Position numbers and translations under genes: made by a program. This document shows, one piece after another, positions 1 to 34,922 of a DNA stretch of 34,922 nt. The stretch lies in the NCBI GenBank assembly GCA_026996165.1, contig JALWMP010000157.1, positions 1-34,922 of the forward strand, given 5' to 3'. The first letter of the stretch is position 1. Every line of letters begins with the position of its first letter. The notes under the pieces are model-generated. The model saw only the letters and a program-made list of their open reading frames with translations. It had not been told where the DNA came from and ran no database searches. Origin of the DNA: Campylobacteraceae bacterium (GTDB taxonomy: Bacteria; Campylobacterota; Campylobacteria; Campylobacterales; Sulfurovaceae).

Positions 1-906
1 CTTCATAACTTTGATGAGATAGAGCGAAAAGGGCTAAAGATAGGTGACAGTGTTATCTTAATTCGCTCTGGAGATGTAATTCCAAAGATTACTAAAGTGT
101 TGACCGATAGACGTGATGGAAGCGAAAAAGATATAGTTCGTCCAACCTCTTGTCCTGCTTGTGGTTCAGAGGTATTAGATGAGGGAACACTTATTAAGTG
201 CCAAAATATGGACTGTCCTGCAAGAGTTGTTAACTCTATTATTCACTTTGCTAAAAAGGGAAGTATGAATATAGATGGGCTTGGTTCTAAGATTGTTGAG
301 CTATTGGTCAAAGAGGGTAAAATAAGAGATATTTTAGACTTATATAATTTAAAATATGAAGATTTAGAGGGGCTAGAGGGGTTTAAAGAGAAGAGAATTA
401 ACAAACTCTTAGATGCTATAGCCAAAACAAAAGGGACACCTTTAGCTAAACTTATTTCTGCTATGGGTATTGAGCATATTGGAGCTGTTGCAGGAAAGGC
501 TATTGCTTTAGAGTTTGGTTTGGGTGTAGTAGATGTGACAGAGGAGCAACTAGAAGCCATAGATGGCATTGGTGTAGAGATGGCTCGTTCGTTTGTTGAG
601 TTTATGCGAGTTAACCGTGAGTTTGTTTTGAAGCTGTTCGATAAAATCGAACCTACGGTTGAGGAGAGAGTTGAGGCAAAGGAGAATCCTTTTAAAGGTA
701 AAACAGTAGTTCTTACAGGGACTATGTCTGTTAGTCGAGGCGTAGTAAAAGAGATGTTAGAAAAACTAGGGGCAAAAGTGAGTGGGTCTGTTTCTAAAAA
801 GACAAATTTTTTGATTTATGGTGAAGATGCAGGGTCGAAGTATGATAAAGCTGTAAAGTTAGGAGTTACAACCTTATCAGAAGATGAGATGAGAGAGTTG
901 ATTTAA
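1..906 (+). CDS. ligA: NAD-dependent DNA ligase LigA, C-terminal part (5' end outside window)
   Basis: The reading frame is open from base 1, so the GTG at 97 in the ORF track is an internal codon; the upstream codons read LHNFDEIERKGLKIGD, the typical LigA OB-fold. What remains (301 residues of a family usually near 650) covers the OB-fold end, a four-cysteine zinc finger (CPACG ... CQNMDC), the helix-hairpin-helix region (GLEGFKEK, IDGIGVEMA) and a C-terminal BRCT domain starting at FKGKTVVLTGTM. The adenylation domain with the catalytic lysine lies to the left of the window. LigA seals nicks in duplex DNA using NAD+ during replication and repair. The family call is secure. Confidence 0.97.
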   Translation, partial: LHNFDEIERKGLKIGDSVILIRSGDVIPKITKVLTDRRDGSEKDIVRPTSCPACGSEVLDEGTLIKCQNMDCPARVVNSIIHFAKKGSMNIDGLGSKIVELLVKEGKIRDILDLYNLKYEDLEGLEGFKEKRINKLLDAIAKTKGTPLAKLISAMGIEHIGAVAGKAIALEFGLGVVDVTEEQLEAIDGIGVEMARSFVEFMRVNREFVLKLFDKIEPTVEERVEAKENPFKGKTVVLTGTMSVSRGVVKEMLEKLGAKVSGSVSKKTNFLIYGEDAGSKYDKAVKLGVTTLSEDEMRELI

Positions 907-1052
907 AATAGTGATAGATATATCAACTCTCTTCCGTTATTGCTAATTTTGATTTTTGGGTTATGAGATTTTAGAAAATTTGCAAACTCTTTGGCAGTTA
1001 AGTATCCAAAACTTTGTGCAATCTCTATAATCTTTCTATCTTTATAGTTCAT
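903..1052 (-). CDS. small hypothetical protein, 49 aa
   Basis: This ORF is absent from the supplied track. It begins with ATG at 1052 behind a GGAGAGA ribosome-binding site (an in-frame ATG also lies at 1064) and ends with TAA at 905-903, overlapping the ligA stop by four bases in convergent orientation. The product starts MNYKDRKIIEIAQSFGYLTA and continues with a KEFANFLKSH segment. It is lysine-rich and predicted mostly helical, with no signal peptide or membrane segment. The helical 'GYLTAKEFANFL' pattern resembles part of a small helix-turn-helix protein, but I do not recognise a family. The good SD and the coding-like composition argue for a real gene. Confidence 0.4.
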   Translation of the reverse strand: MNYKDRKIIEIAQSFGYLTAKEFANFLKSHNPKIKISNNGRELIYLSLF

Positions 1053-1142
1053 TTCTCTCTCCATGTTGAATTAGTATTGTTTTTATGGAGATAATTTTAA
1101 TAAATAATTGAAGAAAAAACCTTAACTTTTAAAAAAAAGTGA

Positions 1143-1174
1143 TATTTTAAAAGAAAAAGATTTTTTTTAAAATA
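1143..1174 (-). terminator. AT-only stem-loop downstream of the ODP operon
   Basis: On the minus strand a TATTTTAAAA arm and a TTTTAAAATA arm flank a 12-base loop. TCAC and a run of eight T follow. It sits about 45 bases beyond the stop of the last operon gene and is a weak, AT-only candidate terminator. Confidence 0.3.
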
Positions 1175-1219
1175 GTAACTGTTTTAATCTATTTTAAGCT
1201 AATAATTTTTTAATAATAA

Positions 1220-2047
1220 TTAATTTTTTATTTCATTTTTACCTTTAACAATAAAGCTCAACTCCTCATCGCTAATATCTCTTAAATAATCTATACCACA
1301 CTTTAAATCTTTAAGATATTCAAAAGCCTTGTAGACATTTTCTTGAGTAATAATACTTCCATGTTGAGGCATAATATTTGTTACCTCCCTATCTTTAAAA
1401 TTGATTAAAAAATTTCTATTAGCTTTATTTGCAGCAATGTAACCTTTGTGAAAAAAGTCCATATCCTCTTTATGTTTATCGAAATCATCTTCAAGTATAA
1501 GCTTCCACTCTAGGCTAATAGCTGCCCAAATATCTCCAGAGAAGAGGGTTTTTGTATGACGATTATAAATAGTTACAGCTCCAGGTGCATGCATAAATGG
1601 AGATGGAATAAACTCTAATACTGCACCTGAATCAAGTGTTAAAGTAGGGTTTGTTTCTGTATTAAAATATCTATACTCTTTTCCATCTGGAATATAGTGT
1701 TGAATCAATACATTTGTATTTGGTGAGGTGATAATCTCTATGTCTGGATTTAACTCAAGCCAATCTACCATAGCAGAGGTAACATCAGGGTCTTGATGAT
1801 TAACAAATATTTTAGTAATATATCTTATTGGCATTACCTGTTTAATCCGTTTTAGTGTATTTTGAAACTCACTCCTGCTTCCACAATCTATAATTATCCC
1901 CTCTCTTTTATCTTTAATAAGATAGATATTGCTCTTAAACGCTTCAGAAGAGCTTGTTCCTACCCAATATATTTTATGATGACCCTTATCTATTAAAAGT
2001 ACAGCATCTTTATTAAAGTCATATTTTGTATTTATATCTTTGTTCAT
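1220..2047 (-). CDS. ODP-type di-iron metallo-beta-lactamase-fold sensor (distal copy)
   Basis: A 275-residue stand-alone metallo-beta-lactamase domain of the flavodiiron/ODP (oxygen-binding di-iron protein) group. The metal-site motifs are visible: NHQDPDVTSA (family HxExDH loop), SPFMHAPG, LFSGDIWAA with the bridging Asp, and MPQHGS with the last His. The C-terminal flavodoxin domain of true flavodiiron reductases is absent, so an enzyme of that kind would lack its FMN electron donor. A characterised ODP protein from Treponema senses oxygen or iron for chemotaxis; a sensory role here is inferred from its place beside a kinase and two receivers. It is the last operon gene and about 84% identical by eye to the copy upstream, with a short extra tail (VKGKNEIKN). 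Its SD is AAAGGAT. Confidence 0.85.
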   Translation of the reverse strand: MNKDINTKYDFNKDAVLLIDKGHHKIYWVGTSSSEAFKSNIYLIKDKREGIIIDCGSRSEFQNTLKRIKQVMPIRYITKIFVNHQDPDVTSAMVDWLELNPDIEIITSPNTNVLIQHYIPDGKEYRYFNTETNPTLTLDSGAVLEFIPSPFMHAPGAVTIYNRHTKTLFSGDIWAAISLEWKLILEDDFDKHKEDMDFFHKGYIAANKANRNFLINFKDREVTNIMPQHGSIITQENVYKAFEYLKDLKCGIDYLRDISDEELSFIVKGKNEIKN

Positions 2048-2055
2048 GAAGATTT

Positions 2056-2073
2056 ATCCTTTATATCTCTAAA
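2056..2073 (-). repeat. duplication fossil of the response-regulator 3' end between the ODP genes
   Basis: The 18 bases ATCCTTTATATCTCTAAA (plus strand) recur exactly at 2890-2907, where they encode FRDIKD near the C-terminus of the response regulator. At 2056-2073 they lie in the ODP-ODP spacer, also providing the AAAGGAT ribosome-binding site. Reading on gives TCTTCATGA, so even the ATGA start/stop overlap is preserved. The tandem duplication therefore carried the regulator's 3' end along with the ODP gene. Confidence 0.8.
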
Positions 2074-2077
2074 CTAT

Positions 2078-2881
2078 TTACTCAATAAAGCTCAACTCTT
2101 CATCACTAATATCTCTAAAGTAGTCTATACCACACTTTAAATTTTTAAGATAAGCAAAAGCTTTTTTAACATTTTCTTGAGTAATAATGCTTCCATGTTG
2201 AGGCATAATATTTGTAACTTCTCTCTCTTTAAAATTGATTAGAAAATTTCTAGCTGCTTTATTTGAAGCGATATATCCTTTATGAAAAAAGTCCATATGC
2301 TCTATATGTTCACTAAAATCATCTTCAAGTATGAGTTTCCACTCCAAACTAATAGCTGCCCAAATATCTCCAGAGAAGAGGGTTTTTGTATGTCGATTAT
2401 AGATAGATACTGAACCAGGAGAGTGCATAAATGGAGATGGAATAAACTCTAGTACAGCACCTGAATCGAGTGTTAATGTAGGGTTTCTCTCTGTATTAAC
2501 ATATCTATACTCTTTTCCATCACTCATATAGTGTTTAATCAAGGTATGTGTATTTGGTGAAGCTATAATCTCTATATTTGGATTTAACTCAAGCCAATCT
2601 ACCATGGCAGATGTAACATCAGGGTCTTGATGGTTTGCAAATACTTTAGTAACGTAAGAGAGGGGCATTACCTGTTTTATTCGTTTAACTGTCTCTTGAA
2701 ATTCGCCTTGACTTCCACAATCTATAATCATTCCCTCTCTTCTATCTTTTATAAGATAGATATTGCTTCTAAGTGCTTCGGTAGAGGTTGTTCCAACCCA
2801 ATATATTTTATGATGACCTTTGTCTATTAAAAGTACTGCATCTTTTGAAAGGTCATATTTTGTATTTATATCTTTATTCAT
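2078..2881 (-). CDS. ODP-type di-iron metallo-beta-lactamase-fold sensor (proximal copy)
   Basis: A 267-residue paralogue of the following gene, with the same motifs: NHQDPDVTSA, SPFMHSPG, LFSGDIWAA and MPQHGS. In both copies the position that is the second His of the flavodiiron HxExDH loop is Val, and the Glu is Asp, so metal coordination should differ from a flavodiiron reductase. There is no flavodoxin or receiver domain. The start ATG overlaps the stop of the upstream response regulator by four bases (ATGA), indicating translational coupling and possibly matched amounts of the two proteins. Differences between the paralogues cluster in surface segments (DFSEHIEHM versus DFDKHKEDM) and leave the metal loops unchanged. 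The fold call is firm; ligand and partner are inferred. Confidence 0.85.
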   Translation of the reverse strand: MNKDINTKYDLSKDAVLLIDKGHHKIYWVGTTSTEALRSNIYLIKDRREGMIIDCGSQGEFQETVKRIKQVMPLSYVTKVFANHQDPDVTSAMVDWLELNPNIEIIASPNTHTLIKHYMSDGKEYRYVNTERNPTLTLDSGAVLEFIPSPFMHSPGSVSIYNRHTKTLFSGDIWAAISLEWKLILEDDFSEHIEHMDFFHKGYIASNKAARNFLINFKEREVTNIMPQHGSIITQENVKKAFAYLKNLKCGIDYFRDISDEELSFIE

Positions 2882-3945
2882 GAGAATCTATCCTTTATAT
2901 CTCTAAATCGTTCAAAATTATCTGCAAATAGAGTCACTAGTGCAGGGTCAAATTTAATACCTCTTTCTCGTTTAATAATATCAAGAGCTTCCATAGAGGA
3001 GATAGTTTCAGGAGAGTAGATTCGAGAAGTAGTTAGCTCATCAAAATAGTTAACAATAGCAGCAATTCGTCCATAAAGAGGAATGCTTTCTCCTTTTATA
3101 CCATGAGGATAGCCACTTCCATCCCAATTCTCTTGATGTGTTAAGATAACCTCTTTTGCCATCTTTATTAAGGTAGTCTCCTCTAACTCTTCAAGAATAT
3201 CTAAGCCTAAGAGAGGATAGGCTTTAAATGCTTTTGAGTTTGGATTAGCTCTATCCTCTTTTGGAACACGAAGTAGACCAATATCGTAAATAGACATAGA
3301 GTAGTATAGGTTGTCAATCTCTTTAGAGTTTAGTCCATTGAGTTTTGCCATTACTTTAGCATACTCTCCAATTCTCTTTGAAGCGTAAGTATCACTACTA
3401 CCATTTTCATGAGAGTTTTCATGGGCAATATTGCCAAGCTTCTCTAAAAGCTTTTTTTGTGAACCTATGGCAATCTCTATAGCCTCTTTTAGATGAGATA
3501 GATTAGAGGAAGAGGAGGAGTCCTCCTCTTCTATTTCACTTAATAGTTCAGAGAACTTTTTAATACGTAGGTGGTTATAGACACGTAGTTTTAACTCTTC
3601 GGGATTAAAAGGTTTAGAGATAAAATCATCTGCACCTAGCTGATAAGTTTTTCTTTTCTCTTCCTCTTTTGAGGTAACAACAACTACAGGAATATCTCGA
3701 TACTCTGCATTAGATTTTAGATATTTTAATGTCTCAAACCCATTCATCTTTGGCATCATTAAATCAAGTAAAATCAAGTCTATAGCTTCAGTCTCTAAGA
3801 GTTTAAGAGCCTCCTCTCCATTATCAGCTTGTATTACATTTATTCTATCATACTCATCAAAAACTGCACTTGCTAACTCTTGATTAAACTCATCATCATC
3901 AACATTTAAGATAAGAGTATCTTCAAAATTTTTAAAATCTTTCAT
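2878..3945 (-). CDS. response regulator: receiver plus degenerate HD-GYP domain
   Basis: Residues 10-125 form an intact receiver: acidic NVDDDEF pocket, phospho-acceptor Asp61 in LLDLMMP, Thr91 and Lys111 in ISKPF. A Ser/Glu-rich linker follows (EEEDSSSSS, near 138-147). Residues about 165-345 match the HD-GYP c-di-GMP phosphodiesterase fold, with the C-terminal signature DGSGYP at 275-280, but metal ligands are lost. The HD motif reads YDIG (220-223), the HP.LG histidine is Tyr in AYPLLG, and the HH pair is HQ at 270-271. It is probably catalytically dead and acts by binding, perhaps to c-di-GMP or a GGDEF partner. It abuts the kinase gene with no gap and overlaps the ODP gene by four bases. 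Confidence 0.85.
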   Translation of the reverse strand: MKDFKNFEDTLILNVDDDEFNQELASAVFDEYDRINVIQADNGEEALKLLETEAIDLILLDLMMPKMNGFETLKYLKSNAEYRDIPVVVVTSKEEEKRKTYQLGADDFISKPFNPEELKLRVYNHLRIKKFSELLSEIEEEDSSSSSNLSHLKEAIEIAIGSQKKLLEKLGNIAHENSHENGSSDTYASKRIGEYAKVMAKLNGLNSKEIDNLYYSMSIYDIGLLRVPKEDRANPNSKAFKAYPLLGLDILEELEETTLIKMAKEVILTHQENWDGSGYPHGIKGESIPLYGRIAAIVNYFDELTTSRIYSPETISSMEALDIIKRERGIKFDPALVTLFADNFERFRDIKDRFS

Positions 3946-6012
3946 CTATGCCTCCTCTGTGACAGAGTCTAAAAGTAGAGATAGATGCTCCATTAATCTG
4001 TTTTTACCATCAACTATTGATATAAAGTCACCTTTTTCTGCCTTTTTTTGTAAATCTCCTGCTAAATTAGATAGCTCTTTAATTCCAATATTTGACAGGA
4101 CACCTTTAAGTGCATGGAAATCCTCTACTAACTCTTTAACATCTTTATTTTCAACACTCTTTTCAACTCTATCAAAATATGTTTTAATTGATGATAGTGC
4201 TTTCTGATACAGCTTATTTGCTACAGTATCGTTAAAGTTGTTTTTTAGATGATTTAGTGCTATATCTTTCATGCTATTGGCATCTGTTATGGATAACTCT
4301 TGCTTACTCTCTTCTTTCTCTTTAGATGTTTTCTCTTGTTCTGTAGTTATAAACTCATTGTTTAGTAGTTTAATAAGTTTATTTTCAATATCTTTTTTCT
4401 CTAAAGGCTTCTCAATAAAATCATTCATTCCTGACTCTTCTGCTGCTAGTTTGTCCTCTTTGTAGACATTTGCAGACATACAGATAATAGGAAGTTTTTT
4501 GTCAAACTCTCTAATTTTCTTTGTTGCTTCAAGTCCATTCATAACAGGCATACGCATATCCATTAAGACAGCATCATAGTTATTCTTTTTGACCTTTTCT
4601 ACAGCAATTAGACCATTTTCTGCTGTATCACAGTCTATAGAGAAGAAGTTGTTTAGCATCTCTTTTTCATACTCTCTATTTAGGTCAACATCTTCAACAA
4701 TTAAGATATTTAATCCAGAGTAGTCTACCTCTTTGTTAGACTCGAAGAACTCTTTTGAGTAGACCTCTTCAATCTGTTTAATAAAACGTTGGTGAGGAAT
4801 TGGCTTGTTAATCATCTTATCAAAATCAGAGAAGTTTTTATCGTTTTCTCTATCAACCACAGCAACTAACTTAATATCGGGATTAATTGCTCTTAGTGTT
4901 CCTGCAATATCCATGGTATGATTTTTGAAAATATCAGTATCAAAAATAGCCATATCATAAAAACGTCCTGAAGCTATCATCTGAACTAATGAAGCTGTAA
5001 TATCTCCATTTATAACATCATGATTTTGAAAATTAACTCCAAGATTTAAAAACTCTTTTGATACCTTCTCAACAAAAGTGTCTCTAGGGGAGAACATCAT
5101 AATGTTAGCACCCTTTAATGTCTTACCAATCTCTTTTTTGTTTGCTTTCTCAACAATAAAGGTTACTTCAAATCTACTACCCACACCTTTTTTAGAATCA
5201 ACTGTAATCTCTCCGTCCATAAGATGAGAAATCTCTTGTGAAATGTAGAGTCCCAGTCCTGTACCTTGGGTTTTGTCGGTTGATTGGAATGGATTAAAGA
5301 GTGTATCTGCAACTTCATCAGGAATACCGTCTCCTGTATCATCTACATTTGCAACTATCTTTACTTTGTTATTCTCTAGCTCTTCTATCTTTCTAACATA
5401 GAAACGGATTGAACCTTTTTTGGTAAACTTCGCAGCATTTGAAAGAAGATTAATAAAAATCTGTTTAATTCTCTTGTCATCAGCATTAATGGTATACTCA
5501 AGCATAGGAATATCTACAATAAAATCAACATCTTTTGCTACACGTGAGCGAATAAGATTTGCACAGTCATTTAAAATATCATCTAGTTCAACCTCTCTTG
5601 GAGAGATTTCAATTTTGTTGTCTCCAATTTTAGCAACATCAAGTAGGTCACTCACTAATGATAGTAGATGGTTTGAACTCTGAATCATACTATCCAAATA
5701 TCTCTTTTGTTTATTGTTTAGAGCTGTATCGTTAAGAAGCTCACCGTACCCTAAAATGGCTGTTAGTGGAGTTCTTAGTTCATGACTCACAGAGGCAATA
5801 AAACGTTTTTCATTGCTTAATGATGCCTCTAGTTCTGCATTTACTTCAGTTAAAAGGTGAGAGATAGTTAACTTATTCTCATTGGTAATTTTGTATTTTT
5901 TTTGTAATTGATGATACTTATTTTCAAATGAACGAATACGTTGAAGAGTAATCTCTTTATCTTTAAAATCTGGTGCTAACTCTATAGCTTTAGTTATATT
6001 TTCTACTAACAT
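3946..6012 (-). CDS. soluble hybrid sensor histidine kinase with pseudo-receiver, receiver and HPt
   Basis: The 688 residues are ordered as follows: a short N-terminal helix or coiled coil (1-65); HisKA with phospho-His77 in SVSHELRTP; an ATPase domain (NLLSNAAKF, DDTGDGI, GTGLGLYI, about 180-285); a degenerate receiver-like domain (about 300-415, FSPRD in place of the acidic pair); a full receiver (435-550, Asp485 in LMDMRMP, Lys535); and an HPt domain with His633 in FHALKG. There is no transmembrane, PAS or GAF segment, so the signal must come from a separate protein. The FIST gene one base upstream is the natural candidate. The HPt would pass phosphate to the two stand-alone receiver proteins of the operon. 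The architecture resembles BarA/TorS-type relays without their sensor part. Confidence 0.92.
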   Translation of the reverse strand: MLVENITKAIELAPDFKDKEITLQRIRSFENKYHQLQKKYKITNENKLTISHLLTEVNAELEASLSNEKRFIASVSHELRTPLTAILGYGELLNDTALNNKQKRYLDSMIQSSNHLLSLVSDLLDVAKIGDNKIEISPREVELDDILNDCANLIRSRVAKDVDFIVDIPMLEYTINADDKRIKQIFINLLSNAAKFTKKGSIRFYVRKIEELENNKVKIVANVDDTGDGIPDEVADTLFNPFQSTDKTQGTGLGLYISQEISHLMDGEITVDSKKGVGSRFEVTFIVEKANKKEIGKTLKGANIMMFSPRDTFVEKVSKEFLNLGVNFQNHDVINGDITASLVQMIASGRFYDMAIFDTDIFKNHTMDIAGTLRAINPDIKLVAVVDRENDKNFSDFDKMINKPIPHQRFIKQIEEVYSKEFFESNKEVDYSGLNILIVEDVDLNREYEKEMLNNFFSIDCDTAENGLIAVEKVKKNNYDAVLMDMRMPVMNGLEATKKIREFDKKLPIICMSANVYKEDKLAAEESGMNDFIEKPLEKKDIENKLIKLLNNEFITTEQEKTSKEKEESKQELSITDANSMKDIALNHLKNNFNDTVANKLYQKALSSIKTYFDRVEKSVENKDVKELVEDFHALKGVLSNIGIKELSNLAGDLQKKAEKGDFISIVDGKNRLMEHLSLLLDSVTEEA

Positions 6013-6013
6013 C

Positions 6014-7150
6014 TTATCTTCTCTCTCTTAATAGTGCAGTTACAAATGTCTCATTATGAAAAGCATTTCCTCCATTAGGAAATGCACCAATCTCTCCGTA
6101 AGCATAGAAGCCAATCAATGGGGTTTTAGTTACCTTGTAAATCGCTTCAATCTCTTCAATAGCATACTCTCCTAAAACCTGTTTTCGTGAACAACAAGGG
6201 AAGAGTAGTCCAATTTCTGGTTTAAAACCTTTATGTTTGCTCAAAACTTCATTAATACTCTTCTCAACATAAGGAATTATGGCTTTACCTCTTGCTGTAG
6301 AGAGTCTAACTCTTGACTTCTCTTCAACATGCCCTGCAAAAATCAATGCTCCAGTATCTTCTTGAATATCAAGAATTGCTCTGTAGACAATTTGACCATT
6401 TTTTAAACGAACCTCTAGGGGGTACTCTATCCCTGTTTGAGGCATATCGTCAGTGGTTACATTTAGATATTTTTTATAGAAATCAATAGCAGGTTTTTCA
6501 TCTATCTCATAAACAATGTTTTTGTCAGCTTTTGTTACAACTCTCTCTTGACCAAGACCTGTCCAACCAAATGCTCTAGTTCCTATAATATCTATCTTCT
6601 TTAAATCTAGTACAAGAACAATAATACCGTGAGAAGAGAAGTTCTCTTTTGAGAAGACAAAGGTATCTTTCAAAATCAAATCGTCTCCTGCTGCACCACC
6701 AAAAATATACTCTACTCCTGTAGATACAATACCTTGGCTATATCCATCATTGTCAAAGTCAAGTCCAGAGGTTACAGTAATAATAGCAGGATTAGCATAT
6801 TGCTCTTTTGCCCATGCTCCAACACGTTTACCTATCTCATAGTATCTATTGTCTTCTATTTGAAGAAGCCTTAAAGAGATTGCAGTAGTGTCAATGTCTA
6901 AAAGCATACAGACAATGGTCTCTTCTCTCTCCTTTGCTCCATGTTGTTCATCTGCAAAAATCTCTCCTACTGTAGTTGAGCCAAAAACCATAAATGGGTA
7001 GTTGTTAAGCTCTACCACTAATTTTCGGATATTATATCTAGGTGAAGTATAGATAAATGCTAAAGTTGGTTGAAACTCTTCTGTAATACTTCTGTTTATC
7101 TTATTTGTTAAGTCGCTTATTGAGTAAGCGTTTACGATAATACTTTTCAT
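6014..7150 (-). CDS. FIST-domain (FIST_N + FIST_C) sensory protein
   Basis: A 378-residue soluble protein made only of the two FIST halves. The N-terminal half contains SPRYNIRKLVVELNN and the glycine-rich FGSTTVGEIF. The C-terminal half ends in the family signature CCSRKQVLG ... IGFYAYGEIG ... FHNETFV. FIST domains are predicted ligand-binding sensors tied to two-component systems and cyclic-di-nucleotide enzymes. Some (NosP) bind haem and nitric oxide and control a co-transcribed hybrid kinase. The arrangement is the same here, with the kinase one base downstream, so this is the probable input module. Whether it binds haem, amino acids or something else cannot be read from the sequence. Confidence 0.88.
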   Translation of the reverse strand: MKSIIVNAYSISDLTNKINRSITEEFQPTLAFIYTSPRYNIRKLVVELNNYPFMVFGSTTVGEIFADEQHGAKEREETIVCMLLDIDTTAISLRLLQIEDNRYYEIGKRVGAWAKEQYANPAIITVTSGLDFDNDGYSQGIVSTGVEYIFGGAAGDDLILKDTFVFSKENFSSHGIIVLVLDLKKIDIIGTRAFGWTGLGQERVVTKADKNIVYEIDEKPAIDFYKKYLNVTTDDMPQTGIEYPLEVRLKNGQIVYRAILDIQEDTGALIFAGHVEEKSRVRLSTARGKAIIPYVEKSINEVLSKHKGFKPEIGLLFPCCSRKQVLGEYAIEEIEAIYKVTKTPLIGFYAYGEIGAFPNGGNAFHNETFVTALLRERR

Positions 7151-7168
7151 TATGTTATTACTCTCTTT

Positions 7169-8287
7169 CTATATATTTTGTTTAACTATTTTTTCTCTTA
7201 GTTCAATAAAGTACTCAAAGTGATTCAAAAAAAGCTTTGTAATCTTTGGATGAAACCGTTGACCACTATTTGTCTCTAAAAGTTCAAAAGTCTCATCTGC
7301 TGTATGGAGTTTGTTATTTAAATAAGACTTTTGAGAAAGTAGAGCATTAAAAGTCTCCGTAAGAGATACTATATAGGCTATATTATGAATCTCATTCTCT
7401 TTTTTTTGTTTTGGAAACCCTGAACCATCAAAATGCTCCTTAGATTGCAATATTATTATTTTAGCTACTTTAATAAAGTTTGTCTCTATGGCAGAGTTCA
7501 ATAGTTGATACCCTGCAAATATAGATGAAGTATGAGTCTCTCTATCTAAGTCAGATAGACTATAAAGCATAGGTATCTTCTCATCTATAGATAGAGTACC
7601 AATTTCACGAATTAAGGTAGCATAATAGATTGTATTTGCCTGTTCTTTATTGTATCCTATAAGTAGACTTAGTGCTTTAGAGAGCAGTGCTACTATTTGA
7701 ATATCATTAAAGTTTTTATTTTTAGTACTCAACATTTTTGCCATAGAGTAGAAGAGCTTTTTTTGACTCTTTTCAATAGACTCTAAATTATAGCTATTTT
7801 GAGTATCTACCTCTTTTGTCTCTTTTAAGACTTCAGCTTTTGATTCTATAAGTGTCTTTTGAATATTGTCTTTTGATAATTCATTATATTTTTTCCTATA
7901 TTGTGATTTTTCTATATGTGCATATATTCTTGATTCGAGTTCAGAGAGTTTAAAAGGTTTAGAGATAAAATCGTCTGCTCCTAAAGAGTAGAGTTTGTTC
8001 ATCTCCTCTTCATCAGTAGTTACAATAGCTACAGGTATAAGGTCATATTTTACTTCATGTTTAATAGCTTTTAATGTCTCATATCCGTCCATTATTGGCA
8101 TATGTAAATCGAGCAGTACCATATCTATATTATGTTTTTCTAAAACCTCTAAAGCATCTTTACCATTCTCTGCCTCAGTAAAATGTATATTTTCTCTTTT
8201 TCCCAACAAATTTATAACAAGTTGCCGATTAAAAGGGTCATCATCAACAATCAATAAATTGATATTACCTAGAAGATTCCACTTCAT
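7169..8287 (-). CDS. response regulator: receiver plus highly degenerate HD-GYP domain
   Basis: First gene of the operon, 372 residues. The receiver (10-125) is complete: IVDDDPF, Asp60 in LLDLHMP, Thr90, Lys110 in ISKPF. A coiled linker follows (about 130-175). The C-terminal region (about 175-365) is a distant match to the HD-GYP fold and has lost every metal ligand I can place. The HD motif is REIG (227-230), the mid-domain HP.LG is SIFAGYQLL, and the HH pair reads QSKEH. The GYP motif is GFP (290-292), with DGSG before it retained. It is a paralogue of the second regulator with further decay, so a protein- or ligand-binding output is more likely than phosphodiesterase activity. AAGGAA precedes the ATG. 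Confidence 0.82.
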   Translation of the reverse strand: MKWNLLGNINLLIVDDDPFNRQLVINLLGKRENIHFTEAENGKDALEVLEKHNIDMVLLDLHMPIMDGYETLKAIKHEVKYDLIPVAIVTTDEEEMNKLYSLGADDFISKPFKLSELESRIYAHIEKSQYRKKYNELSKDNIQKTLIESKAEVLKETKEVDTQNSYNLESIEKSQKKLFYSMAKMLSTKNKNFNDIQIVALLSKALSLLIGYNKEQANTIYYATLIREIGTLSIDEKIPMLYSLSDLDRETHTSSIFAGYQLLNSAIETNFIKVAKIIILQSKEHFDGSGFPKQKKENEIHNIAYIVSLTETFNALLSQKSYLNNKLHTADETFELLETNSGQRFHPKITKLFLNHFEYFIELREKIVKQNI

Positions 8288-8317
8288 ATATTTCCTTGTT
8301 TAATAGTTGTAAGGGAA

Positions 8318-8323
8318 ATTATA
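8318..8323 (-). promoter_or_regulatory. -10 element of the phosphorelay/ODP operon
   Basis: TATAAT on the minus strand, directly preceded by TG, lies about 30 bases upstream of the first ATG at 8287, with AAGGAA between. No clear -35 is seen, as is normal for Campylobacterota. It is divergent from the anmK promoter. Confidence 0.6.
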
Positions 8324-8415
8324 CATTAATAAAATTAAGCTTAAGCAAAAATATTAAATTTTTTTATAAATATTATTTTTAAACATATCTTATTAAATAT
8401 AAACCTAAAATCGAG

Positions 8416-8421
8416 TATAAT
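8416..8421 (+). promoter_or_regulatory. -10 element of the anmK operon
   Basis: A perfect TATAAT with its end 20 bases before the anmK ATG predicts a very short leader of roughly 13 bases. The upstream region is AT-rich with no strong -35. Confidence 0.6.
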
Positions 8422-8441
8422 GGGCTTTAAAAAGATTTTAA

Positions 8442-9527
8442 ATGGAAAAATATATTGGTATTATGTCTGGTACAAGTTTAGATGGTGTCGATGTGGCTCT
8501 TTGTGAACTAAACAATATAGAGTGCCATCTCTTAGCTTCTCACTTTATACAATTTGAAGATTCTCTAAAAAATCAAATTTTAAACTTAATAGCCAATAGA
8601 GTAACTCTTAAAGAGATAGGTGAAGTTGACCATCAATTAGCTCTCTTTTTTGCAAAAGCAGTAAATGAACTCTTAGCTAAGAGTTCATTTGACCCTTTAG
8701 AGGTGGAGGCTATTGGACTACATGGGCAGACTTTATGGCATGAACCTTTAGGTCAACACCCATTTTCAATGCAACTAGGTAATGCTTCTGTAGTAGCTGT
8801 TGAGACAAAAATAGATGTTGTCTCAGACTTTCGCTCTAAAGATGTAGCTTTAGGAGGGCAAGGAGCTCCTTTAGCTCCTGCTTTTCATGCTTTTTTATTT
8901 GCTCATTTAGATAGAGTAGCTGTTGTAAATATTGGAGGTATGGCAAATATCTCTATTTTTAAGCCAGAGCTTTTAGGTTACGATACAGGTTGTGGTAATG
9001 TTTTAATGGATATGTGGGTAAAAGAGCATCTAAATATCGCTTATGATAAAGATGGAGCATGGGCAAAATCTGGTGAAGTTCATGAAAAACTTTTAAATAA
9101 TATGTTAAATGACCCCTATTTTTTATTAAAATATCCTAAAAGTACAGGAAGAGAATATTTTAATAAGAATTTTTTAAGAAAATATTTGCAACCATTAGGT
9201 AAAATATGTGCCAAAGATGTTCAAGCAACCCTCTTAGCATTGACAGTAGAGAGCATCGCAAACGAAATTAGACAATTTGATGTTAAGGAGCTTTTAGTTT
9301 GTGGTGGTGGTGCAAGAAACATTTTTTTAATGGAAAAATTACAAGAGGCTTTACAAGATGTTGAAGTTAGTTCAACACAGAAGTATGGTGTAGATGCTGA
9401 CAATATGGAAGCGATGATATTTGCTTGGTTAGCCTACAAGAGAGTGCATCATGAAAAAGTTGACCTCAAGAGTGTCACAGGTGCAAAAGATAATACTATT
9501 TTAGGGGCAATATATGCAAAAGATTAA
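8442..9527 (+). CDS. anmK: anhydro-N-acetylmuramic acid kinase AnmK
   Basis: Full-length 361-residue member of the AnmK family. The N-terminal ATP-binding signature IGIMSGTSLDGVDVAL, GLHGQTLWHEP, NIGGMANIS, the catalytic-Asp motif GYDTGCGN and the C-terminal VCGGGARN are all present. The enzyme opens the 1,6-anhydro ring of anhydro-MurNAc released by lytic transglycosylases and phosphorylates it to MurNAc-6-phosphate in the cytoplasm. It overlaps the next gene, an AmgK-like kinase, by 14 bases. That links it to the MurNAc-to-UDP-MurNAc recycling route known from Pseudomonas rather than the E. coli MurQ route. Confidence 0.96.
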   Translation: MEKYIGIMSGTSLDGVDVALCELNNIECHLLASHFIQFEDSLKNQILNLIANRVTLKEIGEVDHQLALFFAKAVNELLAKSSFDPLEVEAIGLHGQTLWHEPLGQHPFSMQLGNASVVAVETKIDVVSDFRSKDVALGGQGAPLAPAFHAFLFAHLDRVAVVNIGGMANISIFKPELLGYDTGCGNVLMDMWVKEHLNIAYDKDGAWAKSGEVHEKLLNNMLNDPYFLLKYPKSTGREYFNKNFLRKYLQPLGKICAKDVQATLLALTVESIANEIRQFDVKELLVCGGGARNIFLMEKLQEALQDVEVSSTQKYGVDADNMEAMIFAWLAYKRVHHEKVDLKSVTGAKDNTILGAIYAKD

Positions 9528-10449
9528 ATCATGGTTAAATGATTTAGGTTATAGAGATTACAAAATAGAAGTGCTTGGTGGAGATGCAAGTTTTAGAAGA
9601 TATTATAGAGTTATAGATAAAGATAAAAGCTATATTCTTATGGACTCTACAGCAAACAAAGAGGTGCTTTACCCTTTTATTGATATTTCCGTTCGTCTAT
9701 TGAAAGTACAAGTTGAAGTACCACGTATTATTGCTCAAAATTTAGAGGAAGGGTATCTACTTTTGACAGATTTAGGTTCAAGACACTTAGCAGATATTTT
9801 AAGTGATATGAGTGTTGAATTACTATATACTAAAGCGATTGAAGAGATTTTAAAGATTCAAAAGGCAGATACTACAAACTTAGAACCTTATGATAGAGAG
9901 TTTTTAATGTTTGAGATGAGTCTAATGCAAGAGTGGTATTTAGAGCAACACCTTAAAAGAGATTTGAGTCAAGATGAGCAGAAGATGTTAGATGGTACAT
10001 TGGAGTTAATCTGCAATGAAGTCTTATCTCAGCCACAAGATGTTTTTGTTCATCGTGATTTTCACTCACGAAATATTATGATAGAGACAGGACATAAATT
10101 AGTGATTATTGATTATCAAGATGCACGAAATGGTGCTTTGACTTATGATTTGGTCTCTCTTTTAAAAGATGTCTATGTCTACTTTGACCCAAAACAGATG
10201 GAGATGTTAGCATTAGAGTTTAAGAGATTAAAGGGCGTTGATGTTTCAGATGAGCAGTTTATTCGATGGTTTGATTTTACAGGACTTCAAAGACATATTA
10301 AGATTTTAGGGATTTTTGCTAGACTAGATATTCGTGACAAAAAGAGTAGCTACATAGATAATATTCCCCAAACTCTACAATATATAGATGAGGTGTGTCA
10401 AAAGTATAGTGAGTTAAAACCATTAGGAGATTTTTTAAAAAAATTGTAG
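9514..10449 (+). CDS. amgK: AmgK-like N-acetylmuramate/N-acetylglucosamine anomeric kinase
   Basis: A 311-residue aminoglycoside-phosphotransferase-fold kinase with the AmgK N-terminal pattern GGDASFRRYYRV, the catalytic loop VHRDFHSRNIMI and the Mg-binding IIDYQDARNG. AmgK phosphorylates free MurNAc or GlcNAc at C1. The context (anmK before, a MurU-like gene after) supports this over a generic phosphotransferase. AGGGG precedes its ATG inside anmK. The TAG stop is formed by the first GTAGGGGC repeat, so the last codon or two and the stop come from the repeat boundary; the coding length is normal for the family. Confidence 0.85.
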   Translation: MQKIKSWLNDLGYRDYKIEVLGGDASFRRYYRVIDKDKSYILMDSTANKEVLYPFIDISVRLLKVQVEVPRIIAQNLEEGYLLLTDLGSRHLADILSDMSVELLYTKAIEEILKIQKADTTNLEPYDREFLMFEMSLMQEWYLEQHLKRDLSQDEQKMLDGTLELICNEVLSQPQDVFVHRDFHSRNIMIETGHKLVIIDYQDARNGALTYDLVSLLKDVYVYFDPKQMEMLALEFKRLKGVDVSDEQFIRWFDFTGLQRHIKILGIFARLDIRDKKSSYIDNIPQTLQYIDEVCQKYSELKPLGDFLKKL

Positions 10450-10770
10450 GGGCAACCTCCGTGTTCGCCCCTATTCAATATGGCGAGAAATTCAAAAAAA
10501 TTTTATAGAAATTAAGACAATATATTTTAAATATTGTAGGGGCAACCTCCGTGTTCGCCCCTCTTCAATATGGCAAAAAATTCAAAAAAATTTTATAGAA
10601 ATTAAGGACAATATATTTTAAATATTGTAGGGGCAACCTCCGTGTTTGCCCCTGTTCAATATGGCAAGAAATTCAAAAAAATTTTATAGAAATTAAGACA
10701 GAATATTTATTGTCAATTATATATATTTCGGTACGACAATATGGGGCAGACACGGAGGTCGCCCCTACAG
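10443..10770. repeat. three tandem ~90-bp repeats plus one inverted GTAGGGGC core
   Basis: This block fills the 346-base gap between the amgK-like and murU-like genes. Direct units start at 10443, 10533 and 10624 (periods 90 and 91). Each has a G/C-rich core starting GTAGGGGCAACCTCCGTG (10446-10472, 10536-10562, 10627-10653), able to fold as GGGGCAAC/GTT-GCCCC, and a near-identical A/T-rich spacer. A fourth core lies inverted at 10743-10768, so copy 3 and this copy form a 142-base element with inverted GTAGGGGC/GCCCCTAC ends. TATTGTC/GACAATA arms (10708-10714 and 10735-10741) lie inside. No transposase is adjacent. Confidence 0.9.
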
Positions 10771-10795
10771 AATATTTAAAAAAAGGAAGCCAATT

Positions 10796-11449
10796 ATGAA
10801 AGCAATGATACTTGCAGCAGGATTAGGTACTAGAATGAGACCACTTACTAACCATACCCCAAAACCACTCTTAAAGATAGGAGGAAAACCTCTTATTGTT
10901 TGGCATATTGAACAACTGCGTAATGCAGGATTTGGACAAATAGTTATAAATATTGCCTATTTAGGTCAACAGATAATAGACTACTTAGGTGATGGTTCAG
11001 AGTTTGGTGTTCAGATTGAATTTTCTGATGAACAAAATGAAGGAGCATTGGAGACAGCAGGAGGGATTGTAAAGGCACTTCCTCTTCTTTCAGATACCTT
11101 TTTAGTAGTCAATGGAGATATTTGGACAGACTATCCATTTGATAGTAGCTATAAGTTAGATGATGGACTTTTAGCTAAACTAATTTTGGTAAAGAACCCT
11201 AAACATAATTTAGATGGTGACTTCTATCTGACAGGTACACATGAGAAATATACTTTTTCTGGTATTGGTTACTACTCTAAAGATATGTTTAAAGAGTTAG
11301 AGTATGGTAAACAGTCTTTAGCTCCATTACTCTTTAATGCTATTGATAAAAATATAGTTATAACGGAACTATATAATGGAAAGTGGTATGATATTGGTAC
11401 ACCTGAACGTTTAAGGCATTTAGATAATTTTTTAAAAGTAAATGCGTAG
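10796..11449 (+). CDS. murU: MurU-like sugar-1-phosphate nucleotidyltransferase
   Basis: A 217-residue nucleotidyltransferase with the signature LAAGLGTRMRPLT..TPKPLL, the metal-binding VVNGDIWTD and GTPERL near the C-terminus. The short length, without a left-handed beta-helix or regulatory tail, fits MurU (MurNAc-1-phosphate uridylyltransferase) rather than GlmU or RmlA. Following anmK and an AmgK-like gene, it should make UDP-MurNAc directly from recycled MurNAc-1-phosphate. AAAAGGAAG is its ribosome-binding site, just after the inverted repeat core. The MupP phosphatase needed between AnmK and AmgK in Pseudomonas is not next to it. Other nucleotidyltransferase specificities cannot be excluded by motif alone. 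Confidence 0.82.
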   Translation: MKAMILAAGLGTRMRPLTNHTPKPLLKIGGKPLIVWHIEQLRNAGFGQIVINIAYLGQQIIDYLGDGSEFGVQIEFSDEQNEGALETAGGIVKALPLLSDTFLVVNGDIWTDYPFDSSYKLDDGLLAKLILVKNPKHNLDGDFYLTGTHEKYTFSGIGYYSKDMFKELEYGKQSLAPLLFNAIDKNIVITELYNGKWYDIGTPERLRHLDNFLKVNA

Positions 11450-13322
11450 TCTTTTATTTTTACTTTTCATAAACCTTTCTTTGTCTGCACAACTTTTTAT
11501 AGTTGATAAAACAGAACTAAGTGAACTTGAGTCCTATTATAACTATACTTTTGTAGAGAGTATAGATGAGACTCCACTAGATATTAAAAATAGGAAATGG
11601 GTAAAAAGTTTTGATAACCTACCACAGAGTCGAGTTAAAAGTAGTTATTGGGTTAAGATAAAAGTAAAAAATAGTACAACAAAAAGAGAGACACGTTATC
11701 TTCTCTCTGAGAGGTCATATATATATTTAATTGATTACTATCTTGTAAAACAAGGTAAAATAGTTATTCATAAAGATGGAGGTTACTTTAAAAAAGAGGA
11801 AGCTCCTCTTGATAATATTACTCAAAGAGTTTTTCTTCTCTCTTTAGATAAAGGAGAAGTTGCAGATATTTATTTGAAAGTTCAAAGTTTTGATAAAATT
11901 AAGTTACACTTTAAGTTAGTAACAGCTAAATATCTTAGTCAATTTTCGATTGAGTATAACTTCTTGCAAGGAGTTTTTTTTGGTGTTATGTTTATTATGG
12001 TACTCTATAATCTATCACTCTATTTTATGTTAAAGTTCAAACCATATCTTTACTATATTATCTATGTTGTTTCTTTTATGAGTTATATGGCCTCTTATTT
12101 AGGATATTTTCATATCTATACTTCATTATCTTCAATTATGATATATGTTCTCTTAAATATTTCTATAGGTCTCTTTTTTATGTTTATAATAGGTTTTTTA
12201 CAAGAGTTATTTGAGATGAGAGCTTATGTTCTATATTTAAGTAGAGTACTTGATATATTCAAATGGTTTTCAATATTTATTAATTTTATTATTGCTTATT
12301 TATATTTTAAGAGTTTTACTTATAGTGAAGTTGCTGTTAATATTTTTTATATCTCTTTACCCATATTATACTCAATAATTATCTTTTCATTATTTTATTT
12401 ATACTATGTTTATAAAAATAGATTAGCACTATTTTATGCCATAATATGGAGTGTTTTGGGTTTTATAGGACTTCTTTATATTTTATCTAATACAGGGTTA
12501 GTTTCTATAAAATATGGTTTTGATTATCTATTTGAAGCTGGTATGTTGTTAGAGACTCTACTTTTTTCTCTTATGTTAGCTTATCGAATTAAGGAGATTG
12601 AAAAAGAGAAAGAGGAGCAGAAAAATCTCTTAATTCAACAAAATAAACTAGCAGCAATAGGTGAGACTGTTTCATTGATTGCACATCAATGGAGGCAACC
12701 TTTGAGTGAAATTAATGGAGTTGTTTTAAAAGTTGATGTTGATTTTAGAAAAGAGTCTTTAACAGAAGAAAGACTTAATGAATATCTTAATAATATTGAG
12801 GAAGTAACTGCTTATCTTTCAAAAACAATTAATGATTTTATGCACCTTTCAAGTCCTAAAAGGAGTTTAGAAAGCTTTAAGTTAAAGGAGCTTTTTGTAG
12901 AGAGTCAGAAGCTTATGAAGCACTCTTCTCATGTAAAATTTGAGATAAAATACTCTTTAACTGATGAGAATAGAGTTATTAAATCTTATAAATCAGAGCT
13001 TATTCAAGCCTTATTGATTATTTTTAATAACTCTATAGATGCTTGTAAAAATTTAAAAGTTGAACCTTTTATTAAAGTTAGAATAAAAATAGATAATGGG
13101 TATCTATTTATAGATATTGAAGATAATGGTGGAGGGATTAAGAGAGATGTTCTTTCTAAAATATATAATCCATATTTTACTACTAAACATGCTTCAAAAG
13201 GAACTGGTCTAGGCTTATATATTTTAAAAATGCTTATTGAGGAGAGTATGTCAGGTAAAGTTGAGATTAAAAATAAAAAGTTAGGTATTGTATGTAACTT
13301 AAAAATACCAATATCTCTATAA
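11442..13322 (+). CDS. 7TM-DISM membrane sensor histidine kinase
   Basis: 626 residues. A signal peptide (MRSLLFLLFINLSLSA) is followed by a periplasmic 7TMR-DISM extracellular sensing domain (about 20-165), seven closely spaced hydrophobic helices (about 172-383), a coiled coil, and a dimerisation domain with phospho-His415 in LIAHQWRQPL. An ATPase domain completes it (NNSIDAC, DNGGGI, GTGLGLYIL, about 520-625). Periplasmic DISM domains are thought to bind carbohydrates or similar small ligands. The start overlaps the murU-like stop by eight bases. Co-expression with amino-sugar recycling raises the possibility that it senses a cell-wall fragment, but that is inference. The OmpR-type regulator downstream is the likely partner. 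Confidence 0.93.
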   Translation: MRSLLFLLFINLSLSAQLFIVDKTELSELESYYNYTFVESIDETPLDIKNRKWVKSFDNLPQSRVKSSYWVKIKVKNSTTKRETRYLLSERSYIYLIDYYLVKQGKIVIHKDGGYFKKEEAPLDNITQRVFLLSLDKGEVADIYLKVQSFDKIKLHFKLVTAKYLSQFSIEYNFLQGVFFGVMFIMVLYNLSLYFMLKFKPYLYYIIYVVSFMSYMASYLGYFHIYTSLSSIMIYVLLNISIGLFFMFIIGFLQELFEMRAYVLYLSRVLDIFKWFSIFINFIIAYLYFKSFTYSEVAVNIFYISLPILYSIIIFSLFYLYYVYKNRLALFYAIIWSVLGFIGLLYILSNTGLVSIKYGFDYLFEAGMLLETLLFSLMLAYRIKEIEKEKEEQKNLLIQQNKLAAIGETVSLIAHQWRQPLSEINGVVLKVDVDFRKESLTEERLNEYLNNIEEVTAYLSKTINDFMHLSSPKRSLESFKLKELFVESQKLMKHSSHVKFEIKYSLTDENRVIKSYKSELIQALLIIFNNSIDACKNLKVEPFIKVRIKIDNGYLFIDIEDNGGGIKRDVLSKIYNPYFTTKHASKGTGLGLYILKMLIEESMSGKVEIKNKKLGIVCNLKIPISL

Positions 13323-13413
13323 AATATTTAAAATTAAAAGAAAATCACGGTTAATTCACAATATTATGTAATTATATTTTAAATTATTTTAATTAGGTCA
13401 AAAAAAGGGAACA

Positions 13414-14091
13414 ATGAAAATTTTAAAAAATTTAAATATATTATACGTCGAAGATGAAGATACTATTATTGACAAATATGCCTACTTCTTAGAAGAACTT
13501 TGTCGAGAAGTATATATTGCACGAGATGGAGAAGAGGCATTTCGTATTTTTGAAGAGAACAATATTCACCTTGTTATTCTTGATTTGCTTATTCCTAAAT
13601 TAAATGGTATTAATTTAGCAAAAAAGATAAGACAAATAGATGATAATGTAGCCTTAATTGCATTAACAGCTCATTCTGATAGAGAGATTTTACTGGATAT
13701 TGTAGATTTAAACTTCTCCTCTTACTTGATTAAACCAGTTGGACGTTCAGATTTGATGAATGCTCTACTTAAAGTATCTAAAAAAGTTGATGGAGGAAGA
13801 AATATTCCTCTTCCTTGTGACTGTTCTTGGGATAGTAAAAGTAAAACACTCTTTTGCGAAGAGAGAGCAGTAACTTTAACTAAGCGAGAGTCAAAACTAT
13901 TTGAGCTTCTTGTTGAGAAAGCAGGTGCTCCTTGTTCAGATGATGAAATCTTTTTTTATGTTTGGGGCGATGAGTTTAACAAGGTTATTACCAATTCATC
14001 TATTAGAACACTGGTAAAAAACCTACGTAAGAAGATACCACATAACTTAATTAAAAATCAATATGGTGTAGGGTATAAGATTAACTTTTAA
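13414..14091 (+). CDS. OmpR/PhoB-type response regulator
   Basis: 225 residues: a receiver (acidic VEDED, phospho-Asp57 in ILDLLIP, Thr85, Lys107 in LIKP) and a C-terminal winged helix (LTKRESKLFELLVEKAG ... SSIRTLVKNLRKKI ... YGVGYKI). It follows the 7TM-DISM kinase after 91 bases of A/T-rich DNA, so it may also have its own promoter. AAAGGGAAC precedes the ATG. The 3' end overlaps the convergent phosphatase gene by 11 bases. Targets are unknown. Confidence 0.93.
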   Translation: MKILKNLNILYVEDEDTIIDKYAYFLEELCREVYIARDGEEAFRIFEENNIHLVILDLLIPKLNGINLAKKIRQIDDNVALIALTAHSDREILLDIVDLNFSSYLIKPVGRSDLMNALLKVSKKVDGGRNIPLPCDCSWDSKSKTLFCEERAVTLTKRESKLFELLVEKAGAPCSDDEIFFYVWGDEFNKVITNSSIRTLVKNLRKKIPHNLIKNQYGVGYKINF

Positions 14092-14914
14092 TATGTTGTT
14101 GTAAATATTTAGCAACAGCATCTTCATCGTTACTCTCTTTTAATATAATGTCTGCTTCTTGCTTAACCTCTTCTAAGGCATTAGAAACAGCAACAGCATT
14201 TCCTGCTAGACGAAACATACCTATATCATTAATGCTATCTCCAAAAACTGTTGTCTCTTTAATATCATGATTGAGATACTCATGAACCTTTAGTAGAGCA
14301 TGAGCTTTGTCTGAAAGAGGGTGCAGTATGGTTAAGAAATAGCACTTCATATAGTTTTCAGGTGAGAGTTTGACCTCTATTTGAGAGCCAAAAACATTTT
14401 TTAGATGTATTGAGAGTGGACGAAGTAGAGACTCCTCTCCCATATATACTAGCTTTAATGTATTGTCATCTCCCTCTATTCTCTTTTTATGAACAATCCG
14501 TTTGTCACTAGTATAGTGATTCTCAACAAGAAATTTTTGATAATAGTTCAAAATAGGAGGTATATCGAAACTCTCATCTAAAGTTTTTTTATCTTTAAGA
14601 GCAATAACATAGGGGTAGATACCAAATCTACTACTCTCCTCAATAATAGCATCACTAAGCTCTTTAGATAGAGTATTGAGTGAAATAAGCTTTTTATCAG
14701 TTGTTGCAATCATAGCTCCATCTAGTAAAATAAGAGGAAGATTTAGTTCTAAACCCTCTAAAAACTCTTGGGTTTTAGAGAAACTTCTAGCTGTCGCTAC
14801 ACTAAGTAGGGCATGTTGACTCTTCTCATTCCATATCTGTTTTGAGAAGATACTTACACTTTGGTTACTGTGTAAAAAGGTATGGTCTAAATCGGTAATA
14901 AAAAGTTTTTTCAC
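14081..14914 (-). CDS. Cof-type HAD-superfamily sugar/nucleotide phosphatase
   Basis: 277 residues beginning KKLFITDLDHTFL, the HAD motif I with His where the family usually has Gly. Motif IV is FGDSINDIGMF, and the region between holds a large Cof-type (C2B) cap. The start is GTG at 14914. Members dephosphorylate sugar phosphates, FMN or pyridoxal phosphate; the substrate here is unknown. It lies near the recycling cluster but on the opposite strand. It is not the MupP type, which is a shorter Gph-like HAD. Confidence 0.88.
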   Translation of the reverse strand: MKKLFITDLDHTFLHSNQSVSIFSKQIWNEKSQHALLSVATARSFSKTQEFLEGLELNLPLILLDGAMIATTDKKLISLNTLSKELSDAIIEESSRFGIYPYVIALKDKKTLDESFDIPPILNYYQKFLVENHYTSDKRIVHKKRIEGDDNTLKLVYMGEESLLRPLSIHLKNVFGSQIEVKLSPENYMKCYFLTILHPLSDKAHALLKVHEYLNHDIKETTVFGDSINDIGMFRLAGNAVAVSNALEEVKQEADIILKESNDEDAVAKYLQQHIKS

Positions 14915-14935
14915 AAAGACTCTCTTTTTTAGAGT

Positions 14936-14956
14936 ATTATAGCCAATAGTTGGCTA
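14936..14956. promoter_or_regulatory. divergent promoter with overlapping palindrome TAGCCAA-TAG-TTGGCTA
   Basis: Only 52 bases separate the HAD gene from the next, divergent gene. The minus-strand -10 TATAAT (14936-14941) serves the HAD gene. The perfect 7-base inverted repeat TAGCCAA/TTGGCTA (14940-14956) overlaps its edge and lies 10 bases before the plus-strand ATG. This is an operator-like placement, although an RNA hairpin in the plus transcript is also possible. Confidence 0.45.
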
Positions 14957-14966
14957 AACTTTCATC

Positions 14967-15359
14967 ATGGAAATAGTAATACAAATAGTCACAATGATGA
15001 TATTTTTAGAAATTTTTGAACTCTATATTCAAAAAGCAGATACATTAAGAGAGATGATTGATAATCTTTATCACTATTATAATAAGAATATTTTTCTATT
15101 TTTTTTAATTCACCCTACTTTTTATTATGTTTTAGGTGTTACAATATATTTTGATAGTTTTAATTTTTATAGTATTACAATTTTAGTTTTAAAGTCATTT
15201 GACATATTTTTTAAAATAGAGTTAATAAAACAGAGATATTATGAACCTGTAATGGATGAAGAGTTAGAACAGATGATGGAGTTAAAAATGACATTAAGTA
15301 TGAAGCTTTTAGCCCTTTTTACCTATGTTCCTCTCCTATATTTATCATTAATATCATAA
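14967..15359 (+). CDS. small integral membrane protein of unknown function
   Basis: 130 residues, mostly hydrophobic. The likely membrane helices are residues 2-20, about 42-60 and 64-84 (aromatic-rich FLFFLIHPTFYYVLGVTIYF), and 108-128. An acidic, charged stretch lies between (MDEELEQMMELK). I do not recognise the family. The ATG lacks a clear SD and lies just after the TAGCCAA palindrome. A downstream role with rho is not suggested, since rho has its own promoter. Confidence 0.65.
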   Translation: MEIVIQIVTMMIFLEIFELYIQKADTLREMIDNLYHYYNKNIFLFFLIHPTFYYVLGVTIYFDSFNFYSITILVLKSFDIFFKIELIKQRYYEPVMDEELEQMMELKMTLSMKLLALFTYVPLLYLSLIS

Positions 15360-15398
15360 TTCTACCCTAAGAATAAGGAAACTTAATAAAAAGTTGAT

Positions 15399-15404
15399 TA
15401 TAAT
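15399..15404 (+). promoter_or_regulatory. -10 element of rho
   Basis: TATAAT lies in the 101-base gap before rho and predicts a leader of about 50 bases. AAGAGG precedes the ATG at 15461. Confidence 0.5.
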
Positions 15405-15460
15405 AGCACAACTACAAGTAATAAAACTACAAAATCCCCATAGAGCTTTTAAGAGGACCA

Positions 15461-16783
15461 ATGAGCGAACAACAATCAAAAAAACATAACAATCATAAGA
15501 GAGGCAACCAACGAACACATGTACCTGTAGATGGGTATAAAGTTGAAGAGTTACAACAAAAATCACTTGAAGAGCTAGTTGACATAGCATTTAAAGTAAA
15601 AGTTGAAAATCCAAATGAGTATAAGCGTAAAGATTTAATATTTGAAATTTTAAAGTCTCAGGTTTCTCAAGGTGGATTCATCTTATTTACTGGTATTTTA
15701 GAGGTCATGAATGATGGCTATGGTTTTTTAAGAAGTGAAGATGGAAACTTTGCTAACTCCCAAAATGATACCTATGTAAGTAGTACACAGATTAAACGTT
15801 TTGCCCTTAGAAACGGTGACGTTGTTACAGGTCAAGTAAGACAACCTAAAGATCAAGAGAAGTATTATGCTCTATTGAAAATAGAAGCTATTAATTATTT
15901 ACCCCCAGAAGAGTCAAAGAAACGACCACTTTTTGATAACTTAACTCCACTATATGCTACAGAACAACTTAAATTAGAGTATAACCCACTTAAACTAACA
16001 GGGCGTGTACTTGACCTATTCTCTCCTATAGGTAAAGGACAAAGAGCCTTAATAGTAGCACCTCCAAGAACAGGTAAGACAGAACTTCTTAAAGAGTTGG
16101 CTCATGGAATTACTCATAACAATCCAGATGCTTCATTAATGGTTCTTTTGGTAGATGAGCGACCAGAAGAGGTAACAGATATGCAACGTTCTGTTAAAGG
16201 TGAAGTTTACTCTTCTACTTTTGACTTACCTGCACAAAATCATGTTAGAACAGCAGAGATGGTAATAGAAAAGGCAAAAAGACGTGTAGAGATGGGCAAA
16301 GATGTTATTATTTTACTTGATTCTATTACTCGTTTGGCTCGTGCCTACAATACAGTAACTCCTAGTTCAGGAAAGGTACTCTCTGGTGGTGTAGATGCTA
16401 ATGCACTTCATAAACCAAAACGTTTCTTTGGGGCAGCAAGAAATATTGAAGAGGGTGGCTCTTTGACTATTGTTGCTACAGCTCTAATAGATACTGGAAG
16501 TAGAATGGACGAGGTTATCTTCGAGGAGTTTAAGGGTACAGGAAATGCAGAAGTCGTCTTAAACAGATATGTAGCAGAGCGAAGAATCTACCCAGCTATT
16601 GACGTAACTAAGTCAGGAACAAGAAAAGAGGAGCTTATGGTTAAAGCAGAAGACCTCCAAAAAGTTTGGGCAATTAGAAACGCTATGCAAAATATGGAAG
16701 ATGTAGAAGGCTTAAAGTTCCTCTACTCTAAAATGACAAAAACTAAGAATAATGCTGAGTTCTTAGCAATGATGAATGATTAA
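15461..16783 (+). CDS. rho: transcription termination factor Rho
   Basis: 440 residues. A short basic/polar N-terminal extension ([15 protein letters not shown]) precedes the Rho N-terminal helix bundle and the cold-shock-like RNA-binding domain (GYGFLRS). The hexameric RecA-like ATPase follows, with Walker [12 protein letters not shown], Walker [17 protein letters not shown] and the Q/R-loop region ([19 protein letters not shown]). It is an RNA-translocating helicase that ends untranslated transcription. The family call is certain; the lysine/asparagine-rich extension is short and ordinary. Confidence 0.98.
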
Positions 16784-16797
16784 AATTTTATAACATT

Positions 16798-17535
16798 TTG
16801 AAAATAGGTGTTTTTGACTCAGGAGCAGGGGGGTTAAGTGTTGTAAAATCTCTCCTTGCTCATAACTTTTTTGATGAGATTATCTATTATGGGGATACAG
16901 CTCGTGTCCCCTATGGCCCAAAAGATAAAAATACTATTATTCGCTACTCACTAGAAGCTTTAGAGTTTTTTAATAACTTCGATATTGATTTACTAATTAC
17001 AGCTTGTAATACAGTCTCTGCTTATGCTCTTCCTGATATGAATGCTCAAAGTAACTACCCTGTTTTAGGGGTGATTGAACCTGGGGTAATGGCACTTGAA
17101 AATAGCAACTTAGCTAAAGATGAACATATTTTGATTATGGCTACACGTGCAACTATTAACTCTAGGCGTTATCAGAGTGCGTTAGAGGATTTAGACTATA
17201 GTAATATAACCTCTTTGCAGACGGGTCTTTTTGTCCCTTTAGTAGAGGAGGGCATCTTTTCAGGAGAGCTTGTTAGAGCAACTATGGAGCATTACTTTTC
17301 AGATATAGAGACCCCTAAGGCTATTATTTTGGGGTGTACGCATTTTCCTCTTATAGGGGATGCACTTTTAGAGTATTTTGAACATAAGCCAATACTTATT
17401 CATTCAGGAGAAGCTATTGTTGAGTATCTGGAGGCACATTATGATTTACAAAAGAGAGAGGAGGAAGCAAATCTGAAGATATTTGCTTCTGATAATGTAG
17501 CAGGACTTAGAAAAATAGCAGATAGGTGGTTATAA
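16798..17535 (+). CDS. murI: glutamate racemase MurI (TTG start)
   Basis: 245 residues. MKIGVFDSGAGGLSV and GDTARVPYG precede the two catalytic cysteines in TACNT and GCTHFPL. It makes D-glutamate for peptidoglycan. The first sense codon fitting the family N-terminus is TTG at 16798; an in-frame stop lies at 16777-16779 and no ATG or GTG lies between. No Shine-Dalgarno-like sequence is visible in the 14-base gap after rho, so translation may depend on coupling to rho. It ends 6 bases inside the convergent trpS. Confidence 0.95.
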   Translation: MKIGVFDSGAGGLSVVKSLLAHNFFDEIIYYGDTARVPYGPKDKNTIIRYSLEALEFFNNFDIDLLITACNTVSAYALPDMNAQSNYPVLGVIEPGVMALENSNLAKDEHILIMATRATINSRRYQSALEDLDYSNITSLQTGLFVPLVEEGIFSGELVRATMEHYFSDIETPKAIILGCTHFPLIGDALLEYFEHKPILIHSGEAIVEYLEAHYDLQKREEEANLKIFASDNVAGLRKIADRWL

Positions 17536-18495
17536 AATCCCCACAGCCTCACGCACTTGTGCCATCTTCTCATCAGCAATTTTTCTCATTTTATTAGCCC
17601 CTTCATTTAAAATATCTCTTACAATATCAGGATTATTTATATAGTACTCACGCTTCTCTCTAGCCTCTGCAAACTCTTCCCAAATAAGCTCTTTAAGGTA
17701 TTTTTTAAAGTGTCCATACCCCTCTTTGCCACTCTTGTAGCGTTTTTGAAGTTCTAATCTCTCTTCATTGTTTAAAAAGAGTGAGGCAAGGTTATATATA
17801 TTACACCCCTCATACTCTAAAGGCTCACCAAGTGGTGTTGAAGAACTAATTATTTTATTACAGCGTTTTTGGAGTTTTTTCTCTGTTTCCATAAAAATAT
17901 CAATGGCATTGTCATAAGATTTTGACATCTTTTGCCCATCTATACCTGGAATAGTAGCCACTTCTTCATTGACTACATGTTCTGGCAGAGTAAAAATCTC
18001 TCCATACTCATTGTTAAACTTAGTAGCAATATCACGAGTTATTTCAACATGTTGAATTTGGTCTTTTCCTACAGGTACTTTTTGGGTATCGAGTATAAGA
18101 ATATCAGCAGCCATAAGTACAGGGTAGGAGAAGAGAGCATGGTTAGCACTAATCCCTTTTGCTACTTTATCTTTGTAAGAGTGGGCTCTCTCTAGTAGCC
18201 CCATAGGGGTAAATTTTGAGAGTATCCAGTATAGTTCAAGTACCTGAGGTACATCACTTTGAACCCAAAAAGTGGTTTTTTGTGGGTCTATTCCTAAAGA
18301 GAGATAATCTACTGCTGCTTCAAATGTTAGCTCTTTTAAAAGTTTTGCATCTTTTGATGTAGTTAAAGAGTGATAGTTTGCAATAAAAGTAAAAAGCTCC
18401 TCTTTCTCTTGAAGTTCTATCATAGGCTTCATTGCTCCAAAATAGTTACCAATATGAAGCTTTCCTGAAGCTTGAATTCCAGTTAGTACACGCAT
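17530..18495 (-). CDS. trpS: tryptophanyl-tRNA synthetase
   Basis: 321 residues, class I synthetase with TGIQASGKLHIGNYFGAM (the HIGN signature) and KMSKSYDN (the KMSKS loop). It charges tRNA-Trp. AAAGGGAAATT precedes the ATG at 18495, and an extended -10 promoter lies directly upstream. Full length for the family. Confidence 0.98.
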   Translation of the reverse strand: MRVLTGIQASGKLHIGNYFGAMKPMIELQEKEELFTFIANYHSLTTSKDAKLLKELTFEAAVDYLSLGIDPQKTTFWVQSDVPQVLELYWILSKFTPMGLLERAHSYKDKVAKGISANHALFSYPVLMAADILILDTQKVPVGKDQIQHVEITRDIATKFNNEYGEIFTLPEHVVNEEVATIPGIDGQKMSKSYDNAIDIFMETEKKLQKRCNKIISSSTPLGEPLEYEGCNIYNLASLFLNNEERLELQKRYKSGKEGYGHFKKYLKELIWEEFAEAREKREYYINNPDIVRDILNEGANKMRKIADEKMAQVREAVGIL

Positions 18496-18530
18496 AATTT
18501 CCCTTTTTATAATTCTAAAATATTGATTGA

Positions 18531-18539
18531 ATTATAGCA
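18531..18539 (-). promoter_or_regulatory. extended -10 promoter of trpS
   Basis: TGCTATAAT on the minus strand, an extended -10, lies 36 bases before the trpS ATG. It gives a leader of about 30 bases. Confidence 0.65.
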
Positions 18540-18647
18540 AAATTATTATTTTTTAATATATAAATAAACTTTATTAATATATTTACTATTTATATTTTAT
18601 ATTGTTTTATGATGTTTTATAGTATTATCAGGCAAAAGGATGAAATT

Positions 18648-19076
18648 ATGAAAAAGTTACTATATATTTCCCTTCTTCTTCCAATTTTTTTAGTTGCAGG
18701 GTTAAATATTGATAAAGTAAGTAATACCTTGGCACATATAAAATCAGTAAAAACAGGTAAAGTTTTAAAATTTTTTAATTCAAATGAAAATATAGATTTT
18801 CAAAAAAAATTAAAACTTACTTCAAAAGAGAATGCTGATATTATTCTTTTCCCCAAAAACAAAATCAATAAAATAGTTATTGTTGACTCATATAAAGCAT
18901 TGCAAATAAACAAAAATAGTATTGGAGCAATATATCTTAAAAAAGGGCGAACACAGATAATTTTTATTGAAGAGCGTTTAAAAAAGAATGGTTTAACTCT
19001 TCCACGCTCCTATAATAAGTATCTTTTGAGTGAGTGTCAAATTAATCCAATATGTCTATTAGCTACCTTAGAATAA
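18648..19076 (+). CDS. small secreted/periplasmic protein upstream of GGDEF-EAL gene
   Basis: The tracked ORF starts at 18609, but the ATG at 18648 has AAAAGGATG upstream and begins a good signal peptide (MKKLLYISLLLPIFLVAG), so 142 residues are preferred. The mature part is lysine-rich. Its C-terminal half (IGAIYLKKGRTQIIFIEERLKKNGLTLPRSYNKYL) loosely recalls the end of YfiR/DUF4154 periplasmic proteins, which restrain a membrane diguanylate cyclase. That similarity is by eye only. Two Cys near the end (SECQINPIC) could form a disulphide. Position 115 bases before a membrane GGDEF-EAL gene supports, but does not prove, a signalling partnership. Confidence 0.65.
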   Translation: MKKLLYISLLLPIFLVAGLNIDKVSNTLAHIKSVKTGKVLKFFNSNENIDFQKKLKLTSKENADIILFPKNKINKIVIVDSYKALQINKNSIGAIYLKKGRTQIIFIEERLKKNGLTLPRSYNKYLLSECQINPICLLATLE

Positions 19077-19147
19077 TAATTTTAGTATTAAAAGCTAAAA
19101 TATATATAAGATTAATAACTTAATATTCACAATTAGGCACATTTTTA

Positions 19148-19156
19148 TGTTAAAAT
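19148..19156 (+). promoter_or_regulatory. extended -10 promoter before the GGDEF-EAL gene
   Basis: TGTTAAAAT, an extended -10 form (TGnTAAAAT), ends 35 bases before the GTG at 19192. It suggests independent transcription of this gene. Confidence 0.45.
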
Positions 19157-19191
19157 TCTCAATATAGACAAACTAAGGTTGGGAAACGATT

Positions 19192-21072
19192 GTGCAGAAT
19201 AAACTTACTTTTTTTAATAGTAATAGAGCTTATTATTATCTAATATTTACTTATATTGCACTCTCTTTTTTACTTATTTTCTCCTATAAGAGTATTGGTG
19301 GTTATGAAGAGAAAGTTGAAAATTTTCTTTTAAATAGGGCTATTGGTATTGTTGATGATACATCAACTAATATTCTTGACCAAATTATTTTTAAAAACCC
19401 AAATTTTATTAGGGCAAATTTAGAAGATAAGGTATTAAGGGCTGAAAATGAAAAAAGACTCTCTGTTTTATCAAATCAAGATATAAAATCTCTTTATGTT
19501 CTCTATTTAAATAAAGGTAGATACTTTTTTCTATTTGATATAGACAAAGAGGAACATACCGATGTTAGTGAACCTTTTATTCCTGAAAATGAGAAATTTT
19601 TTACTCAAGTTGTTAAAGAGAAGAAAAAGAGAGTTTTTGTTCAAAGAGATATAGATGGACTCTCTTTTACACTTCTTAAACCTATTGTTCAAAAGAATAA
19701 AACAGTTGCTCTTTTAGTAATTGACTATAGTGAAAATAGACTCTCTTCACTTTTACGTGTAAGTGTTGATTTTTTAAGTTATTCTGCTCTGATTTTGTTA
19801 TTTCTTCTTTTTGTTTTTTTTATTTATGTACTTTATACTCGTTATAACAAATATAAAATATATCGTAATCCTAAAACTAATACATATAACAGAGTCTATA
19901 TGACAGACAACTATGATAAAATTGATTTTAAAAACTATTATGTTGCCTTAGCTGATATTGACTTTTTTAAACGTATAAACAATCTTTATGGACAAGAGAA
20001 TGGAGATAAGGTAATTATATCTGTTATTAAAATAATGGCATCATTTTTAGAGAAGAGTGATATTTTTATTCAGTATAGTGGAGAGGAGTTTTTAATGCTT
20101 TTTTCCAAAGAGAATAGAACAGAAGAGTATGTACGGGAGTTATTGGAGAAAATACGTACTGCTGTTGAATGTACAAAATTTACTATAGATAAAGAGAAGT
20201 TCTCTTTGACTATTTCTATAGGTGTGTTGTTTCATACAGAAGTTGAAAAATCTCTACAAGAGGTAATTCACAAAGCAGATACAGCTCTATATGAATGTAA
20301 ACACAATGGTAGAAATTGTATCTCTTTTTTTGATATTAGTCAAACTCAAAGACTATATAGAGAGAAGTTAAAGGAGATGATAGAGACTGATAAATTGGTA
20401 TGTTACTATCAGCCTATTAGAGATTTAGAGACTAAGGAGCTTCATCATTACGAGGCACTTTTACGTATTGAAGATGGAGATAATATTATTTTTCCTGATA
20501 AAATTTTACCTGATTTAGAAGATTCATATCTTTATACCTATTTAACTAAGAGAGTAATTGAGTATAATATTAACAAATTAAGAGAAGATGAAAAGATACA
20601 AATATCGGTTAATTTGTCAGCTGATGACTTGATTAATGATTCTATTTTAGCAATGTTTGCACAAAACTCAGACTTATCTGATAGATTATATATTGAAATT
20701 TTAGAAAATAAAAGCATAGATTATAATAAAGTAGAACTCTCTTTACAGAAGTTAAAACTTTTTGGGTATAAAATTTGTATTGATGATTTTGGTTCAGGGT
20801 ACTCAAACTTAAATCATCTACTTAATCTTAGTATTGATTATTTAAAAATTGATGGAAGTATTATAAAAGAGATTCATCATGATAAAAAAGCTTATAGTCT
20901 TGTTAAAACTTTTGCTCTTTTTTGTCAACAAAACAATATTGAAGTAATTGCAGAGTTTATTGATAGTCAAGATATTGTAGATATTTTAAAAAGTTTTGGG
21001 GTTAAGTATGGACAGGGTTGGTACTTTTCTAAAGCAGTTCCTTATGATGAGTTAGGTAAGGAACATAAATAA
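19192..21072 (+). CDS. membrane GGDEF-EAL c-di-GMP turnover protein
   Basis: 626 residues, GTG start. A helix at 13-33, a periplasmic sensor domain (about 35-190) and a second helix (196-216) precede GGDEF (about 230-385) and EAL (about 395-618). The GGDEF A-site is SGEEF (296-300) instead of GGDEF or GGEEF, while DIDFFKRINN and GDKVI are kept, so cyclase activity is uncertain. The EAL domain looks complete: E421 of EALL, N474 in SVNLS, DD 531-532, K552 in YLKIDG, E588 and Q608, so phosphodiesterase activity is likely. It turns a periplasmic signal into a change in c-di-GMP. Confidence 0.93.
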   Translation: MQNKLTFFNSNRAYYYLIFTYIALSFLLIFSYKSIGGYEEKVENFLLNRAIGIVDDTSTNILDQIIFKNPNFIRANLEDKVLRAENEKRLSVLSNQDIKSLYVLYLNKGRYFFLFDIDKEEHTDVSEPFIPENEKFFTQVVKEKKKRVFVQRDIDGLSFTLLKPIVQKNKTVALLVIDYSENRLSSLLRVSVDFLSYSALILLFLLFVFFIYVLYTRYNKYKIYRNPKTNTYNRVYMTDNYDKIDFKNYYVALADIDFFKRINNLYGQENGDKVIISVIKIMASFLEKSDIFIQYSGEEFLMLFSKENRTEEYVRELLEKIRTAVECTKFTIDKEKFSLTISIGVLFHTEVEKSLQEVIHKADTALYECKHNGRNCISFFDISQTQRLYREKLKEMIETDKLVCYYQPIRDLETKELHHYEALLRIEDGDNIIFPDKILPDLEDSYLYTYLTKRVIEYNINKLREDEKIQISVNLSADDLINDSILAMFAQNSDLSDRLYIEILENKSIDYNKVELSLQKLKLFGYKICIDDFGSGYSNLNHLLNLSIDYLKIDGSIIKEIHHDKKAYSLVKTFALFCQQNNIEVIAEFIDSQDIVDILKSFGVKYGQGWYFSKAVPYDELGKEHK

Positions 21073-21121
21073 CATAGGAATAGATACCTTACTTTGTTAG
21101 TGAGTGTAACTAGTTTAATAA

Positions 21122-22531
21122 TTAATCTTCATCCATTCGTTGACCTCGTTTTCGTCCACCAATATCTAGTGGAACACCCTCAAAGTCAAATTTTTCTCTA
21201 AAAATATTGGTTAAGTAACGTTTATAAGAGAAGTGAAGTCCATCAGGTCGATTCATAATAAGTGCAATTTTAGGTGGTTTTGTTTCATATTGGGTTGCAA
21301 ATTTAATACGAACTACACCACCATTTACTGTTGGAAGATGATGTTTTGAGATTGCATATTTAAGAACTTCATTAAGTTTGGAGGTAGGAATACGCTGTTT
21401 ATATCGACCATAGATGGCAATAATTTCATCTAAAATTTTATGAACTCTAAGACCTGTTTTTGCTGAAACAGTAATAAGTGGAGCATAGTGTAAAAATTTA
21501 AGTTCATCACGAATGTTTTGGACAGCTTTTTGATAAGTCTCTTCATCATTTTTTTGAATATCCCATTTATTAAGGACAATTAGACAACCAAGTTTATATT
21601 TTTCTATGAGTCCTGCTATACGTTCATCTAGTTCAAGTACACCTTCTGTAGCATCAATAACTAATAGTGCAATATCTGCTTCTTCTAACATCTCTTCTGT
21701 TCGACCAAAAGCGTATTTTTCAATACCTACAATTTTACCTCGTTTTCTAATTCCTGCTGTATCAACAAAGGTAATTTTATGTTCTTTGTACTCAATAGAC
21801 TCATCAACAGGGTCAATAGTTGTTCCTGCTACATCAGAGACAACAGAACGTTCTTCTTTTAAAAAAGCATTAAGAAGAGAACTTTTTCCTGTATTGACAC
21901 GACCAATAATAGCTACTTTTATATCTCTATCTTCTTCTTCAATATCATCTGCTTGAACCATCTCAACAATATCTTCAAAAGAGAGTTCGCTATCTTCTTC
22001 TAGTTGTAGCCCTTGCTCCTCTTCTTCACGTTCAGGAATGTACTCCTCTAGCCATGCGTAAAAGTCATTCATATATCGGTTATGGCTTACAGACATAGGA
22101 AAAGTTCGCTCTGCTCCAAACTCTAAAAAGTCCCAATAGCGTGTTGTTTCATCTTTGTCATTATCAATTTTATTAACTACTAGAGCAATAGGTTTACCTA
22201 AATTTTGAAGTTGATAGAAAAGTTCCTTATCCTCTTCATCAGGAATCTTTTTTCCATCAACCATAAAGATAATAACATCAGCCTCATTTGCTGCACGAAG
22301 AGAGAGCTTTTTGACAATAGAGAACATCTCTGTGGAGTCATCTATTCCTCCTGTATCTATAATCTCAAAGTCACGATTACCAGAGATGGTAGCAACTCGT
22401 TTTTTAATGTCACGAGTAGTTCCTACAACATCAGAAGTAATTGCATCTCGTTGTCTAAGTAGTCGGTTAAAAAGGGAGCTTTTCCCTACATTTGGTCGCC
22501 CTAAAATGGCTACTTTTTTTAATTGTGTCAT
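21122..22531 (-). CDS. der: ribosome-assembly GTPase Der (EngA)
   Basis: 469 residues with two consecutive G domains: GRPNVGKSSL, DTGGI and NKID; then GRVNTGKSSL, DTAGI and NKWD. A KH-like C-terminal domain ends GGRKRGQRMDED. The acidic linker between the domains (about residues 165-200) is usual. Der matures the 50S subunit and is essential. The SD is poor. A strong extended -10 at 22710-22718 suggests a leader of about 170 bases holding two palindromic repeats. Confidence 0.97.
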   Translation of the reverse strand: MTQLKKVAILGRPNVGKSSLFNRLLRQRDAITSDVVGTTRDIKKRVATISGNRDFEIIDTGGIDDSTEMFSIVKKLSLRAANEADVIIFMVDGKKIPDEEDKELFYQLQNLGKPIALVVNKIDNDKDETTRYWDFLEFGAERTFPMSVSHNRYMNDFYAWLEEYIPEREEEEQGLQLEEDSELSFEDIVEMVQADDIEEEDRDIKVAIIGRVNTGKSSLLNAFLKEERSVVSDVAGTTIDPVDESIEYKEHKITFVDTAGIRKRGKIVGIEKYAFGRTEEMLEEADIALLVIDATEGVLELDERIAGLIEKYKLGCLIVLNKWDIQKNDEETYQKAVQNIRDELKFLHYAPLITVSAKTGLRVHKILDEIIAIYGRYKQRIPTSKLNEVLKYAISKHHLPTVNGGVVRIKFATQYETKPPKIALIMNRPDGLHFSYKRYLTNIFREKFDFEGVPLDIGGRKRGQRMDED

Positions 22532-22560
22532 GGTGTTTGTCTTTCTATGTTTGTTTTCCT

Positions 22561-22585
22561 CGTACCGAAGCTCCAGCTTCAGTAT
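22561..22585. repeat. palindromic repeat GAAGCTccAGCTTC in the der leader
   Basis: GAAGCT/AGCTTC arms with a 2-base spacer (22567-22580) extend outward as CGTAC/GTATG with one mismatch. It belongs to the same AGCTGGAGCT-centred family as the element 56 bases to the right. Confidence 0.7.
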
Positions 22586-22635
22586 GTAATAATTAGGAGT
22601 TTAAATTCTTTAAGTTGTTATTGTTCCTATAGGCA

Positions 22636-22657
22636 TTCATAAGCTGGAGCTTATGAA
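22636..22657. repeat. palindromic repeat TTCATAAGCTggAGCTTATGAA
   Basis: A perfect 10-base inverted repeat with a 2-base spacer lies in the der/DUF3108 intergenic region. It would form a stable hairpin in the der leader transcript. No T-run follows, so a simple terminator is unlikely. Confidence 0.8.
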
Positions 22658-22709
22658 CTAGAAAAAGATGTAGTCATGGGTCTACACCCTAAGGTTAAAA
22701 ATTATTGAA

Positions 22710-22718
22710 ATTATAGCA
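22710..22718 (-). promoter_or_regulatory. extended -10 promoter of der
   Basis: TGCTATAAT on the minus strand is identical to the trpS extended -10. It lies about 180 bases before the der start, so the two palindromic repeats would be transcribed in the leader. Confidence 0.55.
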
Positions 22719-22745
22719 GAGTTTTAATAATTACTTGATGTTAGA

Positions 22746-22790
22746 TATAATGCTTTATTAATCACAGTTACTACACATAAATGTGATTAA
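22746..22790 (+). promoter_or_regulatory. promoter and 5' inverted repeat of the DUF3108 gene
   Basis: A TATAAT -10 (22746-22751) predicts a start near 22758. Exactly there a 9-base inverted repeat begins: TTAATCACA (22758-22766) and TGTGATTAA (22782-22790), separated by 15 bases. It could be a stabilising 5' hairpin or an operator. The ATG follows 30 bases later, after AAGGAT. Confidence 0.5.
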
Positions 22791-22820
22791 ATTCATTAAC
22801 AAAAATCATTAAGGATTATT

Positions 22821-23558
22821 ATGAAAAATATATTTTTAGTTTTAACATTACTATTGGGAACTATGTTAAGTGCTGAAACACTTAAAGCGAACTATAAAGT
22901 AGAGTTTGGAATTATTGGTGAAATAGGTATTGCAAATGCAGTTTTAAAACGAAATAAAAATACCTATGAGATTGATGTTCAGTTAAAAGCAACAGGTTTG
23001 GCAAAAACACTTTCTGGAGGGAGAACAGAGCATCATATCTCTAAAGGGCATATTGAAAATGGACTTATGGTCTCAGATTTATATCAAGTTATTAAATCTC
23101 ATGGTTCTAAGACAAGTAATAAAGTCTATATTATTGATCATAAAAACAAAATAGTAATCAAAAAGTATAAGAGTTGGAAGAATGGTAAGGTAGAAGATGA
23201 AAGTACAGAGAGATTAAAGTTTTATTCAAAAGATGACCTTTTGACACTTTATTTTAATCTAAATAAAAAAATAGATAGAACTAAAGAGGATAAACATTAT
23301 ACTTTTTTAGCTGTAGGTGCAGAAAAACAAGATGGAAAAGCTGAAATTTATATTCCTAAAAAAAGTGATTATGGTGAATATAAAGAGATGCTTGGAGAAA
23401 ATAATAACTCTTGGTATGCACGAGCTATTATTCATCAAAATATATTCTCTAGTGATAAAGGTGAGTTATTATTACGTATTGGAGATGATGGAATTACGCA
23501 AAAAGCAGTCTTAAAAGATTTGATTCTTTTTGGAGATGTTAGAGCTGAGAAAATATAA
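22821..23558 (+). CDS. DUF3108-family periplasmic protein
   Basis: 245 residues with a signal peptide (MKNIFLVLTLLLGTMLSA) and a beta-rich mature domain typical of DUF3108: LKANYKVEFGIIGEIGIANA, TYEIDVQLKATG, and a middle section built around DDLLTLYFNLNKK. The biochemical role of the family is not established; an envelope location is expected. It is convergent with the M23 peptidase gene, with a shared AT-rich hairpin between the stops. Confidence 0.82.
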   Translation: MKNIFLVLTLLLGTMLSAETLKANYKVEFGIIGEIGIANAVLKRNKNTYEIDVQLKATGLAKTLSGGRTEHHISKGHIENGLMVSDLYQVIKSHGSKTSNKVYIIDHKNKIVIKKYKSWKNGKVEDESTERLKFYSKDDLLTLYFNLNKKIDRTKEDKHYTFLAVGAEKQDGKAEIYIPKKSDYGEYKEMLGENNNSWYARAIIHQNIFSSDKGELLLRIGDDGITQKAVLKDLILFGDVRAEKI

Positions 23559-23569
23559 ATATTTTCTCA
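23546..23569. terminator. convergent-gene hairpin TGAGAAAATAT-AA-ATATTTTCTCA
   Basis: A perfect 11-base inverted repeat with a 2-base spacer overlaps the TAA of the DUF3108 gene and abuts the stop of the convergent peptidase gene. TTATT follows on the plus strand. It is a likely shared, weak terminator or 3' stabiliser. Confidence 0.5.
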
Positions 23570-24766
23570 TTATTCTCTAGGAGGGAGTTTTTTAAAGCAG
23601 TTTAAACACTTGCTACTCTCCTTCTTAACAATACTGCTTTTTCTTGCTTTAACCTCTCTAAATTGAGGTCTGAAGTGAATAACAAGTCTTCTAAGTTCTC
23701 TGTACTTTTTATTCTTTAATTTTACCTTTTTTGCTTGTTGTTTTGCTACATATTGAGCAGGGTTAATGGCATGACCATTTTTATAAAGTCCAAAGTGTAG
23801 ATGAGGTCCAGTACTTCTTCCCGAACTTCCTACATAACCAATAACTTGTCCTTGTTTAACGTAAGAGCCAAGATTATATTTTCCAAAACGGCTCATGTGG
23901 GCATAGAGAGTTTTTAGTCCACCTGCATGTTTTATCTCAATAACACGACCATATCCACCTTTCCAGCCCTTAAAAACAATTTTTCCTGAAGAACTAGCTA
24001 CTATTTTATTACCTTTTCTAGCGGCATAGTCAATTCCTAAGTGAGCTCTGTATCGGTGTAAAATAGGGTGGTAACGACTATGGGTAAAGCGACTAGAGAT
24101 ACGTTTATAGGAGACAGGAAGAATAAAACGTGTAGTGTAGGTACGTTGATATTTTACTCCTCTGGAGTCATAATATTTGTTATCGTTCATTAAAAAACCA
24201 TAATATGGTTTTTTATTAATCTCAATAAGACAAGCTTCTATCTTAGGACTTGTATATGGTTTATTATGTCTATATCTTTGAGTATAAAATAGAATAACTC
24301 TGTCCCCTTTTTTCATTTTGTTTAAAGGTAGAGCTTTGGAATAGACTTCTTGAATCTCTTTATAGTAGTAATGTGTTTTTGTTGCTTTGTATAAGTCTTT
24401 ATCTAAGTCATGTTTAATTCTAATAGATATAGTCTTTTCTATAAGTTTATAGGGAATAGGTACATACTTTGCACTATAATCTTTTTTATTTCGTTTAATT
24501 TGTAGCATTAAATCATCTGAAATAGGGATATTGATTGTAGATATTTTCCCTTTTTTCCAGTTAATAGTGTAGCTTTGTCCAGCTTTAATCTCTTGAATAA
24601 GTTCTTTATCTTCTCTGTCCATATTATAGTAAATTTTTTGAGGAATATGATATTTTTTTAAAAAACCTAAAAAGGTTAATTTATTATTCCATTTATACTC
24701 TTTTGCACTAGAGTATTGTGCCAATATGGTTAGTAGAAAGATAATTGATATTAGTTTTAAATTCAT
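23570..24766 (-). CDS. M23 (LytM) peptidoglycan endopeptidase, Csd3/Pgp3-like
   Basis: 398 residues. A signal peptide (MNLKLISIIFLLTILAQYSSA) and a long N-terminal region (about 25-215) precede a LytM domain with the full zinc set: His242 and Asp246 in HLGID, His290 in LYAHMS and His322/His324 in PHLHFG. The C-terminal tail is basic with a CLNC pair. The length and layout match Campylobacterota Csd3/HdpA and Pgp3, which trim peptide cross-links and pentapeptides and shape the cell. Assignment to that subgroup rests on layout, not on a search. Confidence 0.9.
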   Translation of the reverse strand: MNLKLISIIFLLTILAQYSSAKEYKWNNKLTFLGFLKKYHIPQKIYYNMDREDKELIQEIKAGQSYTINWKKGKISTINIPISDDLMLQIKRNKKDYSAKYVPIPYKLIEKTISIRIKHDLDKDLYKATKTHYYYKEIQEVYSKALPLNKMKKGDRVILFYTQRYRHNKPYTSPKIEACLIEINKKPYYGFLMNDNKYYDSRGVKYQRTYTTRFILPVSYKRISSRFTHSRYHPILHRYRAHLGIDYAARKGNKIVASSSGKIVFKGWKGGYGRVIEIKHAGGLKTLYAHMSRFGKYNLGSYVKQGQVIGYVGSSGRSTGPHLHFGLYKNGHAINPAQYVAKQQAKKVKLKNKKYRELRRLVIHFRPQFREVKARKSSIVKKESSKCLNCFKKLPPRE

Positions 24767-24846
24767 ATAGTTTCTTTATCATTAAAATTTTATAAAGTAT
24801 TCTAACTGAAATATGCTAAACTTTCAGAAAAATATAAAGGTTTTTT

Positions 24847-25752
24847 TTGAAAAAATATATTTTAGGCATAGATAGAGGGGTTTTATTTATGCTTTTAGCC
24901 TCTCTTTCATTTGCTGTTATGGGTGGATTTGCCAAAACAGTTAGTCAAGTACTTCCTCCTGTAGAAGTGACTTTTTTTAGAAATGTTTTTGGTGTCGCTT
25001 TAGTTGGATTTGCTATTTATAAGTCTCCTTTAAAACAGATAGGAGGGAAACCTCTTTTATTGCTTTTTCGTGGAACTATGGGATTTATAGCACTTTTAGC
25101 TTACTTCTATATTATTGCTTATATTCCTCTTGGAGAGGCAGTAACCTATAATAAAACCTCTCCTATATTTGTAGCTATTTTTGCGTACTTATTTTTAAAT
25201 GAGAAACTTAATAGATGGGCTATTGTAGCTATTATTTTAGGATTTATTGGTATGGCATGTATCTCGCTACCACCAGAGGGAGCAAGTTTTAGTAAATATA
25301 GTCTGTTAGGAATTTTTTCAGGGATTGGAGCGGCACTTGCTTATACTTCTATTCGTGAGTTACGAGTATATTACGATACAAGAGCTATTGTGATGAGCTT
25401 TATGGGGGTTGGAACATTAGCTCCTATCCTTTTAATGGCTCTTTCTCCTTATGTTGAACCTCCTAAATATTTAGAATTTATGTTTGATGAATTTGTTATG
25501 CCTCATGGAATTCTTTGGATATATCTTATTGTTATGGGGCTTTCAGCAACAGCTTCTCAAGTGCTAATGACTAAAGCGTATGAGTATACCAAGGCTGGTA
25601 TTGTAGGGACTATCTCCTATTCAAATATTGTCTTTGCACTTATAATAGGTGTTGCTTTAGGTGACCCTATACCAACACCTTTGAAAGTTTTAGGTATAAT
25701 TTTAGTCATAACTTCAGGGTTAATTGTTGCTTTTGTAAAGGATAAAAAATGA
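24847..25752 (+). CDS. EamA/DMT-family transporter (TTG start)
   Basis: 301 residues with ten hydrophobic helices in two EamA repeats; the first begins [19 protein letters not shown] and the second near [18 protein letters not shown]. It is an inner-membrane metabolite exporter or importer of unknown substrate. The TTG start at 24847 follows AAAGG; the next Met is well inside the first helix. The stop overlaps the kdsA start by four bases (ATGA), so it is co-translated with kdsA. Confidence 0.88.
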
Positions 25753-26549
25753 TATTAATTGCAGGACCATGTGTGCTAGAGAGTCGAGATACTGTTATGA
25801 GAATTGCAGAAAGTTTAAGTAAATACCATGAAGATTGCACTAAAGATTTTTACTTTAAAGCTAGTTTCGATAAAGCAAATCGAACAAGTCTTGACTCTTT
25901 TAGAGGACCTGGAATTGATGAGGGTTTAAAGATGTTACAAGAGGTTAAAGAGCAGTTTGGTTATAAACTTTTAACTGATGTTCATGACTATACCCAACCT
26001 AAAGCTGTAGCAGAGGTGGTAGATGTTTTACAGATTCCTGCATTTTTATGTCGTCAAACTGATTTGTTAGTTGCATCAGCTAAAACAGGAGCTATAGTAA
26101 ATATTAAAAAAGGGCAATTTTTAGCTCCACAAGCTATGGAACACTCTGTTAAAAAAGTATTGAAAACTCGTGGTTTTGATGGTGAAGCTAGTTATGAAAA
26201 TGCTCAAAAGTATGATGTTTGGTTAACAGAGAGAGGAACAACTTTTGGTTATGGTAATTTGGTTGTAGATATGAGAAGTTTAAAACAGATGAGAGAGTTT
26301 GCTCCTGTGATTTTTGATGCAACTCACTCTGTGCAACAACCAGCCTCTAGTGGAGCTACTTCAGGTGGCGATTCTACTTTAGTTCCATACCTTGCACGAG
26401 GAGCAGCAGCTGTTGGGGTAGATGGATTCTTTTTTGAGACACACTTTGACCCAACTATTGCTCTAAGTGATGGTCCAAATATGATAGAGTTAAAGAGGCT
26501 AGATAGTTTAATAGAACAGATTGATGCTATTAGAAGCATTGTAGAATAA
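25749..26549 (+). CDS. kdsA: 2-dehydro-3-deoxyphosphooctonate aldolase (KDO-8-P synthase)
   Basis: 266 residues with the family signatures [21 protein letters not shown] and [10 protein letters not shown], the last near the C-terminal third. It condenses PEP and arabinose-5-phosphate to KDO-8-phosphate for the lipid A core. It is the first gene of the kdsA-ribH-nusB order also seen in Campylobacter, here led by the EamA gene. Confidence 0.97.
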
Positions 26550-26554
26550 TTGGT

Positions 26555-26560
26555 TATAAT
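26555..26560 (+). promoter_or_regulatory. internal -10 element before ribH
   Basis: TATAAT, preceded by TGGT, lies in the 35-base kdsA-ribH gap. AAAGGTAG then precedes the ribH ATG. This would allow ribH and nusB expression independent of kdsA. Confidence 0.45.
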
Positions 26561-26584
26561 TTCACAAAAATTTAAAGGTAGTAG

Positions 26585-27055
26585 ATGAAAATAGTTGAAG
26601 GTGATTTTCAAGTAGATAAGAGTAAAAAGGTAGCCATTATTAATGCACGGTTTAACCATTTTATTACAGATAGATTAGTAGAGGGTGCTAAAGATACCTA
26701 TGCAAGACATGGTGGAGATGTTGAGGATTTGGATTTGATTTTAGTTCCAGGTGCTTTTGAAGTTCCATTTGCATTAGATAAAGCCTTAGCATCAGGTAAA
26801 TATGATGCTGTATGTTGTTTAGGTGCAGTTATTCGTGGGGCAACTCCTCATTTTGATTATGTTTCAGCAGAGGCAACTAAGGGCATAGCAAGTGTTACAA
26901 TGAAACACGGAAAACCTGTTACTTATGGTGTTTTGACTGTTAATAGCATTGAACAAGCTATAGAGAGAGCGGGTACAAAAGCAGGTAACAAAGGTGGTGA
27001 GGCTATGGCAGGTCTTATTGAGATGATGAATCTCTATACTGAATTAGAAAAATAA
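26585..27055 (+). CDS. ribH: 6,7-dimethyl-8-ribityllumazine synthase
   Basis: 156 residues. [26 protein letters not shown] and the active-site [13 protein letters not shown] are all present. It forms lumazine, the riboflavin precursor, in the cytoplasm as an icosahedral or pentameric assembly. Normal length. Confidence 0.97.
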
Positions 27056-27125
27056 GTGTAAATGTGACTATCATCTCACACCTACAATAAATATGAAATA
27101 ACAGACCCAAAAAGGCAAATAAAAT

Positions 27126-27578
27126 ATGGCAACAAGACACCAAGCAAGAACAGCAGTAGTAGGCTTACTATATGCTTATGATTTAGGTAATGAAGATATA
27201 GGTCTTTTTTCAGATACTATTTTAGAAGAAGATAAGATTCGTAACAAGCAAAGAGAGTTTTCAAAATCTCTCTTTACAGGAACTATTAAAAATTTAGCAA
27301 CTATTGATGCTGAGATTCAAAAACATCTTAAGGGGTGGAATTATGACTCTATTGGAAAGGTAGAGAAGTCCATTATGCGTTTAGCAGGATATGAGATTAT
27401 GATAGAGGGTGTAGATAAAAGAATTATTATTAATGAAGCAATAGAGTTAGCAAAAGCATTAGCTGATGACAAATCTCCACGTTTTATAAATGCTGTATTA
27501 GATGCTATTGGTAAAGAAGAGTCTGCAAATATTGAAAAACCAGAAGAGATAGAAGTTCCAAAAGAGAAACCACTGTAG
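27126..27578 (+). CDS. nusB: transcription antitermination factor NusB
   Basis: 150 residues, the all-helical NusB fold: ATRHQARTAVVGLLYAYDLG at the start and RIIINEAIELAKALADDKSPRFINAVLDAIG near the end. It acts with NusE/S10 in rRNA antitermination. A glutamate/proline-rich tail of about 18 residues (EESANIEKPEEIEVPKEKPL) extends past the usual end. The TAG stop is the TAG of the first GTAGGGGC repeat, so repeat insertion may have changed the C-terminus. Confidence 0.95.
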   Translation: MATRHQARTAVVGLLYAYDLGNEDIGLFSDTILEEDKIRNKQREFSKSLFTGTIKNLATIDAEIQKHLKGWNYDSIGKVEKSIMRLAGYEIMIEGVDKRIIINEAIELAKALADDKSPRFINAVLDAIGKEESANIEKPEEIEVPKEKPL

Positions 27579-27685
27579 GGGCGACCTCTGTGTCTGCCCA
27601 ATATCATAAAAAACATGTAGGGGCGACCTCTGTGTCTGCCCAATATCATAAAAAAACATGTAGGGGCGACCTCTGTGTCTGCCCA
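27575..27685. repeat. three tandem GTAGGGGCGACCTCTGTG repeats
   Basis: Identical 26-base cores lie at 27575-27600, 27617-27642 and 27660-27685, separated by near-identical 16-17-base A/T spacers (ATATCATAAAAAACAT). The core matches the inverted copy at 10743-10768 with about two differences. GGGC/GCCC arms could pair. The block begins inside nusB (supplying its stop) and ends before the AAAGGAG ribosome-binding site of mqnC. Confidence 0.92.
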
Positions 27686-27698
27686 ATAAAGGAGACCC

Positions 27699-28760
27699 AT
27701 GAGTGCATTAAACAACCGAAGAATGACTATAGAAGAAGCCGTAGAGCTAATTGAGAAAGCAGACCTTAAAACACTTGGACGTATGGCAACTAAGGTAAAA
27801 AAGAGGTTACACCCAAAAGGAGTAACAACCTTTGTAGTAGATAGGAACATTAACTATACCAATATCTGTTGGGTAGATTGCAAATTTTGTGCTTTTTATA
27901 CCCATGAGAAAAAGGAAGATGCTTATATTTTAACTTTTGATGAGATAGACCAAAAGATAGAAGAACTGATTGATATTGGTGGAACACAGATACTTTTTCA
28001 AGGTGGGGTTCACCCTAAACTTGAGATTGATTGGTATGAGGATTTGGTAGAACATATTCATAATAAATATCCTCAAGTTACCATACATGGATTCTCTGCT
28101 ATTGAGATAGACTATATTGCTCGTCGCTCTAATATTTCTATTAAAGAGGTTTTAAAGCGTTTAAAAGCAAAGGGATTAAGTTCTATTCCTGGGGCAGGAG
28201 CAGAGATACTTTCTGATAGAGTTAGAGATATAGTTGCACCTAAAAAATTAGATAAAGATAGATGGTTAGAGGTACATAGAGAGGCACATAAACTTGGTAT
28301 TAAGTCAACTGCTACTATGATGTTTGGAACGGTTGAGACTACACGAGAGATAGTAGAACATTTTGACCATATTCGTAGACTTCAAGATGAAACAGGTGGA
28401 TTTAGAGCTTTTATTATGTGGAGTTATCAAAGTGACCATACACAATTAAAGCGAGAACTACCGACCATTACAAAGACAACGCCTAACCAATATTTACGTT
28501 ATTTAGCTGTAGCACGGCTATTTTTAGATAATATTCCCAACATTCAAAGTTCATGGGTTACTCAAGGAAGTTACATTGGTCAGATGGCTTTAAAGTTTGG
28601 AGCAAACGATTTAGGCTCAACTATGATGGAAGAGAATGTAGTATCGGCAGCAGGAGCATCTAATTCTATGAATCAAAAAGAGATGATAGAGCTTATTCGA
28701 GATATTGGTGAACACCCTGCAAAGCGTAATACAGCTTATGAAATTTTAGAACGATTTTAA
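27699..28760 (+). CDS. mqnC: cyclic dehypoxanthine futalosine synthase MqnC (radical SAM)
   Basis: 353 residues. The radical-SAM cluster is CxxxCxxC at Cys57, Cys61 and Cys64 (NICWVDCKFCAFY), followed by GGTQILFQGGVHP and the MqnC-like GGFRAFIMWSYQSDHTQL. It cyclises dehypoxanthine futalosine in the futalosine route to menaquinone, the pathway used by Campylobacterota. A strong AAAGGAG precedes the ATG. The neighbouring repeat block separates it from nusB. Confidence 0.95.
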   Translation: MSALNNRRMTIEEAVELIEKADLKTLGRMATKVKKRLHPKGVTTFVVDRNINYTNICWVDCKFCAFYTHEKKEDAYILTFDEIDQKIEELIDIGGTQILFQGGVHPKLEIDWYEDLVEHIHNKYPQVTIHGFSAIEIDYIARRSNISIKEVLKRLKAKGLSSIPGAGAEILSDRVRDIVAPKKLDKDRWLEVHREAHKLGIKSTATMMFGTVETTREIVEHFDHIRRLQDETGGFRAFIMWSYQSDHTQLKRELPTITKTTPNQYLRYLAVARLFLDNIPNIQSSWVTQGSYIGQMALKFGANDLGSTMMEENVVSAAGASNSMNQKEMIELIRDIGEHPAKRNTAYEILERF

Positions 28761-28776
28761 ACCTATAGGTTAAATA

Positions 28777-30066
28777 ATGAAAAAAACACTACTTTTGATA
28801 TTAACAATACAAGGAATTTTAATGAGTGCTAATCTTAGCAATATAGAGATAAATGGGACTAAAGTACCATTTATATTTGAAGAGGATAAAAACTTACCTA
28901 TTGCTTCTATGCAACTTATTTTTCAAAATTCAGGCTCTTTAGCAGATAGTAAAGATGGTATAGCCAAAATGACAGCCTCTTTACTTAATGAAGGAACAAA
29001 AAAAGATGGAAGTACAGGTTTTGCAACTAAACTTGACAACTATGCTATCTCACTCTCTGCTCATGCAGGAAAAGAGACTTTTGTTTTAGAGCTTGGTTCA
29101 CTAAAAGAGCAGTTTACTAAAGCAGTAGAGCATCTAAAAGAGTTACTTCAAGACCCAAACTATTCAAAAGAGACACTTAATAAGATTAAGACAAATACTA
29201 TAGGTACTTTAAAACGTAAAGAGAGTGATTTTGACTATATATCTTCATTAGAGATGAAAAAGATGTTATTTCCAAATACTCAATTATCTAAACCATCTTT
29301 AGGAACTGTAGATAGTGTTAAAAGCATTACTTTAGAAGATATTGAAAATCAGGTTAAAAACTATTTGGGAGTTAACAATGCTATTGTGGTTATGGGAGGA
29401 GATTTAAACCAGACAGAGGCTAAAAAGTTAGCAATTTCTGTTTTGTCTTTATTGCCTAAAGTAGAGGTAAAAGCTTTGCCAACTATAAAAGCTGTTGCAA
29501 AAGAGCAGATTAAAAAGAAAATTGTTCAGAGTAAACAGGCTTATGTCTATTTTGGTGCTCCTTTAGATATTTCTTATGATTCAAAAGAGAGATACCTTTC
29601 TAAAGTTGCTTCTTTTATTTTAGGAAGCTCTGGTTTTGGTTCACGAATGATGGAGGAGATAAGAGTTAAAAAAGGATTAGCCTATTCAGCCTATAGTCGT
29701 TTTATTATAAATAAGACTCATAGCTATTTTTTTGGTTATCTACAGACAAAAGTTAAAAGTGGAGATGAAGCTGTAGCTTCTGTTAAAGAGGTAGTTAAAA
29801 CTTTTTTAGATAAAGGTGTAACTCAAGATGAGCTTAGCTCTGCACAGCAGTTTTTACTTGGCTCTGAACCTCTTCGAAATGAGACTCTATCGCAACGACT
29901 TAATAGAGCTTTTCATGAGTACTATAATAACCAACCTTTAGGTTATACTAAAGAGGAGTTAAAAAAGATAGAGGCTATAAAGCTTAATGAATTGAACAAT
30001 TTTATAAAAAATCATAAAGAGATTGCTAAGATTTCATTTTCTGTAGTTACAGGAGAGAAGAAGTAG
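28777..30066 (+). CDS. M16-family (insulinase-like) protein lacking the zinc motif
   Basis: 429 residues with a signal peptide (MKKTLLLILTIQGILMSA) and two M16 domains. Where active M16 peptidases carry HxxEH, this protein reads GIAKMTASLLNEGT (61-74), with Lys, Ala and Ser at the His, Glu and His positions. The C-terminal half keeps the substrate-side motif GFGSRMMEEIRVKKGLAYSAY. This is the pattern of the non-catalytic partner in two-subunit M16 enzymes. No active partner is in the window. A homologous gene sits near dapA in Campylobacter and Helicobacter. Confidence 0.88.
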   Translation: MKKTLLLILTIQGILMSANLSNIEINGTKVPFIFEEDKNLPIASMQLIFQNSGSLADSKDGIAKMTASLLNEGTKKDGSTGFATKLDNYAISLSAHAGKETFVLELGSLKEQFTKAVEHLKELLQDPNYSKETLNKIKTNTIGTLKRKESDFDYISSLEMKKMLFPNTQLSKPSLGTVDSVKSITLEDIENQVKNYLGVNNAIVVMGGDLNQTEAKKLAISVLSLLPKVEVKALPTIKAVAKEQIKKKIVQSKQAYVYFGAPLDISYDSKERYLSKVASFILGSSGFGSRMMEEIRVKKGLAYSAYSRFIINKTHSYFFGYLQTKVKSGDEAVASVKEVVKTFLDKGVTQDELSSAQQFLLGSEPLRNETLSQRLNRAFHEYYNNQPLGYTKEELKKIEAIKLNELNNFIKNHKEIAKISFSVVTGEKK

Positions 30067-30078
30067 GAGTTAAACTTT

Positions 30079-31341
30079 ATGAATATTGGAACTATGACAG
30101 TATCTTCCCTAAATATAAAAATAAAATCTCTACTAGAGACAACATTTATGCACATTACAGTAGAAGGGGAGGTATCATCAGTAACTTATCATAGTTCTGG
30201 TCATATATACTTTTCTATAAAAGATAAAGAGTCAAGCCTTAAATGTGTAATGTTTCGTTCAAATGCTTCTCGTATGAAGTTTAAATTAGAATGTGGACAA
30301 CATGTAGTAGTTAACGGGTCAATCTCTGTATATACTCCTCGTGGAGAGTATCAGTTAATGACAGTTAGTGTAGAACCTTTTGGGCAGGGGGCTTTGGCTG
30401 TTGCCTATGAACAGCTTAAAGAAAAATTGCAAAAAAAAGGTTACTTTGATGTCCAACAAAAGAGACCACAACCTAAATATATTAAAAAATTAGCTTTAGT
30501 AACTGCTTCTAATAGTGCTGCATTGCAAGATATGTTAAAAATCATAGATAAACGGTGGAGACTACTTGAGGTAGTTGTTGTTGATACCTTGGTTCAAGGA
30601 GATAACTCTGCATCTCAGATTGCAGAGGCTTTAGAGTTTGCTGATACTTTAGGGTGTGATGCCATTGTAGTTGGTCGTGGAGGTGGAAGTAAAGAGGATT
30701 TATGGGCATTTAATGAAGAGGTTGTGGCAGATGCTATTTTTAAGTTAAATACCTTTGTAGTCTCGGCTGTTGGACATGAGGTTGATATTTTAATTTCTGA
30801 TTTTGTAGCAGATTTGAGAGCTCCTACACCATCGGCAGCTATTGAGATGATACTGCCAGACCAAAATGAACTACTTTATACTTTAAGTGAACTACAGAAT
30901 CGTTATGTTCGTACTATTGGTCAGATAGTACTCAATAAGGAGCAGGGATTAAAAGCTCTAATTCAAGAGTTTGCTCGTAACTCTATTTCACGAAAAATTT
31001 CTATGGTAGAGAAAGAATTCAAAAGTTTGGAAGATGAGTTTCAAAGAGCAATAGAGTATAAAATGAGACAGTTTGAATCTAAAGTTACTCATTTACCTCA
31101 GGTTTTACGAGAGAATTTTGAATATGCTTTGCAATTTAAATCTCAAACTTTAAACTCTTTAGAGCAAAAAATGAAACTTTATGACCCAAAGCTTAAACAG
31201 AAAGATGGTTGGGCAGAGATAGTTTTTAACGGAAAACGAGTAGCTTTAAGTAAGATTACAGAAAATGATAGATTTATTTTAGCAGATACAAGTGTAAAAT
31301 TGGAAGTAGTCTGTTTAAGAAAAGAAAATATAGTACTATAA
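30079..31341 (+). CDS. xseA: exodeoxyribonuclease VII large subunit
   Basis: 420 residues. An N-terminal OB-fold (FMHITVEGEVSSVTYHSSGHIYFSIKD) is followed by the catalytic domain with VVGRGGGSKEDLWAFNEE and SAVGHEVDILISDFVADLRAPTPSAA, and a long coiled-coil region. With XseB it degrades single-stranded DNA; xseB is not adjacent. AAGTAGGAG precedes the ATG. Confidence 0.97.
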   Translation: MNIGTMTVSSLNIKIKSLLETTFMHITVEGEVSSVTYHSSGHIYFSIKDKESSLKCVMFRSNASRMKFKLECGQHVVVNGSISVYTPRGEYQLMTVSVEPFGQGALAVAYEQLKEKLQKKGYFDVQQKRPQPKYIKKLALVTASNSAALQDMLKIIDKRWRLLEVVVVDTLVQGDNSASQIAEALEFADTLGCDAIVVGRGGGSKEDLWAFNEEVVADAIFKLNTFVVSAVGHEVDILISDFVADLRAPTPSAAIEMILPDQNELLYTLSELQNRYVRTIGQIVLNKEQGLKALIQEFARNSISRKISMVEKEFKSLEDEFQRAIEYKMRQFESKVTHLPQVLRENFEYALQFKSQTLNSLEQKMKLYDPKLKQKDGWAEIVFNGKRVALSKITENDRFILADTSVKLEVVCLRKENIVL

Positions 31342-31367
31342 GAATAATAATCTTTAGTCTATATAGC

Positions 31368-31401
31368 AAACTCTAATATTTAATATGATAGAGTTTTTTT
31401 T
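31368..31401 (+). terminator. rho-independent terminator after xseA
   Basis: AAACTCTA and TAGAGTTT arms (8 bp) enclose a 13-base A/T loop and run into eight T. It lies 26 bases after the xseA stop. Confidence 0.65.
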
Positions 31402-31428
31402 CATAGAAAATAATAAAAATGAGAAAAT

Positions 31429-31989
31429 ATGTCTAATAAATCAAATATTTTACTAAAAATTCTTATTGTCGTAGCACTTATTCTTGCTGGATTAGTCTTT
31501 TATATCAATAAAATAATTCACGAAAAGCCAATACATGAAGAAGAGAGAGTAGTAGTAAAAAGTATGGTTATGCCTCACCCTAAATTGAGTGATAAGAGTA
31601 GAAGTGTAGATAGGGAAGATAAAGAAGTTATTGATGATAGTAATGAAAGTGAAGACTATGTTAAAGAGTCAAATACTACTACTGTTGAATTGACTCCAGA
31701 TATTCCAAAAGATGAGGTAGAGGTTATTACAAATGATAGTAGTTTAGATGAACCTGAGATTGTTATTAATGATGAGACAGAGATTATAGATGATAATGCA
31801 GATGAAGATTTAGCTCCTATTGAAGAAGAACCTATTTTTGTTGATGATAAAGAGGAAGTAGATATTATTGAGAATGATGCTCCTCAAGAGCAAATTTCTA
31901 TAAAAAAATCAAACATAGATTTGGGAAGACGTATTGATAGTAATGAAGAGAAAAAACAAAATATAGATTTAGGTGTGCAACTATTTTAG
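31429..31989 (+). CDS. acidic membrane-anchored protein of unknown function
   Basis: 186 residues. One N-terminal transmembrane helix (about 8-27, ILLKILIVVALILAGLVFYI) is followed by a long, low-complexity, Asp/Glu-rich region that is likely disordered and periplasmic. Near the C-terminus the motif NIDLG occurs twice (SNIDLGRRI and QNIDLGVQL), separated by a charged EEKK stretch. I do not recognise a family. The layout suggests a tether or adaptor with a short repeated binding motif at its tip. It stands alone after the xseA terminator. Confidence 0.7.
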   Translation: MSNKSNILLKILIVVALILAGLVFYINKIIHEKPIHEEERVVVKSMVMPHPKLSDKSRSVDREDKEVIDDSNESEDYVKESNTTTVELTPDIPKDEVEVITNDSSLDEPEIVINDETEIIDDNADEDLAPIEEEPIFVDDKEEVDIIENDAPQEQISIKKSNIDLGRRIDSNEEKKQNIDLGVQLF

Positions 31990-31996
31990 TTTCTTA

Positions 31997-32416
31997 TTAT
32001 TTAAAATAATACCAGCCTACTATTATAGTTAAATATCTTCCAAACTTTGCAACTAAAACTAATAAAAAAAACTTTAAAAAAGGATAACGAGCCACACCAC
32101 CTGCTAGAGTAAAAAAATCACCAATTAAAGGTAACCAAGAGAGAAGTAGAGTATAAGCTCCATATTTTTTAAATAGTTTGGTAAACTTTGTAAATTTATT
32201 TTTGTTAATAAGGTTTTTTTGTTCTAAAAAAAACTCACCTTGGTATCCTAAAATATAGTTAACTATAGCTCCTAAAGTATTACCAAATGTTGCCCAAATA
32301 AGTAGCCAAATAGTAGAGTATCCTTCATTTAAATCATAGAGTAATATAGCTTCACTTCCTAAAGGAAACAGTGTTGCTGAGATTAGAGCTGATATAAAAA
32401 GTGTTAGGTAGACCAT
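31997..32416 (-). CDS. YqaA/DedA-like small membrane protein
   Basis: 139 residues with about four membrane segments. FPLGSEAILLY, ATFGNTLGAIVNYILGY and LLLSWLPLIGDFFTLAGGVAR match the YqaA branch of the VTT/DedA-related family. DedA relatives are implicated in lipid flipping and envelope homeostasis; YqaA itself is uncharacterised. It is convergent with the acidic protein gene and divergent from the GH26-like gene. Confidence 0.85.
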   Translation of the reverse strand: MVYLTLFISALISATLFPLGSEAILLYDLNEGYSTIWLLIWATFGNTLGAIVNYILGYQGEFFLEQKNLINKNKFTKFTKLFKKYGAYTLLLSWLPLIGDFFTLAGGVARYPFLKFFLLVLVAKFGRYLTIIVGWYYFK

Positions 32417-32457
32417 GTTTCCCTTATTTAATAAAAAATAAATATTTTAATATAAAA

Positions 32458-32486
32458 TTGACATTGTTTTTTTTAAGTGTTAAAAT
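32458..32486 (+). promoter_or_regulatory. consensus promoter TTGACA-17-TAAAAT
   Basis: TTGACA (32458-32463), a 17-base spacer and TAAAAT (32481-32486) form the best -35/-10 pair in the window. Transcription should begin near 32493, 20 bases before the ATG of the GH26-like gene. Confidence 0.7.
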
Positions 32487-32511
32487 AGTTATCTTAACAA
32501 AAGGATTTTTA

Positions 32512-33588
32512 ATGTACAAAAAAAATATAGTAGTTGTATTATACTTAGTTCTATTTAATGCTTGTGGAGTTGACAATAATACAACAACTACTATTTATAA
32601 ACTAGAAAAACCACCAAAAGAGAAAATATATTTTGGAGCTTTTCCTGATTTTGGAGGTTCAGAAGACAATGTAAGTAGTAAAAAAATTAAAGATTTTGAA
32701 AACATTGTTAACAAAAAGATAGTATGGGCGATGTTTTCAGATAATTGGTTTAAAAAAGGTGGTATTAGTTATCCAAAAACTAGTATTCATGCAATTTATA
32801 GTAGTGGAACTTTACCATATGTTCGTTTTATGCCAAGGAGTAATGAAGAGCAATATAAAAAAGAGAAAAAATACTCTTTACAAAATATTATAGATGGAGT
32901 ATTTGATAAAGAGCTTCATCAATGGGCAAAAGATGCAAAAGAGGACAATATTCCACTATTAGCAGATTTTGCAGTAGAGGCAAATGGTAATTGGTTTAGC
33001 TGGAGTGGAGTCTTAAATGGTGGAGCTAAAACAGATAATTATGGTAATCCAACCTATCCAGATGGACCAGAGAGGTATAGAGATGCTTATAGACATATTA
33101 TAGATATATTTAGAAGTGAAGATGTTAAACATATTACTTGGTTTTTTCATTATAATTATGAATCTTTTCCTAATGAAGAGTGGAATCAGCCTGTTTACTA
33201 TTACCCTGGAGATGATTATATTGATTGGGTTGGGTTTAGTCTATATGGAGCACAAACGATAGATGAAGATTGGAATGATTTAAAATTTTCTACTCAATTA
33301 GCAAAATTTAGTGATTCATTAAAGAGAATAGAAACTAAACGTCCAATAGCTTTATTGGAATTTGGTGTAACCGATGGGCATTTAGATGGTAATAAATCTG
33401 CTTGGTTTAAAGATGCCTTTAAGACCATTTTAAAAAATAGATATGTTAAGTTTAGTGCAATTAGTATTTGGCATGAGAATTGGGAAAATGAAGATGGAAG
33501 TATGAGTGAGTTGAGGGTAGACTCCTCTAAAGAGGCAGAGCTAACATTTAAACAACTTATTCACGATAATCACTTTATATCTAAATAG
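32512..33588 (+). CDS. GH26-like glycoside hydrolase lipoprotein
   Basis: The tracked ORF starts at 32401, upstream of the promoter. ATG 32512 follows AAAGGA and opens a lipoprotein-type signal (YLVLFNAC, Cys18), giving 358 residues. The mature domain looks like a beta/alpha-barrel of the GH26 type. VEANGNWFSW offers Glu156 as acid/base (family E-NG-W pattern) and IALLEFG offers Glu283 as nucleophile; WFFHYNY and DWVGFSLYG fit the intervening strands. It probably cleaves a beta-linked polysaccharide at the cell surface or in the periplasm. The substrate is unknown; host exopolysaccharide trimming is one option. No other polysaccharide genes are adjacent. Confidence 0.82.
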   Translation: MYKKNIVVVLYLVLFNACGVDNNTTTTIYKLEKPPKEKIYFGAFPDFGGSEDNVSSKKIKDFENIVNKKIVWAMFSDNWFKKGGISYPKTSIHAIYSSGTLPYVRFMPRSNEEQYKKEKKYSLQNIIDGVFDKELHQWAKDAKEDNIPLLADFAVEANGNWFSWSGVLNGGAKTDNYGNPTYPDGPERYRDAYRHIIDIFRSEDVKHITWFFHYNYESFPNEEWNQPVYYYPGDDYIDWVGFSLYGAQTIDEDWNDLKFSTQLAKFSDSLKRIETKRPIALLEFGVTDGHLDGNKSAWFKDAFKTILKNRYVKFSAISIWHENWENEDGSMSELRVDSSKEAELTFKQLIHDNHFISK

Positions 33589-33641
33589 TATTCCTAACTC
33601 ACTCTTTTTTTAATCTACCGTCGAACTCAGGTTTATAATTT

Positions 33642-33661
33642 GGTGCGATAGCAATTATACC
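33642..33661. repeat. degenerate copy of the GGTGCGAT palindrome
   Basis: GGTGCGATAGCAATTATACC matches the perfect palindrome at 34787-34806 on the left arm and has three changes in the right arm. It lies in the 262-base gap between the GH26-like and MazG-like genes, which otherwise shows only A/T-rich sequence and a spaced inverted repeat (AGTTTCTACC at 33814-33823, GGTAGAAACT at 33859-33868). Confidence 0.55.
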
Positions 33662-33850
33662 CTACAGTAAATTTTCATCAAAAATAACCTATATAAACAC
33701 CGTAAAATAGGTATTTTGCATTACACAATCAAGACACAAATTATTACTATAATTTCCACATGAGAGATATTTTTTTTCTTCCTATTTTTAGTATCTTCTC
33801 ATAATGCCCCAATAGTTTCTACCTCATATTTTTTTATCTGCCACAGCCGA

Positions 33851-34246
33851 TTAGGCACGGTAGAAACTTATTTTTTCATCCTCTAAATTCTGTTTCTGTC
33901 TCTTTTTAACCTCTTTCCAAGTATCATAATCTTTCATAGTTCCATCCAATGGTTCAATTCTCTCCTGATATTTTTTTAGCATTCTTCTAAAAATATCCTC
34001 ATGTGTTCCTACAAACCCTTGTCGCTTTAGCTTCTCTACCAAGAGTATCCACCCCCACAATATATCACCCAACTCATCTTCTAAATAGGGTCTATTGTTT
34101 GGTTTTATCTCCTCTTTTACCTCTTGGGCTTCTTGCACTATTGCATCTAGTAACCAATATGGATTCATGAGGTCTTTCTCCTCTCTAGTTATATCTAGGT
34201 CGCATTTTTTACTAACTAGTTCTATTGTTCTTTTTAAATTTTGCAT
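33851..34246 (-). CDS. MazG-like nucleotide pyrophosphohydrolase
   Basis: 131 residues, all-helical. The metal-binding pattern ExxE (EAQEVKEE, Glu39/Glu42) and ExxD (EDELGD, Glu58/Asp61) marks the MazG/all-alpha NTP pyrophosphatase group. It likely removes pyrophosphate from non-canonical or excess NTPs. It is much shorter than E. coli MazG, with a single domain. GGAGAAAAAAA precedes the ATG. It follows the broken acetyltransferase gene by 10 bases and was presumably co-transcribed with it. Confidence 0.85.
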   Translation of the reverse strand: MQNLKRTIELVSKKCDLDITREEKDLMNPYWLLDAIVQEAQEVKEEIKPNNRPYLEDELGDILWGWILLVEKLKRQGFVGTHEDIFRRMLKKYQERIEPLDGTMKDYDTWKEVKKRQKQNLEDEKISFYRA

Positions 34247-34256
34247 TTTTTTTCTC

Positions 34257-34769
34257 CTATTTTAATCTATAAACATCTCTAAGCCCACGATTTGGCAACT
34301 CAACCGAAGACTCTACAAGCTCCATTCCTACCTTTTCAAGTACTCGTTTTGAAGCCAAGTTCAGAGGGTGTGCAGATGCAACAATAGACGCACCCTCAAA
34401 GCTCTCTTGTAATTTTTTTATCTGTCCAAGTGAAAGTTCTGTTGCATACCCTTTTCCCCATGCCTCTTGTTTTAAGATATAACCAAACTCATACTCATTC
34501 TCTTGAGCATTATAAGGGTAAGAGAACATACCTCCATAGCCTAAAACTTCATCGTTCTCTCTATTTAAAACTACTGTAAAATCTAAAAGTTGACCTTTTG
34601 AGAAATGCTTTTTTACATACTATCTTGTCTCTTCAAGTGTAAATGTTCTACCAAGTAGCAACTTCATCACTTCCCAATCTGAAAAACAGCCTTTGTAGAG
34701 AGGCTCTATGTCGCTCTCTTGGGCTATTGTTAGTTTTAATCTTTTGGTTTTTAGGATTGTTTTTCTCAT
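34257..34769 (-). pseudogene. GNAT (RimJ-like) N-acetyltransferase interrupted by an amber codon
   Basis: The two tracked ORFs (34620-34874 and 34257-34529) are one frame. Starting at ATG 34769 (behind GAGGAAAAA), MRKTILKTKRLKLTIAQ runs to FTLEETR, then TAG (34622-34620, codon 50), then YVKKHFSKGQLLDF and onward to the acetyl-CoA-binding FGYILKQEAWGKGYATE and the end. Joined, it has 170 codons, normal for a RimJ-type acetyltransferase. A single CAG-to-TAG change would explain the break. The fragment from Met at 34529 lacks the first strands and is unlikely to work. It could also be a sequencing error. Confidence 0.8.
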
Positions 34770-34786
34770 TTTTTTCCTCTCTATTT

Positions 34787-34806
34787 GGTGCGATGGCAAT
34801 CGCACC
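34787..34806. repeat. perfect palindrome GGTGCGAT-GGCA-ATCGCACC
   Basis: An 8-base inverted repeat with a 4-base loop lies just before the acetyltransferase start. A degenerate second copy is at 33642-33661. A 13-base palindrome, TTGTATAATACAA (34808-34820), follows directly. Confidence 0.75.
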
Positions 34807-34821
34807 CTTGTATAATACAAA

Positions 34822-34849
34822 TAGAGGTAAAAATGATAAAATACCTCTA
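34822..34849 (-). terminator. hairpin TAGAGGTA/TACCTCTA at the end of a minus-strand gene
   Basis: A perfect 8-base stem with a 12-base loop on the minus strand is followed by TTTGTATTAT. Its first three bases are the TAG stop of the partial ORF to the right, a usual terminator position. Confidence 0.5.
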
Positions 34850-34922
34850 AAGGATTAAGGGTAAATCGACGCACCCTAAAGCATTAAAATAGTCAAGAAT
34901 ATTGCGAAGATATAATTGAGTA
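34847..34922 (-). CDS. 3' end of an unidentified gene entering from the right (partial)
   Basis: On the minus strand the frame is open from the window edge and reads TQLYLRNILDYFNALGCVDL before TAG at 34849-34847. Only 24 codons are visible, too few to name a family. The composition looks coding and a hairpin follows the stop, so a real gene end is plausible. Confidence 0.35.
   Translation of the reverse strand, partial: TQLYLRNILDYFNALGCVDLPLIL

Follow-up and report, generated by a model that had tools for sequence, protein, structure and literature searches.

Oxygen-binding di-iron proteins (ODPs) have been solved structurally from T. maritima (PDB 6qrq and 6qwo) and T. denticola (6qnm and 6r9n). 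The T. denticola protein has a role in chemotaxis, via CheA (PMC7666581, PMC6978683), and chemotaxis is the sole ODP output that has been studied experimentally. Muok et al. (2019) are credited in PMC7319448 with having also found ODPs fused to other domains or encoded in operons beside further signal-transduction genes. The novelty of the locus described here is limited because of that report, with which it shares the recruitment of an ODP as a sensor by other pathways. Two further systems invite comparison. Flavodiiron proteins (FprA, flavorubredoxin) share the metallo-beta-lactamase fold and likewise hold a di-iron site, and NosP-NahK systems combine a FIST sensor, a hybrid kinase, and a c-di-GMP response regulator.

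The locus lies in a 34,922-nt stretch of DNA from a Campylobacteraceae bacterium, which was analyzed as a whole and is referred to below as the window. Unlike the solved ODPs, its two ODPs form a tandem pair and are tied to an operon of FIST, kinase, and HD-GYP genes, not to a chemoreceptor. The operon resembles NosP-NahK systems in that a FIST protein adjoins a hybrid kinase and the response regulators have c-di-GMP-type output domains. It differs in that the FIST protein scores below the NosP cut-off, the HD-GYP outputs are degenerate, and ODPs are added. The 2019 ODP paper aside, we found no published description of this operon composition in the literature searched.

Two ODPs and their metal site

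ODP2 (positions 2078..2881, minus strand, 267 aa) and its tandem paralogue ODP1 (1220..2047, minus strand, 275 aa) match the ODP profile PF19583 over their full length, with 193 and 186 bits, respectively, against a cut-off of 27.2 bits. A Pfam profile search gave no flavodoxin match in either protein. The best solved relatives of ODP2 are the T. maritima (6qrq/6qwo; E 2.6e-44) and T. denticola (6qnm/6r9n; E 3e-37) ODPs. An AlphaFold2 model of ODP2 (pLDDT 91.5) is predicted to have the ODP fold: the ten best PDB fold matches found with Foldseek are all ODP chains, ranked above every flavodiiron protein. The proteins of 6r9n, 6qnm, 6qwo, and 6qrq share with the window ODPs the sequence family, fold, and length, the motifs HQDPDV, FxHS/PG, SGDI, and PQHG, and the lack of a flavodoxin domain, at ~35% identity. 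No other PF19583 protein and no flavodiiron protein were found in the window assembly, which is 86.6% complete, so such absences are not absolute.

A preliminary description of this region had recognized tandem ODP paralogues without a flavodoxin domain, as the profile scores bear out, and had correctly read HQDPDV, FMH, SGD, and PQHG in both copies. It had also called the di-iron loop altered, and this claim should be dropped. Relative to flavodiiron proteins the substitutions of Glu by Asp and of His by Val are real, given that HxEPDH occurs in all 12 Campylobacterota flavodiiron proteins compared (~410-430 aa). Within the ODP family they are the rule, with HQDxD[V/I/L] present in 103 of the 103 ODPs from the fetched loci. 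The loop was not selected for, because these ODPs were gathered by other stretches (the motifs FSGDI and PFLHSPG) or by whole-protein similarity. Printed alignments have HQDPDV in both crystallized ODPs, from T. maritima and T. denticola. The PDB title of 6r9n, the T. denticola protein, names a peroxy di-iron species; thus, a protein with exactly this loop holds two irons and peroxide.

Alignment and the literature predict H84, D86, D88, H153, D172, and H229, plus Q228, as the metal ligands of ODP2. The ligands of the E. coli flavodiiron protein (His79, Glu81, Asp83, His84, His147, Asp166, and His227; PMC13133992) align, in order, with H84, D86, D88, V89, H153, D172, and H229 of the window protein; besides the loop, four of the seven side-chain ligands are the same in kind and place. 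A glutamine of the T. maritima ODP has been described as a ligand that replaces the lost histidine (PMC7785958). Judged by its position directly before H229, Q228 would correspond to this published motif-5 replacement. Both window copies have it, and the position is Gln in 46/46 ODPs and Leu in 12/12 flavodiiron proteins. The window ODPs thus have the complete ODP-type set (HxDxD[V/I/L], H, D, and QH), and they differ from flavodiiron proteins in having no FMN domain after the lactamase domain, HQDPDV for HxExDH, and Q228 for His84. Alignment with the two families groups the site with ODPs. Given both solved structures, the 103 relatives, and the invariant, published glutamine, we reject an altered or damaged site; by family and by their intact ODP metal set, ODP1 and ODP2 are ordinary oxygen-binding di-iron proteins. 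The preliminary description had allowed that another residue might restore the site together with measured reductase activity. Of the two, Q228 supplies the former. With no FMN domain found, the earlier view that reductase activity is unlikely for either protein alone stands.

Origin and divergence of the copies

Aligned over their whole length, ODP1 and ODP2 are 85% identical in protein, close to the 84% previously estimated by eye, with the same metal residues, and 86% identical in DNA. Their divergence is under purifying selection (dN 0.083, dS 0.586, dN/dS ~0.14; NG86). They are separated by 30 nt (2048..2077, minus strand), and direct reading shows that the sequence ahead of the ODP1 start nearly repeats the one ahead of ODP2 (TTTAGAGATATAAAGGATA). 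The duplication thus took in the 3' end of REC-HD-GYP A together with the ribosome-binding region; it took place in situ and carried the translation start region along. The base of the genus clade is not resolved in the ODP tree, which gives no age for the event. Because a second genome (G407) has the same tandem pair, with copies 99% and 97% identical to those in the window, the arrangement is more than chance; these are the only two genomes with two ODPs among 34 of the genus.

The pair could reflect dosage, with two copies of one function, or two specialized sensors, and we put dosage somewhat short of an even prospect. The identical metal residues, the purifying selection, and the restriction of the pair to two genomes are in keeping with dosage, as is the placement of the 41 differences, only 2 of which affect any of the 64 columns with ≥90% conservation. 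Specialization would better account for the retention of the pair through the divergence of the two genomes, the longer branch and C-terminal extension of ODP1, and a cluster of substitutions (S154A, S157A, and S159T) beside the ligand H153.

A conserved operon with a sensorless kinase and degenerate outputs

Read 5' to 3' on the minus strand, the operon encodes REC-HD-GYP B (7169..8287, 372 aa), a FIST_N-FIST_C protein (6014..7150, 378 aa), a hybrid histidine kinase (3946..6012, 688 aa), REC-HD-GYP A (2878..3945, 355 aa), ODP2, and ODP1. The successive gaps are 18, 1, 0, -4, and 30 nt, REC-HD-GYP A overlapping the start of ODP2 by 4 nt. The ODPs are therefore genetically coupled to a kinase and receivers. 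The kinase is soluble and has the Pfam architecture HisKA-HATPase-REC-Hpt, with only ~68 aa ahead of HisKA and no input domain recognized by Pfam even at E<=1. Since a kinase of this kind must obtain its signal from another protein, the FIST protein and the ODPs are candidate signal sources encoded with it. Annotation of the FIST protein as NosP was rejected (75.9 bits versus an equivalog cut-off of 450); it is a distant relative, and sequence search found no solved structure related to it.

The receiver domains of both REC-HD-GYP proteins look intact. In protein A the HD dyad is changed to YD and the HH motif to HQ, with the GYP triplet kept; the HD-GYP domain of protein B is strongly degenerate (HD to RE, HH to SK). 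Neither protein retains the HD dyad, HH motif, and DIGK lysine of a phosphodiesterase, and active c-di-GMP hydrolysis was rejected on the basis of these lost catalytic residues. In the site table, none of 17 HD-GYP domains of these operons keeps the HD dyad, which is present in PmGH, whose structure is known, and in 9 of 10 HD-GYP domains near other ODPs. Degenerate across the genus yet retained, the two window proteins are candidate pseudo-phosphodiesterase effectors. In Xanthomonas RpfG, the GYP triplet mediates binding to GGDEF proteins. The window genome encodes four GGDEF proteins, one of them a GGDEF-EAL protein in the window (19192-21072), and no PilZ match was found in this genome.

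The four-gene core (REC-HD-GYP, FIST, kinase, and REC-HD-GYP) recurs in a Sulfurovum-related genus whose members are labeled, for example, Sulfurovum sp. UBA1140 or Campylobacteraceae bacterium. Of the 34 genomes, 29 have FIST and 11 have ODP; one of these ODPs is a fragment located at the end of a contig. Six other loci (L053, L054, L055, L058, L059, and L061) preserve the core order and have ODP as the last gene, and the core occurs without an adjacent ODP in L181, L187, L189, L191, L195, and L167. Three of the genomes having the core without ODP (G393, G422, and G426) carry an orphan ODP elsewhere. ODP is thus the optional last gene of the operon, doubled in only two genomes. That its presence follows the kinase phylogeny was not supported: the tree requires ~4 changes and shuffled labels do nearly as well, in a test in which L059, with an ODP at a distance of four genes, carried the wrong label and in which contig ends truncate L182, L183, L188, L193, and L198. 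Contig C186 (L168) of the window genome carries a second set of REC, FIST (50% identical), and short hybrid kinase genes without an ODP.

ODPs as probable inputs to signaling pathways

Across the survey, ODPs are used mainly in the company of kinases and diguanylate cyclases, as neighbors or in fusions. A signaling gene (kinase, receiver, GGDEF, EAL, HD-GYP, or FIST) occurs in the same directon at 72 of 80 named ODP loci versus 42 of 684 background genes, a contrast that stays large although related species among the 80 loci are not independent, which makes the p-values too favorable. A c-di-GMP domain shares the directon at 37/80 ODP loci and at 16/684 background genes. The contrast spans Campylobacterota, Gammaproteobacteria, Zetaproteobacteria, and Bacteroidales. 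HisKA-HATPase or GGDEF domains come after ODP, either in the following gene or in fusions with ODP in the N-terminal (input) position, giving ODP-HisKA-HATPase followed by a response regulator, or ODP-GGDEF. Term searches found no mention of the family in a recently published census of sensory inputs to c-di-GMP signaling. Non-haem di-iron input of O2 and iron to two-component and c-di-GMP signaling is directly testable.

The ODP-type site and the signaling context make a sensor role, which the preliminary description had proposed, the best reading of ODP1 and ODP2. As the explanation of the whole locus, they are probably paired O2/iron sensor subunits that feed the FIST-kinase pathway. Each ODP would hold two irons within its metallo-beta-lactamase fold. 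If it behaves like the T. denticola protein, it may reversibly bind O2 as a peroxo adduct, and its state would then report iron and oxygen. With no electron-transfer domain, neither would be expected to act as a reductase. Together with the FIST protein, the soluble subunits may act in trans on the input-less kinase and so control the phosphorylation of the two receiver proteins, whose HD-GYP domains, no longer c-di-GMP phosphodiesterases, probably act by binding partners. Against this reading, the tie between ODPs and kinase is operon membership, which is circumstantial. The core operon of close relatives without an adjacent ODP, including the three genomes with ODP elsewhere, also weighs against it; because these relatives keep the core, ODP is not essential to it. 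A more elaborate and rather doubtful version is a two-gas module, in which FIST (possibly haem/NO) and the ODP pair (O2/iron), differently tuned or heterodimeric, would act in trans on the one sensorless hybrid kinase, with receiver-controlled pseudo-phosphodiesterases that work by protein binding as outputs.

Alternatively, the ODPs might bind metal and do a job unrelated to the kinase, such as iron buffering or hydrolysis, being merely co-transcribed with it. The many core operons without ODP and the orphan genes would fit such a role, which we nevertheless regard as unlikely, given that N-terminal ODP-kinase and ODP-GGDEF fusions indicate an input function for the family and that kinase and cyclase neighbors recur in several phyla. 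There is only a slim chance that the ODPs are O2 or NO reductases fed by a separate flavoprotein, detoxifying and not sensing: the fold is that of flavodiiron proteins, and with no other PF19583 protein in the window genome a detoxifier could be missed, but no flavodoxin or rubredoxin domain or neighbor is present, the site type is common to known sensors, and signaling neighbors prevail across the surveyed loci.

Signaling to chemotaxis, although the sole ODP role studied by experiment, has next to no likelihood here: no MCP signaling domain was found in the window genome and 12 congeners (13 genomes), in a search with positive controls that recovered up to 38 in other families of the order, and the 34 genomes contain no true FliG, only weak matches in ~815-1020-aa frames that are not FliG-sized. 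Without a chemoreceptor or true FliG found in the genus, the known route from ODP to CheA is unavailable; the link was rejected, and a T. denticola-type route is very unlikely. The window ODPs, on the favored reading paired sensor subunits serving the kinase, belong to bacteria whose searched genomes yielded no chemoreceptor.

Several observations lie beside these results. The ODP-GGDEF fusions (L049:2775-4538, L050:4060-5814, L088, and L090) are putative di-iron-controlled diguanylate cyclases and compact targets for biochemistry. Another Campylobacterota ODP subgroup adjoins ~500-aa REC proteins that are 28-72% identical to each other (L040:7868-9367, L041:8060-9562, L042:10410-11936, L043:10404-11903, L044:13100-14590, L046:7955-9457, L051:3833-5380, and L052:8006-9475); in the one scanned, the C-terminal part has no Pfam match. 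By eye, the L040 protein resembles PilZ at its far C terminus (RKTVR ... DISLEA) and so may be an undescribed c-di-GMP-binding output. Elsewhere in the window, AnmK (anhydro-MurNAc kinase) adjoins an AmgK-like kinase (8442-10449), the two being peptidoglycan-recycling kinases of different routes. A 7TMR-DISM membrane kinase is followed by an OmpR-type response regulator (11442-14091), an ordinary two-component pair.
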